DNA of 64,000 bases, taken from positions 248,001-312,000 of the forward strand of contig NZ_LT635448.1 in the NCBI RefSeq assembly GCF_900120005.1. Direction: 5' to 3'. The stretch comes from Holdemania sp. Marseille-P2844 (GTDB taxonomy: Bacteria; Bacillota_I; Bacilli_A; Erysipelotrichales; Erysipelotrichaceae). The notes below the pieces were generated by a model, which searched no databases, was not told the origin of the DNA, and worked only from the letters and a program-made list of their open reading frames with translations. The position numbers were made by a program, and so were the translations under genes. Shown piece after piece: positions 1 to 64,000 of this stretch. Position 1 is the stretch's first letter. Every line of letters starts with the position of its first letter.

Positions 1-130
1 TTAAGAGAATATTGGATAACCGGGCGGTCGTGTCGTCGTTGATCGTTTTCTTTCGATACAGCTGATAGCCGACGGCCATCATCAGGAACATTTTAATGAT
101 TTGATTGAGGATTGTAATCGCTGATTCCAT
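1..130 (-). CDS. AEC-family permease, N-terminal part only
   Basis: Reading left from an ATG at 128-130, preceded by GGAGG, gives about 43 residues (MESAITILNQ...) that run off the window edge. The sequence begins with a hydrophobic helix, followed by GYQLYRKK and a polar stretch, which resembles the start of auxin efflux carrier (AEC) family transporters such as malate permeases. These are secondary transporters of organic acids. A TATAAT-like box lies upstream on the minus strand at 165-170. Family assignment rests only on this short N-terminus, so the substrate is unknown. Confidence 0.55.
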   Translation of the reverse strand, partial: MESAITILNQIIKMFLMMAVGYQLYRKKTINDDTTARLSNILL

Positions 131-311
131 GGTAGCCTCCCTGTGCTGAATTTTCACTAAGGACATTATACAGGGTTTCACAGGGAATAGGAAATGAAGT
201 CAGAAAATTGCGGCAAGTGAAAGATGCAGAGAAATCGGTCTGCGGACTCGCCGGGTCAAACAGGATGAGAAAGTTTCGTCTGTTCTTGGAAGGTTTAATA
301 ATCTGATCTGA

Positions 312-338
312 AAAAGGAATTCCGCCTGGGGAATTCCC
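312..338 (-). terminator. Terminator of the GGDEF gene
   Basis: On the minus strand a GGAATTCC arm, a short loop and a second GGAATTCC arm are followed by TTTTTC, just after the cyclase stop codon at 361. Confidence 0.6.
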
Positions 339-360
339 GGATCTTTGTTTGAGCACACCG

Positions 361-2279
361 TTACGGCTTTAACGTGTAATTGTTGCGGCCGTTTTTCTTG
401 GACATATAGAGGGCGGAGTCCGCTTTCTGATATAACGATTCAAAATCCTGTGCTTCCCGCGCCGTCAGCGCAACGCCGATGCTGGCGCTGACATCCCAGC
501 TGTTTCCCAAAGCCATGTGCGTATAGTGCAGCGCTTTTAACAACCGCTGAGCTCTGTTCTTTACCCAGGCGATATCCGGCGCTGGAATGAAGACCGCGAA
601 TTCATCGCCGCCGATCCGGCCGATGATATCCTGTTCGCGGAACTGAGCACGCAGCACGGCCGCAAATTTTTCTATCACCGAATCGCCGAAGCATGACCAT
701 ACAGATCATTTGCCTGCTTGAACGTATCAATATCCAGAATGAAGAAAGCGTACAGCTGATCCGGTTTCTCTTTCAATAAATGTTCGATGTGCCGCCGGGT
801 GGCTGTCTTTGTCAGCAGTCCGGTCATTTCATCCAGCTGCGCCAGTTCCTGCAGCCGGTTCTCCTGCCGTTTTTCAGCGTCGATGTTTTGGCGGTAGGTC
901 AGCATGTGCAGCGAACCGTCGCTCTTCTGTGCAATGATCCGGGCAGTGATCCGCATCCAGAAATAATCGCCGCCGGTGGACATCAAGAATTCATATTTTA
1001 ACGTGTCCTGCCCTGCTTCATACGCCTTGATGACATTTTCCGGCTTAAAGGTGTCGATATAACCCTGCCGGTATTCCTCTTTGATCTGTTTTTCCGCTAC
1101 AATTTTTAATGCTTCGTCATACGGCGTGTTGGCTTCTGCGCCCAGACTCATGAAATATTGAACCGTCGCTTCATTCGCCGGCCGGTTGCGTGTAATGTCC
1201 AGTTCGTAAATGTCGTCGAATAACTCCTCGGTCGCCTTTTTGAAGATGGATCGTTTTTCCTGCTCCATGGATTGCGTCAGCGTGACGATCTGGCGGTTAA
1301 AGCTGCGGATGACGCGGGTGATGACGATCAGGATGAAGATGATGATCATCAGGATGATCAAAGCCGAGCGCAGCATCTCCTGTCTAAGCTCAGCCAGAAA
1401 CTTGCCGGTATCCTGCCGGACGACCAGATGCCAGTCCAGCTCGGGAATATAACGGGTGATCAGGTAATCTTCACCGGAACGCCGTCCATCCTGCGCGGTC
1501 CAGAAGCTGTCGGCGGCTTCGCCTTTATTCCAGATCAATAACGATTGCCGGATATCCTGCGGATAATCGAAAAGTGAAAAGAAATTGACCTTTTCATAGC
1601 CGGTATAATGCGATGCGATCTCGATCATGCCGTTTTGATCAACCAGATAGGCTTCAACATTGTATTGATTTTCATATTCCTGAATCAGCGCCTGCAGCGA
1701 ATCAATCTGCAAGCCGACGCCGACCGTGCCCAAAAGCGTGCCGTCATCCTCCTGGATGCTGCAATTAATGAAGACCGTAATCTTATTATTCGCTCCGGCG
1801 ACTTCATCGTTATCCACATTGATCCAGTAATCCTGAGATAAACTTAAGGAATCATAATACCAGTCATTTTCCGGATTTTCCGGCTCCAGCGTCCGATCCA
1901 GACCTTCAAAATTGTAATAGCGATGGGTCGCAGATGAAACGAGAAAAACGGAATCGTAGTTGTATTTTATCCGATAGCTGTTGAGATACTCGCGCAGTGT
2001 CTCAATATACTCGGAACTGTCCAGATTTTCCTGTTCCTGCAAGAGCGTTGTGCGAAGCAGGCTGTCGTTGGCCATGGTCAGCGAGATGTTGACCGGTTTG
2101 GTAAACAATGTTGTGAGCTGGTAATAGATTCCTTCGGAGGTAAGACTGGAAACCTGTTCAATGTTATCCAGCGAAACGGTGTAATTCATCTGATAACTCA
2201 GGAAGGCCGTTATTAAAAAGCCGATCACGATGATCAGGCACACCAGCAAGTTTGTGCGGATCAGAATATTTTTCTTCAT
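361..2279 (-). pseudogene. Cache-PAS-GGDEF diguanylate cyclase, broken by a one-base frameshift
   Basis: Two adjacent frames form one protein. The upstream part (start ATG at 2277-2279, GGGG ribosome site) has a membrane segment near residues 11-31, a long extracytoplasmic region like a dCache sensor, a second membrane segment near 306-328, a PAS-like region and the beginning of a GGDEF domain (DIDTFKQANDLYGHAS). It then stops. The missing remainder, with an intact GRIGGDEF active-site motif and a KKNGRNNYTL end, continues in the next frame from about 678 to 361. Restoring one G/C near 686-687 would give the expected HASGDSVIEKF. The intact enzyme would make cyclic di-GMP in response to an external ligand. 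As written it would be inactive, unless the missing base is a sequencing error. Confidence 0.85.
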
Positions 2280-2634
2280 CGAAGTCACCCCTTATTCAGA
2301 GAAAAAGCAAATCCCCCTTTGCTTTCTTCTGTTCTGGTATGTTCAAAAAAACGTCTGAGGGTCGCAACCGGGAGGCAGGCCGCAGCCAGAGGATTGAATT
2401 CTATTTTTATTGTATGGGGAATCGTTGGGGAATACAAATCTTTTTTCCAACATTGGCTCTTTGCCGACCAAACTTAATTCTGGATCAGAAGCGTGTGAAA
2501 GAGAAAAAAACGGCTGGAAATGTTGCCGGTCTGCCGGCGGATTCGGTTTTACGCGGCGTGGCAGTGAGGAAAAGGCGCAGAGAACATGAAATTTTGTCAG
2601 GAGCGAAAATTGTCCCGCGTTGCCTCTGTCGGGA

Positions 2635-2643
2635 TGCTATAAT
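2635..2643 (+). promoter_or_regulatory. Extended -10 promoter element before the M24-like gene
   Basis: TGCTATAAT forms an extended -10 element about 75 bases before the start at 2720; there is no good -35 box. The rest of the 2280-2719 gap shows only a short GCCGG/CCGGC inverted repeat near 2663-2690 and no gene I can support. Confidence 0.45.
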
Positions 2644-2719
2644 CGGAATAACAAAATCCGCGGCCGGTTCTGGCCAGCCCTGCCGGCATTGGATAAGTTT
2701 ATCTTCAGGGAGGAAAAAT

Positions 2720-4102
2720 ATGACACGAAAAGTAATCTGGGACAGCGCGCCTGTCCCGCGGTTTCATCAACAACGCCAGCCGGTCTTCTTGAGCGATCAG
2801 ACGATGCGGGAGCGGCGGGATAAAATTCTGGCCCGCATGGCAAAGCATCAGCTTGATTGTCTGGCGGTTTACTGTGATCTGGAACATGGTTCCAACTTTG
2901 AGTATTTAACCGGTTTTCTGACCCGCTTTGAGGAGTCGATGCTGCTGCTGTTCAAGACTGGCCAAGCGGTCTTGCTGCTGGGAAATGAAAATACGAAAAT
3001 GGTCAACTATTCGCGGATTCCGGCGACGATGCTGCATGTTCCGTTTTTCTCACTGCCGAATCAGCCGATGACGGATGACGGCCGTCTTTGTGATTTTTTC
3101 ACGCAGGCCGGGATTGAATCCGGCATGAAGGTCGGCGTGGCCGGCTGGAAGCTGTTCACCAGCCAGACGGAGGAAAACAGTACGCTGTTTGACGTGCCGT
3201 CGTTCATCGTCGAGGCTTTGCGTCAGGCCGGGGGCCGGCTGATCAACGCCACGGGACTGTTCATTGATCCGCGTAACGGCGCGCGGATCACGAACAACGC
3301 CAACGAACTGATCCATTATGAATACGGCGCTTCGCTGGCTTCCGACTGCGTGCTGAGGGCGATGGAAGCGTTAGCCCCGGGAAAGACCGAGCTGGAAATC
3401 GGTTCGCTGATGAACGCCGAAGGGCAGCGCCCGAGCGTCGTAACGATCTTTTCCACCGGCGACCGCTTTGAAAAAGCAAATCTGTATCCTTGCGGCAAGG
3501 CAATCCAACTTGGCGATAAGCTGTCGTTAACGACCGGGTACAAGGGCGGACTGACCAGCCGGGCCGGCTATGCCGTCAGCGATCCGTCGCAGCTGCCGGA
3601 AGGCGCGCAGGATTATCTGGAAAAGCTGGCCATGCCCTATTATGCCGCCGTCGCGGAATGGCTGGAAACGCTGAAGGTCGGCCTTTTGGGCGGCGAGCTG
3701 TACGAGTGTATCGAAAGGGTATTGCCCAAGGCGCAGTATCACTGGTCGCTGAATCCGGGACATTTGAGCGCGGATGAGGAATGGCTCTGTTCGCCGATCA
3801 CCCCGGGGTCCACGATTCCGTTAGCCAGCGGGATGCTTTTTCAGATCGACATCATCCCGTCGATGCAAGGCTATGGGGGAACCGGAGCGGAAAGCACCGT
3901 GGCTTTGGCGGATGAGGCTTTGCGCCGTCAGATCGAGAAAGAAGATCCGATTTTGTGGGATACAATCCGCCAACGCCGGGCTTATATTCAAAAGGAGCTG
4001 GGCATTATCTTACATGAAGACGTGCTGCCGATGTGCGATACCGTGGCGTACTACCAGCCGCTGATGCTCAACCGTCAAAAGGTTCTGAAAATAAAGCGCT
4101 GA
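2720..4102 (+). CDS. M24 (Xaa-Pro peptidase/creatinase-like) protein, possibly non-catalytic
   Basis: About 460 residues. The ATG at 2720 follows GGGAGG; the frame is open further upstream but has no ribosome site or family similarity there. The N-terminal half resembles the creatinase/prolidase N-domain (RRDKILARMAKHQLDCLAVY, YLTGF), and the C-terminal half has the M24 pita-bread layout with NPGH near the middle and a late GGTGAEST. The two Asp metal ligands expected after GD (the D-x-G...D pattern) are not visible; the region reads LSLTTGYKGGLTSRAGY. Members with full ligands are metallopeptidases or related C-N hydrolases. This one may be a divergent enzyme or a binding protein. It stands just before the M81-like gene and may act on the same substrate. 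Confidence 0.7.
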   Translation: MTRKVIWDSAPVPRFHQQRQPVFLSDQTMRERRDKILARMAKHQLDCLAVYCDLEHGSNFEYLTGFLTRFEESMLLLFKTGQAVLLLGNENTKMVNYSRIPATMLHVPFFSLPNQPMTDDGRLCDFFTQAGIESGMKVGVAGWKLFTSQTEENSTLFDVPSFIVEALRQAGGRLINATGLFIDPRNGARITNNANELIHYEYGASLASDCVLRAMEALAPGKTELEIGSLMNAEGQRPSVVTIFSTGDRFEKANLYPCGKAIQLGDKLSLTTGYKGGLTSRAGYAVSDPSQLPEGAQDYLEKLAMPYYAAVAEWLETLKVGLLGGELYECIERVLPKAQYHWSLNPGHLSADEEWLCSPITPGSTIPLASGMLFQIDIIPSMQGYGGTGAESTVALADEALRRQIEKEDPILWDTIRQRRAYIQKELGIILHEDVLPMCDTVAYYQPLMLNRQKVLKIKR

Positions 4103-4136
4103 GCTTTCCGTTCTTTCTTTTATGGAAAAAAGTTGA

Positions 4137-4180
4137 GGGTCAATTTCTGACCCCCTTTCTTTTTTCAGGATGCGTATACT
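4137..4180 (+). promoter_or_regulatory. Palindromic operator and -10 box of the M81-like gene
   Basis: GGGTCA-ATTTC-TGACCC (4137-4153) is a perfect 6-5-6 inverted repeat. Twenty-one bases later comes TATACT (4175-4180), then the start at 4214. There is no recognisable -35 box, so the palindrome sits where an activator or repressor would contact polymerase. A near copy lies in the same place before the RpiR gene. Confidence 0.6.
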
Positions 4181-4213
4181 TGGGGTAAATAAACGAAGAA
4201 AGGGGTTCACCAC

Positions 4214-5659
4214 ATGAAAGTATTAATTGGCGGCTTTGTCGCCGAATCCAACGCCCGCGTGAAAAAAACGTGCGCGCTGCAGGATTTTATGATGAAAACC
4301 GGCGAAGACGTCGTCGACGCGCTGTATGTCCGCGATTTGTTTGAGGAAGCCGGAATCGAAGTCATTCCGACGATTTACGCAGACGGCCGGGCTGGGGGCC
4401 GCGTCACCCGGGAAGCGTTCGACTTCATTCTTGAACAATTCCTGAACGGCGTGCGCGAACACATCGACGAGATCGACGGGATGTTTTTCTTCCTGCATGG
4501 CGCTAGCAATGTCCTCGGATTGGAAGGGGGCAGCGGCGAGCATACGATCATCCGCGAAATCCGCAAGCTTATCGGACCTTACCTGCCGATCGCAATGGTC
4601 ATGGATCCGCACGGCAATCTGTCGCAGGAACAGGCCGACAACTGTCAGATTATCCGCACTTTCCGCCATTCCCCCCACACCGACCGGCCGGATTGTCACC
4701 GACTGGTAGCGAAGCTGTTTATCGACTTACTGAACAACCGCCGCGACATTCATCCGGTGTACCGCAAGGTTCCGATTTTAGTCGGCGGGGAGCGCAGTGT
4801 TTCGCTGGATGAACCGATGGTTTCCATCAACAAGCTGCTCGATGAAATCGAGGCGGATCCGAGGATTCTGTGCTGTTCCTATCATATCGGCTATGTGCGC
4901 CATGACAACGCGAAATGCGGCGCCAGCGTCATCGTCGTTCCGCAGACAGAGAACGATCGGGCGTATGCGGAAGAGAAAGCTGATCAGATCGCGGCCTTTG
5001 CCTGGAGCAAGCGCCGGGAGTTCCATTTTACCGGCAACGCGCTGGAGCCGGAAGACGCGTTCCAACAGGCGGTTGAATATCCTCAATCCCCGGTCGTCAT
5101 CACCGATTCCGGAGATAACTGCACCGCCGGCGGTCCAGGCTGCAACACGACGATTTTAAAGCAGTGCCTGGCCGCGAAAGATCTGCACGGCAAGCGGGTT
5201 GTATTCGCCTGCATCGCGGATGCGGAAACCGCTCTGGCTTTGAAAGACAAACAGCCGGGTACCCATGTCAGCGTCGAGTTGGGCGCGAATCTGGATGAAT
5301 TGTCGGCGAAGGTGCATCTGGAAGGCACGGTCAAAGCGACCGGTGAGCTGCATCACCATTATGGCGAAACGCTGTCCGTCGGCACCTGCACGACGATCAC
5401 GCTGGACGGCACGGCGATCGACGTGATCATCGCGGAAAAAGCCGTTTCTTTCGCGGAGGATCAACAATATACCGCGGCCGGTCTGAATCTGTTTGATTAT
5501 GATCTGATCATCGTCAAGCAGGGTTACATTTACCCGCGCTTAAAGGAACTGGCGAAGTTCAGCGTGATGTCACTGACCGACGGTGCGACGAACCAGCGCA
5601 CGGAAAAGATTCGGTACCGCACGATTCTGCGCCCGATGTATCCGATCGACAACATTTAG
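4214..5659 (+). CDS. M81-family (MlrC-like) metallohydrolase
   Basis: 481 residues, the usual length for the MlrC/M81 family, named after microcystin hydrolase. Visible family motifs are an N-terminal GGFVAESNA, HGAS near residue 95, DPHGN at 131-135 and PHTD with His155 (the likely zinc ligands), and DSGDNCTAGGPG in the C-terminal half. No signal peptide, so cytoplasmic. Most members have no known substrate; they are thought to cleave peptide-like or cyclic amide bonds. The ATG follows AAAGGGG. The gene lies between the M24-like gene and the RpiR/PTS/glucosidase genes and shares an operator-like palindrome with the RpiR gene, suggesting one regulon. Confidence 0.8.
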   Translation: MKVLIGGFVAESNARVKKTCALQDFMMKTGEDVVDALYVRDLFEEAGIEVIPTIYADGRAGGRVTREAFDFILEQFLNGVREHIDEIDGMFFFLHGASNVLGLEGGSGEHTIIREIRKLIGPYLPIAMVMDPHGNLSQEQADNCQIIRTFRHSPHTDRPDCHRLVAKLFIDLLNNRRDIHPVYRKVPILVGGERSVSLDEPMVSINKLLDEIEADPRILCCSYHIGYVRHDNAKCGASVIVVPQTENDRAYAEEKADQIAAFAWSKRREFHFTGNALEPEDAFQQAVEYPQSPVVITDSGDNCTAGGPGCNTTILKQCLAAKDLHGKRVVFACIADAETALALKDKQPGTHVSVELGANLDELSAKVHLEGTVKATGELHHHYGETLSVGTCTTITLDGTAIDVIIAEKAVSFAEDQQYTAAGLNLFDYDLIIVKQGYIYPRLKELAKFSVMSLTDGATNQRTEKIRYRTILRPMYPIDNI

Positions 5660-5781
5660 ACCTTGCCGATGTGATCCAAAGCCTGAGTGCGCTGACTTTC
5701 ATCTGACAAAAAATTCCAATGATCCTGCTTTCTGTCTGTATCTGAGGCGAAAAGCAGGCTCTATTGATTCCCTTTTACGGA

Positions 5782-5811
5782 CTGCGGTGTGATCGCCGCG
5801 GTTCTTTTTTT
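5782..5811 (+). terminator. Terminator after the M81-like gene
   Basis: CTGCGGTG and CGCCGCGG pair (8 pairs, two G-U) around a TGAT loop and are followed by TTCTTTTTTT. The surrounding gap 5660-6120 otherwise holds only the cre-like site and the RpiR promoter. Confidence 0.7.
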
Positions 5812-5971
5812 GCCGTTATCCCGCTTCGCTGGCCGCAAAGCTCATCCCCGCCTTCTGCTTTTTCGCTTTTTTCCTTTTATTTCTTCTTTTTCCGGGTTGA
5901 CAACGATAAAAAAACTGCCGTACATTCAAGGGTGCAGAAACCTGTTTTCCCCGGCCTTTTTCCAATTTGAT

Positions 5972-5985
5972 TGTAAGCGCTTGAT
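5972..5985. promoter_or_regulatory. Possible cre (CcpA) half-good site
   Basis: TGTAAGCGCTTGAT matches the core and left half of the cre consensus TGWNANCGNTNWCA but not the final CA. It lies about 75 bases before the RpiR gene -10 box, a plausible place for catabolite control of a sugar operon. Confidence 0.35.
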
Positions 5986-6022
5986 CTCCTTTAACAAAAG
6001 CGGATTTCCGGGCATAGATTCA

Positions 6023-6067
6023 GGGTCGATTTCTGAACCCCAAAACGATGGAAGCGCATGCTAAGAT
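6023..6067 (+). promoter_or_regulatory. Operator-like palindrome and extended -10 of the RpiR gene
   Basis: GGGTCGATTTCTGAACCC (6023-6040) is a one-base-longer copy of the palindrome at 4137. It also ends exactly 21 bases before the -10 element, here the extended TGCTAAGAT (6059-6067). Confidence 0.6.
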
Positions 6068-6120
6068 GAAGGCGACAACAGTGGTAAACAGGATTCAATA
6101 GAACAGAGAGGAACCTAGGT

Positions 6121-6912
6121 ATGAAGATCAATCGGCTCAGTTTGCTGAACTCCTTGTTTAACGTGCTGAATGAAAACAATCAGGGAGATCCCTATTTCAT
6201 TCTCGCTGAATATTTTCTCGAGCACTATCATGAATTGTCGAGGCTCAATATTTATGACGTGGCCGCCGACTGTTTTGTGTCCCGTTCCAGTATCCGCCGG
6301 TTCTGTCAGGCGATCGGATATGAGAACTTCGTCGCGTTTAAAGATGAATTCGCCCAGTACGACGATCAGCGGGCAAGCTTTCAGAAGCATGCCGGACGGG
6401 AGAACTACCGCGAAACCTTGACGCAGGAAATCAACGCGATGATCGCCGAGCTGGATCAGCGCATGAACACGGCGGAAGTCGAGCGGCTGGCCGAACGGAT
6501 TCACGACGCCCGCGAGGTCGTCTTTCTGACCTCCAGCGTCGGCGCGACCTCGGTCGCTCAGTTCCAGCATTCGATGATCTTTCAGAACAAGGTCATCCGG
6601 ATGGTTTCCGATATGTATGAGAATATTGATTTCGTAAAGCATTTGCAGAAAGAGGATCTGCTTCTGGTGATTTCCGGATCCGGACTGTTCGCCGCTGCTT
6701 CGCGCGATTACCTGCGGGACAATCCGGCGTATAAAATCCTCTTTACGCTCAACCGCAGCCATGACTTCGACGACGTCTATGATACGATCTATCATCTGAG
6801 CGCCGCCGACCGGTCGCAGGAAGCGAAATCCGTCTATTATACCTATGGAACGATCTATGTGCTGGATGTGCTGTACAGCGTCTACGTCAGAAAATATGGA
6901 GACTCTCAATAA
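6121..6912 (+). CDS. MurR/RpiR-family transcriptional regulator
   Basis: 263 residues: an N-terminal RpiR helix-turn-helix (about 1-80, with AADCFVSRSSIRRFCQAIGY as recognition segment) and a C-terminal SIS sugar-phosphate-binding domain (about 105-255, with VVFLTSSVGATS and LLLVISGSGLF). Such proteins sense phosphosugars and activate or repress nearby sugar genes. It is followed after 44 bases by the 6-phospho-beta-glucosidase and PTS genes, so the inducer is probably the imported glycoside phosphate. The palindrome before this gene and the M81-like gene is the obvious candidate binding site; this is inferred. Confidence 0.88.
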   Translation: MKINRLSLLNSLFNVLNENNQGDPYFILAEYFLEHYHELSRLNIYDVAADCFVSRSSIRRFCQAIGYENFVAFKDEFAQYDDQRASFQKHAGRENYRETLTQEINAMIAELDQRMNTAEVERLAERIHDAREVVFLTSSVGATSVAQFQHSMIFQNKVIRMVSDMYENIDFVKHLQKEDLLLVISGSGLFAAASRDYLRDNPAYKILFTLNRSHDFDDVYDTIYHLSAADRSQEAKSVYYTYGTIYVLDVLYSVYVRKYGDSQ

Positions 6913-6956
6913 GCGCCGCCAATCCGCATTGCGGAAGGGGCAAAGGAGAGAAAACA

Positions 6957-8432
6957 ATGGACTATGGACGAGATCCAATTTTTCCGGAGGGCTTTCTGTG
7001 GGGAGCGTCCTCTGCGGCCTGGCAGGTTGAAGGCGGGGTCGCCGAAGGCGGCCGCACACCGGCCATCATCGACCTCAACAGTAAGACGAAAAAACCTTAT
7101 GCTGACAATTCAATCGCCGCCGATCATTACCACCACTGGAAAGAAGACGTACAGCTGATGGCGGAGTGCGGCTTCACCTCTTACCGCTTTTCACTCGCCT
7201 GGCCGCGGATCATTCCCGCTTCCGACGGCAAGGTCAATCCGGAAGGCATTCAGTTTTACAACGATTTGATCGACGAGCTGCTCGCGCACAACATTACGCC
7301 GATCGTCACCCTGTACCATTATGACATGCCGGTGTGGGTGGATGAACTGGGCGGCTGGCGCGACCGGCGGGTGATCGATCTGTTCGATCACTACGTCCGC
7401 GTCTGCTTCGAGGCGTTCGGCGACCGTGTTAAATACTGGCTGTCGATCAACGAGCAGAACATGCAGATCGTCTATGGCAAGTGGCTGGGGTTGGACAAGG
7501 GCTGCACCGATTGGGAAAAAGACAAGTGGCGGATTAACCACATCATGAACCTGTGCCATGCCAAGGCTGTGATCGCCTGCCATGAATTAGTCGTGGGCGG
7601 CAAGATCGGTCCGGTGCCGGGCTATGTTCCGATTTACCCGGAAAGCTGCAAGCCGCAGGATCAGATCGCGGCGATGAACGCCGAAGAACTGACGGAAAAA
7701 ATCTGGAACGACTTGTATGCGTTCCGCGAATACAGCGGATTTGTCAAGCAGTATTGGAAGCTGCACGACATTGATCCGGATATCCGGCCGGGGGATATGG
7801 AACTGATCGGCCAGGCGAAAATTGATTACTTCGCCCTCAACTGTTACCGTTCCAACGTCGCGAAGCATTGCCCGAAAGAGGAAAGCTATCTGGAGCTGGC
7901 GCTGAATAAAGAAGGTAAAAAAGGCCAGTTCGTCTATCCGAAATTCCCGGGTGAATATGCCCTGGCGCCGAACCCTTACGTTGAAACGACGGACTGGGAC
8001 TGGGAAATCGACCCGGTCGCGATGCGGTATATGCTAAGGTATGTCTGGGATCATTACCGTCTGCCGATGATGATCACGGAAAACGGACTGGGCGCGCACG
8101 AACAGGTCGGCCCGGACGGCCAGGTGCACGATGCGAATCGGATCGCCTTCCTGCGCGATCAGATCTATCAGGTTGGTCTGGCAATCGAAGACGGGTGCGA
8201 GGTGATCGGCTATAATCCATGGTCGTTTACCGATCTGTTAAGCACCGGCAACGGGATGGCGAAGCGCTATGGTCTGGTTTATATCAACACGACAGACGAG
8301 GAAACGCTGGATCTGCGCCGCATTCCGAAGGATTCCTTCTATTGGTATTCCCGTCTGATCCGCTCCAACGGCCGCGATTGGGGAAGGCCGGCAACAAAAG
8401 AAACAAACAGAAACGAGGAGAAGAACGCATGA
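6957..8432 (+). CDS. GH1 6-phospho-beta-glucosidase
   Basis: 491 residues, normal for GH1. Visible are the N-terminal FLWGASSAAWQVEGG signature, SINEQN with acid/base Glu166, and ITENGLG with nucleophile Glu375. The C-terminal GMAKRYGLVYIN segment is typical of the phospho-glycosidase branch. It would hydrolyse beta-glucosides phosphorylated at C6 during PTS uptake. The stop codon overlaps the start of the PTS gene (ATGA), so the two are translated together. The acid/base motif NEQN differs from the common NEP/NEI but keeps the Glu. Confidence 0.9.
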   Translation: MDYGRDPIFPEGFLWGASSAAWQVEGGVAEGGRTPAIIDLNSKTKKPYADNSIAADHYHHWKEDVQLMAECGFTSYRFSLAWPRIIPASDGKVNPEGIQFYNDLIDELLAHNITPIVTLYHYDMPVWVDELGGWRDRRVIDLFDHYVRVCFEAFGDRVKYWLSINEQNMQIVYGKWLGLDKGCTDWEKDKWRINHIMNLCHAKAVIACHELVVGGKIGPVPGYVPIYPESCKPQDQIAAMNAEELTEKIWNDLYAFREYSGFVKQYWKLHDIDPDIRPGDMELIGQAKIDYFALNCYRSNVAKHCPKEESYLELALNKEGKKGQFVYPKFPGEYALAPNPYVETTDWDWEIDPVAMRYMLRYVWDHYRLPMMITENGLGAHEQVGPDGQVHDANRIAFLRDQIYQVGLAIEDGCEVIGYNPWSFTDLLSTGNGMAKRYGLVYINTTDEETLDLRRIPKDSFYWYSRLIRSNGRDWGRPATKETNRNEEKNA

Positions 8433-10291
8433 AGGGCAACGCTCAGGAAAAGAAAATGATCGACGAGATCGTCCGGCTGGTCGGCGGGACGGAAAATATC
8501 AACACGGCGATGCATTGTTCCACCCGCATCCGCTTTACGCTCAAAGAGGAAAAGAAAGCCGACGTGAACGCCTTGGAAAACGTCGAGGGTGTTTTGGGGG
8601 CACAGTGGAAAGCAGGCCAGCTGCAGGTCATCATCGGCCAGAAAGTCGGCCGCATCTATGAAATGATGATCGAACAATATCCGATGACCTCGGGTGGCGA
8701 GGTACCGGATGATTTCGGGGAAAAGAACGAAGAAAAGAAGAAATTCAGCTTCAGCGCGATCCTGGATTTCCTGGCCGGCTGCTTAGCGCCATGTCTGCCG
8801 TGCATTCTGGGCGGCGGCTTGTTAAAGGGCTTCATCTCGCTGTTTGTGATGATGAAGGTACTGACCTCCGGCAGCGATATGCATACGTTCTTAAGCATTA
8901 TATCGGACGTTCCATTCTACTTCCTGCCGTTCTTGCTGGCCAATTCCAGCGCGAAGAAGTTCAACACGGACGCGTTCATGGCGATGGCGGTCGCGGGCAT
9001 GTTGATGTATCCGACGGTAATCAACAATGCCGGCACGGCGATCCATTTGCTTGGATTCCCGGTGACCTACGCGAAATATTCCGGATCTGTCATTCCGATT
9101 ATCCTGTCGGTCTGGGTGCTGAAATATGTCTACAAGGGCGTCAACAAGGTCATTCCGGATTTCTTGCGGATGTTGTTCGCACCGATCTGCGTGTTTATCA
9201 TCATGGGCTTTGTCGCCCTGGGCATCACCGGGCCGATCGGCTACTACCTGTCCAGCTATGTCGCAATGGCGGTCAACTGGCTGTTTGACTTCTCACCGAT
9301 CGTCGCGGGCTTCATCGTCGGTTTTACGCGTCAGTTCATCGTCTTCACCGGCATGCATCTGTCCCTGACGGCGATCATCCTGTCCAACCTGGAAGTGTAT
9401 GGCCGGGATCCGCTGATCGCGATCTACGGGATTTCCGCACTGGCAGTTGCGGGCGCAGCTTTTGGAGCTTTCCTCCGGCTGAAGAATAAAAACAACAAAG
9501 AAATCGCGCTGTCAGCGGGAATCTCCGCAGTCTTAGGCATTACGGAGCCAGGTCTGTACGGCGTGCTGGTTCGCTTCAAGTGGCCGTTTATGGCGGCTTC
9601 CATCGCCAGCGGCGTCGGCGGAGCCTTGAGCGCCATCTTAGGGGGCTATGGTTATGTCGTTTCCACTCCGTCAGTGATTTCCTTAGCGATCTTCGGCGAT
9701 ACGATGCCGGTCGTGGCGCTGTGCTACGCAGTGGCGTTTGTGATCGCGCTGGTGCTGACGTATATCAAACCGTTTGACGAGAATGTGGAAAAGAGCGAGC
9801 GGGCGATTCAGGCCGAGAAGAAGGCTGTCTTAAAGATCAAGTCGGAACCGACGGCGGTGGCCGCTCCGGTGGACGGCGAACTGATCGCCTTGAGCCAGGT
9901 CGACGACAAGACCTTTGCCAGCGGGGTTGTCGGCGAAGGCATGGCCGTGATTCCTGCCAATGGAAAGTTATCGGCTCCGGTCAGCGGCACGGTGGCGATG
10001 GTCTTCCCCACGCAGCACGCAATCGGCTTTACAACCGATAACGGCGAGGAGATCTTAATGCACATCGGGTTGGACACCGTCGGCATGAAGGGCGAAGGCT
10101 TTGCGATCCATGTAAAAGAAGGTCAGCGCGTCGCTGCGGGCGAAGCGATCGGCAGCTTTGATCCGGAGCTTGTCAAAACCCGGGGACTGGATCCGGTCGT
10201 CATCGTCATCGCAACGAAGAAGGACGGCGCGCTTGCGTGCAAGCCGCAGGGTCAGGTCCAGGCCGGAAGCAGTATCTATACGATTGGCTGA
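8429..10291 (+). CDS. PTS beta-glucoside-type transporter EIIBCA
   Basis: About 620 residues; the ATG at 8429 overlaps the glucosidase stop and follows GAGGAG. Domains run B (residues 1-90, phospho-Cys30 in MHCSTR), C (about 110-460, around ten membrane segments) and A (about 485-620, His530 and phospho-acceptor His545 in LMHIGLD). It imports and phosphorylates a beta-glucoside with phosphoenolpyruvate energy, feeding the GH1 enzyme encoded just upstream. The B-C-A order and length match BglF/BglP-type permeases. The exact substrate cannot be read from sequence. Confidence 0.92.
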   Translation: MKGNAQEKKMIDEIVRLVGGTENINTAMHCSTRIRFTLKEEKKADVNALENVEGVLGAQWKAGQLQVIIGQKVGRIYEMMIEQYPMTSGGEVPDDFGEKNEEKKKFSFSAILDFLAGCLAPCLPCILGGGLLKGFISLFVMMKVLTSGSDMHTFLSIISDVPFYFLPFLLANSSAKKFNTDAFMAMAVAGMLMYPTVINNAGTAIHLLGFPVTYAKYSGSVIPIILSVWVLKYVYKGVNKVIPDFLRMLFAPICVFIIMGFVALGITGPIGYYLSSYVAMAVNWLFDFSPIVAGFIVGFTRQFIVFTGMHLSLTAIILSNLEVYGRDPLIAIYGISALAVAGAAFGAFLRLKNKNNKEIALSAGISAVLGITEPGLYGVLVRFKWPFMAASIASGVGGALSAILGGYGYVVSTPSVISLAIFGDTMPVVALCYAVAFVIALVLTYIKPFDENVEKSERAIQAEKKAVLKIKSEPTAVAAPVDGELIALSQVDDKTFASGVVGEGMAVIPANGKLSAPVSGTVAMVFPTQHAIGFTTDNGEEILMHIGLDTVGMKGEGFAIHVKEGQRVAAGEAIGSFDPELVKTRGLDPVVIVIATKKDGALACKPQGQVQAGSSIYTIG

Positions 10292-10412
10292 GCTTGCGGT
10301 CAACTGGAAAACAGGCAGAAATCGGCTTTAAAATGGAGAAGGACGGCGGGCCGGATCGGTTTCCGCCGCCTCTCGCCAAGTGAAAGTTGAGTCAAACAAG
10401 GAGGCGTTCACG

Positions 10413-11684
10413 ATGAAAGCGGCTTATACACGGGAAATCATTAATCCCATCCTTCCGTGCAAAATGGAAGGCTACAATGAAGCGCGGTTTTGTTTCAACC
10501 AGACGGCGCAGCAGAAACAGGTCAGCGGCGAAGGGCTGCGGACGGCCTGCGGTCTGCGCGACGATCTGCTTTTGGATACGCTGATTTTACAAGCCGGGGA
10601 AACGATGGTGTTTTTCACGCTGGATATCGCGATTGCCGAGCAGCAGTTTACCGACGCCTGCCGCAAGGCGGTCAGCGAAGCCTGCGGCTTGGACGTGTCG
10701 CATATCTGCGTCAGCTGTTCGCATACTCATAACAGTCCGGTGGTGTCCCATGGCATGAACGGAGAACTGGATCCGGATCTGGAGTATTGGGAGCGGATTC
10801 AGGATAAAATGATCTATTCCGCGAAATGGGCGCTGCGGCATTTGCGCGAGGCGCAGGCGACGCTCGATCAGGTTACGATCAACGGCTTTTATAACAACCG
10901 CAACCGGCCCGGCGAGGAATACAACGACCGCTGCGAGATCCTGACACTGCGGACTGCGGGCGGTCTGCCGCTGGTGCAGCTGCTGAACCTGGCGTGTCAT
11001 CCGACGATTCTGGGCGCGCAGAACCTGTATATCACCGCTGATTTCTTCGGTGTGCTCCGCCGCAGCGTGCAGGGAGCGACGGGCATGCCGGTCATGATTT
11101 TCAACGGCGAAGCCGGCGACGTCAGTCCGCGGTTAATGAAAAAGGGCGTGGATTGGAATGAATGTCTTCGCTATGGCGAAGGCATCGCGGCCCAGCTCAT
11201 CGACCCGAAACATCCTCATCCGCTGACCGTGGAGAAACTGGACGTCCGGTCAGTGAAGATGACGATCGACTACAATCCGCAGACCAACGAATACCTGCTG
11301 GAAAAACAGCGGGAACTCAAGGCGGAGCTGGAAACGCTCGATCCGGACAGCGACCGGGCGCACCGGATTACCGCGTGCTATTTGCGCGATGTCGAGGACA
11401 AGCTGGCGCAGACGCATTTGCATTACGAGCCGGAATGTCTGATCGTGGATTTCGGCAGCTTCCGAATCGTGACGGTGCCGTGCGAAATCGACACGGTGCT
11501 GGGCAAACGGATCCGCGAATACGATGGCAAACCGACGCTTTTGTGCGCGTATGCCAACGGCTTTCATTACTATGCCGTCAACAAGCAGGAATATGGGATT
11601 GTGTTTGAATCGTTCAACACGTATTTCCCATACGGCGCAGCCGACGAGATGGTCGATCTGATTCTGGCTCAGCTTCAAGCGTAA
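10413..11684 (+). CDS. Neutral/alkaline ceramidase-like hydrolase, cytoplasmic
   Basis: About 423 residues from the ATG at 10413 (AAGGAGG ribosome site at 10398). The fold resembles the N-terminal domain of neutral ceramidase: TLDIAI, SCSHTHNSP with His104 and His106 as likely zinc ligands, LACHPT and FNGEAGDVSPR. True ceramidases are secreted and longer; this protein has no signal peptide and ends early, so it is probably an intracellular amidase or esterase of unknown substrate. Position straight after the PTS permease suggests it acts on the imported or deglycosylated product. Confidence 0.7.
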   Translation: MKAAYTREIINPILPCKMEGYNEARFCFNQTAQQKQVSGEGLRTACGLRDDLLLDTLILQAGETMVFFTLDIAIAEQQFTDACRKAVSEACGLDVSHICVSCSHTHNSPVVSHGMNGELDPDLEYWERIQDKMIYSAKWALRHLREAQATLDQVTINGFYNNRNRPGEEYNDRCEILTLRTAGGLPLVQLLNLACHPTILGAQNLYITADFFGVLRRSVQGATGMPVMIFNGEAGDVSPRLMKKGVDWNECLRYGEGIAAQLIDPKHPHPLTVEKLDVRSVKMTIDYNPQTNEYLLEKQRELKAELETLDPDSDRAHRITACYLRDVEDKLAQTHLHYEPECLIVDFGSFRIVTVPCEIDTVLGKRIREYDGKPTLLCAYANGFHYYAVNKQEYGIVFESFNTYFPYGAADEMVDLILAQLQA

Positions 11685-11759
11685 ATTGGAAAAAAATAGA
11701 ATTTAGAAAGTGGCGCGCAGTCGTCATTTTCTTCTGGAATGAAAGGGGGCATCACGGCG

Positions 11760-12590
11760 ATGATCAAGCTGATTGCGACGGATCTGGACGGGACGCTGTG
11801 CAACGCGAATCATTGTCTGGATCAGACGATTGCGGATTATATGAAGAAGCTGTCGGCGCGCCGGATTGAATGGGTGCTGGCGAGCGGCCGGGCGATGGAA
11901 ATTGTCGAACCGCTGTTTGCGAAGTACGCCTTCCGCTGTCCGGTGATCGCCTTAAATGGCGCGCTGGTTTACGACCGCGGGGGAAAGCTGACGCAGCGCT
12001 GGCCGATGAAGACCCAACCGGCGCAGGCCATGCTTCATGAAATCCAAAAGCGGGGAGTTCTGGCTGTTGCGTCGATGGAAAAGGGAAATTGGTGCAGCGA
12101 CCCGCAAGCCTACCGGCAGCGGATGGAAACGTTAGTCAGGCGGCTGCCGGATCCGGCGCTGTTCGCGCAGGAACATGGCTTTCTGAGTCTGACGGACACG
12201 CCGCTGGAACAGCTGGGCGCTTGTTATAAAATTGAAATTTATGATTCCCGGCCGGCGTTGGCGGATTGGGCGCGGGCTGCGACAGACTTCAAGGTCAGCG
12301 TCGTTCACGGGGATGTGATTGAAATGACGGACAGCGCGGTTTCCAAAGCGGCGGCGCTGCGGCAGCTTTGCGAATCGCGGCGCCTGGCAAACGAGGAAGT
12401 GCTGTGTTTTGGCGACAGCGAGAATGATTTGGAAATGCTGCAGGAATTCCGCTACGGACACATCATGCGCAACGCAGAGGAACCGCTGTTGGCGCAGGTC
12501 AATCACATTGCACCGGCGAATACGGCCTATGGCGTGCTGCGGGTGATTGAAAATTACACCGGGATTCCCATCGGAAAGGAACAAGCATGA
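11760..12590 (+). CDS. Cof-type HAD phosphatase
   Basis: 276 residues. Motif I is DLDGT (nucleophile Asp8, Asp10), motif II LASGR, and motif IV GDSENDLEML near the C-terminus; the cap is of type IIB, as in Cof/YidA sugar phosphatases. The second ATG at 11760 is chosen because AAAGGGGG lies 10 bases ahead. It likely dephosphorylates a sugar phosphate, perhaps to relieve phosphosugar build-up from the upstream PTS. The last four bases overlap the next start. Confidence 0.85.
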   Translation: MIKLIATDLDGTLCNANHCLDQTIADYMKKLSARRIEWVLASGRAMEIVEPLFAKYAFRCPVIALNGALVYDRGGKLTQRWPMKTQPAQAMLHEIQKRGVLAVASMEKGNWCSDPQAYRQRMETLVRRLPDPALFAQEHGFLSLTDTPLEQLGACYKIEIYDSRPALADWARAATDFKVSVVHGDVIEMTDSAVSKAAALRQLCESRRLANEEVLCFGDSENDLEMLQEFRYGHIMRNAEEPLLAQVNHIAPANTAYGVLRVIENYTGIPIGKEQA

Positions 12591-13276
12591 AAACAAAGAC
12601 TTTAAAAGGCTTACAGCTGATTGAAATGGTACTGGGCGTGGCGATCACGGCGCTGGGCCTGTCGTTTATGATGAAGTCCGGACTGGGCCAGACCGCCGTC
12701 GTGGCGTTTACGCAGAATCTGGCGTTTCTGACCCGGCTGAAAAGCGGTACGTTGATCATCATCTTTAACTGCAGCTGCGTCCTGATTCAGATTTTAATTC
12801 AACGGCGGCAGTTTCCCAAGCTGCAGCTGCTGCAGGTGCTGGTCGCCTGGCTGCAGGGACAGATCGTCAACGTGTTCTGTTATGATCTGCCGGGCTTCTC
12901 AACCTGGATTCCGGGCAGCTACGGCGTCCAGTGGCTGGCGATGATCGCCGGGATTTTGTTGGCGTCGTACGGCGTGGCGGTGATGATGACGGCGGATTTG
13001 ATTCGGCATCCGTTTGAGCAGCTGGTCATGGTGCTGTCCCAGCGGTGGGCCATCCCGTTCAGTGTTCTGCGCAGCCGGGCGGATATGTTTTTCATCGGAC
13101 TCAGCCTGCTTCTGATCGTAATTTTCCATCTGGAATTGACGACCTTGCGCGAGGGGACCTGGGTCTCGATGTTGTTACTGGGCCGGTCGATGGCGTTCAC
13201 GTTTCCGGCAGCCCGGAAATGTTCCGGCTATTGCCAGCTGAAAGAACGCGTCACGGCGTCGGTTTCTCTGGATTAA
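12587..13276 (+). CDS. YczE/YitT-type membrane protein
   Basis: 229 residues with about five hydrophobic segments (near 13-30, 55-72, 83-102, 113-135, 165-185). LGVAITALGLSFMMKSGLG at the N-terminus is typical of the YczE/YyaS membrane family. The function of the family is not established. Its ATG overlaps the HAD stop (ATGA), so it belongs to the same transcript. The C-terminus, after ARKCSGYCQLK, is unremarkable. Confidence 0.7.
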   Translation: MKTKTLKGLQLIEMVLGVAITALGLSFMMKSGLGQTAVVAFTQNLAFLTRLKSGTLIIIFNCSCVLIQILIQRRQFPKLQLLQVLVAWLQGQIVNVFCYDLPGFSTWIPGSYGVQWLAMIAGILLASYGVAVMMTADLIRHPFEQLVMVLSQRWAIPFSVLRSRADMFFIGLSLLLIVIFHLELTTLREGTWVSMLLLGRSMAFTFPAARKCSGYCQLKERVTASVSLD

Positions 13277-13328
13277 CCGGTTATCCGCAGAAGACATGAC
13301 CAATCTTACGAATAAGCTTCACCTGTCG

Positions 13329-13371
13329 ATCAGGTCTGCGAGCCCTTGTGCCTGCGGATCTGATTTTTTTT
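13329..13371 (+). terminator. Terminator of the glycoside locus
   Basis: ATCAGGTCTGC and GCGGATCTGAT form a long stem with two G-U pairs, followed by eight T. Confidence 0.75.
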
Positions 13372-13502
13372 GCTTAACTGACAGTTAAAAAAATTAACCA
13401 AAACCTTCTTTCCATTCAGTTGTACAAGCGTTGGGCAGCTGTTAAGATAAACTTGGAAAAAGCTTTTTCTTAACGATCCGCAAACGACATGAAAGGAGAT
13501 TC

Positions 13503-14567
13503 ATGATGAAGATGAACGAAGTGATCCGCCAGCGCCGCAAGGAGCTGGGGCTGACGCAGGACCGCGTCGCCGAACTGCTGGGGGTTTCCGCCCCGGCTGT
13601 CAACAAATGGGAAAACGGCAACAGCTATCCCGATATCACGCTTTTGCCGCCGTTAGCCCGGCTGTTAAAAACAGATTTGAACACATTGCTTTCCTTTCAA
13701 GACGAGCTGACAGACTTGGAAGTTGCCAACCTGATGAACGAAGTCGCGGAGCAGGTGAAAAACGGCGATCTGGAAGCCGCCTTTGAAATGGCACGGGACA
13801 GGATCCGGGAATATCCTAACTGCATGACGCTGATCTACGGCATGGCGACGATGATTAAAGGCTCCGTTACGATGACCCGGCCGGAAGACGCCTCGCGGTA
13901 TAAGGCGCAGGCTGACGATTGGCTGTGGTTATGCGCAAAGGGGGAAAACCGGCATGTCCGGGAATCCGCAATCGTGATGTTGTTTTCCGACGCTCTGGAG
14001 CGGAAAGCGCTGGACGAAGCCCGGACACTGCTCGATCAGCTGCCCGAACCGCTGGCCGTGGATAAGCAGCAGCTGAAAATCAACCTGCATCTTGCCAGCG
14101 GCGAGGAAGAAAAGGCAATGGATCTCATGGAACGCCAGCTGTTAAAGACCGCGAACAACCTGATTACACAGCTGAGTAATTTAATGGATCTCAGCTGGAA
14201 GCAGGGGCAGAGCGAGCGGGCTGAGCGCTATGGCGAGCTGTCGCGCCAAACCGCGGAACAGTTTGATCTGATGCCTTACGATCACGCGATCGCTGATTTC
14301 CTGCTGGCCTTGCAGAAAAAAGAGGCGAAGCCGTGTCTGGACGCTCTGCAGCGCATGCTGGAAGCGCTCAAACAGCCGTGGGATCCGTCGATTTCCCCGC
14401 TCTATCCGCATATTAAAAACACCAATGACGTAGGCACGTTCAACACCATTTTAATAAGCTCGCTGCTCAAAGAACTGCAGCGGGATGAGAAGCTGGCTTT
14501 CTTGCGGGAAGATCCGGCGTATGCGAAATTTGTTTCCCGCTATTTAACCCCGGATGATCCGGCCTGA
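13503..14567 (+). CDS. XRE-family regulator with long C-terminal helical domain
   Basis: 354 residues. An N-terminal Cro/C1 helix-turn-helix (about residues 4-60: RRKELGLTQDRVAELLGVS, VNKWENG) is followed by some 280 mostly helical residues resembling TPR-like repeats. Such proteins are common stand-alone regulators in Firmicutes, some with peptide ligands bound by the TPR part; a ligand here is speculation. It is monocistronic by position, with AAAGGAG before the start and no close partner. Targets unknown. Confidence 0.8.
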   Translation: MMKMNEVIRQRRKELGLTQDRVAELLGVSAPAVNKWENGNSYPDITLLPPLARLLKTDLNTLLSFQDELTDLEVANLMNEVAEQVKNGDLEAAFEMARDRIREYPNCMTLIYGMATMIKGSVTMTRPEDASRYKAQADDWLWLCAKGENRHVRESAIVMLFSDALERKALDEARTLLDQLPEPLAVDKQQLKINLHLASGEEEKAMDLMERQLLKTANNLITQLSNLMDLSWKQGQSERAERYGELSRQTAEQFDLMPYDHAIADFLLALQKKEAKPCLDALQRMLEALKQPWDPSISPLYPHIKNTNDVGTFNTILISSLLKELQRDEKLAFLREDPAYAKFVSRYLTPDDPA

Positions 14568-14771
14568 GTGCTCTGTAAAAAAGCATGAATGTCAGCGGTC
14601 TGCTTGAAAAAGGCCATTTCAGATTGCCATGGCGCCCTGCAGCTTTGACAATCTTGGCGGATTGTTTCAGATTTCGACAGATTTCCGCGGCTGTCTATTC
14701 CTTTGGAAAGAAAAAGGATTAAGATGTAGGTGTAATCAGAACATGGGTCTGATGCAAAAAAGGGAGTGGAC

Positions 14772-15308
14772 ATGATGAAGAATTCAATGACTCGGATTTT
14801 GTGGTTTATCGCAGGGATTCTGTTGATCCTTTCCGGCTGTACGCTGTTGTTTAATCCCGATGCGTCGCTTATCTCCATGGCTGGCATGATCGGGTTTGTC
14901 ATCCTGCTGAGCGGTATTTTCGACCTGACGATTTATTTTGTATTTCATAATCTGATGCTGGGTTCCGGCTGGCAGCTGCTGGACGGAATTCTCGGCGTAT
15001 TGGTCGGCTTTATGTTTCTGGGCAACAGCGTGCTGGTCGCGTCGGTGCTGCCGTATATCTTCGGTATGTGGATCATGTTCTCCGGCCTGTCCAAGCTGGT
15101 CGGCGGCTTTGATCTGAAAAAGCTGAACTTTGACGGCTGGGGCTGGCTGGTTTTGATCGGCGCGGCGATGACGATTCTGGGCTTGCTGACGTTCTTCAAG
15201 CCGATGATCGGCACGGTGGCTCTGTCGGCCCTCTTCGCGATTGCTCTGATCGTCGAAGGCGCGCATGCCTTATTGCGCGGGATTTATTACCAACGCTTCT
15301 GGCTGTAA
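14772..15308 (+). CDS. HdeD/DUF308-type membrane protein
   Basis: About 178 residues with six predicted membrane segments arranged as internal repeats (LWFIAGILLILSGC, IGFVILLSGIFDL, LDGILGVLVGFMFLG, YIFGMWIMFSGLSK, WLVLIGAAMTILGLL, ALSALFAIALIVEGA). This pattern fits the DUF308/HdeD family, linked in enterobacteria to acid resistance; its role in Firmicutes is unknown. The ATG at 14772 follows AAGGGAG; an in-frame GTG two codons earlier lies inside that ribosome site. Confidence 0.75.
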   Translation: MMKNSMTRILWFIAGILLILSGCTLLFNPDASLISMAGMIGFVILLSGIFDLTIYFVFHNLMLGSGWQLLDGILGVLVGFMFLGNSVLVASVLPYIFGMWIMFSGLSKLVGGFDLKKLNFDGWGWLVLIGAAMTILGLLTFFKPMIGTVALSALFAIALIVEGAHALLRGIYYQRFWL

Positions 15309-15335
15309 CTTTCGAAGATCAGCACAGAAAAATCA

Positions 15336-15393
15336 AAACGGGAACGCCGCACAGGGAAAATGAACACCCCGATACCGGCACTCCCGTTTTTTT
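15336..15393 (+). terminator. Terminator after the HdeD-like gene
   Basis: AACGGGA...GCCG pairs with CGGC...TCCCGTT, followed by seven T. The 15394-15563 stretch after it shows no gene I can support. Confidence 0.7.
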
Positions 15394-15563
15394 GTTCTGG
15401 CTTTTACGCAGAAAGAAAAATCCATATAAATGAAGAAAATCCCCGAACCCAAAGGCCCCGGAGAATTTATTGTTCTGCCTGCTGTGCAGAGGCAGGCCAA
15501 CCGTGCTTTTGAAGATATCCCGCAGATTGGCGAGTTTGTCTGCCGCGTCCTGATTGTTGATAT

Positions 15564-15585
15564 CATATCAAAAAAATTTGATATG
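15564..15585. promoter_or_regulatory. ArsR-type operator 1
   Basis: CATATCAAA and TTTGATATG arms flank AAAA, a classic ArsR/SmtB dyad. It lies 73 bases before the ArsR gene. Confidence 0.7.
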
Positions 15586-15624
15586 AAGATTGATAAATTC
15601 AGTGTTTGACTGTATGATCAAAAT

Positions 15625-15645
15625 ACATCAAAAAAATTTGATATG
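15625..15645. promoter_or_regulatory. ArsR-type operator 2
   Basis: A near-exact copy of the first site (ACATCAAA...TTTGATATG), ending in the ArsR gene ribosome-binding site, where bound repressor would block transcription of its own operon. Confidence 0.7.
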
Positions 15646-15657
15646 AGGAGGGAAACG

Positions 15658-15948
15658 ATGGAGGAATATTCCAGCGACACCAAAATCTTTAAAGCGTTTT
15701 GCGATGCAAACCGGCTGAAAATTCTGGAGCTGCTCAAAGATGGCGAAAAATGCGCCTGCCGGCTGATCGAGATTCTGGATATCCGCCAGTCAGCGTTATC
15801 CTATCATATGAAGATTCTGTGTGATTCGGGCATTGTCGTCAGCCGTCAGGATGGAAAATGGACGCATTACCGGCTAAACGAGGAAGGCATTGAACACGCT
15901 GTGCGTAGACTGTCTTTCCTGACAGGCCGAAAAACAGACGAAATGTAG
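15658..15948 (+). CDS. ArsR-family metalloregulator
   Basis: 96 residues from the ATG at 15658 (GAGGAGGG ahead). Winged helix ArsR domain with RLKILELL, a KCACRLIE segment that matches the cysteine-bearing alpha-3 (ELCVCDL) As(III)/Sb(III) site of classical ArsR, and SALSYHMKIL as the recognition helix. Two Cys are present in that motif. It should repress its own operon until a thiophilic metalloid binds. Three operator copies surround the gene. Confidence 0.88.
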   Translation: MEEYSSDTKIFKAFCDANRLKILELLKDGEKCACRLIEILDIRQSALSYHMKILCDSGIVVSRQDGKWTHYRLNEEGIEHAVRRLSFLTGRKTDEM

Positions 15949-15983
15949 AAGTCATCGGCGGATGACTTTTAAAAAATTTCAAC

Positions 15984-16003
15984 ATATCAAAATATTTTGA
16001 TCT
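15984..16003. promoter_or_regulatory. ArsR-type operator 3
   Basis: ATCAAAATATTTTGAT is a perfect 16-base palindrome between the regulator and permease genes, related to the two upstream sites. It suggests a second regulated start directly before the permease. Confidence 0.65.
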
Positions 16004-16024
16004 GAAAGAGGAAGGAAGTGCAAA

Positions 16025-17038
16025 ATGGAGTTCTTACAAAATCTTTTGTCGCTGATTCAGGATCAGATTCTGGGAATGCGGTGGCTGAATCAGGGGATTG
16101 GCTTACTTTTGGAAAAATTGGGTTTGGATGTGACCTCAAGATGGGGCGGGAGCGTTCACTTCTTTCTGTATGACGTGATTAAAATCACGGTGCTGCTGTG
16201 CCTGCTGATCTTGTTGATTTCTTATATTCAAAGTTATTTCCCGCCGGAGCGCAGCCGGAAAATCCTGACGCGCTTTCATGGCGTCGGGGCGAACCTGATT
16301 GCCGCGCTGCTGGGCACGGTGACGCCGTTTTGTTCCTGTTCGTCGATTCCACTTTTTATTGGCTTTACCAGTGCGGGGCTGCCGTTAGGCGTGACGTTTT
16401 CATTTCTGATTTCATCGCCGATGGTGGATTTGGGAAGTCTGGTTTTATTAATGAGTATCTTCGGTGCGAAGATTGCGGTGCTGTATGTAATCATTGGTTT
16501 AGTGATCGCAGTCGCAGGCGGAACCTTGATTGAAAAGCTGCAGCTTGAGGATCAGGTCGAGGACTTCATCCGTTCAGCCCGGGCTGGAACAGTGGACGAT
16601 GTCGCAATGACCCGCAAAGACCGGCTGACTTATGCCCGCCAACAGGTTCAGGAAACGTTAAGCAAGGTGTTTCCTTATATTCTGGTCGGCGTCGGCGTTG
16701 GCGCGGTGATTCACAACTGGATTCCGGAAGTGTGGATCGAAGCGCTGCTGGGCAGTAAGAATCCGCTGGGCGTCGTGTTGGCGACCTTAGTCGGCGTTCC
16801 GATGTACGCCGATATCTTCGGCACGATTCCGGTTGCGGAAGCACTGTTGGCCAAAGGGGCGCAGCTGGGCACGATTCTGGCGTTTATGATGGCGGTGACG
16901 ACGTTAAGCCTGCCGTCGATGATCATGCTGAAAAAAGCTGTGAAACCTAAATTGCTGGCGGTGTTCATCGCCGTCTGCACGATTGGAATTATTCTGGTCG
17001 GTTATCTGTTTAACGGCTTTCAGGGATTTTTAATCTAA
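16025..17038 (+). CDS. ArsP/SO_0444-type permease
   Basis: 337 residues with about eight membrane segments. TPFCSCSSIPLFIGF near residue 100 is the hallmark Cys-rich motif of the DUF318 permease family, which includes ArsP exporters of trivalent organoarsenicals. SSPMVDLGS and VGVPMYADIFGTIP are further conserved segments. Flanked by an ArsR regulator and a thioredoxin-like protein, it probably exports a thiol-reactive metalloid or organometal. Which compound cannot be told from sequence. Confidence 0.85.
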   Translation: MEFLQNLLSLIQDQILGMRWLNQGIGLLLEKLGLDVTSRWGGSVHFFLYDVIKITVLLCLLILLISYIQSYFPPERSRKILTRFHGVGANLIAALLGTVTPFCSCSSIPLFIGFTSAGLPLGVTFSFLISSPMVDLGSLVLLMSIFGAKIAVLYVIIGLVIAVAGGTLIEKLQLEDQVEDFIRSARAGTVDDVAMTRKDRLTYARQQVQETLSKVFPYILVGVGVGAVIHNWIPEVWIEALLGSKNPLGVVLATLVGVPMYADIFGTIPVAEALLAKGAQLGTILAFMMAVTTLSLPSMIMLKKAVKPKLLAVFIAVCTIGIILVGYLFNGFQGFLI

Positions 17039-17051
17039 GGAGGAAAAAGCA

Positions 17052-17384
17052 ATGCGGATTTTTGGAAAACAAACGACCGGGAAGGCTTGCGGCTGTCAAA
17101 CACCTTCCATCAAAGCGGCAACGATGAATTCGAACGAAGAGGAGGCCGGGATTAAAATTCTGGGTTCCGGCTGCGCGAAATGCGCCGCGCTGGAAAAGGC
17201 AGTCAGAACGGCTGCGGAAGAGCTGAAGCTGAACTGGCCGATCGCGCATGTGACGGACTGGACTGAGATCGCCGCCTATGGCGTAATGAGCACGCCGGCG
17301 CTGGTTGTGAAGGGGAAAGTCGTTTCTTATGGCAAAGTGCTGAGCGTCGATGAAGCGAAGACCCTGCTGAAACAATCCTGCTGA
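17052..17384 (+). CDS. Thioredoxin-like redox-active disulfide protein
   Basis: 110 residues: a 35-residue Cys-containing extension (KACGCQTP) and a small thioredoxin fold with GSGCAKC (CxxC, near residues 41-44). It matches the MTH895/TM0996 small thioredoxin family, often encoded next to DUF318 permeases. It may keep the permease cysteines or the metalloid in reduced form. Starts 13 bases after the permease stop with GGAGG in between, so co-transcribed. Confidence 0.8.
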   Translation: MRIFGKQTTGKACGCQTPSIKAATMNSNEEEAGIKILGSGCAKCAALEKAVRTAAEELKLNWPIAHVTDWTEIAAYGVMSTPALVVKGKVVSYGKVLSVDEAKTLLKQSC

Positions 17385-17414
17385 TAACGTCGAATTCGCT
17401 CATCCCAATCTGAA

Positions 17415-17450
17415 AAAATCTCCGGAGAACGCAGGCTTCCCGGAGATTTT
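17415..17450. terminator. Bidirectional terminator
   Basis: AAAATCTCCGG and CCGGAGATTTT form a perfect 11-base stem between convergent genes, with A/T-rich flanks serving both strands. Confidence 0.8.
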
Positions 17451-17451
17451 C

Positions 17452-18120
17452 TTATTTGTTATTCTGTTTGTTGCGCAGGTGCATGTAGACGGTGTTCTTG
17501 GAAATATCCAGCAGATTGGCGACCTTGATCACCGCATCCTTGATGTTGAAAATCCCGTAATCATCCAATCCCATCACGATCATTTTGTTTTTATTCGACG
17601 GCGCGATGGACGAATCGTTCATCACCCGCTCGCGGACGCTGCGCAGCGTCGATTCGATCAGCTCGTCGGAATTGTCCGCAAAGTTTTCCATCGCCGGCTG
17701 GCCTAATAACCCCGGCGTCTGCGGGACTAACGTCTTTACGAAATCATTCAGCGAGGTGTTCATATACAAATTCATGCAAAGCAGGCCGATGATCTTCCGC
17801 TTTTCCCCGCGGATCGCAATCGTCGTTGATTTCAGCGGTTCGCCTTTTTTGTTCGTGCTGAAATAGGTGATATAATCCTTATTCGTATTTTCGATCTTTT
17901 CCAGCATGTTTAACGCCAGATCGGTGATCGGCGCGCCGATCTTTCTTCCGGTATGCGATCCATTGATGATGTTGATTACGGAATGCTCGTAATTTTCCAA
18001 GGAGTGCAGGACAATTTCATACCCTTCCCCCAGATAACAGGCCAGCCCTTCGATCATGTTGGAATAGGAGTTCAGAATTTCCTGATCTACCAGGGTCAGG
18101 TCGACAGATTGATAAGCCAT
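17452..18120 (-). CDS. YheO/DauR-type regulator (PAS-like plus HTH)
   Basis: 222 residues from the ATG at 18118-18120 (GAGGAAAG ahead). The N-terminal YheO domain (about 10-130, with HSLENYEHSVINIINGSHTGR) is followed by a helix-turn-helix of the DauR type (DAVIKVANLLDISKNTVYMHLR). DauR represses D-arginine use in Pseudomonas; other members sense amino acids or sugars. As the last gene of the RidA/PTS/aminotransferase operon it probably controls that operon and perhaps the divergent glucosidase. Confidence 0.82.
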   Translation of the reverse strand: MAYQSVDLTLVDQEILNSYSNMIEGLACYLGEGYEIVLHSLENYEHSVINIINGSHTGRKIGAPITDLALNMLEKIENTNKDYITYFSTNKKGEPLKSTTIAIRGEKRKIIGLLCMNLYMNTSLNDFVKTLVPQTPGLLGQPAMENFADNSDELIESTLRSVRERVMNDSSIAPSNKNKMIVMGLDDYGIFNIKDAVIKVANLLDISKNTVYMHLRNKQNNK

Positions 18121-18155
18121 AGTCTTTCCTCTTTTCTTCCATTTATTGTAAACGA

Positions 18156-18650
18156 TCAACCCCGGTTCTGGCTATATGTAAGTACGCTTGTTTTTCCAGC
18201 TTTGACATTTTCCGCCGTGATGAAGCGGGTGATTGAGAATTCTGTTCCATTGGTAATCACGCAGGGAATCGTCATATCATAGCCTTTTGCCTGCAGCGCT
18301 TCCAAATCGAAGTGAATCAAGGTCGTGCCGGGCTTCACTTTATCGCCTTCTCGGACGATGCATTCAAAGCCCTTGCCCTTTTCGTTCACGGTGTCCATGC
18401 CGATGTGGATCAGAAACTCCAGGCCGTCCTCCGCGCGCAGACCAATCGCGTGCAGCGTCGGGAAGATCATCAGCACCGTGCCCTTAAACGGAGCGACGAT
18501 ATATTCTCCAGAAGGCACGACCGCGAAGCCGTCGCCCATCATTTTCTGACTGAAGGTCGTGTCCCGCACCTGCTCGAGCGGAAGAATCCGGCCGTCGCAG
18601 GGAGCCAGCATCGTCGGCTCGGTTTCTTTCTTTCTCAACAAATTAAACAT
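18156..18650 (-). CDS. PTS glucose-type EIIA
   Basis: 164 residues, the length of free-standing EIIA-Glc (Crr). His67 (PTLHAIG) and phospho-acceptor His82 (FLIHIGMD) are 15 apart as in the family. It supplies phosphate to the EIIBC encoded upstream, which lacks its own A domain. The first eight bases overlap the aminotransferase end, showing tight co-translation. Confidence 0.9.
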   Translation of the reverse strand: MFNLLRKKETEPTMLAPCDGRILPLEQVRDTTFSQKMMGDGFAVVPSGEYIVAPFKGTVLMIFPTLHAIGLRAEDGLEFLIHIGMDTVNEKGKGFECIVREGDKVKPGTTLIHFDLEALQAKGYDMTIPCVITNGTEFSITRFITAENVKAGKTSVLTYSQNRG

Positions 18651-19854
18651 GGTTTTCCTCCTGCCACTGAATCAGCGCGGCTTTGATTCGTTCTAATGCG
18701 GCGATCACCTTGGCATCGTCCCGATACACGCCCAGCACGATGCGCAGATGACCTTCGCCGCCCGGGCCGTAGTTTTTTCCATCGTTGACGGCGACTTGAG
18801 CGTGCTTCACCAGATACTGCACGATCTGCGAGGAATCGCCCAATCGGGACACGTCCACCCAGCACAAGAAGCCGGACTGCGGCAGATCGGCGTGCACGTT
18901 GGGGATGGAGTTGAGAATCTTTTCCGCGGCCTGCCGGCGGACGTTGAACGCCCGTTCAAATTCCTGCATAAACGACGGATCCTCCAGAGCGGCGATCAAT
19001 GCTTTCTGACAGGCGGTGTTGGTTGCGCCCAAAACGGAAACCGCATTGGCGTACAGCGAATCCATGATCTCATCGCCGCAGACCAGATAACCGACGCGCA
19101 AACCGCTCAAGCCCATGCCCTTGGAAAAGGAGAAGACCGTCACGGTGCGCTCAAACATACCGTTCATCGCGGCCGGGGTGATCATTTCATTCTCGTAACA
19201 GAAATCTTCAAACGCCTGATCGCAGACCAGAATCAGATCGTGGCGGAGCACAAAGTCCCGCAGAATTTCCAGCGACTGCCGGTTATAAACGGTCGTTGTC
19301 GGATTGTTCGGATGGGTCAGCACGATCATTTTTGTTTTTTCACTGACGGTTTGTTCCAGCAGCTCCGCTTCCAGCTGATAGCCGGTTTCCGGACGCAGCG
19401 GAACCGGAACGACGCGCCCGCCCATAATTTCAATGTTCAGCGTGTTGTTGGGATAGCTGGGCGAGGGAATCAGAACTTCGTCGCCGTCCTCGATAAACGG
19501 CAGGATTGCGAAATACAGACCGCTGTCCGAGCCGGGCGTGATCAGGATGTTGCGCTCGGGATCGACAAGCAGGTGATTCTTTGTTTTCAGCTTTTCCGCG
19601 ATCTTCGCTTTCAGCTGGGAGGAGCCGATCGGCGCGGTGTAGTGCGGCGCGGACGGATGCCGGATCGCGTCGATCAACGCCTGCTCGACGTGCTTGGGCA
19701 TGGAGGCGTCCGGCATAAACGGATCGGCCCAGCCCATCAACGCGACGCCCTGCTTTTCCATTTCCTGATAGGCGCTGCCGACGTCGGCTTTTTCCACAGC
19801 GGTAAACAGACCGCCCTCGGCTTTGCGGAAAGCGGGAATCATTTTCTCTTTCAT
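18643..19854 (-). CDS. Class I/II PLP-dependent aminotransferase
   Basis: 403 residues. Fold type I features: THPNNPTTTVY, VCDQAFEDF (Asp for the pyridine ring) and SFSKGMGLSGLRVGY carrying the PLP lysine. It would transaminate or beta-eliminate an amino compound. Being between two PTS genes and in one transcript with RidA, which clears enamine intermediates of PLP enzymes, it probably processes the amino-bearing PTS substrate. Specific substrate unknown; it is not clearly a MalY/PatB lyase. Confidence 0.85.
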   Translation of the reverse strand: MKEKMIPAFRKAEGGLFTAVEKADVGSAYQEMEKQGVALMGWADPFMPDASMPKHVEQALIDAIRHPSAPHYTAPIGSSQLKAKIAEKLKTKNHLLVDPERNILITPGSDSGLYFAILPFIEDGDEVLIPSPSYPNNTLNIEIMGGRVVPVPLRPETGYQLEAELLEQTVSEKTKMIVLTHPNNPTTTVYNRQSLEILRDFVLRHDLILVCDQAFEDFCYENEMITPAAMNGMFERTVTVFSFSKGMGLSGLRVGYLVCGDEIMDSLYANAVSVLGATNTACQKALIAALEDPSFMQEFERAFNVRRQAAEKILNSIPNVHADLPQSGFLCWVDVSRLGDSSQIVQYLVKHAQVAVNDGKNYGPGGEGHLRIVLGVYRDDAKVIAALERIKAALIQWQEENHV

Positions 19855-19952
19855 CGTGTTGTTTCCTTTCTATGAAACAGGGGCTGCCTGGCGCAGCCCT
19901 GTTCTTATCATCCATTGTAGACTATGTCCCTTTATCTAAGGGAGCGGCAAGC

Positions 19953-19985
19953 TGAACCGCCGGGGTGGGAGGAACCGGCAGTTCA
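19953..19985. other. Intercistronic hairpin in the PTS-aminotransferase operon
   Basis: TGAACCGCCGG and CCGGCAGTTCA pair over 11 bases with one G-U pair. No T run follows on the minus strand, so it looks like an mRNA processing or stability element between EIIBC and the aminotransferase. A second small perfect stem, TCCCTT/AAGGGA, lies at 19927-19943. Confidence 0.5.
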
Positions 19986-20002
19986 GCGGAAGGGAGATAG
20001 AC

Positions 20003-21379
20003 TCAGCGGTTTTCGTCGAAGCCGAAGACGACCGTCAGCACCGCGGAAACGATAAACGAGATCGCAAACGCAGCCATGACCAGCCAGACGTTGCTCGGAT
20101 TGTCGCCGATGAACATCGCAAAGTTCAGGAACGACGGGCCGCCCATCGCATAGGCTTTCAAAGCGAAGAAGGAAGCGAACGCACCGCCGCAGGCGCCGCC
20201 GATGGCCGCGGCCATGAACGGTTTCTTAAACTTGAAGTTGATGCCGTAGATCGCCGGTTCGGTAACGCCGGTCACCGCTGCGATCGTAGCGGATGCCGCA
20301 ATCGTTTTGGTCTTCGGGTTCCTGGATTTCAGCCAGACGCCGAACGCCGCGCCGGCCTGCGCCATGTTCGCGGAACCGCTGGCTGGCGAAATATAGTTGA
20401 AGCCCTGCGTCGTGATGCCCTGTACCAGAACCGGAACCATGCCGTGATGAATACCCAGGACAACCATCGCAGAATAGATGCCGCCATAGATCAGACCGGC
20501 GAAGACGCCGCCTTTTTCAAACAGAACGGTCACAACTGCCGCCAGCTGCAGGCCCACCCAGTTGGCGACCGGCCCGATTGTCATCAAGGCGATCGGCGTC
20601 GCGATTAACATCGTTAAGCACGGAACCAGAATGATCTTCAGCGCGCCCGGAATGAATTTGTCGATCATGCGTTCAACCCAGGAAGCAAACCAGATTGCAA
20701 AGACCATCGGCAGCACAGAGGACGAATAATTAACAACCGTGAACGGAATTGCCAGGAAGGAGAACGTCGTCGTACCTTCCGCGATTAAGCCGGCCCAGCT
20801 GCCCGACATCATCGCTGCGCAGATCGTCAGCGCGACGAACTGGTTCATCTTGAACTGCTTTGCCGCGGAAGCCGCTAACAAGAACGGCAGGAAGGTAAAG
20901 ATTCCGTTGGCGATTGTGTTGATCACAAAGTAGGTATTGCCGGAGCTGTCCAGACCGAATACGACAGCGATCGTCAGAATGGCGCGGACTAAGCCGGCGC
21001 CGGCCAGTGCGGGAACGATTGGATTGAAGATGCCCGCAATCGTTTCAAAGAAGCCGGTTAAAAGATTTCCCTTCTTCTTTTTCAGATCGGATTTGACGTC
21101 GTCGAGATTTTCTTCAACCGCCGCTTCTTCGGAAAGACCAGTGAGTTCGATGAAATCCTTATACACGTTGGCAACATCGGTGCCGATGACGATCTGCGTC
21201 TGTTTCCCCTTGTTGACGACGCCCATCACACCGTCGACCTGATTGAGCGCCGCTTCGTCAACCAGCGAGGTATCCTTTAAGTTCAGGCGCAGGCGGGTCA
21301 TGCAGTGAGCCGCGGTGGCAATGTTGGCGGTGCCGCCGACATGCTTGAGGATGTTTTCGACCAGTTGTTTGTTTTTCAT
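20003..21379 (-). CDS. PTS EIIBC, beta-glucoside/sucrose superfamily
   Basis: 458 residues: a B domain with phospho-Cys26 (AAHCMTRLRL) followed by an EIIC domain of about ten membrane segments. There is no A domain; the separate EIIA two genes downstream fits. It imports a sugar or sugar derivative with phosphorylation. The start codon is 13 bases after the RidA stop. The unusual partners (RidA, aminotransferase) point to an amino-sugar or amino-acid conjugate as substrate, which is inference. Confidence 0.9.
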   Translation of the reverse strand: MKNKQLVENILKHVGGTANIATAAHCMTRLRLNLKDTSLVDEAALNQVDGVMGVVNKGKQTQIVIGTDVANVYKDFIELTGLSEEAAVEENLDDVKSDLKKKKGNLLTGFFETIAGIFNPIVPALAGAGLVRAILTIAVVFGLDSSGNTYFVINTIANGIFTFLPFLLAASAAKQFKMNQFVALTICAAMMSGSWAGLIAEGTTTFSFLAIPFTVVNYSSSVLPMVFAIWFASWVERMIDKFIPGALKIILVPCLTMLIATPIALMTIGPVANWVGLQLAAVVTVLFEKGGVFAGLIYGGIYSAMVVLGIHHGMVPVLVQGITTQGFNYISPASGSANMAQAGAAFGVWLKSRNPKTKTIAASATIAAVTGVTEPAIYGINFKFKKPFMAAAIGGACGGAFASFFALKAYAMGGPSFLNFAMFIGDNPSNVWLVMAAFAISFIVSAVLTVVFGFDENR

Positions 21380-21392
21380 TCTGTTTTCCTCC

Positions 21393-21767
21393 TTATTTAT
21401 GCGCTAGTATTTCGACTTCACACAAGACGCCCTTGGGAATCTCCCGCACAGCGACGCAGGAGCGAGCCGGGCAATGGGTGAAGGTTTCGCCATAGATCTG
21501 ATTGAACGCCGCGAAATCGTTCATGTCCGCCAAGAAGCATGTCGTTTTCACAACATCACTGATGGTCATGTCCGCCGCTTCCAGAATTGCCTGAATGTTT
21601 TTCATCACCTGCCGGGCCTGGCTTTCAATCGTGTCGCCCGCGATCTCGCCGGTTTCCGGATCAACCGGAATCTGACCGGAAGCGAATAAAAAATCGTTCA
21701 GTCGGACAGCCTGGGCGTAAGGCCCGATCGCTGCCGGTGCTTTGGGTGTTGCAATCTTTTCTCTCAT
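21393..21767 (-). CDS. ridA: RidA-family enamine/imine deaminase
   Basis: 124 residues, full-length for RidA/YjgF. Conserved parts are APAAIGPYAQAV, FASGQIP, the catalytic Arg in CPARSCVAV and EVEILAHK at the end. RidA proteins hydrolyse reactive 2-aminoacrylate and other imines released by PLP enzymes. As the first gene of an operon with an aminotransferase and PTS genes, it probably handles an intermediate of that pathway rather than general housekeeping. Confidence 0.85.
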   Translation of the reverse strand: MREKIATPKAPAAIGPYAQAVRLNDFLFASGQIPVDPETGEIAGDTIESQARQVMKNIQAILEAADMTISDVVKTTCFLADMNDFAAFNQIYGETFTHCPARSCVAVREIPKGVLCEVEILAHK

Positions 21768-21808
21768 CTGAATCCCCCTTTTTGGTAAATTAATTTTTAC
21801 ACTTTCAG

Positions 21809-21837
21809 ATTATCACTGAATAATAATTTAGTCAACA
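21809..21837 (-). promoter_or_regulatory. Promoter of the RidA-PTS-aminotransferase operon
   Basis: On the minus strand TTGACT, a 17-base spacer and TAATCT. An AATAAT-GAA-ATTATT inverted repeat at 21841-21855 lies immediately upstream, between the divergent promoters, and could bind the YheO-type regulator. Confidence 0.6.
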
Positions 21838-21859
21838 ACAAATAATGAAATTATTTTTA

Positions 21860-21888
21860 TTGATTTAACCGGTTACATGCTCTATAAT
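21860..21888 (+). promoter_or_regulatory. Sigma-A promoter of the second glucosidase
   Basis: TTGATT (21860), a 17-base spacer and a perfect TATAAT (21883-21888), 52 bases before the start codon. Confidence 0.75.
21864..21877 (-). promoter_or_regulatory. cre site inside the promoter
   Basis: Read on the minus strand, TGTAACCGGTTAAA matches 13 of 14 cre consensus positions. It lies between the -35 and -10 boxes, so CcpA bound here would block the promoter when preferred sugars are present. Confidence 0.65.
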
Positions 21889-21909
21889 GAAAATGTAAAT
21901 GAAATTTAG

Positions 21910-23391
<1,482 letters not shown>

Positions 23392-23407
23392 GCTTCATTA
23401 TCTATGG

Positions 23408-23454
23408 AAAAGGAGTCTTTCCGCCATGAATATTCATGGGGAAAGGCTCCTTTT
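23408..23454 (+). terminator. Terminator of the second glucosidase
   Basis: AAAAGGAG-CTTTCC pairs with GGAAAG-CTCCTTTT around an inner CCATGAAT/ATTCATGG stem. The following 23455-23707 stretch shows no supportable gene. Confidence 0.75.
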
Positions 23455-23707
23455 CTAACGATATTATACCGGGTTTTAAGCTCGTTTTTAGTGAAGAAAT
23501 CAAGGAAAAGTAAAAAAATCGCAAGTCAGGACAGGATTAAACCATTCAGGGAAAAGCAGGATGAAGAAAAAGGCGTCTGGAAGATCTTTCCTTTCTTCTC
23601 AACCCCATTTCTCAGACAGGATTGAAAAAAGGAGTTCCGGCCGTAAATTCCAATCTTTCCAAGTCAGGAAAAGCGCTTAACCAAGGCGAAAATTAAGAAA
23701 TTTAGGA

Positions 23708-23736
23708 TTGCTTTTGCGATGGGGCTATGCTAAGAT
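23708..23736 (+). promoter_or_regulatory. rpmE promoter
   Basis: TTGCTT, a 17-base spacer and TAAGAT with an upstream TGC (extended -10). Confidence 0.7.
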
Positions 23737-23751
23737 ATATAAGCACTTACT

Positions 23752-23773
23752 TTGGACACGCCAAGGGGTCCAA
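23752..23773 (+). ncRNA. Candidate ribosomal protein L31 leader hairpin
   Basis: In the short 5' leader of rpmE, TTGGAC and GTCCAA form a perfect 6-base stem with a purine-rich loop, ending about 18 bases before the start codon. L31 leaders with autoregulatory roles are known in several phyla; whether this one fits a known family needs a covariance search. Confidence 0.45.
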
Positions 23774-23791
23774 GGCGGAAGGAGAGTAATT

Positions 23792-23998
23792 ATGAAAAAA
23801 GGAATTCATCCAAACTACCATAAGGTCACAGTCACCTGCACAACTTGCGGCAACACGTTTGAAACGGGTTCAGTCAAAGACGATATCCGCGTCGATACCT
23901 GCTCAAACTGCCATCCGTTCTTCACAGGAAGACAGCGTTTCGCAGCGGCTCAGGGCCGGATCGAAAAGTTCAATCAGAAGTACGGATTGAAGAAATAA
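23792..23998 (+). CDS. rpmE: 50S ribosomal protein bL31, zinc-binding form
   Basis: 68 residues, full length. Cys16, Cys19, Cys37 and Cys40 form the zinc-binding C+ type; MKKGIHPNY and FTGRQRF are diagnostic. It sits on the large-subunit central protuberance and helps bridge the subunits. The ATG at 23792 follows GGAGAG. As in many Firmicutes it precedes tdk and prfA. Confidence 0.97.
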
Positions 23999-24012
23999 CA
24001 ACGCGAAAAAGG

Positions 24013-24040
24013 ATAAGGAGCGCAAGCCCCTTATTTTTTT
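24013..24040 (+). terminator. rpmE terminator
   Basis: ATAAGGAGC and GCCCCTTAT pair around GCAA, followed by a T run. Confidence 0.85.
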
Positions 24041-24104
24041 CTGATTTGGGGGCCATGGGATTCTTTCAATGATGGGATTTTAAAAAGAATGAGGGGGAGC
24101 GTTG

Positions 24105-24617
24105 ATGTTAGCGATGTTCAGCGGGGCACTGTTTGTCCTCGCACTGATCTATGGGTTGTTTTTAATGATTAAGGATCGGAATGTAACGAAGAAAAAGTTG
24201 AAAAGGATGACGGACAATCGCTTGTTGACAGCTGTCAGCAACTGGCTGTTTCATTATTATCGCGAAGGTCTGGAAGAACCGGAACTGCTCGTGCAGATTC
24301 CGGATGTTCACCGGCATGTTCTGACCCTGCCGATCGTCAACGAGGAAATCGGCTGCGGCGGCGTCCCTCAGCTGTTGGCGAATCATGGCATGGACATGTT
24401 AATTTATGGCAAAGAAGCGGCTGAAGCCTGGGGTCTAACTTTCTATGCCGAGGCGCTGAAGGAAGCGATCCGGCGCAGCGCTGCGGATCCGGGAAACGTG
24501 GCGGAAGGGCTGTATGATGATCTGGAAAGCGAGATTTATACGCCGGAACATCAGGCGGAGTATCAGAAGACGCTGCTTCGCGTCATCCATGAAAATATTG
24601 ATTCTTTCGGCTTTTAA
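24105..24617 (+). CDS. Membrane-anchored protein of unknown function, DUF4375-like
   Basis: 170 residues. One N-terminal membrane segment (about 5-22) and a basic KKKLKRM stretch precede a soluble domain with VNEEIGCGGVPQLLANHG, which resembles the DMP19/DUF4375 pattern of an acidic turn followed by GG and an aromatic or hydrophobic run. That match is by eye only. It lies between rpmE and tdk, after the rpmE terminator, so probably has its own promoter. No function is proposed. Confidence 0.55.
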   Translation: MLAMFSGALFVLALIYGLFLMIKDRNVTKKKLKRMTDNRLLTAVSNWLFHYYREGLEEPELLVQIPDVHRHVLTLPIVNEEIGCGGVPQLLANHGMDMLIYGKEAAEAWGLTFYAEALKEAIRRSAADPGNVAEGLYDDLESEIYTPEHQAEYQKTLLRVIHENIDSFGF

Positions 24618-24711
24618 CCGTTGTCCAAGGGTGGAAAGTAGACATCAATTCCTGTACAATAGGAAAGGATAAATAAAACAAAGACCATGACGGAAGAAGA
24701 GGAGCGGAATT

Positions 24712-25320
24712 ATGATGTATCATCAATACCGCCCGGGATATGTGGAAGTCATTTCCGGGTGTATGTTTGCGGGAAAAACAGAAGAATTGATCCGGCGTAT
24801 CAAGGTGCTGGAATTTGCGAAGAAAAAAGTGCTGGTGTTTAAGCCGGCGATTGATAACCGGTACAGCGAAACCAAAGTCGTTTCCCATGCCGGAAGCGAA
24901 GTCGACAGCATCGTGATCCGGGAAGCGAAGGAAATTCTGAACTATGTCGACGATTCGGTCGATGTGATCGCGATCGACGAGGTTCAGTTCTTCGATGAAG
25001 ATATTATAGAAATCTGCGATTACTACGCGAAAAAAGGCAAGCGGGTGATGGCGGCCGGCCTGGATATGGATTTCAAGGGCGAACCGTTCGGCGTGATGCC
25101 GATTTTGATCACCAAGGCGGAATTTGTCACGAAGCTGACGGCCGTCTGTACGATCTGCGGTGCTCCGGCGACCCGCACGCAGCGTTTAGTCAATGGCGAA
25201 CCGGCCAATTACGATGATCCGATCATTCTGGTCGGCGCGTCGGAAAGCTATGAAGCGCGCTGCCGGCACTGCCACCAGATTAAAAACAAGCCGTCCCATC
25301 TGGGGCTGGACCATGACTGA
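24712..25320 (+). CDS. tdk: Thymidine kinase, type II
   Basis: 202 residues. P-loop GCMFAGKT at 16-23, IDEVQFFDE as Walker B, lasso [18 protein letters not shown], and four zinc cysteines in CTICG and CRHCH. It phosphorylates thymidine in the nucleotide salvage pathway. GAGGAG precedes the start. Its last eight bases overlap the MATE gene, so the two are co-translated. Confidence 0.96.
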
Positions 25321-26689
25321 AGCGCTGAAAAAGTGGATCGCACCGAAAGATTTCTATAAAAAAGTATTTCTGATTTCCGTTCCGCTGGCCTTGCAGCAGC
25401 TGCTCAACAGCGCGATGGGGATCGCCGACAGTATGATGGTTTCCTGGATTGGTCAGGTGACCGCCGTCGGCACTGCGGCCCAGATTGAAAATCTGATGAT
25501 GACGGTGGGCTTCGGCGTCGCCAGCGGCGCGGGGATCTTCATGTCGCAGTTCTTCGGCAAGCAGGATTTGAAAAGTGAGAAAAAGGCGTTCGGTCTGGGC
25601 GTGATCCTGAGCCTGATCAACGCGCTGGTCTGGATGGCGGCTTCGGTTTTCTTCGGCCGTCAGCTGATGCACTTTTACATTCCGGATCCGACGGTCATCG
25701 AATCCGCGCTGCAGTATCTGATGATCGCGATGATCTCCTATCTGCCGGGGGCACTGATCACAATGTTCTCGTTCGCTTACCGTTGCATACAGAAAACGCA
25801 TGTGCCGATGTTGATCGGCCTTGTCAGCATGGCGGTGAATATCGTCCTGAACTACTGCCTGATCTTCGGACACTTCGGATTTCCGCAGATGGGGGTGCAG
25901 GGCGCGGCGCTGGCGACGCTGATCGCGCAGACGACGGGTCTGGTGATTCATATCGTCTACGCTTATAAATCGAAGCAGTCGTTCATCGGAACGCCGCGGG
26001 AAATGTTCGCGCTCAGCTCGGACTTTGTCCAGCCGATCTTACGCCGGGCGTATCCGTTAGTGCTGAATGAATTATTTTTCGGTTTCGGCAATACTTTATA
26101 TATCCGCGCGTTCGGGCGCTTGGGCACCGAAGCGATGGACGCTTACTATGTCGGCAATCAGATCTCCAACATGTTCTTCTTTATCGTCCAGGGCTTAAAC
26201 AGCGCCAACGGTGCAATTCTGGGCGCTTCGTTGGGGCAGGGCGATCTGGAGCTGGCAAAACGGCAGGGAAACTGGTTTGTGGCGCTGGCCGTCGTGCTGT
26301 CGGCCGTGTCGTCGCTGTTGATTCTGGGCTTCGCTCATCCGATGGTCGATCTGTTTGGCTTGCAGAACGAGAACGTCGTGCAGGAAGCGGTGCTGATCGT
26401 CCGGATTTTCTCGATCCGGATCTCGCTGCGGATGTTCAATGTGCTGGTGTTCTCGGCGCTGCGGGCCGGCGGGGATTCCAAATTCCTGGCGTTTCTGGAT
26501 GCGGGAATCATGTGGATCGTCGGCCTGCCGCTGGCCTTCATTCTGGTTGAAGGCTTGCATTTCACAAGCATTGCGCTGGTCTTCCTGATCATTCAGGTGG
26601 AACAGCTGGTACGCATGGTCATCGGCTTAAAGCGTTACTTTAAGGGCGCGTGGCTGATTGATTTAACGCAGGAAGTAAAAACTGCATAA
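25313..26689 (+). CDS. MATE-family efflux transporter
   Basis: 458 residues with twelve predicted membrane segments. The start at 25313 overlaps the tdk stop; the open frame upstream is inside tdk. Motifs such as [13 protein letters not shown] and VGNQISNM, and the two-fold repeat, place it in the MATE (NorM/DinF-like) family of sodium- or proton-driven drug exporters. It is an insertion into the usual tdk-prfA pair and is followed after 12 bases by prfA. Substrate unknown. Confidence 0.9.
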
Positions 26690-26701
26690 GGAGGGTAAAT
26701 A

Positions 26702-27781
26702 ATGGATGCAATGATGAAACGGCTTCAGTCGATTGAAGAACGTTACAATGAAATCAACGAGGAAATGATGTCTCCGGAAATTGTTTCCGATCCGAAACGG
26801 CTGGCGAAGCTGGGCAAGGAACAGGCTTCGCTGAAACAATCCGTGGAGGCTTACGAGGAATTAAAGGGCCTGAATTCGCATATCGAGCAGGCGGAGGAAA
26901 TGGCGAAGGAACATGATCCGGAGCTGAAGGAAATGGCGCAGATGGAGCTGGAAGAACTGCTTCCCAAGAAAGAAGCGCTGATCGCGAAGATCGAAGTGCT
27001 GCTGATCCCGAAGGATCCCAACGACGATCACGACTGTATCGTGGAAATCCGCGGCGCAGCCGGAGGCGACGAAGGAAATATTTTCGCCGGCGATCTGTAT
27101 CGGATGTATGTACGGTATGCGGAAACGCAGGGCTGGAAAATCCAGGTGCTGGAAATGAGCGAATCGGAAGCTGGCGGCTTCTCCATGATTTCATTTCTGG
27201 TCAAGGGCGACGAGGTGTACCGTCAGCTGAAATTTGAATCCGGCGCGCATCGCGTGCAGCGGGTGCCGAAGACGGAGACTCAGGGGCGGATTCATACGTC
27301 GACAGCGACCGTCCTGGTGCTGCCGGACGCGGAGGAAACGGATATTGAGATCGATCCTGCGGATCTGACTTTTGAAACACACCGGGCTTCCGGCGCCGGC
27401 GGGCAGCATATCAACAAGACTGATTCTGCGGTCCGGATCGTGCATGTGCCGACTGGAATTACAGTCAACTGTCAGGAAGGCCGTTCCCAGCATGAAAACC
27501 GTGAAACCGCGCTGCGCTTAATCCGCGCGCGGGTCTTTGAAGAACTCAATCGTCAGAAAGAGGAAGAAGAAGGCGCAGTCCGGCGGGCGAAAATCGGAAC
27601 GGGCGACCGTTCGGAAAAGATCCGGACTTACAACTATCCGCAGAACCGCGTGACCGATCATCGGATCGGCTTTACGATCAACCAGCTGGACCGGATTATG
27701 GAAGGGAAGCTGGACGACGTGATTGCGGCGCTGCTGGCGGAAGAACAGCGGCAGAAGCTGGCGGGCGAAAATAATGCCTAG
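26702..27781 (+). CDS. prfA: Peptide chain release factor 1
   Basis: 359 residues, full length. The anticodon-like P-x-T motif is present as PKT in RVPKTETQGRIHT, which reads UAA and UAG; GAGGQH places the catalytic GGQ at 233-235, the same numbering as E. coli RF1. It terminates translation in the ribosomal A site. GGAGGG precedes the start. The next gene, encoding its methyltransferase, overlaps by eight bases. Confidence 0.97.
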   Translation: MDAMMKRLQSIEERYNEINEEMMSPEIVSDPKRLAKLGKEQASLKQSVEAYEELKGLNSHIEQAEEMAKEHDPELKEMAQMELEELLPKKEALIAKIEVLLIPKDPNDDHDCIVEIRGAAGGDEGNIFAGDLYRMYVRYAETQGWKIQVLEMSESEAGGFSMISFLVKGDEVYRQLKFESGAHRVQRVPKTETQGRIHTSTATVLVLPDAEETDIEIDPADLTFETHRASGAGGQHINKTDSAVRIVHVPTGITVNCQEGRSQHENRETALRLIRARVFEELNRQKEEEEGAVRRAKIGTGDRSEKIRTYNYPQNRVTDHRIGFTINQLDRIMEGKLDDVIAALLAEEQRQKLAGENNA

Positions 27782-28628
27782 TTTCCGCGAGCTGATTCAC
27801 GAAGCGCTGCCGTTATTGGAACAGGCGCAGATTCCGCAGGAAACGGCGCAGGTATTTCTGTTGGAGCTAAGCCAGAAGGAAAGCTACGATCTGTATCTGC
27901 ATTATGAGGACGAAGCGCCGGCGGAGCTGGTCGAACAATATCAGGCAGGGATGAAGCGGATTCTGAAACAGGAACCGATGCAGTATGTCCTGGGCTATTC
28001 CTGGTTTTATGGCTATCGGTTAAAGGTCAATGAAAATGTCCTGATCCCCCGTCCGGAAACGGAAGAGCTGGTGGCGAATATCCTGGCGGATCTGGATGAA
28101 TATTTCGCGGATGTGGAAACGATCGACGCGGTGGATATCGGTACCGGCAGCGGCGCGATCGCGCTGTCGCTGGCCAAGGAAGAACCGAAAATCCGCATGA
28201 GCGCTACCGACATCAGCGCGGAAGCAGTGGAAGTGGCGAAAGCGAACGCCGCGAGCTTAGGCGTCGACGTGAAGTTTCTGATCGGCGATATGGCGCAGCC
28301 GGTGATCGACGCGGGAATGAAGGTCGATCTTCTGATCTGCAATCCGCCGTACATTCCGCAGGAGGAAACACTGGAAGCTTCGGTCAAGGATTATGAACCG
28401 CATGTCGCGTTGTTTGGCGGCGAAGATGGCTTGAAGTTCTACCGTCAGGTCTTTGCGGCCGCGCCGCAGGTGCTGAAGGACAGAGCGATGATGGCGTTTG
28501 AAATTGGCTGGAATCAGAAAGCGGCGCTGTTGGCGGAGGTCAGAAAAACCTTCGGCGATGTGCGCGCCGAGGTGGTCAAGGACATCAATGGCAAGGACCG
28601 GATGTTGTTCGTCTACTTCAATCTGTAA
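27774..28628 (+). CDS. prmC: Release factor glutamine methyltransferase
   Basis: 284 residues from the ATG at 27774, inside the end of prfA. SAM-binding VDIGTGSGAIALSLA and the catalytic NPPY at 190-193 are intact. It methylates the glutamine of the GGQ motif in release factors, its partner being encoded just upstream. Length and motifs are normal. A terminator follows. Confidence 0.95.
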   Translation: MPSFRELIHEALPLLEQAQIPQETAQVFLLELSQKESYDLYLHYEDEAPAELVEQYQAGMKRILKQEPMQYVLGYSWFYGYRLKVNENVLIPRPETEELVANILADLDEYFADVETIDAVDIGTGSGAIALSLAKEEPKIRMSATDISAEAVEVAKANAASLGVDVKFLIGDMAQPVIDAGMKVDLLICNPPYIPQEETLEASVKDYEPHVALFGGEDGLKFYRQVFAAAPQVLKDRAMMAFEIGWNQKAALLAEVRKTFGDVRAEVVKDINGKDRMLFVYFNL

Positions 28629-28663
28629 GCTTGTGCTGTGCAAGATCCTGGTATAAAAATGGA

Positions 28664-28705
28664 AAATCCGTCCATCCTGAAAGCAACAGGAAGGGCGGGT
28701 TTTTT
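28664..28705 (+). terminator. prfA-prmC terminator, ending at the next start codon
   Basis: AATCCGTCC-TCCTG pairs with CAGGA-GGGCGGGTT, then a T run (28700-28705) that touches the ATG at 28706. The purines of the 3' arm would also be the ribosome site of the next gene. Confidence 0.75.
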
Positions 28706-29086
28706 ATGAAGAAGCTGATGGTAATGATGAGTCTATGTTTGTTCTGTTCTCTTTGTACGATCGTTGGAGAAACGGAAGAAGTTCGATTTCAGATTCAGGC
28801 GGATTCCCGTGTTCATGAGGAAGCCGGCCTGAAAAATCAGATTTATGCAGTGTACTCCGAGTTAACTGACGGCGTGGACACAGAGTCCCGCCCGGTGATC
28901 GTCGCTCAGAATATCAAACGATTTGAAGTGAACGAGGACATCCGTGCGGAATATCAGAATAATATCGTGGTGATCACGCAGGGGGACGGCAAAGGCAGCC
29001 TGATCCATGGCAGCTTCGATGCGTTCAGCTGCGGACGCCCGGTGAAACCGAAATCCTGGATAGCGGAACTATTCGGACATGAATAA
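28706..29086 (+). CDS. Small secreted protein of unknown function
   Basis: 126 residues. A hydrophobic N-terminal signal (MKKLMVMMSLCLFCSLC) suggests export; Cys residues near 14-17 might allow lipidation but no clear lipobox is seen. The rest is polar with no domain I recognise. Its only ribosome-binding sequence, GGAAGGG, lies inside the terminator stem just upstream, so translation may be conditional. Base composition is more AT-rich than the neighbouring housekeeping genes. Confidence 0.55.
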   Translation: MKKLMVMMSLCLFCSLCTIVGETEEVRFQIQADSRVHEEAGLKNQIYAVYSELTDGVDTESRPVIVAQNIKRFEVNEDIRAEYQNNIVVITQGDGKGSLIHGSFDAFSCGRPVKPKSWIAELFGHE

Positions 29087-29255
29087 TCAATTCAGGTTTA
29101 TCGAGGAGCTTAAACGCATTTGTGTTCAAGAAAGCGCAGACATGAGCGCGTTATTAAAAAGATTAAAAAGAAATAAAACAATTTTATTGAGAGGTCTATT
29201 GCCCAAAGATGAATCGACGGTAAACACATTTAACGAATCTATTTTCCAAAAATGA
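29079..29255 (+). CDS. Possible 58-residue protein overlapping the previous stop
   Basis: An ATG at 29079 inside the last codons of the preceding gene opens a 58-residue basic frame (MNNQFRFIEELKRIC...FQK). The eight-base overlap is like that of translationally coupled genes elsewhere in this window. There is no strong ribosome site and no recognised domain, so it could also be chance. Confidence 0.3.
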   Translation: MNNQFRFIEELKRICVQESADMSALLKRLKRNKTILLRGLLPKDESTVNTFNESIFQK

Positions 29256-29279
29256 ATATTTTTCAGAATTGGAAAATAG
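29239..29279. repeat. Perfect 11-base inverted repeat
   Basis: CTATTTTCCAA and TTGGAAAATAG surround a 19-base loop at the end of the small frame. No long T run follows, so it is a weak terminator or another hairpin. Confidence 0.5.
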
Positions 29280-29365
29280 GATGATTTTCTCTTCAGGTTA
29301 AAGTTGATCGCAAGGGGATTTACAAACTTGATTTTTCAAGATATGATAAATAGGCTCATAGAGTA

Positions 29366-29404
29366 GGAAGGAACAGGGACTGAGGTCGTTTCTTCCGTTT
29401 TTTT
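29366..29404 (+). terminator. Weak terminator
   Basis: GGAAGGAA and TTTCTTCC pair with one mismatch, then seven T. The rest of 29256-29580 shows nothing I can call. Confidence 0.4.
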
Positions 29405-29580
29405 ATGGCTTTAAGGAAGAGAGTTACTATGATTAAATAGAATCCGCAAGGATTGTCTGGAAGAACTTTTCGTTTACAATGGAAGCATGACGTAAAGTGT
29501 GTTATGAATCACAACAAGCGGTATCCAGGAACGCGGTATGAAGAAAGAGAAGTAAAACTCAAACGAAGGTAGAGGACAGA

Positions 29581-30162
29581 ATGAAAAAAACAGGTTTGAT
29601 CGTCTTACTCCTGCTCTGTTATGGCTGCGCCGCTGAAGTGCAGGAGAATCCTCGATCCACAGTGGATCCTGAACCGATGATATCCAGCACTCCCGATACT
29701 GTCAGCGGAGATACTTATTTTGAAGAAAATCCTAAAGCTGGAAATGCCGTCTTCGTATGTCATCAATGGAAAGAAAATAAGATTGACGATCGTTTCAGTC
29801 TGCCTGAAGGTGAATCCGTTTTTTTAAGAGACAGTCTCGTTTTCATTTTGTATCCTTCAGAAAATGATTTTGCCCGACTTCACATAACAAGCCGAATGGA
29901 AACCGAATATGATAAATGGCTGGATGGTGAATATCGGTCATCAGGCGATCATATTTATAAATTTTCTGTGAGCTATGCCAGTCCGAAGCGCTATGGGTTT
30001 GATGGTCCTGAGTCCTACAATGACTTTGTTACTGAAGGGGAAGTGTTCTCCGGTTATTTTATGATTGAAGAAAATACATTGTACTACTTAGGAGATTCCG
30101 AAGATTTCTCAAATTATCGAAATTATCCGGCTTGTGATACCAAGCAAGAGTGGTCTTTCTGA
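29581..30162 (+). CDS. Lipoprotein of unknown function
   Basis: 193 residues. A signal peptide ends in a lipobox-like CYGC with Cys16 as the lipid-anchored residue, followed by a Pro/Ser/Thr-rich linker (about 20-45) and a domain of roughly 140 residues rich in Tyr, Asp and Glu. No known domain is recognised. It is AT-rich and single, after a weak terminator, with a further terminator downstream. Anchored on the outer face of the membrane. Confidence 0.65.
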   Translation: MKKTGLIVLLLLCYGCAAEVQENPRSTVDPEPMISSTPDTVSGDTYFEENPKAGNAVFVCHQWKENKIDDRFSLPEGESVFLRDSLVFILYPSENDFARLHITSRMETEYDKWLDGEYRSSGDHIYKFSVSYASPKRYGFDGPESYNDFVTEGEVFSGYFMIEENTLYYLGDSEDFSNYRNYPACDTKQEWSF

Positions 30163-30252
30163 CGTTGGATTGAGGATAGAACAAATGGAACTGACCGACG
30201 TTCAAAATGAATCCGCTGGTTATCGGTTCACGCTGTTGAAGATGAACAAGTC

Positions 30253-30285
30253 ATCCGCTGGGAATAGACCGGCGGATTTGTTTTA
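30253..30285 (+). terminator. Terminator after the lipoprotein gene
   Basis: ATCCGCTGG and CCGGCGGAT pair with one G-U, followed by TTGTTTTATT. Confidence 0.65.
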
Positions 30286-30340
30286 TTCGGTTTGAAAGGC
30301 GGAAATCAAAAATATCCGTTTTCTGTTTTGAGCGAAAGAC

Positions 30341-30368
30341 TTAACATTAAGGAATTTTATGGTATAAC
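30341..30368 (+). promoter_or_regulatory. Promoter of the flavin oxidoreductase gene
   Basis: TTAACA, a 16-base spacer and TATAAC, 31 bases before the start codon. Confidence 0.5.
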
Positions 30369-30399
30369 TTTCTCATCAGGTTCTAAAGGAGGAATCGAA

Positions 30400-31395
30400 A
30401 TGATTTTACTGACTTCACCCGTTCAAGTGGGGCATTTGCGCTTAAAAAACCGGCTGGTCATGCCGCCGATGGCGACGTCCAAGGCGGAAAACGGCAAGGT
30501 TACGCCGGAATTGATTCACTACTATCAGGAAAAATCCGCAGGCGGCGCACTGGGCTTGATCATCATGGAACACAGCTTTATTTCGGCGGAAGGGCAGGCC
30601 AGCGCAAACCAGACGTCGATTTCCAGCGATGAGGATATCGTGGGATTGCGCGAATTGACAGCGGCGATTCACGCTAACGGTTCGCCGGTATTCGCTCAGC
30701 TCAATCATGCCGGAAGCGCGGCGAAAGAAGAAGTTACCGGCTATGTCCCGTTAGCGCCCAGCGTGGTCAAACATCCCAAGGCGAAAGACGAATGCCTGCC
30801 CAAAGCCATGACAGCGCAGGATCTTGAAAAAGTGATCGCTGATTTTAAGGAAGCTGCCCGCCGGGCCCAGGCCGCCGGCTTTGACGGCGTGGAAATCCAC
30901 TCGGCCCACGGCTATCTGCTCAACCAGTTTTATTCGCCGCTGACCAACCGGAGAACGGACGACTACGGAGGCTCGCTGGAAAACCGGATTCGCCTGCATT
31001 GTCAGATCATCGAAGCGATCCGCAGTCAGGTTGGTGCGGAGTATCCGCTGGCACTGCGGTTAGGCGCGTGCGAGGGGCTTGAAAACGGAAGTACGCTGGC
31101 AGACGCAATATCCGCATGCGCGGCATTTGAAAAAGCCGGCGTTGATCTGATCGACATCACCGGCGGCTTAGGCGGTTATGTTCGTCCGGGCCACAGCGAA
31201 CAAGGCTATTTTCAGGACTATTCCGCCGCGATAAAACAGTCGGTTTCGATTCCCGTGCTGCTGACGGGCGGAATCACGGAAGTCTCGGCCGCGGAGGCGC
31301 TCTTGCAAAGCAGGAAGGCCGATCTGATCGGCGTCGGCCGGGCGATCCTCAAGGATTCCGGCTGGGCAAAAAAGGCAATCTCCGCTTTCTTATAA
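30400..31395 (+). CDS. Old Yellow Enzyme family NADH:flavin oxidoreductase
   Basis: 331 residues from the ATG at 30400 (AAAGGAGG ahead). TIM-barrel motifs: LKNRLVMPPMAT, FAQLNHAGS, GFDGVEIHSAHGYLLNQFYSPLTNRRTDDYGGSLENR-like block, and LIGVGRAIL near the end for FMN phosphate binding. It lacks the extra C-terminal FeS/FAD domains of enoate reductases, so it is a single-domain OYE reducing activated double bonds with NAD(P)H. Physiological substrate unknown; stands alone. Confidence 0.88.
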   Translation: MILLTSPVQVGHLRLKNRLVMPPMATSKAENGKVTPELIHYYQEKSAGGALGLIIMEHSFISAEGQASANQTSISSDEDIVGLRELTAAIHANGSPVFAQLNHAGSAAKEEVTGYVPLAPSVVKHPKAKDECLPKAMTAQDLEKVIADFKEAARRAQAAGFDGVEIHSAHGYLLNQFYSPLTNRRTDDYGGSLENRIRLHCQIIEAIRSQVGAEYPLALRLGACEGLENGSTLADAISACAAFEKAGVDLIDITGGLGGYVRPGHSEQGYFQDYSAAIKQSVSIPVLLTGGITEVSAAEALLQSRKADLIGVGRAILKDSGWAKKAISAFL

Positions 31396-31425
31396 AACCA
31401 TGAAGTTCTTAACCGCTTAATTCGT

Positions 31426-31478
31426 AAGATTTTTCCATCCTTTGTCCGCAAAGTACAGAATTGGAAAAATCTTTTTCT
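31426..31478 (+). terminator. Terminator of the flavin oxidoreductase gene
   Basis: AAGATTTTTCCA and TGGAAAAATCTT form a perfect 12-base stem with a 24-base loop, followed by TTTC. Confidence 0.7.
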
Positions 31479-31634
31479 TGTCCGCGCCGAAATTTTTGAC
31501 TGCGGAAATTTCTTTTCCGTTTCAGATCAGGCCGGCTGAAAAAACGCACGATCGGTATGAACAACTTTCGTTGTATAATGATAGCAAACGGGCCTCGGAA
31601 ATCAACGGCGCCCAGGAAAAAGGGAGATGTGGTT

Positions 31635-32555
31635 ATGCTTGTTGAAATTACAGAAACCTGTCGTCAAACAGAAAATTTGAACTACCCCTGTGAACATCTG
31701 ACCGTCGGCTTTATCAGTGAAGAACAGCTGCAAGCGCTGGCCCGACAGGCCGGACTGCATCTGCCGATCCCCACGGAAAGGGAATCCCTGATGCGCAACG
31801 CCGTCAGCGTCAGCGAGAATGCCTTCTGGTGCGTGCTGCATCTGATCAATCCCGGTCAGATTCTGGGACAACGGGATAAGATCGGCCTGTTGATTGTAAA
31901 AAACTGTTTTTTAGTCGTCGATCTGTTCGACGAAGACGACAGCACCGGCGAAGCCGTCAATCGCATGCTTCAGTCGCTGCAGCCAAAGAAAGCGACGCTG
32001 CCGCGGTTGGTCACCGGCTTCTTTCGGGAGATTCTGATACAGGATCCGGATATTCATGAAGATCTGGAAACACGGATCGACACGTTGGAAAAAGAAGTGT
32101 TCGACGCCAGAGCGCCGCACTTTCGGCAGCAGACTCTCCAGTTGGGCAAAGAGCTGCTGACGCTGAACCGCTATTATGATCAGCTGATCAACATCAACGA
32201 TCATCTGGAAGAAAACAGCAACGACTTGTTCGCCGAGGACGAGCTGCGCAGCTTCACACTGTTAAACGATCGAATCCTCCGCTATCGCGACAATGTGCAG
32301 CTGCTGCGCGACCGCCTGACCCAGACGCAGCAATCCTATCAGGCCCAGCTGGACTATCAGCTGAACAAGTCGATGAAGACGCTGTCGTTAGTCACGACGA
32401 TCTGCCTGCCTTTGTCGCTGATCGCCGGCTGGTATGGTATGAACTTTACGGCGATGCCGGAATTGAAATGGCGCTATGGCTATCTCTATGTGATCGGATT
32501 GAGCGCGGCGGTCGTCAGTCTGGTGATCGTTCTGTTAAAACACAAAAAAGGGTAG
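31635..32555 (+). CDS. corA: CorA-type magnesium/divalent cation channel
   Basis: 306 residues. A large N-terminal cytoplasmic domain with long helices (about 130-250) is followed by two membrane segments; the signature YGMNF at 267-271 ends the first, and a basic tail follows the second. The channel is a pentamer conducting magnesium inward. The ATG at 31635 is used since the only -10-like box, TATAAT at 31574-31579, lies downstream of the alternative ATG at 31557. Confidence 0.9.
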   Translation: MLVEITETCRQTENLNYPCEHLTVGFISEEQLQALARQAGLHLPIPTERESLMRNAVSVSENAFWCVLHLINPGQILGQRDKIGLLIVKNCFLVVDLFDEDDSTGEAVNRMLQSLQPKKATLPRLVTGFFREILIQDPDIHEDLETRIDTLEKEVFDARAPHFRQQTLQLGKELLTLNRYYDQLININDHLEENSNDLFAEDELRSFTLLNDRILRYRDNVQLLRDRLTQTQQSYQAQLDYQLNKSMKTLSLVTTICLPLSLIAGWYGMNFTAMPELKWRYGYLYVIGLSAAVVSLVIVLLKHKKG

Positions 32556-32582
32556 AGTCTGTTCGCAGACTCTGCTTTCTTA
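32554..32582 (+). terminator. corA terminator, UUCG loop
   Basis: AGAGTCTG and CAGACTCT form an 8-base stem closed by TTCG, then GCTTTCTT. The stem starts in the corA stop codon. Confidence 0.6.
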
Positions 32583-32612
32583 ACTTTAGCTTAACCTGCG
32601 AATAGTTATAAT
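32580..32612 (+). promoter_or_regulatory. Direct-repeat response-regulator box and -10
   Basis: TTAAC at 32580 and again at 32591 are spaced 11 bases, the spacing used by OmpR/PhoP-type regulators, and sit at the -35 region of a perfect TATAAT (32607-32612). The response regulator encoded next probably binds here to control itself. Confidence 0.55.
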
Positions 32613-32644
32613 CGTAGATGTCCGGAGAGTGAAAGGAGAACCGC

Positions 32645-33331
32645 ATGAAACTGTTGATTGTGGAAGATGAGGAAGATCTGGCGCTGGGGCTGAAGCGCGG
32701 GCTGCGGAAAAACGGCTACGAGGTCGACTGGACCGGCGAGGGTCGGGAAGGGCTGGATCTGGCGCTGGCTGAGGATTACGGCTGCGTCCTGCTCGATTTG
32801 AATCTGCCGGGATTGGACGGACTGGATCTGCTTCGCCGGCTGCGCGCGGAGAAGCCGCAGCAGAAGATTCTCATTTTATCGGCCCGCGGGACGGTGGCGG
32901 ACAAGGTGAGGGGGCTTGACCTGGGCGCAGATGATTACCTGGTCAAACCGTTTCACTTCGAGGAACTGCTCGCGCGCATCCGCAATCTGACCGGACGCCG
33001 TTTTGTGCGCCAGGACGCCGTTGTCTGCCGCGGTTCATTGCGGATCGACACCGGCAGTCATCAGGTGTATGTGCGGGATCAGCGGCTGAGGCTGACCGCC
33101 AGGGAAACGCAGATTCTGGAAACGCTGGCGCTGCACGACGGCAAGCGGCTGAGCGCGGAAACGATTATCTGCCAGGTTTGGGGCGAAGACGAAGATCTGT
33201 TTTCCAACGCCTTTAAAGTTCACCTGTCTTCCCTGCGCCGCAAGCTGGCCTCGGCCAGTGGGGAAGACTGGATCGAATGTCAGCGCGGGCTAGGGTATTG
33301 CCTGAAGGAGAATCCGGATGAAAAAGCTTAG
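32645..33331 (+). CDS. OmpR-family response regulator
   Basis: 228 residues: receiver domain (1-118; acidic pocket EDE at 7-9, phospho-acceptor Asp51 in LLDLNLPG, conserved Lys in DYLVKPF) and winged-helix DNA-binding domain (about 128-225). It would switch the sensor kinase and ABC transporter genes that follow. GAAAGGAG precedes the start; the last 14 bases overlap the kinase gene. Confidence 0.93.
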   Translation: MKLLIVEDEEDLALGLKRGLRKNGYEVDWTGEGREGLDLALAEDYGCVLLDLNLPGLDGLDLLRRLRAEKPQQKILILSARGTVADKVRGLDLGADDYLVKPFHFEELLARIRNLTGRRFVRQDAVVCRGSLRIDTGSHQVYVRDQRLRLTARETQILETLALHDGKRLSAETIICQVWGEDEDLFSNAFKVHLSSLRRKLASASGEDWIECQRGLGYCLKENPDEKA

Positions 33332-34541
33332 TTTACAGGTCAAGATTACGCTGCTGTGCACGGCGATTCTGACCGCGGCCTGTGTGCTGCTTACCCTTTC
33401 CTCCATGATGTTCAGTTCCCACGAATTGATCGGGGTAGCCAGGCAGGCGACGACCGTGATAACTGATTATGCCGTTTCGGTTAAAGAAGCATACAACCTG
33501 CAGCCCGCCCCAACCGCAAACAGCGGCCGTGAGGAGATCAAGGTTGATCAAATTGTCATCAATTCCAATCTTGCGGATTTTTACAACGTAAATCTTCCTG
33601 AGCAGGTGGAACAAAGCATGGTGGCGATCACAACCGCGGCCAACGATCAGATTCAGATTCAGGTTGTCGGTTTGATGACGGCGATCATTCTGTTGGGCAC
33701 GTTGGGCATTTATCTGACCGTTTCCCGCCTGACACGTCCGCTGCGTCAGTTGTCGACCTCGATCAGTACGCTGGACGAAGATCAGCTGTCGGTCCGGCTG
33801 GAAGAAAACGGCATCCGCGAGGTCGCGGAACTGAGCCATTCGCTCAACCAGATGATCAGCCGGCTGGACGAAGCCTTCGAACGGCAGAAACGCTTTACTG
33901 CCGATGCAGCGCATGAGCTGAAAACACCGCTGGCCTCGATTCAGGTCAATCTCGACTCCCTGCGGCAGGAAGAAGAATACACCGCCGAGGAAGCGGCCGA
34001 GGTGCTGGAAGTGACCCAGCGCAACATCCGCCGGCTGAATCGACTGGCCGAAAATCTGCTTCAGCTCAACAGCGCGCAGGTGATCGAGCAGCGTCAGCGC
34101 TGTTCCGTTCACGATTGCTTTTGCACGATTATCGAGGAGCTGGATCCGCGGATTCGACAGAAACAGCTGAGTGTCCAGCTGGCCGAAGCTTATCCTTGTC
34201 TGGATACCGATCCGACGCTGCTGCTTCGCTGTCTGTATAACTGCGTGGAAAACGCTGTGAAATACACCCCGGAACACAGCACGATCCGGATCGATTTAAG
34301 CAAGCGGGAAGATCAGCTTCAAATCCTGATCGCCAATCCGTCACAGCCGATCAGCGAAAGTCAGTGCGCCCAGCTGTTTCAGCCGTTTTACCGGCTGGAT
34401 GCCTCGCGCAGCCGCAAACTGGGCGGCAGCGGTCTGGGCCTGGCGATCACGCAGGAAATTGTGACCCGGCTGGGCGGAACGATTCAGGCAGTCTGGAAAG
34501 ACGGCGAATTCCAGATTCAGATTCTGCTTCCGAAAGGTTAA
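33318..34541 (+). CDS. Membrane sensor histidine kinase
   Basis: 407 residues. Two membrane segments (about 10-32 and 115-137) flank an 80-residue external loop, then HAMP, HisKA with FTADAAHELKTPL (phospho-His199) and HATPase with N-box NCVENAVKYTP and G-box GGSGLGLAI. It phosphorylates the regulator encoded just upstream. The short external loop would sense the ligand directly or via the ABC permease downstream. Confidence 0.93.
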   Translation: MKKLSLQVKITLLCTAILTAACVLLTLSSMMFSSHELIGVARQATTVITDYAVSVKEAYNLQPAPTANSGREEIKVDQIVINSNLADFYNVNLPEQVEQSMVAITTAANDQIQIQVVGLMTAIILLGTLGIYLTVSRLTRPLRQLSTSISTLDEDQLSVRLEENGIREVAELSHSLNQMISRLDEAFERQKRFTADAAHELKTPLASIQVNLDSLRQEEEYTAEEAAEVLEVTQRNIRRLNRLAENLLQLNSAQVIEQRQRCSVHDCFCTIIEELDPRIRQKQLSVQLAEAYPCLDTDPTLLLRCLYNCVENAVKYTPEHSTIRIDLSKREDQLQILIANPSQPISESQCAQLFQPFYRLDASRSRKLGGSGLGLAITQEIVTRLGGTIQAVWKDGEFQIQILLPKG

Positions 34542-34707
34542 TCAAGCGGACTCTGGACAGACAGAGCGCTTCCGAAATCGGAATTTCTGAGCTTGATGAT
34601 CCGAAGCGTCTCTTTCGCATTTGAGCTGTACTGCATCATTGAATTGAAATCAAAACGGACTTTTGAGGAAAGTTGTTTTCCTTGCGCCCGTAGAAAGGAA
34701 ATACACT

Positions 34708-36249
34708 ATGAATTTCATTCAGCGTGCGCTGCGGCACTTATCCCGCAGCAAGACAAAATCACTGCTTCTTACTCTGACGTTTTTTCTGATCGCCAACTTT
34801 GTGGTCGTCGGCTTTTCGATCAGCGCGGCCGCGGCGGAAGCCAAGATTGAAACGCGCCGCAAAATGAATCCGGTCGTCGAGTTTACGATGGACTTTGACG
34901 CCTGGTATGAAAAATATATGAGTCTGGATTCGGAGGAACGCAAAACCTTTGCCTATCCGAAACCGGATCCGGAGCTGGTGAGAAGAATGTTAGCCGATTC
35001 CCGCGTTAAATCCGCGGACTGGACGCGCTCCACGTTGGGCTATGCGGACGGGTTTGCGCCGGTGGAGATCCAGCGGCCGCAGAAGACGGAGGACGAGGAG
35101 GACGACGGGATGTTTTCCACCTCAGTCGTCGTTTCGGAAACGATGTCCGGCAGCGGGCAGGCGACGAACCAACAGCCCAACATGACGCTGCTGGGACTGC
35201 TTTCGCCGCAGCTGAACAAGCTGGCGGACGAAACGTGGAAACTGGCCCAGGGCCGGATGATTACGCAGGAAGAAATAGATAACGGAAGTCCGGTCGCCGT
35301 GATCGACAAGCGGCTGGCGGAAGCGAATAATCTGTCGGTCGGCGATTTCATCCGGATCAAGCTGTATTCTGACGACGAGATCAACGCTGTGGCCGATACT
35401 GCCAACGACAACGTCCTCGAACTGGAGATCGTCGGGATTTTGGACAGCGCGGAGGAGCTGAGCAGCGAGGAGCTGCAATGGGCCAGCGAATATTCCCATC
35501 CGGCCAATCAGGTGCTGATGCCGCTGCCATTGTACGCACAGCACGACATCGCGCTGATGGCGCTGTTCCATCAAGCCAACCCGAAAGTGGCCGAAGCCAG
35601 GCTGGAAGACTATAACCCGTCCAGCGCCGTGTTTGTGCTGAACGATCCGCTGGAGGTCGATGCCTTCCGCGACCAGTATAATCAGAATCTTGACGAATAT
35701 CTGATCATGGATGCCAACGATGAGATGTACCAGCGTTTGTCGAAGCCGCTTGACACCTTGACGGTGTTCTCCGATCTGATCGTGGCGGTCGTTCTGATCA
35801 ACGCGGTGGTGATTATTTCCCTAGTCAGCGCATTGACGTTGAAGACGCGGGAAACGGAGATCGGGGTCTTGCTTTCCCTCGGCGTGTCCAAAGTCAAGAT
35901 TGTCGGGCAGCTGTTTACGGAGCTGTTGATCACGGCGATGATCGGCTTTGCGCTGGCCTCCGCGACGGGGTCGATGCTTGCCGGAAGCGTCGGCGAGAAA
36001 GCGCTGGCGATGCAGGTGCAGGAAAACCAGACAAGCGAGCCGGGCGTCTTCACGTATTCATCTTCGGATTCCTTGTTTAACGAAGTCAGCCAGGAAGAGG
36101 TGACGGCCAGCTATCACGCCGGTGTGGATGCAGGCATTTTGATTCAGATCTTTGTTTTAGGCGTTGGCGTGGTCTTCATCAGTACCCTGATACCGTCGAT
36201 GATGGTGCTCCGTTTCAATCCGAAGAAGATCCTGATGAGTCAGAATTAG
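34708..36249 (+). CDS. ABC transporter permease, MacB/FtsX type
   Basis: 513 residues. One membrane segment near 20-42, a large extracytoplasmic domain (about 45-350), then three membrane segments clustered in the last 170 residues (VFSDLIVAVVLINAVVIIS, LITAMIGFALASATGS, IFVLGVGVVFISTLIPS). This layout is typical of the MacB/YknZ superfamily. The start at 34708 has AGAAAGGA ahead. A perfect TTCCGA-AA-TCGGAA palindrome at 34570-34583 lies in the upstream gap. It pairs with the ATPase encoded 13 bases downstream; likely roles are export or peptide-stress response. Confidence 0.85.
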   Translation: MNFIQRALRHLSRSKTKSLLLTLTFFLIANFVVVGFSISAAAAEAKIETRRKMNPVVEFTMDFDAWYEKYMSLDSEERKTFAYPKPDPELVRRMLADSRVKSADWTRSTLGYADGFAPVEIQRPQKTEDEEDDGMFSTSVVVSETMSGSGQATNQQPNMTLLGLLSPQLNKLADETWKLAQGRMITQEEIDNGSPVAVIDKRLAEANNLSVGDFIRIKLYSDDEINAVADTANDNVLELEIVGILDSAEELSSEELQWASEYSHPANQVLMPLPLYAQHDIALMALFHQANPKVAEARLEDYNPSSAVFVLNDPLEVDAFRDQYNQNLDEYLIMDANDEMYQRLSKPLDTLTVFSDLIVAVVLINAVVIISLVSALTLKTRETEIGVLLSLGVSKVKIVGQLFTELLITAMIGFALASATGSMLAGSVGEKALAMQVQENQTSEPGVFTYSSSDSLFNEVSQEEVTASYHAGVDAGILIQIFVLGVGVVFISTLIPSMMVLRFNPKKILMSQN

Positions 36250-36262
36250 AAAGGACAACCGC

Positions 36263-36955
36263 ATGTTAAAATTAGTAAACTTAAATTATGGCTACACCGA
36301 CGGCGCGAATCGCCGCAGCATCCTGCGGGATTGCTCGTATACGTTTGAGGAAGGACGGTTTTACACTATTCTGGGACCTTCCGGCAGCGGCAAGACGACG
36401 CTGCTTTCGATCCTGGCCGGCTTAGACAGCGCTGAAAGCGGCGAGATCTGGTACAAGGATGAACAGATCACTCCCAATCGGCTCTATCATTACCGCCGCA
36501 ATCAGATTGGCATCGTGTTCCAGCAGTACAATCTGATCAACTACCTGACCGGTATTGAAAACGTCGAGCTGGCCATGACGGAAACGGATAACGCCGTGCC
36601 CGAAAACCGCCGGGAAATTGCTTACGCGCTGCTTGAAAAGGTGGGAATTGTACGCTCCAAGGCGGAGCGTCCGATTTCCAAACTGTCCGGCGGCGAGCAG
36701 CAGCGGATTGCGATCGCGCGGGCGCTGGCAGCCAATGTCGATCTGATCTTTGCGGATGAACCGACCGGCAATCTCGACACAGCGACCGAACAGGAAATCA
36801 TCCGGATCTTCCGCCTTCTGGCGGAAGACTTCGGCAAGACCGTCATCGTCGTTACGCACTCGGAAACCGTTTCCCGTTTCAGCGATGAGCGGGTGCTGCT
36901 GGAAGATGGGCAGCTGCATCGGCTGCCGCCGGAGGCGGAGGCGGCAGGGGTCTGA
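36263..36955 (+). CDS. ABC transporter ATPase, LolD/MacB type
   Basis: 230 residues. Walker A GPSGSGKTT from residue 38, Q-loop VFQQYN, signature LSGGEQQR, Walker B LIFADEPTGNLD and switch His in VTHS are all intact. It powers the permease encoded upstream. As a whole the regulator, kinase, permease and ATPase genes form one unit on the plus strand. Confidence 0.93.
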   Translation: MLKLVNLNYGYTDGANRRSILRDCSYTFEEGRFYTILGPSGSGKTTLLSILAGLDSAESGEIWYKDEQITPNRLYHYRRNQIGIVFQQYNLINYLTGIENVELAMTETDNAVPENRREIAYALLEKVGIVRSKAERPISKLSGGEQQRIAIARALAANVDLIFADEPTGNLDTATEQEIIRIFRLLAEDFGKTVIVVTHSETVSRFSDERVLLEDGQLHRLPPEAEAAGV

Positions 36956-37064
36956 GAACCGGGAATGCGGAGCAAAGATTGTTCAATATTACAACGAATA
37001 AAGCACCGCCAGCTTGAAATGTGAAAAAAGTAACAAAATTATGGCCTTTCAAATCCTGCCGAGG

Positions 37065-37070
37065 TATAAT
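37065..37070 (+). promoter_or_regulatory. -10 box of the SDR gene
   Basis: A perfect TATAAT 27 bases before the start; no good -35 is seen. Confidence 0.45.
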
Positions 37071-37097
37071 AGATGTAGTTAAAAGGAGGAACAATTC

Positions 37098-37922
37098 ATG
37101 ATGATTCAAGATCGATTTGCCGGCAAGGTCATGGTCGTAACCGGCGGTACCTCGGGAATCGGCAAAGCCGTATGTTTAAGAGCGGGCGCGGAAGGCGCGA
37201 AGGTCGTCATCGCCGGACGAAATCAGGCGCGCGGCGAAGCGATTGAAAAGGAAATCCGCGAAGCGGGCGGCGAGGCGGTATTCATTCAATGCGACGTTAC
37301 CAGAAAAGAGGATATTATCAATCTGTATGCCAGGACCGTTGAAATTTACGGACGGCTGGATATCGCGATCAACAACGCGGGCATCGTCGGCGATTCCAAG
37401 AAGATCGAAGATCTGACGGATGACGACTGGTTCAGCGTGGTCAATGCCAATCTGAACGCGATGTTCTATTGCATCCGGGAAGAAATCAAATATATGCTGA
37501 AAAATGAAAATGGCGGCGCGATCGTCAACACGGCTTCTGTCGCAGGAATCCGCGCAACCCCGGCGGGACCGGCTTATGTCGCAAGCAAGCACGGCGTCGT
37601 CGGTCTGACGAAATCCACAGCGATGGACTATGCCAAAAACAACATCATCTGCAACGCGGTCTGCCCGGCCGGCACCGATACGCCGCTGACTGAAGCGGCC
37701 AAGGAAAAGATCTATGCCAAGATCGCCGAATTGAAGGCGCAGGGCATTGATCCTTCCGAATTCATGAAGAATTCCATGATCGCCGGCAAGACCCAGACCC
37801 TGCAGGGCCGCAACGCGACTTCGGAAGAACAGGCGTCGACGATCCTGTACTTCGCTTCCGATGAAGCGCGTCACATCACCGGTTCGATCGTCGTCGCCGA
37901 CGGCGGTTTCACCGTCTATTAA
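37098..37922 (+). CDS. Short-chain dehydrogenase/reductase
   Basis: 274 residues, classical SDR. TGGTSGIG at 15-22 binds NAD(P), NNAG near 91-94, catalytic Tyr160 and Lys164 in YVASK. C-terminal SIVVADGGFTVY is typical. It oxidises or reduces an alcohol/ketone; the 25-residue insertion with ELKAQGIDPSEF before the end is longer than in FabG. Substrate unknown, and it stands alone between terminator and promoter. Confidence 0.88.
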   Translation: MMIQDRFAGKVMVVTGGTSGIGKAVCLRAGAEGAKVVIAGRNQARGEAIEKEIREAGGEAVFIQCDVTRKEDIINLYARTVEIYGRLDIAINNAGIVGDSKKIEDLTDDDWFSVVNANLNAMFYCIREEIKYMLKNENGGAIVNTASVAGIRATPAGPAYVASKHGVVGLTKSTAMDYAKNNIICNAVCPAGTDTPLTEAAKEKIYAKIAELKAQGIDPSEFMKNSMIAGKTQTLQGRNATSEEQASTILYFASDEARHITGSIVVADGGFTVY

Positions 37923-37946
37923 GCCTGAAATCTGATAACCAACCAG

Positions 37947-37979
37947 GAGAACGGGAGACATCTTCCGTTTTCTTTTTTG
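37947..37979 (+). terminator. SDR gene terminator
   Basis: GAGAACGGGAG and CTTCCGTTTTC pair around ACAT (two G-U), then TTTTTTG. Confidence 0.65.
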
Positions 37980-38138
37980 TCCTTTGGGAATGAAGGAAAA
38001 GAATCGTCAGACGGCGTGATCACTTGAAGCTCAGGATTGAAATTGAATTGGGATCCGAGGCAGAATCATTACGAAATGTGAAACAAATTCGTCAGCTTAA
38101 GAAAGTCTTCAGGAAGTTCACGGAACCTTCACCCGTTT

Positions 38139-38170
38139 TTGATACGAATCCCATAATGTTTGTTTATAAT
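38139..38170 (+). promoter_or_regulatory. Possible promoter of the small RNA
   Basis: A perfect TATAAT at 38165-38170; the best -35 (TTGATA at 38139) is 20 bases away, so the pairing is imperfect. Confidence 0.4.
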
Positions 38171-38176
38171 ACAAGC

Positions 38177-38346
38177 ATACAAGGAAGGAGGTATCCAGAC
38201 GAATAATCAGCTGAGAAAGCATAAAAAATAAGTTCCCTTTTCATAAAATAATTTTCCCCCCTCTTAAACTATAAAAACAAATTGGAAGGCCGGCTTCCCC
38301 TCCGGCCTTTCGAAAGCACCTGCCGCTCCCCTCGGCAGGTTTTTTC
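38177..38346 (+). ncRNA. Candidate small RNA or leader with C-rich loops
   Basis: About 170 bases from the expected start to a T run. It contains a strong AAGGAAGGAGG (38181-38191) with no ATG, GTG or TTG at the right distance; an ACG at 38199 would begin a ten-codon basic frame. Two hairpins follow: AAGGCCGG/CCGGCCTT with loop CTTCCCCT (38286-38309) and ACCTGCCG/CGGCAGGT with loop CTCCCCT (38318-38340), the latter ending in TTTTTT. Unpaired CCC runs lie at 38234 and 38255. C-rich loops of this kind mark RsaE/LhrC-type small RNAs that bind ribosome sites. Alternatively it is a leader attenuator of the next gene. Confidence 0.5.
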
Positions 38347-38476
38347 TGTTTTTCTTTTAAAAGTAAATTTGATGGAAAGTCCAGTCAGGAAAAGCTTGAA
38401 AATTTCCCCAATCTGGCAGAAACTAAAGTTAATCCAGAACGAAGTGTGGATATCGAAGAATTCGGAGGAAATGTCT

Positions 38477-39172
38477 ATGGAAATCAAGCACATACAAGAT
38501 CATCTGATGAGTGTAGAAGAAGGATATGTCCGTTGTTTTCTGATTGAAGGAGAAACAGGAGCGCTGGTGATCGACGGCGGGGTGGAAACAGGTCTGCGAA
38601 AATTTGTGGAAAAGCAGACATCTCAGAAGCTGACGTTTCTGTTGACGCACAGTGATCCTGATCACACGGCGGCCTGCGGCGAGTTTGAAGAAATCCTGCT
38701 TCATCCTGCCGAAATGGCCCGGCTGGCGCGGAAACAGAAAATTCAGAACCGGTTTGCCGCCGTACAGGAGGGGGATTCGCTTGATTTTGAGCCGTATCAT
38801 TTTGAGGTCGTGCTGATTCCTGGCCATACGCCCGGCAGCATCGCCTTGTGGGAAAAAGAAAAACGGTTTTTGATCAGCGGCGACAGCGTGACGAATGCGA
38901 CGACGTTTCTGTTTGGCGAGGGCCGGAGTCTGCCGGCGTATTTATGCAGCCTGCGGAAATTGGCGGCCATCGCGGGCCAGCTCGATGTGATCTACGGCTC
39001 ACATGGACCAGTGGAGGTCCCGCCAACGAGGATCAATGAGTTGATCGCGCTGTGCGAATGGGTGGAACGCGGTGAGATTCACGGGGTGCCGGCCGAGCGT
39101 TTTGCGGGCGATATTCAGGAATATCGTCATCAGGGCGCGGCAATTTATTATCCAGCTTCAATTCAAGAATAG
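38477..39172 (+). CDS. Metallo-beta-lactamase-fold hydrolase
   Basis: 231 residues from the ATG at 38477, eight bases after GGAGG; the ATG six bases earlier is too close to it. THSDPDH (the H-x-D-x-D-H form of the metal motif), PGHTPGS, SGDSV and GSHGP are in order, as in the glyoxalase II/YcbL branch. It is a cytoplasmic metal hydrolase, probably of a thioester or phosphoester; substrate unknown. No clear promoter lies between the upstream T run at 38346 and this gene. Confidence 0.85.
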   Translation: MEIKHIQDHLMSVEEGYVRCFLIEGETGALVIDGGVETGLRKFVEKQTSQKLTFLLTHSDPDHTAACGEFEEILLHPAEMARLARKQKIQNRFAAVQEGDSLDFEPYHFEVVLIPGHTPGSIALWEKEKRFLISGDSVTNATTFLFGEGRSLPAYLCSLRKLAAIAGQLDVIYGSHGPVEVPPTRINELIALCEWVERGEIHGVPAERFAGDIQEYRHQGAAIYYPASIQE

Positions 39173-39243
39173 AAAAAGACGGCTGTCTTTCTGAGATTTC
39201 GGCGGCGATTGCCGGAAAGGCCAGAGAGAGACCGTCTTTTTTT
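39173..39243. terminator. Bidirectional terminator
   Basis: AAAAAGACGG and CCGTCTTTTTTT pair across a long loop between convergent genes. Confidence 0.7.
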
Positions 39244-39254
39244 GTCTTGTCGGA

Positions 39255-40010
39255 CTAATCCAGCTTACTTTCGCCATTTGTCAGCTGGTAGCGGATTTGT
39301 GAGCGGTCGAAGTCCGGAATCTCATCGCTGAGGATCACGGCCTGATCCAGCCGGGAGAATTTCACCGGATAGAGCTTATTGAACTTGGAGCCGTCTGCCA
39401 GAACGAACGTCGAGCTGGAATGGGCGATGACTTTCGCCTTGACGTCCGCCTCCTGTTCATTGGTCGTCGTGAAGCCGACCTTCTCATGGATGCCGTTAAC
39501 ACCGAGGAACGCGATGTCAAAAAACAGATCGTCCAGCTGGCGCAGCGTGAGATTGCCGGTCACCGCTTCGGTCGTCCAGCGGATCGTGCCGCCCAATAAG
39601 ATCGTGTGCGTCAAGCTGCGCTTGAGCTTCGCGATATGCGGCAAACCGATCGTGACGACCGTGATGTTTTTCGCGCGCACATAATTCAACATTTCATAGG
39701 TGGAACTGCCGGCGTCGACGTAGATCATCTGATTGTCTTTAATCATGCTTGCGGCCAGACGCGCGACCTGATTCTTGCTTGAAATATTGGTTTCGGATTT
39801 GATCAGCATCGGCGGTTCTTCGGACTGGCCGTCGTTGAGCCGGACGCCGCCATGATACCGGCTGACCATGTTGAGATCCTCCATCTGCTGCAGATCACGG
39901 CGCACCGTCGCCTCGGAAACACGCAGCAGCGAAACCAGCTCACCGACGCTGATCGCGGTGTTTTCGCGGCACAGGTCGATGATGGCCGCCCAGCGTTGTT
40001 GTTTTATCAT
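39255..40010 (-). CDS. DeoR-family sugar-operon regulator
   Basis: 251 residues from the ATG at 40008-40010 (GGAGG eight bases ahead; two earlier ATGs lack it). N-terminal DeoR helix-turn-helix (VGELVSLLRVSEATVRRDLQQME, HGGVRL) and a C-terminal sugar-phosphate sensor domain with YVDAGSSTYEM and FVLADGSKF. It is divergent from the PfkB/PTS/aldolase operon and probably represses it until a phosphorylated sugar binds. Confidence 0.88.
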   Translation of the reverse strand: MIKQQRWAAIIDLCRENTAISVGELVSLLRVSEATVRRDLQQMEDLNMVSRYHGGVRLNDGQSEEPPMLIKSETNISSKNQVARLAASMIKDNQMIYVDAGSSTYEMLNYVRAKNITVVTIGLPHIAKLKRSLTHTILLGGTIRWTTEAVTGNLTLRQLDDLFFDIAFLGVNGIHEKVGFTTTNEQEADVKAKVIAHSSSTFVLADGSKFNKLYPVKFSRLDQAVILSDEIPDFDRSQIRYQLTNGESKLD

Positions 40011-40054
40011 CGTTTTCGCCTCCGGAATCATTATAACATTCATTCGTGTTCCAT

Positions 40055-40068
40055 GATCAAATTTGATC
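40055..40068. promoter_or_regulatory. Palindrome in the divergent control region
   Basis: GATCAAATTTGATC is a perfect 14-base palindrome 44 bases before the DeoR start, a likely operator. Confidence 0.55.
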
Positions 40069-40080
40069 GAAATAATTCAT

Positions 40081-40107
40081 GATTCAATCAAAAATAATGA
40101 TTGATTC
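40081..40107. promoter_or_regulatory. Inverted repeat, second likely operator
   Basis: GATTCAATCA and TGATTGATTC are near-complementary arms around AAAATAA, upstream of the PfkB promoter. Confidence 0.5.
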
Positions 40108-40149
40108 TGCAAATGGCAGTGATTGTTTTCAAAAACGATCAAAATATGC

Positions 40150-40178
40150 TTGAAATCAGCGCTGATATCGCTTACATT
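40150..40178 (+). promoter_or_regulatory. Promoter of the PfkB-PTS operon
   Basis: TTGAAA, a 17-base spacer and TACATT, 24 bases before the start codon. Confidence 0.6.
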
Positions 40179-40202
40179 GAAAACGCAGGGAGGTATACTA
40201 CG

Positions 40203-41123
40203 ATGATTATTACACTCACGCTGAATCCTTCGATCGACTACACGCTGACGGTGAACGAACCGCTGCTGGACATCGAGGTGAACCGCACGACTGGTGAACA
40301 GCTGAAGGTTGGCGGCAAGGGTTTGAATGTTTCGATGATGCTGGATAAGCTGCAAATCCCGTCGCGGGCAATCGCGCTGCTCGGCGGCTTCACCGGCGAT
40401 TATATTGAACAGGCACTGCGGTCGTATCCGCGGATCAATCTGACGCGGGTGCCGGTCGAGGGCATGAACCGGATCAACGTCAAGCTGTATCATGGGCCAG
40501 GCACGCTGTGCGTCAACGCCCGCGGGCCGGAAGCCGGAGCTTCTGTCCGGCAGACGCTCTTAGACTTGCTGGAAGCGGCAGGACCGGACGACTGGGTGCT
40601 GGTGTGCGGCAATATGATGCGCGGGTTGGATGCGGATTTTCTGACTGGGCTGTGCGCGAAAGTGCATCAGCGGCAGGCCAGACTGGTCATCGACATGGAA
40701 GCGTTGTCCCCCCAGTTAATCCAACGGTGCCGGCCGGATTTGATCAAACCCAACTTCTACGAGTTCAAACTGCTGACCGGACAGCCTGACCTGACGCTTG
40801 ACGAACTGCCGCAAGCGGCCGCGAAGCTGCGCGAAAGCGGCGTCGGCAACATTCTTGTTTCGTTGGGGGCAGAGGGCGCTCTGTTGGCAGCCTCTGACGG
40901 GATTTACCGACTGAGCCAGGAGCCTGTCGCGGCGATCAATCAGGTCGGTTCCGGCGACGCGATGCTGGCGGCGTTTGTCGGCCGGTTATCCGAAGGTCGG
41001 TCCAAAGCGGAAGCACTGGCCTGGGCCGGGGCGGCAGGAAGCAGCGTCGCGATGACCCATGATGAAGTGAGCGCCGGCCAGATCGCTCAAGGACTTCACC
41101 GCATGCACGTTCACAAGCTCTAA
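40203..41123 (+). CDS. PfkB-family hexose-phosphate kinase (1-phosphofructokinase/tagatose-6-phosphate kinase type)
   Basis: 306 residues from the ATG at 40203 (GGGAGG ahead). TLNPSIDYTL at the N-terminus and GGKGLNVSMML are typical of FruK/LacC; catalytic Asp252 lies in VGSGDAMLAAF. It would add a second phosphate to a ketohexose phosphate to make the 1,6-bisphosphate that the aldolase gene at 44352 could split. First gene of its operon. Choice between fructose-1-phosphate and tagatose-6-phosphate cannot be made from sequence. Confidence 0.88.
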   Translation: MIITLTLNPSIDYTLTVNEPLLDIEVNRTTGEQLKVGGKGLNVSMMLDKLQIPSRAIALLGGFTGDYIEQALRSYPRINLTRVPVEGMNRINVKLYHGPGTLCVNARGPEAGASVRQTLLDLLEAAGPDDWVLVCGNMMRGLDADFLTGLCAKVHQRQARLVIDMEALSPQLIQRCRPDLIKPNFYEFKLLTGQPDLTLDELPQAAAKLRESGVGNILVSLGAEGALLAASDGIYRLSQEPVAAINQVGSGDAMLAAFVGRLSEGRSKAEALAWAGAAGSSVAMTHDEVSAGQIAQGLHRMHVHKL

Positions 41124-41180
41124 TCCAGCTGCCGGCCATCGAACCGATGGAATCCGAAGAAAAAAGAGGAGAGAAAAACC

Positions 41181-43046
41181 ATGGCAAAAAAATTGAATTA
41201 CGCCGACATGGCCGCCGCGATCATTACGCAGCTGGGCACTCAGGAAAACCTCACCAACGTCAATCACTGCGCGACCCGGCTGCGCGTGGTTGTCCGCGAT
41301 CCATCCAAGGTTGACGCCGCGGCGCTGAAGAAGATCGATGGCGTGATGGGCGTCGAGGTCCGCGAGAATCAGGTTCAGGTCATCGTCGGGCAGATCATCG
41401 AGGATCTGTTTCTCGAAGTGGAAAAACGCGTCGGGAAGTCCAGCGCTGGGGGAGCGGAGAAGCCGCAGGAAAAGAAGCTTGTCGCAATCTTCTCCAATTT
41501 CCTGCAGCTGATGGCGGGGATCATGAGTCCGGTCATTCCGTCCCTGATCGCCGCCGGCTTTCTGACCTGTCTGTTATTGCTTCTGAATCTGGTCTTCGGG
41601 CTGGAATCGACCAATTCCACCTATGTCATTCTGAATAACCTGGCACAATCCGTCTTCTACTTCCTGCCGGTCTTCGTCGCTTACACCTCCGCAAAGAAAT
41701 TTGACACGGAACCGGTGCTGGCGATGCTGCTGGCGTGCTGGCTGCTGTACCCGGATTGGGTCGCCATGGCGGCAGCCGGCGGCTATACGAGCTATTTCGG
41801 CATCCCGGCGCTGTTGACAACGTATAACGGCGCGGTCCTGCAGATCATTCTGTCGGTTTGGGTGATGTCCAAAATCGACCAGCTGCTGAAAAAAGCGCTG
41901 CCGCTGTCAGTCCGACATTTCTTAAAGCCGTTCCTGCTGATTCTGATCACGTCAATCATCACGCTGACGCTGACCGGTCCGTTAGGCGGGTTAGTCACGA
42001 ATTATATCGCGATGTTCATCGCCTGGATCCGCAATTATGCCAGCTGGGCGGCGGTGCCGGCGATCATCATCTTTGCCAGCACGATCGGTCTGTTATGCCC
42101 GGGCTTCCATCTGGCGCTGATTCCGATCGCGACGACCAGTCTGGCCACAGTCGGCTACGACGATTTCATCAATATCTGGTTCTTCTGCTGCACGATCACG
42201 CCGGGCTTCATCGCGCTGGCCGTGGCGTTAAAAACCAAGAACCGCCGGTTAAAGGAAATTGCGTTCCCGGCTTCGATCTCAGCACTGTTCGGCGGCATTT
42301 CCGAGCCAACGACCTATGGTATCTCCTATAAAATGCCGAAGGTTTACTTCTGCAGCATTGCGACTTCGCTGATCACCGGGCTGTACGCGGGCATCGTGCA
42401 TCTGAAATGCTTTGGCTTCGGCGGCTATTCACTGACGAATATCCTGCTTTATCTGGGCGAAAACGGCGATACGACAAACTTCATTAAAGCGTTAATCGGC
42501 GTCGGCATCATGGCGGTCTGCTCGTTTGTCTTCGTGTTGATGACAAAGTGGGACGACAGCGTCTATAACGAGGAAGCGGACGAAACTGAAAACGCAGCAG
42601 TGGCTCTGACGTCCGTCGAGCTGTCCGCACCGGCACAGGGCGCGTATATCGCGCAGGAAAACATTGCCGATCCGGTCTTCGCGGCCGGTACGCTCGGCGC
42701 CTGCTTCGGCATCCGCCCGGAAACTGACGATGTTTTCGCACCGGTGGACGGCGTGATCAATTCCATCGCTCCGACCCGGCACGCCATCACGATCAAGGCG
42801 GCCGGCGGGGCCGAGGTGATGGTGCATATCGGCATCGACTCGATGAAGTTGGAAGAGCATGAAATTGAAACACTTGTGCAGATCGGCCAGACCGTCAAAC
42901 GGCATCAGCCGATCGCCAGGATCGACCGTGAAGCCTTCGCAGCGAAACAAATGGACGATTCGATTATCGTCATTCTGTTAAACAGCGCGGCTTACGCTCA
43001 GGTTCATGCCGATGATCAGCAGCAGCAGCTGATCGCCGCGGCATAG
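41181..43046 (+). CDS. PTS EIIBCA, beta-glucoside/sucrose superfamily
   Basis: 621 residues. B domain with phospho-Cys30 (VNHCATRLRVV), C domain with about ten membrane segments (about 100-460), A domain with His534 and phospho-acceptor His549 (MVHIGID). It lies between the PfkB kinase and a carboxylesterase, so the substrate is a sugar or acylated sugar passed to the kinase/aldolase route. The segment ISEPTTYGIS is the family GITEP-like substrate loop, altered here to GGISEPTTYG. Confidence 0.9.
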   Translation: MAKKLNYADMAAAIITQLGTQENLTNVNHCATRLRVVVRDPSKVDAAALKKIDGVMGVEVRENQVQVIVGQIIEDLFLEVEKRVGKSSAGGAEKPQEKKLVAIFSNFLQLMAGIMSPVIPSLIAAGFLTCLLLLLNLVFGLESTNSTYVILNNLAQSVFYFLPVFVAYTSAKKFDTEPVLAMLLACWLLYPDWVAMAAAGGYTSYFGIPALLTTYNGAVLQIILSVWVMSKIDQLLKKALPLSVRHFLKPFLLILITSIITLTLTGPLGGLVTNYIAMFIAWIRNYASWAAVPAIIIFASTIGLLCPGFHLALIPIATTSLATVGYDDFINIWFFCCTITPGFIALAVALKTKNRRLKEIAFPASISALFGGISEPTTYGISYKMPKVYFCSIATSLITGLYAGIVHLKCFGFGGYSLTNILLYLGENGDTTNFIKALIGVGIMAVCSFVFVLMTKWDDSVYNEEADETENAAVALTSVELSAPAQGAYIAQENIADPVFAAGTLGACFGIRPETDDVFAPVDGVINSIAPTRHAITIKAAGGAEVMVHIGIDSMKLEEHEIETLVQIGQTVKRHQPIARIDREAFAAKQMDDSIIVILLNSAAYAQVHADDQQQQLIAAA

Positions 43047-43064
43047 AGAAACGGAGGAATCGGA

Positions 43065-44159
43065 ATGCGGAAATATGCGAAACAGCTGTTGGATCAAATC
43101 CACGCGAAGGAACATGTTGAAACCGTAGACGGCGTTCCTGTCTTGATGAAACCGGTGCCGGACGACGACCGGGCGCATGTGCTGGATCCGCGGCTGCTGG
43201 AAGTGATCCGGATGAAACGGAAAATGTTTGCCCGGCGGGCACAGAAGGGTTACCGGCTTTCACAGGAGCGTTATCGTCCGGATAAAGTGACTGAGGATCT
43301 GTGTACTGTGGAAATCGACGTGGATGAGCGGCTGATTGATATCGGTCACGATCATAAAATTGACATTTACCTCTATCGGCGTCAATCCGATCAAGGCTGC
43401 CTGCCAGTGCTAGTCTATCTCCATGGCGGCGGCATGACGGCCGGGGATATGCGGCTGTTTGCCAATCAGATGCGGTTGATCGCTGAACTGGCTCATGCCG
43501 TGGTGGTGTTTCCGGAATACCGGCTGGCCCCGGAATGTCCGTATCCCGCGTCGATTGACGACGCCTGGGGAACGGTGCAGTGGGTTGCAGAACATGCCGA
43601 CGAGCTGAACGTCGATCTGAACCGCCTGATGGTGGCCGGCGACAGTGCGGGCGGCGCGCTGACAAACGCTTGTTTATTAAAGGATGAGAATGGTCTGATC
43701 AAAAAAGCATTTGAAATCTATCCGGCCGTGGACAGCACGGATTACCGCAGTCAAACGCGGTATCTCTGGTCCTATGACGCGTATCCGATTCTTGAAGAAC
43801 AGCGGGAAGAAGCCTTCAGCCGGATCGACCGGATTAAAAACAGCGCCGACGTAAGCGAGGCGGAAAGTCTGTATCTGCAGGGAAAGACCAGCTATGAGAA
43901 TCCGCTGGTTTCCGTAATTTACGCCCCGGCGGAAAGAATGGCGCAATTCCCGCCGATGGTGATCGTCAGCGCGGAATATGATTACCTGCGTGTTGGCAGC
44001 GATTATTTTGCCAGCCTGCTGCAGGAGGTGGGCGTTAACGTGAAGTCGGTGCGTTACTGCGGTTGTGATCATGGCTTCCTCGATCTGCTGGGAACCGTTG
44101 TGCAGGCGGAGGATCTCTGCGGTTTGATCGCTGAAGAAATCCGCGCGATGAACGGATAA
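43065..44159 (+). CDS. Alpha/beta-hydrolase carboxylesterase, HSL family
   Basis: 364 residues. HGGGM at 120-124 forms the oxyanion hole, GDSAGG carries nucleophile Ser194, with Asp near 306 (AEYDYLR) and His near 336 (CDHGFLD) completing the triad. Family IV (hormone-sensitive-lipase-like) esterases take short acyl esters. No signal peptide. Nineteen bases after the PTS gene with GGAGG in between, it may remove acetyl or other acyl groups from the imported sugar phosphate; this is inferred from position. Confidence 0.85.
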   Translation: MRKYAKQLLDQIHAKEHVETVDGVPVLMKPVPDDDRAHVLDPRLLEVIRMKRKMFARRAQKGYRLSQERYRPDKVTEDLCTVEIDVDERLIDIGHDHKIDIYLYRRQSDQGCLPVLVYLHGGGMTAGDMRLFANQMRLIAELAHAVVVFPEYRLAPECPYPASIDDAWGTVQWVAEHADELNVDLNRLMVAGDSAGGALTNACLLKDENGLIKKAFEIYPAVDSTDYRSQTRYLWSYDAYPILEEQREEAFSRIDRIKNSADVSEAESLYLQGKTSYENPLVSVIYAPAERMAQFPPMVIVSAEYDYLRVGSDYFASLLQEVGVNVKSVRYCGCDHGFLDLLGTVVQAEDLCGLIAEEIRAMNG

Positions 44160-44166
44160 ACGATCA

Positions 44167-44194
44167 GGGAGACGGCCGAACCCGTCTCCTTTTT
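44167..44194 (+). terminator. Terminator of the PfkB-PTS-esterase operon
   Basis: GGAGACGG and CCGTCTCC form a perfect 8-base stem, followed by TTTTT. Confidence 0.8.
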
Positions 44195-44265
44195 CCTCCA
44201 TTTCGGCCCAGTTCAGGTTTTCTTTGTGATTGGTGCAGTTTAGGCGTGCGCCGGTCTGGGACGTG

Positions 44266-44274
44266 TGCGATAAT
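44266..44274 (+). promoter_or_regulatory. Extended -10 of the aldolase gene
   Basis: TGCGATAAT, 78 bases before the start; no clear -35. Confidence 0.4.
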
Positions 44275-44351
44275 GAGGGCAGAGAAGCGAGTCAGAAAAG
44301 TGTATCGTTCAAACCAGCCATCCGGGAGTGGATGGGGGAGGAGTGAAATTC

Positions 44352-45194
44352 ATGTTGGTAACGATGAAAGAAATTCTCGACAAGGCCAGCGCCGGCAATT
44401 ACGCGGTGGCGGCCCCGAATCTGTGGACGGAGCTGGACGCCCGGGCGGTGATCGACGCGGCGGAAGAGCTGCGGGCGCCGTTAATCCTGGATATCGCCTA
44501 TCCGGCCAATCCGGATCTGTTTCTGCTTTGTCAGATCGCGCGGTATTTCGCTCAGCGCTCAGCCATTCCGGTCGCGATTAACCTCGATCACGGCGGCGCG
44601 AAGAAAGAAGTGCTGGAAGCGTTCAGAGCCGGATTTACGTCCGTCATGATCGACCGGTCGGCGTGCCCGTTTGACCAGAATGTGCGGGAGGTCAGGGAAA
44701 TTGTCGAGCTGGCGCATGCGCTGAATATTTCCGTGGAAGCCGAACTGGGCCATGTCGGCATGGCGGATCAATATGAAACCGACGGCGGCGCAGCGCTGAC
44801 GGATCCGGAAACTGCGGCGGAATTCATCCGGTTGACCGGCGTGGATTGTCTGGCGGTGGCTGTCGGCACAGCGCACGGCGATTATCCCAAGGGCATGAAG
44901 CCGAAGCTGGATTTTGAACGGCTCGCGGCGATCAAGGAAAAGACCGGTCATTTCCCATTGGTGATGCACGGTTCCTCCGGCACCGATAATGAAACGCTGC
45001 GGAAGGCCTGCCGGATGGGGATTAATAAAGTGAATATCGCCAACGATCTATGTCAGGCCGCGGCCAAGGCGGCGAAAACCGCCGATCTTGAAGGCAATCA
45101 TGCCTATGATCTCAGCGCGGTGATCTATGAAGCAGCCAAGACGAAGATGATGGAGATGATCGGAGTCTATGGTTCCGCTGGGAAAGCGGGTTAA
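44352..45194 (+). CDS. Class II ketose-bisphosphate aldolase
   Basis: 280 residues from the ATG at 44352 (GGGGGAGGAG ahead). LDHG with Asp79 and zinc ligand His80, EAELG, GTAHG with His175 and MHGSSG with His206 are all in place. It splits fructose- or tagatose-1,6-bisphosphate into triose phosphates with zinc. It has its own promoter but follows the kinase/PTS genes and completes their route. Confidence 0.9.
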   Translation: MLVTMKEILDKASAGNYAVAAPNLWTELDARAVIDAAEELRAPLILDIAYPANPDLFLLCQIARYFAQRSAIPVAINLDHGGAKKEVLEAFRAGFTSVMIDRSACPFDQNVREVREIVELAHALNISVEAELGHVGMADQYETDGGAALTDPETAAEFIRLTGVDCLAVAVGTAHGDYPKGMKPKLDFERLAAIKEKTGHFPLVMHGSSGTDNETLRKACRMGINKVNIANDLCQAAAKAAKTADLEGNHAYDLSAVIYEAAKTKMMEMIGVYGSAGKAG

Positions 45195-45221
45195 AATATT
45201 TCATTCGCTTTAGAAGAATAT

Positions 45222-45273
45222 AAAATAAAATCCACAGAGCTTGGGAGTACGGCTCATGTGGATTTTATTTTTA
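45222..45273. terminator. Bidirectional terminator
   Basis: AAAATAAAATCCACA-GAGC pairs with GCTC-TGTGGATTTTATTTT between convergent genes. Confidence 0.8.
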
Positions 45274-45302
45274 TGGTCAGGAGTAACCCGGTATTCGTCT
45301 TT

Positions 45303-46118
45303 TTATAATGTTTTTCTGAATTCTTTAACGATATCCATGAATTCTTTAACCCGCTGTTCATCAACCGCGTTTTCGAAAATACCGTCAATTTTGAAGGTTG
45401 TCGCGCAGACCGCACCGTCAGCGACGGATAACTGCCGTGTGATATTATCTTTATTGCAGCCTGTATTGCAAAGAATTGGCGTACGCTTCACTGAGTTTTT
45501 GACAACAGAGAGAACCTGCGTATCGGTTTCGCTGCCGGCAGTCAAGCCGGAAACACATAAGGCGTCAGGACGATTGTTAAATTCCGTGGATTTCGCGATT
45601 TCCGCGATATTTCTATCTGCCAGATATTTTGCGGCTTCCGGGACAATGTTGAATAACATTTTAACGTCCTGTGCGCCGATTGCCATTTTGTGACGTACCG
45701 TTTTCCCAACGTTTGTATTCCATAAGCCAAAATCAGAGGCATAAACGCCGGAAATGATTTCACGGATAAATTTGGCGTCAACCGCAACCGCCAGGTCTAA
45801 GGAAGCAATAGGATCCCAAAGGCAGTTCACGCCATAAGGAACGGTAATTTCTTTCTTTAATTCACCGATAACATGAGCCATGGCCGCGATCGTTACCGGC
45901 TCAACTTTCGTCAGATAGGGCAGCGAAAATTCATTGGAAAACATGATGGCATCGACGCCGCCGTTCTGCAAAGCGTGAAGGTCTCTTCTGGCGCAGTCCA
46001 GAACCTTAGCCATTCCCCCCTGCTTATCGTAATAAGGGTCTCCAGGAAGCGGCTGCAGGTGGCACATCGCGATGATCGGTTTTTTTACACCAAATAATTC
46101 TTCTAGCCAGTTGTTCAT
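45303..46118 (-). CDS. BtpA/SgcQ-family TIM-barrel protein
   Basis: 271 residues. PIIAMCHLQPLPGDPYYD at the N-terminus and LCVSGLTAGSETD are family marks. BtpA in cyanobacteria is tied to photosystem I; in enteric bacteria the homologue SgcQ sits in the cryptic sgc sugar operon, so a sugar-phosphate enzyme role is likely here. It is divergent from the DeoR unit, at the left edge of the ascorbate-like island. Reaction unknown. Confidence 0.82.
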   Translation of the reverse strand: MNNWLEELFGVKKPIIAMCHLQPLPGDPYYDKQGGMAKVLDCARRDLHALQNGGVDAIMFSNEFSLPYLTKVEPVTIAAMAHVIGELKKEITVPYGVNCLWDPIASLDLAVAVDAKFIREIISGVYASDFGLWNTNVGKTVRHKMAIGAQDVKMLFNIVPEAAKYLADRNIAEIAKSTEFNNRPDALCVSGLTAGSETDTQVLSVVKNSVKRTPILCNTGCNKDNITRQLSVADGAVCATTFKIDGIFENAVDEQRVKEFMDIVKEFRKTL

Positions 46119-46176
46119 AATTAATCAATCCTCCTTGAACAACCCCATTATAGTGCAACCAATTTTATGTTTCTAG

Positions 46177-46194
46177 TGATCAATAATGATCAAT
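46177..46194. promoter_or_regulatory. Direct repeat, likely DeoR operator
   Basis: TGATCAAT occurs twice with a 10-base period between the divergent BtpA and membrane-protein genes. Further TCATAAA repeats lie near 46213-46225 and 46273. The neighbouring DeoR regulator is the natural candidate to bind them. Confidence 0.5.
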
Positions 46195-46293
46195 CATATA
46201 ACGAATTAATTGTTCATAAATCATAAAATTTGTCTATAAACGAAAAAAAATAGGAAAAATAATAGAAAACATTCATAAAAAATCAATCATAAG

Positions 46294-46302
46294 TGTTATA
46301 AT
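46294..46302 (+). promoter_or_regulatory. Extended -10 promoter
   Basis: TGTTATAAT, overlapping an upstream ATG at 46301 and so excluding it as a start. Confidence 0.6.
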
Positions 46303-46321
46303 GGAAGCGGAGGAACAGAAG

Positions 46322-47050
46322 ATGAAAAAATATTCAATGAAACAACGGATTGTTACTATGGTAAACGCGGCGATTTTTTTAGGCTTTCTGGGATTAACGC
46401 TTTCAATGTTTTTTGAATCAAAGAAAACAGGACTGGATTGGGCAATGCTGCTGATCTGTCTCGGTATCTTTGCGTGCGCGCTCTATTATGAGTATTTAAA
46501 GTATTTATATAACGATGCTCTGTATACTTTAAACTTTTTACTAAATCCGCAATCCGCAGAGGAGAAATATAAAAATTTATGCAAACTCGATATCACCCAT
46601 AATTATGAAAAAAATACAGGGATTTTTGAGGTAATGATTTCAATCGAGAAAAACGACCCTGTTAAAGCACTGGAATTGATTAAAAAAAATGAAAAGAGAT
46701 TTAGAAGCAATGTTGAATTGTTAATCATTATGTATTATTATCAAATCAGAGCTTATCTGTTGTTGGGAAATGCTAAAAAAGTAAATGAAGTTTACAGCGA
46801 CGCTCAGGTAATTCGGAAAATGAAAAAAAGACCGAATATCATCAATTATCATGAGTTGGACGGATTGCATGAACTGGCATTGGGAAATAAAAAGAAAGCC
46901 TGCGACTATTTCAAACAGGTGGACGGTTCAAAAATGAATCCCAAGGAAATCCTCTTTATTTACAGTCAGTTGGCAGAACTCACCGCAGGTGAGGAACGTG
47001 CGGAGTATCAGCGCAGAATAGCGCAATTAAAAGGAGTTGCAAATCCATGA
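46322..47050 (+). CDS. Membrane protein of unknown function with helical-repeat tail
   Basis: 242 residues from the ATG at 46322 (GGAGG eight bases ahead). Two membrane segments (about 12-30 and 38-57) are followed by about 180 residues of helices resembling TPR-like repeats (VKALELIKKNEKRFRSNVE, LGNAKKVNEVYSDAQ, LGNKKKACDYFKQVDG). Strikingly AT-rich. It is translationally coupled (ATGA) to the DeoR regulator, suggesting a regulatory or signalling link, but no function is known. Confidence 0.6.
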   Translation: MKKYSMKQRIVTMVNAAIFLGFLGLTLSMFFESKKTGLDWAMLLICLGIFACALYYEYLKYLYNDALYTLNFLLNPQSAEEKYKNLCKLDITHNYEKNTGIFEVMISIEKNDPVKALELIKKNEKRFRSNVELLIIMYYYQIRAYLLLGNAKKVNEVYSDAQVIRKMKKRPNIINYHELDGLHELALGNKKKACDYFKQVDGSKMNPKEILFIYSQLAELTAGEERAEYQRRIAQLKGVANP

Positions 47051-47832
47051 AAGTAAGCAAAGCGATAGTCAATGACCGGCGGGTTAAAATTATGCGTCTG
47101 ATTGAGGAAAAACGTTCAGTCAGCGTGGATGAGCTTGTCGAAAAATATCATGTTTCTCCAATCACGATTCGCCGCGATCTCCAGTATTGGGAAGACAAGG
47201 GAGCGATTATCCGGAATTATGGAGGAGCATCGTTAATCCAGGAATTTGTTGAAGATGAAGAATATGAAAGAACGACCTTTCAAAAAGCAATCGCCAAGAG
47301 GGCAGCTTTATATATTGAGGAAGACGACGTTATCTTTATTAATTCCAGTACAACAGCTTTAATGATCGTCGATTATATTAAGGACAAACACGTAACGATT
47401 ATTACCAATAATGCCAGAGCGATTAATTATACGCCGGATCCCAAGGTTCTCATCATATTCACCGGCGGGGAGGTGCGCTTCCCTAAAAATTCAATGACTG
47501 GAGATTTTGCGGTGGCGGCCCTGAATAATATTACGGCGACCAAGTGTTTTGTAGGCTGCAGCGGTTTGACTGAGAATGGAATCTCAACAGGTTTAATGAA
47601 AGAGATGTTAATCAATCAGACCATGATCAAGCGGACAAGCGGCCAACGCTTCGTTTTATGCGACAGTACGAAGATCGGCGTCAGTTATTCATTCTTCTAT
47701 TCCAGTTTGAAAGGCTTTGATTATCTGATAACGGATGTGAAAGCAGATGACGAAGTGATCGAAAAAGTAAAAGAGAATACCGGAATTAACGTCATCAAAG
47801 TGGAACCGCTAAAAGGCGGATGGAAAATATAA
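47047..47832 (+). CDS. DeoR-family regulator of the ascorbate-like island
   Basis: 261 residues. N-terminal helix-turn-helix (VDELVEKYHVSPITIRRDLQ, YGGASL) and C-terminal sensor domain with INSSTTALM and FVLCDSTKIG. DeoR-type UlaR represses ascorbate genes in other bacteria; this protein faces ulaD/E/G-like genes and probably has that role, sensing a phosphorylated sugar acid. Its start overlaps the previous stop. Confidence 0.85.
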   Translation: MKVSKAIVNDRRVKIMRLIEEKRSVSVDELVEKYHVSPITIRRDLQYWEDKGAIIRNYGGASLIQEFVEDEEYERTTFQKAIAKRAALYIEEDDVIFINSSTTALMIVDYIKDKHVTIITNNARAINYTPDPKVLIIFTGGEVRFPKNSMTGDFAVAALNNITATKCFVGCSGLTENGISTGLMKEMLINQTMIKRTSGQRFVLCDSTKIGVSYSFFYSSLKGFDYLITDVKADDEVIEKVKENTGINVIKVEPLKGGWKI

Positions 47833-47954
47833 AATTGAGCTGTATGAAAAATGAGCGCGGTGTCGGTAAGCGGCAGCCTGATCTCCATGAAAAGCTCATT
47901 TTCAATACAGAAAGTCTCAGAATAGAAAAAGAAACAAAACCGGATCTCCATAAT

Positions 47955-47997
47955 GAAAAAGCAATGAAATCTTTGAGTGGATTTCATTGCTTTTTTC
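47955..47997. terminator. Bidirectional terminator
   Basis: GAAAAAGCAATGAAATC and its perfect complement form a 17-base stem around TTTGAGTG between convergent genes. Confidence 0.85.
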
Positions 47998-47999
47998 GA

Positions 48000-48650
48000 T
48001 TATGACCAGATTTCTTTGATTTTTTCTTTCATTCGGCGAGCTTCTTTAGCTGGATCCGCAGCTTTGCGGATTGCCCGTCCAAAGATGAAACAGGATACCG
48101 GGATCCCTCGGAATTTCTCCAGATCGTCATAGCCGATACTGCCGGTAGCCGCAACGTCGATACCCATGTCGCATAATTTTTTTAAAGTGGCGATTTCTTC
48201 TTCATCCCAACCGCCGGGTTTATCGCCGGAATGCTGCAGCGTCAGCTGGGAGATGCCTAATTCTTTCCACAGTTTAACGTCCTCAAAGCTCCAATGGCCA
48301 TACAATTCGATTTGCAGCTTTGTGTTTAATCCGCGCTTTTTCGCTTCTGCCTGAACAGAAGTAATCGTGCCTGGCTCGCAGGCGCATAAAATCGTCGTGA
48401 AATCCGGCCGGCCATCCAAAAGCATTCCGCCAATTTTGCTTCCAGCATCCACAATTTTCAGATCGGCAAGCAAAGGCTTGTTCGGGTACATCTCCCGGAA
48501 AATTTTTACGACGCGGGCACCTTCCGCAGCGATCAGGGAATAACCACATTCCAGAATATCAACTTCGTCGACAACACCGGTCTGGCAATCGCGGATCGCT
48601 TCTTCGGTGCTGGAACAGTCTAAAGCAAGCTGCACTGTAGGGATTTTCAT
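48000..48650 (-). CDS. ulaD: 3-keto-L-gulonate-6-phosphate decarboxylase
   Basis: 216 residues, full length for the UlaD/hexulose-6-phosphate synthase family. LADLKIVDAG carries the conserved Asp-x-Lys-x-x-Asp active site, with VQLALD and VAATGSIGYDD as phosphate-binding parts. It decarboxylates 3-keto-L-gulonate 6-phosphate to L-xylulose 5-phosphate. Last gene of the ulaG-ulaE-ulaD transcript; overlaps the ulaE stop by four bases. Confidence 0.88.
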   Translation of the reverse strand: MKIPTVQLALDCSSTEEAIRDCQTGVVDEVDILECGYSLIAAEGARVVKIFREMYPNKPLLADLKIVDAGSKIGGMLLDGRPDFTTILCACEPGTITSVQAEAKKRGLNTKLQIELYGHWSFEDVKLWKELGISQLTLQHSGDKPGGWDEEEIATLKKLCDMGIDVAATGSIGYDDLEKFRGIPVSCFIFGRAIRKAADPAKEARRMKEKIKEIWS

Positions 48651-49492
48651 TCTTTGTTCTCCTCCTTTATTTTATTTCTTAAAAAACGTTGAATACTTGG
48701 AAGCTGGCGAATAAAACCAAGTTCTTCTTCACACCAGACTTCTGCTGTAAAAGTCCCTTGGAAATCAGTATTTTTAAAGTGTCTCAGGACGCTGTTGAAA
48801 TCGACTAATCCCGTTCCATAGGGAATATTGTGTTCGTCTTTTGAAATAGCGTCCTTGAGATGACAGGCCACAATTTCACCCTGACCGCCGGCGAGGTCGC
48901 TCACGACGTCGAATCCGTTATAAGCGACATTTCCAGTATCGGCATAAAGCTTAAACTGAGGATGATTCACCTTCCTGACAAACGCCGCGCATTGAGTAAT
49001 TGTGGAAAAATGAGGCACATCTTCCAGGACCTCCATGGCCAGCGTGACCGGATAAGCCTGAATCAATTCCAGAATTTCAAATAATGAGGAAGCAAAACGG
49101 ATTCTGGTGTCCGCGGTGCTTTCTTTTTGATAGACGTCATAAGGCGCTAACTGAATGATCGGAATCTTTAATTTTGCAGCGAGGATGATCGCTTTTTTTA
49201 CAATTTCAATGCCCGCGTCAAAGCGCTTTGGATCGCCTAAGGGATAGAAGCGGTTGGCGCTGAGTGCCATTGTCCTAAACGGCATCTCAAAATGATCGGC
49301 AAGTTTTCTCAATTCCGCGATCATCTCATCCGTCCAATCCAGTCGTTTGATTCTTGGATCTTTGCCGTCGATGCTCAGTTCGATATAATCAAAACCGGCC
49401 TTTTTGGCAATGACGAATTTATCGCGCCAGGATAGAGCCAGGGGGATTCCTTTTTCATAAATTCCAAGAGGAATGCGTTCTAAATCTGTCAT
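48647..49492 (-). CDS. ulaE: L-xylulose-5-phosphate 3-epimerase (copy 1)
   Basis: 281 residues. LGIYEKGIPLALSWRDKF, DYIELSIDG, IIQLAPYDVYQKES and YADTGNVAYNG match UlaE/SgbU; a metal-binding TIM barrel with Glu and Asp/His ligands. It converts L-xylulose 5-phosphate to L-ribulose 5-phosphate. Coupled to ulaD. A second homologue lies at 56333. Confidence 0.88.
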   Translation of the reverse strand: MTDLERIPLGIYEKGIPLALSWRDKFVIAKKAGFDYIELSIDGKDPRIKRLDWTDEMIAELRKLADHFEMPFRTMALSANRFYPLGDPKRFDAGIEIVKKAIILAAKLKIPIIQLAPYDVYQKESTADTRIRFASSLFEILELIQAYPVTLAMEVLEDVPHFSTITQCAAFVRKVNHPQFKLYADTGNVAYNGFDVVSDLAGGQGEIVACHLKDAISKDEHNIPYGTGLVDFNSVLRHFKNTDFQGTFTAEVWCEEELGFIRQLPSIQRFLRNKIKEENKE

Positions 49493-49501
49493 GACAAAAG
49501 A

Positions 49502-49525
49502 AGGAACAACCCGAAAGTTGTTCCT
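49502..49525 (-). terminator. Intercistronic hairpin, likely partial terminator
   Basis: Read on the minus strand AGGAACAAC and GTTGTTCCT form a perfect 9-base stem followed by TCTTTT, between ulaG and ulaE. It would let ulaG be made in excess of the later genes. Confidence 0.6.
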
Positions 49526-49533
49526 GACAAAGT

Positions 49534-50640
49534 TTAGAGGAAACTTGGGAATGGCAGATTTATATCGTGTGTAAAGATATCGTCAAACCCTCTTGGATAG
49601 TTATATGAAATCTTATCTTTATCATCCGGATAAACGAATTTTCCGCCAACTTCCCAAATAAACGGCTTGAATTTATATTGCAGGCGATTCTTCCGCATAT
49701 ACCACAGAACGAGAATTTCGTTGGTATCCGCTTTGAAATTTGTCCACAAATCATGATGGTAAGGAATCATGACTTTCGTATTCAAGTCTTCGCCCATTCT
49801 TAAAATATCGCTGGCCGTCATCTTATCAGTAATTCCGCGAGGATTTTCGCCGAAAGAACCGAAAGCAACGTCGATGTCAAATTGATTTCCGTGCTTGGCA
49901 TACATATTGCCGAAGTGGGAATCGCCGCTGTGGTAAATTGTTCCGCCCGGCGTTTTTACGACATAGCTGACTGCGCGATCATCCATGTCGTCACAGGGCA
50001 GTCCCTTGATGTCGCCATGCGGCGGAGCGGTAATTAAAATCGTCCGGTCAACGGATTCAACGGCAGTAACTTCAATGTCTTTAATTTTGATGACGTCGCC
50101 TGGACGGACGGTAATCAGCCTTTCTTCCGGCACGCCCCAGCTGCGCCATAAATCCGTGGCAAATTTGGAACCGATGAATGGGACATCCCGTTCTTCACCG
50201 TTGATGATTGTTTTCTTCTTGACGTTGTTTAAAACCGCGGCGGCAAGATTGATGTCGATATGATCGGTATGGGTATGGGAAGCGAAAACAGCGTCGATTT
50301 CAGTAACCGCAAACGGATCAAGAACGGCTGGAACGGCCCGCAGGTTTGGCTGGAGCTGACGGGCTCCGGACATTCTGGCCATCTGATGATCCGGATCCAT
50401 CATCTTTCGCTTTCCCTGATCATCATAGTGGGAACGTTTTCCTGAACCGCACCAATAATCCATCGCTATATTTGTGTTGTTTTCAGTTTTAATCCATAAA
50501 CCGGTGCAGCCCAGCCACCACATGGCAAAAGTTCCTTTTTTTACTGTGGTTTCGGCAATTTCTTCATTGAGCCAGGTTCCCCATTCCGGGAAGGTGCCGA
50601 GGACCCATTTTTCGCGTGTTACGTCGTTTACGTTAGGCAT
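49534..50640 (-). CDS. ulaG: L-ascorbate-6-phosphate lactonase
   Basis: 368 residues, close to the family length of about 354. HTHTDH at 122-127 is the metallo-beta-lactamase metal motif; [13 protein letters not shown] and HSGDSHFG are UlaG marks. It opens the lactone ring of ascorbate 6-phosphate to 3-keto-L-gulonate 6-phosphate in the cytoplasm. First gene of the minus-strand ula transcript; GGAGG precedes the start. Confidence 0.92.
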
Positions 50641-50707
50641 TTTATGACCTCCTTTAATTTATGTTTTCATTATACATGCCAGTTTTTAGGATGAATAGCC
50701 TTTTATA

Positions 50708-50722
50708 TGAACGATGTGAACG
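50708..50722. promoter_or_regulatory. Direct repeat in the ulaG divergent region
   Basis: TGAACG occurs twice with a 9-base period, midway between the divergent ulaG and epimerase genes; a DeoR-type site is likely. Confidence 0.45.
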
Positions 50723-50805
50723 TTTTAAGAATAAAAATAAGAATGATATAGCAGAATGTGCTTAAAAGAATATAGAATGAAAACAGAATCAAAGGAGGGG
50801 ATACC

Positions 50806-51435
50806 ATGAAGATTTATCCATCAATAGCCTCTGCCGATCCGTTACGAATCGCAGAGGAGCTTGACAAGATCAGAGGACATCCACGAGTCCATGTGGATAT
50901 CGAAGACGGTAATTTTCTGCCGAATATCACATTCGGTCAGAAAACGGTCAGAAAACTGATGCAGGATCCGGATTTTGTTTATGATCTGCATCTGTTGACG
51001 ACACGTCCATACGAATTTCTGCAGCAGATCAGCGACTGTCATTTTTCCCATATCTGTTTTCATTTCGAAGCTTCGGCTTATCCACTTCGGGAAATCAATC
51101 TGATCAGAAAAATGGGAGCTAAGCCGGGCATTGCGTTGAATTTTAAAACGGGAATCAGAGAATTAACTCCCTTTTTGTCCCAGATAGAGTATCTTCTGAT
51201 CATGACTGCGGAGCCGGATGGCGAAGAAGAAAAATTCCAATCAAGCATGCTGGAAAAAGTGAAAGAAGCCCGCGAGTATTTGCCGCATAATGTTGAAATT
51301 TGGGCGGATGGAGGAATAAACGAAGGAAATATTTACCAATTAAACGAGGCTGGCGCGGATGCTATGATTATGGGAAGAGCTGTTTGGAATTGTGATAACC
51401 CACTTGAAAGTATTCGTCGTTTTGAAAAAATATAG
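50806..51435 (+). CDS. Ribulose-phosphate 3-epimerase-like protein (SgcE/AlsE type)
   Basis: 209 residues. TIM barrel with PSIASADP, HVDIEDGNFLPN (metal ligands His and Asp), YDLHLLTTRP and EIWADGGIN. Closer in pattern to SgcE/AlsE sugar epimerases than to a housekeeping Rpe, whose usual DVMDGHFVPN reads DIEDGNFLPN here. It would move pentose or hexulose phosphates between C3 epimers. AAAGGAGG precedes the start; followed after 11 bases by the aldolase-like gene. Confidence 0.82.
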   Translation: MKIYPSIASADPLRIAEELDKIRGHPRVHVDIEDGNFLPNITFGQKTVRKLMQDPDFVYDLHLLTTRPYEFLQQISDCHFSHICFHFEASAYPLREINLIRKMGAKPGIALNFKTGIRELTPFLSQIEYLLIMTAEPDGEEEKFQSSMLEKVKEAREYLPHNVEIWADGGINEGNIYQLNEAGADAMIMGRAVWNCDNPLESIRRFEKI

Positions 51436-51446
51436 GAGGAAAAACG

Positions 51447-52079
51447 ATGTACGAAAATGAGAAACGGGCCATTTTGGATGCCTGCTTAAAAATGAAGGAA
51501 TATCATCTGATATCGCTGACTGGAGGCAACGTTTCCATGGCGGTGGACGAAAACCGATATTTAGTAACACCGTCAGGCATGTTGTATGAAAAGATGACGA
51601 TTGAGGATATTGTTCTGATCGATCATAATTGTCAGGTTATAGAAGGAAAGCGCAAACCTTCTTCCGATGCTTCAGCTTTAATTTATATCTTTGATCATCT
51701 GCCGGTAAAAGCGATCATTCATACTCACCAGCCTTATGCCACGGCGATAGGGTTTAATAACGACTCTTTGCCCGCTTGTATGGTAACGTTAATTGACGCG
51801 GCGCATGCACGGATTCCCGTTGCGCCGTTTACGCCTTCCTCGAATGTCGGCATGGGGCAGCTGGCTGTGAAATATGCCAATGATGCGACCGCATTGATTA
51901 TGAAGCATCATGGCGTAATCGCCTATGGCAAAGATCTTGAAGAAGCGCTGTATTCTGCGGTTTATCTTGAGGAAGCGGCGAAGACCTATTGCATGGCGCG
52001 GATCATGGGGGCGGTTCCTGAACTTTCTGAAGACGAGATTGCAAAAGAGTCTGCGGGTTGGCTGAACTACGGACAGTAG
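51447..52079 (+). CDS. Class II aldolase/adducin-family protein (copy 1)
   Basis: 210 residues. IIHTHQPYAT and MKHHGVIAYG supply the three zinc histidines, with SLTGGNVS and PSGMLYEKM as phosphate-binding parts. Length fits L-fuculose-phosphate aldolase or the short epimerase-like members. The acidic residue after the first strand is usual. Beside a true UlaF-like protein (55651), this one is more likely an aldolase or a second epimerase; which is open. Confidence 0.8.
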   Translation: MYENEKRAILDACLKMKEYHLISLTGGNVSMAVDENRYLVTPSGMLYEKMTIEDIVLIDHNCQVIEGKRKPSSDASALIYIFDHLPVKAIIHTHQPYATAIGFNNDSLPACMVTLIDAAHARIPVAPFTPSSNVGMGQLAVKYANDATALIMKHHGVIAYGKDLEEALYSAVYLEEAAKTYCMARIMGAVPELSEDEIAKESAGWLNYGQ

Positions 52080-52120
52080 GAGATAACAATAATCTTGTCA
52101 GACTTAAAATAGAACATAAA

Positions 52121-52138
52121 AATGATTAAATAATCATT
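52121..52138. promoter_or_regulatory. 18-base palindrome
   Basis: AATGATTA-AA-TAATCATT is a perfect inverted repeat in the gap before the PTS genes, a likely operator. Confidence 0.5.
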
Positions 52139-52208
52139 AAATGTTATCAAAACTTGGCTGATTATTGGGAATAAAGAGATAAAAATCTTAAATATGAACA
52201 ATGATTCA

Positions 52209-52214
52209 TATAAT
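52209..52214 (+). promoter_or_regulatory. -10 box of the PTS operon
   Basis: A perfect TATAAT 60 bases before the EIIA gene; the -35 is weak, suggesting activator help. Confidence 0.45.
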
Positions 52215-52218
52215 TAAT

Positions 52219-52232
52219 TGAAAGCGGTTTCT
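52219..52232 (+). promoter_or_regulatory. cre site just after the promoter
   Basis: TGAAAGCGGTTTCT matches 13 of 14 cre positions and starts five bases after the -10 box, where bound CcpA would block the polymerase. Confidence 0.65.
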
Positions 52233-52274
52233 TGGCGTGTTACACTTTAATCAGCTTAAGCGGGAAAGGAGGGC

Positions 52275-52736
52275 TTGGAAATTCTTAAGGATATCGTTGA
52301 TTCAAAGCATTACATTTTTTGCGAAGGTTTTTCCGACTGGACAGAGGCGATCAAGGCAGCGGCAGCTCCGCTGCTTGCCGAGGGGATTATTGAAAACACG
52401 TATGTTGACGCCATCATTGAAAATGTTAAAGAATATGGACCGTACATTATAATTGCCCCCGAAGTAGCCATGCCGCATTCAACGTTAGGCGGAGCTGGAG
52501 TGCATGATACGTGCATCAGCTTCATGAAAACAGAAAAACCAGTGGTTTTTGATCCAAACGATCCAACTAAAAATGCTCGTTTGTTCTTTACTTTAGCAGC
52601 TACCGATAATGAAAAACATATGAGCAATATGGTTGCATTAGCTGAATTTTTACTTAAAGAGGGGGCCATTGAAGACTTATTAAAAGCAAAAAATGCCGAT
52701 GACTTGATGAAAGCACACTGCAAATATTCTGAATAA
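52275..52736 (+). CDS. ulaC: PTS ascorbate-type EIIA
   Basis: 153 residues counting from TTG at 52275. IIAPEVAMPHS holds the phospho-acceptor His68, as in UlaC and the mannitol/fructose EIIA family; the N-terminus lines up with E. coli UlaC. No ATG is available: the TTG lies only two bases after AAAGGAGG, whereas an ATT at 52281 is at the ideal distance. The start is therefore uncertain by two codons. It passes phosphate to the EIIB encoded after the permease. Confidence 0.82.
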   Translation: MEILKDIVDSKHYIFCEGFSDWTEAIKAAAAPLLAEGIIENTYVDAIIENVKEYGPYIIIAPEVAMPHSTLGGAGVHDTCISFMKTEKPVVFDPNDPTKNARLFFTLAATDNEKHMSNMVALAEFLLKEGAIEDLLKAKNADDLMKAHCKYSE

Positions 52737-52756
52737 TTACTAATAAGGAGGGTATT

Positions 52757-54250
52757 ATGGGATTTCTCGAATTGATTTGGGCGTATTTTGTTAACAATTT
52801 CTTGACTCAGCCAGCATATTTCATCGGTTTACTGGTCATCATCGGCTACATGTTGATGAAAAAACCTTTCCACGAATCCTGCGCCGGATTTATTAAAGCG
52901 GTTGTAGGTTACAAAATTCTGACGGTGGGTTCAGGCGGATTAAGCAGCACCTTCAAGCCGATTATTGCGGCGCTGCAGGATAAGTTTAATCTGAGCGCTA
53001 TCGTTCTGGATACATATATGGGCCAGGCGGCAGCGCAGTCCGCGTTGGAAGCTGCCGGGAAGTCCTTCTCCCAGGCGATGCTTCTGTTATTGTTTGCCTT
53101 TGTCTTTAACTTGCTGCTGGTTAAGTTCCAGAAATATACGAAGATGCGTGCCGTCTTTACGACCGGTCATATTCAGACGCAGCAGGCGACCATCGCTTTC
53201 TGGTTTATCTTCACCTGCTTCCCGCAGCTGGGCGACTGGCCGCTGATGTTGATCATGTCGGTTCTGCTGGGACTGTATTGGGCGGTCGGATCAAACTTAA
53301 CGGTTGAAGTAGCTCAGAATCTGACGGATGGCGCGGGGTTCTGCGTTGCCCATCAACAGATGTTCGGCATTGCGATCTGGTCGGCGATTGGCTATAAGTT
53401 CTTCAAGGGAAAAGATGGAAAAGTTAAGCGTCTTGAAGATTACGAACTGCCGGGCTGGCTGTCTATTTTTAATGAAGATATGGTTTCCACAGCTTTACTG
53501 ATGACGCTCTTCTTTGCGGTAATTCTGCTGGTACTGGGTAAAGATTATCTGGTCAGCGCCGGTATGCTGGGCGAAGGCAAGAGCTTCCTGTTCTATATTC
53601 TGGATACCTCACTGGCCTTTGCGGTTTACCTGTCAATCCTGAAACTCGGCGTCAGAACCTTCGTCGGTGAACTGACGGCGTCCTTCCAGGGCATTCAAAG
53701 CAAATTGCTGCCGGGCGCTATCGTCGGCGTCGACTGCGCCGCGGGCTATGGCTTCGGTTCTGAAAATGCAGTGACCTTTGGCTTTATGTTCGGTGCGTTA
53801 GGTCAGTTCCTGGCTATCATCGGTCTGATTCTCTTTAAATCGCCGGTTCTGGCGATTGCGGGATTCGTCCCTGTCTTCTTCGATAATGCGACGATCGCGA
53901 TTTATGTCAATGCGAAAGCAGGCGCAAAAGCGGCGATGGTCACAACCTTCTTCTCCGGTATTCTGCAGGTTGTCTGCTCTGTCATTGCGGCGATGGCCTT
54001 CACTTATAACGGTATCGGCGTGGTTGAATTCGGCGGATACATGGCAATGTTTGACTGGGCGGTAATCTGGCCGATCTTCACCTTCATCATGAAGTACCTG
54101 TCGTATATCGGCGTTGCGATCGTTATTCTGGTACTGGTCATGATTCCTCAGCTGCAGTACAAAAAAGATCCGGAAGGATACTTCCTGTGTGTCAGCGATT
54201 ATGAAGCTTATAAAGAACACATGAAAAAGAAAGAGGCGGCTGCTTTATGA
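52757..54250 (+). CDS. ulaA: PTS ascorbate-type EIIC permease
   Basis: 497 residues with about eleven membrane segments, slightly longer than E. coli UlaA (465). FTTGHIQTQQA, FCVAHQQMFG and GVDCAAGYGFG are typical of the SgaT/UlaA family. It imports L-ascorbate or a related sugar acid, phosphorylated on entry. Its last four bases overlap the EIIB start. Confidence 0.88.
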   Translation: MGFLELIWAYFVNNFLTQPAYFIGLLVIIGYMLMKKPFHESCAGFIKAVVGYKILTVGSGGLSSTFKPIIAALQDKFNLSAIVLDTYMGQAAAQSALEAAGKSFSQAMLLLLFAFVFNLLLVKFQKYTKMRAVFTTGHIQTQQATIAFWFIFTCFPQLGDWPLMLIMSVLLGLYWAVGSNLTVEVAQNLTDGAGFCVAHQQMFGIAIWSAIGYKFFKGKDGKVKRLEDYELPGWLSIFNEDMVSTALLMTLFFAVILLVLGKDYLVSAGMLGEGKSFLFYILDTSLAFAVYLSILKLGVRTFVGELTASFQGIQSKLLPGAIVGVDCAAGYGFGSENAVTFGFMFGALGQFLAIIGLILFKSPVLAIAGFVPVFFDNATIAIYVNAKAGAKAAMVTTFFSGILQVVCSVIAAMAFTYNGIGVVEFGGYMAMFDWAVIWPIFTFIMKYLSYIGVAIVILVLVMIPQLQYKKDPEGYFLCVSDYEAYKEHMKKKEAAAL

Positions 54251-54537
54251 TTAAAATCTTAATTTGCTGCGCGAGCGGATCGGGGACCAGCCAGCTGATG
54301 GCGATCACCGCTCAGAAAGCCTGTAAAAGCGCAGGCGTGGAGGCCAATGTCAAGCATTGCCCGATTGCCGAGGGAAAATCATCTGCACGAAACTATGATC
54401 TCGTGCTGACCTCTCCGGCTTTCATCAAAATGTTTGATTCTGCCAAAGCTGCGGGCGTCAATGTTTATCCGCTGAAAAATCCGCTTTCTCAAGATGAAAT
54501 TATTGCTGCTCTGAAAGCGGCGGGATACATTTCTTAA
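54247..54537 (+). CDS. ulaB: PTS ascorbate-type EIIB
   Basis: 96 residues. The phosphocysteine loop is CCASGSGTS, with Cys8 most likely modified (C-x-x-G-x-GTS). It takes phosphate from EIIA and hands it to the sugar in EIIC. Coupled to the EIIC gene by ATGA. Confidence 0.87.
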   Translation: MIKILICCASGSGTSQLMAITAQKACKSAGVEANVKHCPIAEGKSSARNYDLVLTSPAFIKMFDSAKAAGVNVYPLKNPLSQDEIIAALKAAGYIS

Positions 54538-54552
54538 ATTCAAAGAAGTAGA

Positions 54553-54587
54553 AGAGAGCTATCCTGACCGATAGCTCTTCTTTCTTC
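54553..54587 (+). terminator. Intergenic hairpin after EIIB
   Basis: AGAGCTATC and GATAGCTCT pair perfectly, followed by TCTTTCTT; probably a partial terminator reducing expression of later genes. Confidence 0.6.
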
Positions 54588-54608
54588 ACGACTGACGGGA
54601 GGTAAATA

Positions 54609-55640
54609 ATGAAATTTGAGAAGATTCATTTAGATGACATCACACGCTGTTATTGTGCGAGTTCCATCACGATCGGCAAAGAAGTGTACGCTTTGTTTGC
54701 CAGTGAAAATCCGGAAAGCGTATGTTATTCCTATTCCGGCAAAAATTTTGAAAACCGTGAGGTTGTCTGGAATGATCGCGGTGGCTGTATGTCGATCGTT
54801 CCATTTCAGACAAGAGAAGGCGAGTTTCTGGCGGTCAACGAATTCTATCTGAAAGTGACTCCAAGCCTGGCAAAAATTGTTCATGGCCGAAAAACAGAAA
54901 ATGGCTGGGAGATCGAGGATGTCTTCTCACTGCCTTATCTGCATCGGTTTGATCTGTATCATGTCGATGGAATTGATTATCTGATCTGCGCGACGATTGC
55001 CAGAAATAAACAGAATAAAGAAGACTGGAGCGAACCGGGGCAGATCTACGTCGGTGTTTTAGGATCGGATTGTTCCCAGGGCGTTGCGTTAACTCTGCTG
55101 GTCGACGGATGTTACCGCAATCATGGCTACTGCCGGGGAACTTATGAAGGACGTGTCTGCGGTTATTTTTCCAGCGATCAAGGCGTGCTGCGGGTGATGC
55201 CGCCGGATAGTCCTGACGGAGAATGGCGGGTTGAAAAGATTCTTGAGGGTCAGGTTGGCGAGATCGCCTTTGCCGATATCGACGGCGACGGCTTGGAAGA
55301 AATGATGACCATTGAACCTTTCCATGGAAATTCCATGAAAATTTATAAATTAAAAGAAGGACGCTATGAATGTGATTTTGTCTATCCGACAGAAGTGGAT
55401 TTTGCGCATACGCTGGTGGGCGCTCAATTAAATGGAAAACCTTGTTTTGTAGGCGGCGTCCGGCGGGTGAACGCAGAACTCTTTGTCATCCGCTTTCAGA
55501 ATGGAAATTATGAGGTGACTTTTGTTGAAGACGGCGTTGGTCCGGCAAACGTGGCAGTGATTCATAAAGAGGGGATTGACTATATCCTCTCCGCAAATCA
55601 TACAAAAAATGAAGCTGCAATCTATAAGGTAGTGGAATAG
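54609..55640 (+). CDS. Cytoplasmic FG-GAP/VCBS beta-propeller-like protein
   Basis: 343 residues without signal peptide or membrane segment. Repeating strand-rich segments and a calcium-type loop [14 protein letters not shown] (about 218-231) look like an FG-GAP/VCBS propeller, a fold usually found outside the cell. Conserved-looking Cys/His-rich segments are [14 protein letters not shown] and [11 protein letters not shown]. It is inside the sugar-acid operon, after EIIB and before the epimerase gene, so a catalytic or substrate-binding role on the imported sugar acid is likely but unproven. Confidence 0.6.
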
Positions 55641-55650
55641 GAGAAAAGAA

Positions 55651-56346
55651 ATGCTGGAACAATTAAAAAAGGAAGTTTATGAAGCAAATTTGCTTTTGCC
55701 GAAATATCAGCTGATTACCTTTACCTGGGGAAACGTCAGCGGCATTGACAGAGAACGCGGGTTGATTGTGATCAAACCCAGCGGCGTCGACTATCAGTCG
55801 ATGCAGGCGGAGGATATGGTCGTCTGCGATTGGCAGGGTAAGGTGGTCGAAGGCCGATACAAACCGAGCAGCGATCTGATGACGCATCTTGAATTATATC
55901 GGCACTTCACGACGATCGGCGGCGTTGTGCATACTCATTCGCAGAATGCGACGGCGTGGTGTCAGGCGGGGAAAGCAATCCCCGCGCTGGGGACAACGCA
56001 TGGTGATTATTTCTATGGGCCGATTCCATGCACCCGCCTGATGAGCGAGGCGGAAATCCGTTCGGATTATGAGCTGAATACTGGAAAAGTGATTGTGGAA
56101 ACTTTTGAAACGCAGCAGCTTGACGCTGCACAGATGCCGGGCGTTCTTGTTCAAAGCCATGGCCCGTTTACCTGGGGAGAAAGTCCGGGCGACGCTGTTC
56201 ATAACGCAGTGGTTCTGGAAGAACTGGCAGAGATGGCTTGGAAAACCCGGCTGATTAATTCCGAGGTTTCTTCGATGCAGCAGACGCTTCTTGACAAACA
56301 TTATCTGCGCAAGCATGGACCAGGAGCTTATTATGGACAGAAATAA
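55651..56346 (+). CDS. ulaF: L-ribulose-5-phosphate 4-epimerase
   Basis: 231 residues, full length for AraD/Ula[29 protein letters not shown] (zinc His pair), the [14 protein letters not shown] block and [10 protein letters not shown] (third His) are all present. It converts L-ribulose 5-phosphate to D-xylulose 5-phosphate, the entry to the pentose phosphate pathway. Overlaps the next gene by 14 bases. Confidence 0.9.
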
Positions 56347-57193
56347 ACCGTATCTGTTGGGAATGTACGAAAAGAGTATGCCGGCAGATCTGTCCTGGAA
56401 AGAAAAACTGGAAAACTGCCGGGCTTTTGGTTTTGACTGGCTTGAGATCAGCATTGATGAAACAGAGGCGAAATTAAGCCGTTTGGATTGGACGCCAGGC
56501 GAGCGTCAGGCGTTGATCAAAACGATGCAGGCGTGCGGTGTTCCGATTTCTACAATGTGCTTGTCAGGCCATCGCAAATACCCGTTAGGCTCGCTGAATC
56601 CAAAAGATCATCGGCGTTCGCTGGAAATTATGGAAAAAGCAATCGACCTTGCTTCCGACTTGGGTATCCGGCTGATCCAGCTGGCAGGCTATGACGTTTA
56701 TTATGAGGAAGGCTCTGATCAAACTCGCCGCGAATTTATCAGGAATCTGCGCACGGCGGTCGGCATGGCGGCGAAAAAAGGCGTAATCCTAGGCTTTGAA
56801 ACTATGGAAACACCGTTTATGGATACAGTGGAAAAAGCCATGGACTATGTTCAGCTTATCGACAGCCCTTATCTGGGAATCTATCCTGATATAGGAAATT
56901 TGACCAATGCTTCCCTGCTGTATCATGTTCCCGTCTGGAAGGATATTGAAAAAGGAAAAGGACATTTGTTTGCGGCGCACCTGAAAGAGACCCGTCCGGG
57001 AGTTTATCGGGAAGTACCTTTTGGGACCGGACATACGAACTACCCGGAAGATCTGCGGAAACTGAAAGAGCTTGGGGTCCGGATGTTCACAGGCGAATTC
57101 TGGCATACCGCGCAAAATCCTGATTATCCGGAAATTTGCCGGCAAGCCGCGTGTTTTCTGCGCCGTCAGCTGGATGAAGTGTTCCATGATTAA
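56333..57193 (+). CDS. ulaE: L-xylulose-5-phosphate 3-epimerase (copy 2)
   Basis: 286 residues from the ATG at 56333 (CAGGAG ahead). [39 protein letters not shown] and YPDIGNLTN parallel the copy at 48647, but the two differ widely, for instance [10 protein letters not shown] here and ACHLKDAIS there. It lies directly after ulaF. Having both copies suggests different substrates or separate regulation. Confidence 0.87.
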
Positions 57194-58004
57194 ATTGATT
57201 GTCTGTGATCTGGACGGTACACTTCTTAACGACAGGAAACAGCTGGACAGTCAGATTCTTGAAGTGCTGGACGCTTTGCGAAAGAAGCATATTCTTTTTA
57301 CTTTGGCCACCGGCAGGAATGAAGCGATTGTCAGGGATTATGTCGATCAGCTGGGCATTGAAATTCCTTATGCTGCGGATAACGGCGCCAATCTATATTG
57401 CCGCCATCGGTTATTGCAAAGTGAAAGCCTACAAAAAAAGGATTCAGAGTGGATCCTCACGCGGCTGATGGAAGAAGGGATTCCGTTTACTTTTTTTGAT
57501 CAGCAATGCGGTTACAGCTTTTCCAGTTCAAAAAAGCTGAATGAAATCCGCGGTTTATTTTCAGGACGGTTAAAACTGAAACAGGTCAGAGAAAACGCGG
57601 TGTTTGCGGATGGGGATATTTATAAATTGACACTGGATTCGGCGGGATATCCACTTATTGAAAATCTGGTCCGGGAAGTAACAGAAAAATGTCCGAAGAT
57701 TGCTTTTAAGCGGTCGGAAGATTCGTTGTATACGATAACGGCGGCAGGAACAAGCAAGGGGCAAGCGCTGAAAAGCATTGCCGGAGCGCTGAAGATCGAA
57801 CTTTGCGATGTTTTGAGCATCGGCGATAATTTCAACGATATCGCCATGTTTGAAATCAGCGGACACAGTGTGGCGATGGGCAACAGTGATTCTCTGGTAA
57901 AGCAAAGCGCTGATGAAGTTACGCTATCCCATAATGAAAATGGCGTCAGTCAGTATCTGATCAAAAAACTATTAAATTCAAAGGAGGAATTATGGACGAG
58001 TTAA
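57186..58004 (+). CDS. Cof-type HAD phosphatase (sugar-acid operon)
   Basis: 272 residues from the ATG at 57186, overlapping ulaE copy 2 by eight bases. CDLDGTLLND (motif I), LATGRNEA (motif II) and IGDNFNDIAMF (motif IV) with a type IIB cap. It likely hydrolyses a sugar phosphate, perhaps a dead-end product of the pathway. Also overlaps the transketolase gene by 13 bases, so it is firmly within the operon. Confidence 0.85.
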   Translation: MIKLIVCDLDGTLLNDRKQLDSQILEVLDALRKKHILFTLATGRNEAIVRDYVDQLGIEIPYAADNGANLYCRHRLLQSESLQKKDSEWILTRLMEEGIPFTFFDQQCGYSFSSSKKLNEIRGLFSGRLKLKQVRENAVFADGDIYKLTLDSAGYPLIENLVREVTEKCPKIAFKRSEDSLYTITAAGTSKGQALKSIAGALKIELCDVLSIGDNFNDIAMFEISGHSVAMGNSDSLVKQSADEVTLSHNENGVSQYLIKKLLNSKEELWTS

Positions 58005-58807
58005 TCAATCATGCCAAACATATTCGTCAGAATATCGTAAGGCAGGTGTATTTCGCAAAAAGCGGACATCCGGGCGGCAGCCTGAGCAGCGCTGATCTTC
58101 TGACCGCGCTGTATTTCAAAGTGATGGATATCAACGAACAGAATGTGAATTCGATAGACCGCGACCGGTTTGTCCTGAGCAAGGGCCATGCCTCGCCGCT
58201 GCTTTATGCGGTTCTGGCGGAAAAAGGATTGATTGATGATGCGGAATTAAACGGTTTCCGCACCTTGAATTCCAAATTGCAGGGACATCCGAATATGAAC
58301 TATGTACCCGGGGTGGATATGTCGACCGGTTCGCTGGGTCAGGGGATATCCTGTGCTGTGGGCATGGCGCTGGCGAATAAACTGGATCAGAACGAACATC
58401 GTATTTATGTTCTGATCGGTGACGGTGAATCGGAAGAAGGTCAGGTCTGGGAAGCCTGCATGGCTGCCGCGCATTATCAGCTGGATAATTTATGCGTGAT
58501 TTTAGACTATAACCATCTTCAGATTGACGGTGATCTTCAAGAAGTCATCAGTCCGGAACCATTTCAACCCAAGTTTGCGGCTTTTGGATTTCATACACTG
58601 GAGATCAACGGGCATTGCATGACGGAAATTCTGACAGCGTTGGACAAAGCGAAAACCTTGAAAGGCAAACCAACGGTCATTATCGCTCATACTGTAAAAG
58701 GCAAAGGTGTTTCGTTTATGGAAAAGAAAGCGGCCTGGCATGGGACCGCGCCTGATGCCGCGCAATACAGTCAGGCAATGCAGGAATTAGGAGGTAAAAC
58801 AGAATGA
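57992..58807 (+). CDS. Transketolase, N-terminal subunit
   Basis: 271 residues. SGHPGGSLSSADLL, SKGHASPLLYA and GDGESEEGQVWEA (the start of the thiamine diphosphate GDG motif, ending at LDYNHLQ) are visible. It is half of a split transketolase; the other half follows. It would use the D-xylulose 5-phosphate made by ulaF. GGAGG ahead. Confidence 0.92.
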   Translation: MDELINHAKHIRQNIVRQVYFAKSGHPGGSLSSADLLTALYFKVMDINEQNVNSIDRDRFVLSKGHASPLLYAVLAEKGLIDDAELNGFRTLNSKLQGHPNMNYVPGVDMSTGSLGQGISCAVGMALANKLDQNEHRIYVLIGDGESEEGQVWEACMAAAHYQLDNLCVILDYNHLQIDGDLQEVISPEPFQPKFAAFGFHTLEINGHCMTEILTALDKAKTLKGKPTVIIAHTVKGKGVSFMEKKAAWHGTAPDAAQYSQAMQELGGKTE

Positions 58808-59727
58808 ATACCGCAACCCGGGAAGCTTATGGCCGTGCGCTCGCAGAACTGATTGTTGAAAAAAAGGATATCGTGGTGCTGGATGCGGATTTAACGAAAT
58901 CGACAAAGACGATTGAGGCGAAGAAAGCGTGTCCTCAGCGGCATTTTAATATGGGCATTGCGGAAGGAAACATGATGTCGGTCGCGGCCGGTCTGGCGGC
59001 CAGCCGCAAGGTTGTCTATGCTTCCAGTTTTGCCATGTTTGCGGCAGGCAGGGCTTTTGAACAAATTCGCAACAGTATTTGTTATCCGAATCTGAATGTA
59101 AAAATCTGCGCCACGCATGCAGGCATCAGTGTCGGCGAAGACGGCGCTTCGCATCAGGCGATTGAAGATCTGGCCTTGATGCGTGCTTTGCCGAACATGA
59201 AGGTTTTCCAGCCTTGCGACGCCCGTGAAACCGAAGCTGTGATCAAAGCTGTTTATCATCTTGATGGTCCTTGTTATGTGCGGCTGGGCAGGCTGGCGGT
59301 CGAAGATGTTTACGACGACAGCTATCAATTTGAATATGGGAAGGGCATCGTATTGAGAAAAGGTGTGAAGACGGCAATTCTTTGCAGCGGACTGATGGTT
59401 CAGGAAAGTCTGAAAGCTGTCTCGAAGATGACTGAGATCACGCCGACGGTAATCAATCTGCCTACGATTAAACCGATAGATGAAGCGTTGATTATCGAAA
59501 CCGCAAGGTCACATGAAGTGATCGTAACGGTTGAGGAGCACAGCGTCATCGGCGGGTTGGGCAGCGCCGTAGCCGAGGTGCTTTCGCCGCTGGGACTTCC
59601 TTGCCGGCATTATCGTTTGGGAATGCAGGATGTTTTTGGACGCAGCGGAACACCTGCGGCTCTGCTTGACTATTACGGATTGGACGCCCGGCACATTCAG
59701 GCTTTTGTAGAAAACGTATCTCGTTAG
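58804..59727 (+). CDS. Transketolase, C-terminal subunit
   Basis: 307 residues: pyrimidine-binding domain (FNMGIAEGNMMSVAAGLA, SFAMFAAGRAFEQIRN, THAGISVGEDGASHQ) and C-terminal domain (VEEHSVIGGLGSAVAE). It pairs with the upstream half to form the enzyme. The starting ATG overlaps the previous stop (ATGA). Confidence 0.93.
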   Translation: MNTATREAYGRALAELIVEKKDIVVLDADLTKSTKTIEAKKACPQRHFNMGIAEGNMMSVAAGLAASRKVVYASSFAMFAAGRAFEQIRNSICYPNLNVKICATHAGISVGEDGASHQAIEDLALMRALPNMKVFQPCDARETEAVIKAVYHLDGPCYVRLGRLAVEDVYDDSYQFEYGKGIVLRKGVKTAILCSGLMVQESLKAVSKMTEITPTVINLPTIKPIDEALIIETARSHEVIVTVEEHSVIGGLGSAVAEVLSPLGLPCRHYRLGMQDVFGRSGTPAALLDYYGLDARHIQAFVENVSR

Positions 59728-59755
59728 TGTTTTTTCTTTGAAATCAATCAATTTC

Positions 59756-59788
59756 AATCCCATGATTTCCAGGCATCATGGGATTTTT
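59756..59788 (+). terminator. Terminator of the sugar-acid operon
   Basis: AATCCCATGA and TCATGGGATT form a perfect 10-base stem, followed by TTT. Confidence 0.75.
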
Positions 59789-59796
59789 ACAAGAAT

Positions 59797-59827
59797 AAAA
59801 AAGCATCGGCGTTCCTGATGCTTTTTT
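59797..59827 (-). terminator. Terminator of the ApbE-rhodanese operon
   Basis: AAAAAAGCATC and GATGCTTTTTT pair perfectly around a nine-base loop just after the minus-strand rhodanese gene. Confidence 0.7.
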
Positions 59828-59849
59828 ATCAAAAAGGTATTTATCCAGC

Positions 59850-60533
59850 TTACTCGTCTAAGATCGGCGTCAGCGATTCATTCCAGACAAACTGACTGGC
59901 AACAGTATAGACGTTTGTTCCCGGCACATGATATTTCGCATCCGGATAATCCTTGTAAGCAATGATATTGCCCATGCCGTTGGAGAACGTGCCGGCATTA
60001 TACAGCTGCGATCCATCATAGCCCAACTGCTCTAACAGGCAGATCGTGTACGCCGCTTCCACCCCGGCGGTGGAGATGAAGACGATCGGCTGATCCTGAG
60101 GAAACAGGTCGCGGACAAGACTTTCCGATTCTTCATAATTAGGGAAGAAGCTGCCGACGTCACCCATCTGCGCAATCACCTTGCCGCTGTCATCCCGAAC
60201 TTTCGTCATCCGATATAAGACGTTGTCCTCGCGCTGATAATCAACCAGTACGCCGTAAAACGGAATGTTGACAAACCCGGCGACAGAGCCTTCCTCAGCC
60301 AGCTGCGCTGGGGAACGCAAGTCAAAGTAGAGCACGTCATCAAGAAACAGGTAGTCGTCCAAATTGGTGGGGCTGATCGGCGAATCGCTCATCAGCGCAC
60401 TTTGAGGATTGGATTTTTCGGGCAGTGCGGAGGGCGTGGGCGTCTCTGACGGCACGGGCGGCGTTTGCGGTTTTGCGGCGCATCCGCTTATCCATAAAAG
60501 ACAGAGTCCTGCAAGTAAAATTTTATATTTCAT
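59850..60533 (-). CDS. Rhodanese-like lipoprotein lacking the catalytic Cys
   Basis: 227 residues from the ATG at 60531-60533 (GAGGTGA ahead). Lipobox ISGC with Cys18, a Pro/Thr/Ser linker (about 20-55), then a rhodanese domain (VLYFDLRSPAQL, FPNYEESESLVRDLFP). The catalytic loop reads FISTAGVEAAY: Ser154 stands where its paralogue at 62749 has Cys. So it is probably a binding or scaffold member rather than a sulfurtransferase. One base after the ApbE stop; same transcript, outside face of the membrane. Confidence 0.82.
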   Translation of the reverse strand: MKYKILLAGLCLLWISGCAAKPQTPPVPSETPTPSALPEKSNPQSALMSDSPISPTNLDDYLFLDDVLYFDLRSPAQLAEEGSVAGFVNIPFYGVLVDYQREDNVLYRMTKVRDDSGKVIAQMGDVGSFFPNYEESESLVRDLFPQDQPIVFISTAGVEAAYTICLLEQLGYDGSQLYNAGTFSNGMGNIIAYKDYPDAKYHVPGTNVYTVASQFVWNESLTPILDE

Positions 60534-60534
60534 T

Positions 60535-61740
60535 TTATTCACCTCGTTGAATTTCAAATTCGACAGTTTCCGGAAGCGGAAGGGACGTCAGGCGGCGTTG
60601 TTCCATGCCTTCGCTGACGGTGAGCTTTAAATGCTCTTCGGCCGGCTCACACCAGGCATAATCAATGCCAAGCTGCGCTTTGTCTTCAAACCGGCGGATC
60701 ATCGCGCGGCGCTGGAGGGGGTCTTCTATATTATAAAGGACAGTGCTCAAAACATCCAGCGTTCCCGCCTGATCAGCAGCGCTCAACGTTACGCTGCGCA
60801 GCCAGTTTTCGCTGTATCCGGTGCGGGGATTGAGAATGTGATGGCGGCGAATCTGTTGATCGCCGTTTTGGATCAGAAAATAATTCTGGTCGTCGGCTGA
60901 CGTTGAAACGACGCCCTGACGCAAGGTGAAGGCATAGAGCAGCGAAGCCTGACCGGAGGGATCGCGCACGCCGATCTTCCAGGCGTATGGCGCATCTTCC
61001 GGTGACCAGGCGATGATGGAACTGCTTCCGGCGTCCAGCAGAAAGGGGGTGTTCAACGGCTTCAGAGCGGCGGCCAGCTGATCAAGAATGTAGCCCTTGG
61101 CCATCGCCCCCAGACTGATTTCAAGCGCTTCTGAGCACGCCCCCGGTTCAAAGCGGACGGTCATCGCCTGAAAATCCAGCTGAATCACTTCACTCAGTTT
61201 GCCAGCTTCAGGCAGACAGCCGACGATTGCGCTGAGTGCTTCGGGATTCGGATCGGTATTCTCGGTGGGAAACGGCGCGAATTTGGGTTCCCACAATTCG
61301 CTCAGCGCTCCCAGCAGGGGATGGAACAAACCGTCGCTCAGCTGCGATAATTCGATTGCGCTTGTGAGCATTGCGGCAAGTTCAGGTTCGATCGGAATCG
61401 TTTCGCCGGGATGGTCATTGATATAAGCGACGTTGTGCAGCAGATTTCCCTGATCGTCGAGATAGCTGTGATGGGAGTCTGCCAGTTTGTGCCATTGGGG
61501 TAATTGAGCTTCGACGATCGCCGTCGCTTCCTTTAGCGTTTTCGGATCTGTCATGGTCAGCTGGATTGTCGTATTGAGCGGAAGAACGAGATTTCCCTCG
61601 CTGTCCGTTAAAACGTCAAAATAATTTGTGAAAGTTTTTTCTTCGGCGTTTTCAACGGAAACGTCTTTCTGACACCCTGAAAACAGGCTTAAACAAAGGA
61701 AAATTATTGAAAAAGAAAGTAATTTCTGAAAAAAATTCAA
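60535..61740 (-). CDS. apbE: ApbE-type FAD:protein FMN transferase lipoprotein
   Basis: 401 residues with a TTG start (61738-61740) eight bases after a strong AAGGAGG. Lipobox LFSGC with Cys23; then ApbE motifs: DGLFHPLLGALSELW, LGAMAKGYILDQL, DAGSSSI, VSTSADDQNYF and HHILNPRTGYS. It moves FMN from FAD onto Thr or Ser of exported proteins outside the membrane. The divergently encoded lipoprotein with a matching acceptor motif is the likely client. Confidence 0.88.
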   Translation of the reverse strand: MNFFQKLLSFSIIFLCLSLFSGCQKDVSVENAEEKTFTNYFDVLTDSEGNLVLPLNTTIQLTMTDPKTLKEATAIVEAQLPQWHKLADSHHSYLDDQGNLLHNVAYINDHPGETIPIEPELAAMLTSAIELSQLSDGLFHPLLGALSELWEPKFAPFPTENTDPNPEALSAIVGCLPEAGKLSEVIQLDFQAMTVRFEPGACSEALEISLGAMAKGYILDQLAAALKPLNTPFLLDAGSSSIIAWSPEDAPYAWKIGVRDPSGQASLLYAFTLRQGVVSTSADDQNYFLIQNGDQQIRRHHILNPRTGYSENWLRSVTLSAADQAGTLDVLSTVLYNIEDPLQRRAMIRRFEDKAQLGIDYAWCEPAEEHLKLTVSEGMEQRRLTSLPLPETVEFEIQRGE

Positions 61741-61793
61741 GATTTGAACCTCCTTGACCGGAGCTCTGTGAAAGGATGTAACAACTTCCCCAG

Positions 61794-61822
61794 TTGTTTT
61801 CCACAGGCCGAGTTGTTATAAT
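61794..61822 (+). promoter_or_regulatory. Promoter of the flavin-lipoprotein operon
   Basis: TTGTTT, a 17-base spacer and a perfect TATAAT, giving a leader of about 145 bases. Confidence 0.7.
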
Positions 61823-61867
61823 AATAGCATATTAAAGTGTCTTACGCACAGTGATTATCCAAAGTGA

Positions 61868-61896
61868 AAAAGCAGCGTTCATCCAGGACTGCTTTT
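61868..61896 (+). other. Hairpin in the leader of the flavin-lipoprotein operon
   Basis: AAAAGCAG and CTGCTTTT form an 8-base stem ending in four T, like an attenuator, about 80 bases before the start. The rest of the leader shows no known riboswitch pattern. Confidence 0.5.
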
Positions 61897-61975
61897 CGTC
61901 TGTGCACGGTGCCGGGAACATCGTCAGGACGCTTTAATACTGTTTCAGGGAGTTTATAAAACAAGGAGGGAATTC

Positions 61976-62725
61976 ATGAAAAAAGTTTGGGCAATTCTTC
62001 TGTCCTCTCTGATGGTGCTGACGTTAACAGCTTGCGGCAACAGCGGCAGCGGAACGCAGAAGCCAACTCAGGGAACTGAGGGCGGTTCATCCACCCCATG
62101 TACAGCGGAGGGTGAAATCACGCTTGACAGCATTAACGAGTATCTGAACACAAGCGCCGACATGGGCGAAGGTTCGATGGCAAACGTCGTTGCGGTCGTA
62201 CCGATCAGCCATATCAATGGTCCGCGTGAAGAAACCGATTTCTATGCCTTCGTCAATTTCAAGTATAAGGCGAGAAATTACATCAAGTATCAGATCACGT
62301 ATTTGTCCTGCACCTGCCGCTCGGCGGATGTCAATTACTGGATGACAGCGTATGTTGAACTGACATTGCCGGAAAGCAAGAAGCTGGACGACGCGCAGGT
62401 TCGTTTCCTGTCGTTTGACCGCGACAGCGCCGATAAGTACACGGCGGGTTTCTGGGGCGACAGCAATCCGACCCCGGCGGGAGCGACTTACGACATGTTC
62501 AAGGCGGAATACATCCCGTATTTCATCGACAAGGACTATGCTTACATTAAGACGCTGAGCACGGTCGACGATATCGCAGCGGAAGATTACACTGCCGGCG
62601 AAGGCCGCGAAGGGCTGACGCTGGATACGTTTACCGGGTCTTCGGTTTCATCCAACAACATCATCAGAATGCTGAACGCGCTGATGGAATATCACGGCAC
62701 TGACGATTATTTCAGCGCTGAATAA
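61976..62725 (+). CDS. Lipoprotein with a flavinylation-like C-terminal motif
   Basis: 249 residues. Lipobox LTAC with Cys20, a Gly/Ser/Thr linker, then a domain with YLSCTCR near residues 109-115 and, at the end, LDTFTGSSVSSNN. D217-x-x-T220-G-S-S223 fits the known ApbE target pattern D-x-x-[S/T]-G-A-[T/S], with Ser for the middle Ala. FMN would be bound at Ser223. The pattern is followed by a helix IIRMLNAL as in NqrC/RnfG-type FMN domains. It starts 36 bases after an AAACAAGGAGG run end at 61971. Function: probable extracytosolic electron carrier. Family membership needs a profile search. Confidence 0.62.
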   Translation: MKKVWAILLSSLMVLTLTACGNSGSGTQKPTQGTEGGSSTPCTAEGEITLDSINEYLNTSADMGEGSMANVVAVVPISHINGPREETDFYAFVNFKYKARNYIKYQITYLSCTCRSADVNYWMTAYVELTLPESKKLDDAQVRFLSFDRDSADKYTAGFWGDSNPTPAGATYDMFKAEYIPYFIDKDYAYIKTLSTVDDIAAEDYTAGEGREGLTLDTFTGSSVSSNNIIRMLNALMEYHGTDDYFSAE

Positions 62726-62748
62726 AAAAGGGAAAGAGGAAAAATCCA

Positions 62749-63432
62749 ATGAAAAAGTTATTTGCGATCGCTCTGTCTGTTCTGCTTCTGGCCGGCTGCG
62801 CTTCCGCACCGCAGGAATGCCCGCCATGCGCAACTCCGGACGCGGCTGAACCAACGACGGCTGCTCCGGCACCGCTGCCTGAACCACGCGATACGACGAA
62901 GACCTACAAGCCTTCCAAGGATGCGGCGGATGAAGCCTGCACTGCGGAAGTCTGGGCTACCGGCTGCTCCAGCATCAACGTTGACAATCTGACGGAATAC
63001 CTGAACCGCGACGATGTTCTGTACATCGACCTGCGCGATTACAACGACTATGCGAAAAAGCATCTGAGAAACTTTGAAGTTATTCCGTACTTTGCGCTGA
63101 TTTTTGACGAAGCCGCAGGCACGGAAGGCAAGCCGCAGCTGTATGGCGGAACGCTGGAAGAACCAGTCGCTACGTATGAAGAATCCGCAGCGCTGTTAGA
63201 AGCCATGTTCCCGAAGGATAAGACAATCTTCTTAATGTGCCAGTCCGGCGGACGTGTCGCACAGATGATGAAGCTGATGAATTCCTTAGGCTACGACATG
63301 AGCAAGATCTACAATGTCGGCGGCATGGGCCAGTTCACAGATTCCAAGTTTGCTCCATATACGACGGACAACGCGGAAATCGTTCTGGAAGCGACCTATT
63401 CGTTTGAAGGTTTGACACCGGCTACGAAATAA
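62749..63432 (+). CDS. Rhodanese-domain lipoprotein, catalytic Cys present
   Basis: 227 residues. Lipobox LAGC with Cys17, a Cys/Pro/Ala-rich linker, then a rhodanese domain (VLYIDLRDYNDYAKKHL, active loop CQSGGR with Cys164). It resembles the protein at 59850 throughout but keeps the Cys, so it could carry a persulfide. AAAGAGGAAA precedes the start, 23 bases after the flavin lipoprotein gene; one operon. Outside face of the membrane. Confidence 0.85.
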   Translation: MKKLFAIALSVLLLAGCASAPQECPPCATPDAAEPTTAAPAPLPEPRDTTKTYKPSKDAADEACTAEVWATGCSSINVDNLTEYLNRDDVLYIDLRDYNDYAKKHLRNFEVIPYFALIFDEAAGTEGKPQLYGGTLEEPVATYEESAALLEAMFPKDKTIFLMCQSGGRVAQMMKLMNSLGYDMSKIYNVGGMGQFTDSKFAPYTTDNAEIVLEATYSFEGLTPATK

Positions 63433-63451
63433 GCACTTTTTAAACGCAAGG

Positions 63452-63483
63452 AAGCAGCGCCGAATTCAGCGCTGCTTTTTTTG
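63452..63483 (+). terminator. Terminator of the flavin-lipoprotein operon
   Basis: AAGCAGCGC and GCGCTGCTT form a perfect 9-base stem with a run of T. Confidence 0.85.
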
Positions 63484-63517
63484 CGCCGTTTTTACCAATT
63501 CTGGTCGACTGTGCCCG

Positions 63518-63547
63518 TTGTGTACGCCGCTCCAACAATGGTATAAT
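63518..63547 (+). promoter_or_regulatory. Promoter of the Hpt gene
   Basis: TTGTGT, an 18-base spacer and TATAAT. The leader of about 210 bases holds the next hairpin and nothing else I can identify. Confidence 0.6.
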
Positions 63548-63567
63548 AACAATGTTTTTATAACCCG

Positions 63568-63590
63568 CCGGCCGCATGGAAACAGGCCGG
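63568..63590 (+). other. Leader hairpin before the Hpt gene
   Basis: CCGGCC and GGCCGG pair around an 11-base loop, followed by TTTATT; a possible attenuator. Confidence 0.45.
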
Positions 63591-63762
63591 TTTATTAACA
63601 AATACAGAGGAAAACAACGATAGTCTTGATCAGAAGAGGATCTGATTCCAAGGCAGATTCCAGCATGTTTTCCAAGATCCGGCACGCTGGGGCCGGGCGT
63701 TTTGACCGTTGTGATGAGCGGTGAAACGTGGAAGCTTCAAAAAAGAAGGAGGAAATCATCTC

Positions 63763-64000
63763 ATGATGACTGTCGAACAATGCTATACTCAGCTCGGCGG
63801 CGATTACGCGGATATTACTCGGCGGATGGGAACGGACGAACGGGTGATAAAATTTCTGGGTATGCTTTTGCGGGACAACTCGTTTGAACAGCTGAAAACG
63901 GCGCTGGAAAAGGAAGACTATGGGACGGCCTTCCGTGCGGCGCATACTCTGAAGGGAGTGCTGCTGAATTTAAGCCTGACGTCCCAGGCCAAGGTGATCA
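63763..64000 (+). CDS. Histidine-phosphotransfer (Hpt) protein, N-terminal part
   Basis: 79 residues before the window ends, starting at an ATG 10 bases after AAGGAGG. The segment FRAAHTLKGVLLNL is the Hpt phospho-His motif (His near residue 62). Hpt proteins relay phosphate between hybrid kinases and response regulators. Whether it is a free Hpt or the start of a larger protein cannot be seen. No kinase lies next to it in this window. Confidence 0.82.
   Translation, partial: MMTVEQCYTQLGGDYADITRRMGTDERVIKFLGMLLRDNSFEQLKTALEKEDYGTAFRAAHTLKGVLLNLSLTSQAKVI

Follow-up and report, generated by a model that had tools for sequence, protein, structure and literature searches.

A flavin-rhodanese lipoprotein module in Holdemania and its relatives as a candidate extracytosolic flavin-sulfur electron relay

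Extracytosolic flavinylation is known to serve iron and respiratory acceptors as well as a few others; a known partner is lacking for many of the gene clusters involved. In Listeria-type EET (FmnB/ApbE, PplA, Ndh2, EetAB), an extracytosolic ApbE is combined with a flavin lipoprotein, while RnfG and NqrC carry an ApbE-type motif in proteins with a transmembrane anchor. Among rhodaneses, PspE is an exported, periplasmic single-domain protein that is not known to have a flavin partner. A flavin and a rhodanese do act together in reducing persulfides in Npsr/CoADR-rhodanese, an FAD pyridine-nucleotide disulfide oxidoreductase with CoA that resides in the cytosol (PMC7969121).

Here we analyse a locus in Holdemania sp. 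Marseille-P2844, located in a window of 64,000 nucleotides (the whole stretch of DNA analysed). It encodes an ApbE, a flavin-type lipoprotein that we call FMNb, and two rhodanese-like lipoproteins, RHa and RHb. Like Listeria-type EET, it combines an extracytosolic ApbE with a flavin lipoprotein, and the host is likewise Gram-positive. Unlike that system, FMNb has a single variant FMN_bind domain with a CxC motif, and the Holdemania-type module has a rhodanese partner (fused in many lineages) and Rnf as the linked membrane module. Neither Ndh2 nor EetA/EetB was recognised in the ORFs flanking the module in the window, and no such gene recurred as a neighbour in the 60 loci described below.

The initial annotation had placed four lipoprotein ORFs at 59850-63432 on two divergent transcripts, and we find all four there, with ApbE and RHa on the minus strand and FMNb and RHb on the plus strand (Table 1). 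Direct reading of the sequences reveals signal peptides in all four proteins, with lipoboxes ending in FSGC (ApbE), ISGC (RHa), LTAC (FMNb) and LAGC (RHb). Since the ApbE stop codon (60535-60537) lies one base from a likely RHa ATG at 60533, RHa is better taken as 59850-60533 than as the TTG frame from 60557. A scan of the divergent intergenic region for sigma-70 promoters and terminators gave nothing clearly exceeding shuffled sequence, and an Rfam search of the same region returned no match.

Table 1. Features of the module and the evidence for each (positions in the window).
Feature	Coordinates	Strand	Evidence
RHa, rhodanese-like lipoprotein, catalytic Cys replaced by Ser	59850..60533	-	Pfam, tblastn paralogy, homologue alignment
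ApbE, FAD:protein FMN transferase lipoprotein, TTG start	60535..61740	-	Pfam, phmmer
Divergent intergenic promoter region	61741..61975	none	Sequence
FMNb, lipoprotein, variant FMN_bind (RnfG-like) domain at about residues 65-249	61976..62725	+	AlphaFold, structural comparison, family Pfam
CxC of FMNb (Cys112-Thr-Cys114 in SCTCR), candidate redox/sulfur-acceptor dithiol	62309..62317	+	Alignments, pattern scan
Ser223 of FMNb, predicted FMN attachment site (DTFTGSSVS)	62642..62644	+	Profile alignment, orthologue motif, helix start
RHb, rhodanese lipoprotein, six-residue active loop CQSGGR, Cys164 codon 63238-63240	62749..63432	+	Pfam, conservation

The proposed ApbE-type FMN transferase is readily recognised by Pfam (ApbE, 1.5e-37, 130 bits versus a cut-off of 25.6), and phmmer relates it to TM1553, a solved member of the ApbE family (3.6e-27), in an alignment that includes the Ser...His...Asp region. 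The catalytic residues of V. cholerae ApbE are Ser241, His257 and Asp285 (PMC12052999). As judged by alignment, the segments VSTSADDQ, RHHILNP and TLDVLST, which are conserved in the family, match the catalytic-residue segments of solved ApbEs.

For FMNb, the Pfam FMN_bind match is below threshold (E 0.08, 14.0 bits versus a cut-off of 22); within its family, 21 of 39 core domains match FMN_bind at E <=0.1, the best at 1.7e-5. A profile search against solved structures gave nothing credible, and Foldseek alone returned no significant match for either of two FMNb models. Structural comparison of the AlphaFold model (pLDDT 83.8) nevertheless placed RnfG structures at the top, with Z 10.2 and 8.5, the next and unrelated row scoring 5.6; for the first model, the top rows were RnfG (Z 7.9) and NqrC (Z 5.9). 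It took a second-look alignment, together with the deeper A2, to set RnfG apart from the background. FMNb is thus predicted to have the RnfG-type FMN_bind fold that the initial annotation had asked to be sought in this protein by profile or structure. The motif noted there, D-x-x-T-G-S-S ending at Ser223, is present as DTFTGSS, which departs from the D-x-x-[ST]-G-A-[ST] consensus by an A to S change at one position. Fused FMNb orthologues carry the canonical DTWTGAT at the homologous position, which, with the RnfG fold and the family FMN_bind matches, agrees with the suggestion that FMNb is an ApbE target. In a profile-profile alignment with canonical FMN_bind, Ser223 falls on the flavinylated Thr of SGAT, although this match is weak (pairwise E ~0.006, probability 6%), and helix 223-240 of the model begins at this residue. 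FMNb and RnfG/NqrC have the predicted fold and the position of the ApbE-type motif in common. Unlike them, FMNb is a free lipoprotein or secreted protein lacking a transmembrane anchor, and carries SCTCR, N-terminal elements and, in most Erysipelotrichaceae copies, G-S-S in place of G-A-T. The CxC is invariant in alignments A1 and A2, and the pattern [LI]SCTCR is present in 56 of 59 FMNb genes in the wide species scan. FMNb probably represents a new flavinylated subfamily with an altered motif.

The two rhodaneses are clear paralogues (tblastn ~1e-17), one with and one without the catalytic Cys, just as first described (RHb, CQSGGR; RHa, STAGVE). RHb exceeds the Pfam Rhodanese cut-off of 22.2 (2.3e-7, 31.6 bits), whereas RHa stays below it (E 0.009). 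In RHa, a Ser codon at 60072-60074 replaces the catalytic Cys, and this position is Ser or Ala in 24/24 homologues within the order; from its sequence, RHa is a non-catalytic rhodanese-like paralogue. For RHb, 29/29 homologues from the order and every fusion examined keep the Cys and the six-residue loop. The CQxGxR loop is near-invariant; in Izimaplasma-type loci it is absent and the rhodanese loop reads DGCxRS. Rhodanese loops of the form C-x4-R with six residues are of the sulfurtransferase type, and those with seven residues are of the phosphatase type, so a phosphatase or arsenate-reductase reading of RHb was rejected. RHb resembles PspE in being an exported single domain; unlike PspE, it has an insertion and an extra, conserved Cys pair (Cys64/Cys73), and it matches PspE models weakly.

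A scan of 84,980 species yielded 60 FMNb loci in Erysipelotrichaceae, Treponema, Clostridia, Synergistota and Izimaplasma. In 59 of the 60, FMNb has a rhodanese of RHb or RHa type no more than approximately 1 kb away, which shows that the pairing is not due to chance; the exception is truncated by a contig end. FMNb and RHb are adjacent or fused in 56/60 loci and form a single chain in 17, through at least two separate fusions. The anticipated co-occurrence is thus maintained well outside Erysipelotrichales. The core of the module is FMNb plus RHb; ApbE adjoins FMNb in 25/60 loci and is otherwise usually elsewhere in the genome, and RHa adjoins it in 32/60. Rhodanese and FMN_bind are the only Pfam families recurring in the fused proteins, besides a weak Succ_CoA_lig overlap. 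Clustering of neighbours over the FMNb loci did not reveal any other obligate partner; the families that recur, each in a few loci only, are MsrA, NusG_II, Hpre_diP_synt_I and FMN_bind reductases.

The likely electron source of the module is Rnf rather than a Listeria-type Ndh2/Eet system. Rnf genes are next to the module in five loci (L122, L127, L129-L131), and RnfG and RnfD of the Holdemania genome have extra FMN_bind domains. Multi-flavinylated Rnf has been proposed to supply other extracytosolic acceptors, exporting electrons (PMC8238504). RnfD-type genes are present in 29/30 carriers versus 208/286 non-carriers in the order (Fisher p 0.003, uncorrected for kinship), and Rnf is common in the order regardless of the module; in a separate set of carriers, reached via other loci, they are again present in 29/30. 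One 96% complete genome (G296) has FMNb-RHb-RHa without a detected ApbE or RnfD. As ApbE adjoins rnf in Holdemania and others, one missing region could account for both absences.

What the computations establish is the four genes with their folds and motifs, how they are linked and fused, and the link to Rnf; flavinylation, the redox role of the CxC, the substrate and the direction are inferred. Our preferred reading, to which we assign a probability of roughly 0.4, is an extracytosolic flavin-sulfur electron relay running from Rnf to surface FMN, to the CxC and to sulfane sulfur on RHb. ApbE would attach FMN to Ser223, and cytosolic electrons would reduce this FMN via the Rnf complex. Two electrons would then pass through the CxC dithiol to RHb, where Cys164 would have taken up outside sulfane sulfur (polysulfide, persulfide or thiosulfate-derived), to be let go as sulfide or thiol. 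RHa, lacking the Cys, may be a binding or docking partner, dispensable in many lineages. The net role would be that of a surface persulfide/polysulfide reductase, as an electron sink or a detoxification device. Counting against this reading are the local G-S-S motif, genome G296, the general frequency of Rnf in the order and the DGCxRS loop of Izimaplasma-type loci. More tentatively, we propose an Rnf-driven, covalently flavinylated enzyme, built from an FMN domain with its CxC relay and a rhodanese that is fused or paired, through which fermenters of gut and rumen would unload electrons on sulfur outside the cell. As in Npsr, a flavin unit and a rhodanese share one polypeptide in the fused forms of the module, and where the rhodanese Cys of Npsr has been shown to take up sulfur close to a Cys linked to the flavin (PMC7969121), FMNb-RHb would do likewise. 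FMNb-RHb differs in being extracytosolic, with a covalent-type FMN_bind domain and no NADH site, and Pfam found no FAD pyridine-nucleotide disulfide oxidoreductase domain in the fused proteins.

The conserved CxC of FMNb and Cys64/Cys73 of RHb would also suit a general extracytosolic dithiol reductant, in which flavin electrons pass through the CxC and the rhodanese Cys to protein disulfides or methionine sulfoxide reductases, replacing CcdA/thioredoxin. In three related Clostridia, a gene for an MsrA-type protein with an N-terminal signal or anchor segment does adjoin the fused gene. However, MsrA is a neighbour in just four loci, three of them from that one clade and the fourth apparently cytosolic, the Holdemania genome already has a DsbD/CcdA-TlpA type protein, and the RHb loop is of the sulfurtransferase type, so that we regard this explanation as unlikely. 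Rather unlikely, too, is that the rhodanese domains are binding or sensing modules instead of sulfur carriers, with FMNb as one more surface shuttle that carries flavin electrons to iron, quinones or another unrelated acceptor. Loss of the Cys throughout RHa indicates that the rhodanese fold can function here without sulfur transfer, and in many ApbE/FMN_bind systems the acceptor is iron or a respiratory one (PMC8238504); the RHb lineage, however, retains both its Cys and its loop. The same parts list would suffice for oxidation of outside sulfide or persulfide, with electrons entering via surface flavin and Rnf, and flavin and Rnf reactions are reversible. We consider this direction improbable, as the carriers are for the most part fermenting anaerobes in need of electron sinks, and electron export is what has been proposed for multi-flavinylated Rnf (PMC8238504). 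Coincidental proximity of functionally unrelated genes, favoured by nothing more than the weak single-sequence FMN_bind score of FMNb, is rejected in view of the 59/60 linkage, at least two fusion origins and the spread of the module over several phyla.

The initial annotation did not recognise the pairing of flavin and rhodanese as described, and we likewise found no description in the open-access literature on flavinylation and rhodanese. Within that literature, the module is an unreported variety of flavin-based extracytosolic electron transfer. It is common to Erysipelotrichaceae, Treponema, Clostridia and Synergistota, many of them from guts and rumens. The flavin-rhodanese pair would link surface flavins to sulfur chemistry and would offer a concrete, testable origin of extracellular sulfide or thiol reduction in fermenters, and the altered motif of FMNb provides material for probing ApbE specificity.

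The initial annotation of four lipoproteins on two divergent transcripts is borne out by the coordinates, the strands and a lipobox in all four proteins: the FMN transferase ApbE, a cysteine-less rhodanese paralogue (RHa), a flavin-lipoprotein candidate (FMNb) and an active-type rhodanese (RHb). The Holdemania strain is a near relative of H. filiformis (FMNb identity 98-99%). Genes of one sugar-phosphate epimerase-like cluster lie near the module both in Holdemania (56291-57193 of the window) and in Synergistales (loci L119:8415-9266 and L123), which is probably a coincidence.

Genes of the flavin-rhodanese module in the Holdemania window
Feature	Position	Strand	Remark
Four-gene module	59850-63432		two divergent transcripts
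ApbE	60535-61740	minus	complete ApbE domain
RHa	likely ATG at 60533	minus	begins one base past the ApbE stop codon
FMNb	61976-62725	plus
RHb	62749-63432	plus

A scan of 84,980 species yielded 60 FMNb loci, and in 59 of them a rhodanese lies within approximately 1 kb of FMNb; the exception, L132, stops at a contig edge. An RHb-type protein adjoins FMNb or is fused to it in 56 loci. Co-occurrence is conserved for FMNb and rhodanese, with RHa and ApbE found within 4 kb in 32/60 and 25/60 loci, respectively. ApbE is present somewhere in the genome in 34 of 37 carriers searched, mostly ones without an adjacent copy. One genome (G296, 96% complete) has FMNb-RHb-RHa on contig C13 (L050), with both ApbE and RnfD undetected. 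FMNb and RHb share one polypeptide in 17/60 loci, once with two RHb domains, and genome G182 holds a second FMNb-RHb-RHb reading frame truncated by the contig start. On the FMNb tree, fusion requires at least 2 changes, two being forced by well-supported branches. Treponema FMNb is nested inside the Erysipelotrichaceae-type group, and its gene set is mostly FMNb-RHb-ApbE-RHa on a single strand, a nesting and gene order consistent with lateral transfer. NusG_II and Hpre_diP_synt_I genes adjoining the module at two loci (L122:8485-9328, Pfam-confirmed; L125:3110-4013, by similarity or eye) recall other ApbE clusters. In keeping with the initial annotation, the pairing appears undescribed: the open-access papers searched yielded none that joins rhodanese to flavinylation or to an FMN transferase in such a way, although an earlier account elsewhere is possible, and rhodanese goes unmentioned in a published survey of flavinylation clusters.

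Profile searches find a complete ApbE domain. FMN_bind on the window FMNb alone falls under the Pfam cut-off (E 0.08); among relatives it is the leading match, with E up to 0.1 in 21 of 39 core domains (best 1.7e-5). The expected fold is recovered in an AlphaFold model built with 39 diverse relatives (pLDDT 83.8, pTM 0.77), whose top structural match is C. tetanomorphum RnfG (Z 10.2, 2.5 A across 116 residues), followed by A. woodii RnfG (Z 8.5) and then unrelated folds (Z ≤5.6). An earlier, poorer model ranked A. vinelandii RnfG (Z 7.9) and Vibrio NqrC (Z 5.9) top. Foldseek E-values were not significant for either model, so the RnfG match rests on the second-look aligner. In the model, the motif of Ser223, the predicted attachment site, opens a long C-terminal helix (223-240); a weak-scoring profile alignment places it on the Thr of SGAT that is flavinylated. 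Fused orthologues from Clostridia and Synergistota, approximately 50-62% identical across the FMNb domain, bear the canonical DTWTGATVS or similar, and nine Erysipelotrichaceae homologues have an extra N-terminal domain, FMN_bind by eye, with SGAT in 7/9. Fold, family matches, motif position and orthologue motifs together support a flavin-type domain.

The FMNb motif SCTCR, with its two cysteines (CxC), is invariant in curated alignments, as far as 40% identity. RHb retains the loop CQ-x-G-x-R and has a second cysteine pair (Cys64, Cys73), whereas Ser or Ala replaces the RHa cysteine in every Erysipelotrichales homologue, confirming one paralogue with and one without the catalytic residue; one rhodanese could therefore in principle carry a persulfide and the other could not. 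Izimaplasma-type rhodanese lipoproteins (L130:4988-5812, L131:4925-5815) are longer, with the loop DGCxRS and the cysteine shifted off the usual site. The source genome also encodes a cytosolic 854-aa protein (contig C13, ~78880; L141:532-3096), by eye a CoA-disulfide/persulfide reductase type flavoprotein combined with a rhodanese domain and with an iron-sulfur part that resembles sulfite reductase.

A candidate electron source is Rnf; multi-flavinylated Rnf has been proposed to hand electrons to other extracytosolic acceptors (PMC8238504). The source genome has a single Rnf operon with its own ApbE, an RnfD fused to a C-terminal FMN_bind domain and an RnfG with three ApbE motifs (both at L136:6636-9274, contig C14); FMN_bind is matched 31 times across the genome, mostly in ~600-800-aa frames, but ApbE genes number only two. 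In two Erysipelotrichaceae, rnfDGEAB directly adjoins the module, and three contigs of Izimaplasma/Bacillales type carry rhodanese-FMNb(-ApbE) beside a divergent set of genes, Rnf subunits among them (RnfD-type and [FeFe]-hydrogenase-like genes are Pfam-confirmed at L131; the other two contigs were assigned by similarity). Within Erysipelotrichales, RnfD-type genes occur in 29/30 carriers versus a background of 208/286 (p 0.003, a statistic that ignores kinship), and likewise in 29/30 carrier genomes reached via other loci.

The simplest reading of the module is outward electron flow. Its chief rivals are a dithiol reductant serving exported proteins such as MsrA and a rhodanese fold that serves binding only. 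In line with the former, three related Clostridia encode an MsrA-type protein with N-terminal signal/anchor beside their FMNb-RHb fusion (L101:1614-2591, L108:2546-3529, L113:7336-8316). Under outward flow, electrons would pass from Rnf to the RnfG flavins, on to FMNb and, via its CxC, to sulfane sulfur on RHb, releasing sulfide or a thiol. The logic would resemble that of the cytosolic NADH-dependent persulfide reductase Npsr, in which a rhodanese cysteine takes up sulfur and a flavin-linked cysteine reduces it (PMC7969121), although the two systems differ in folds, location and electron donor.
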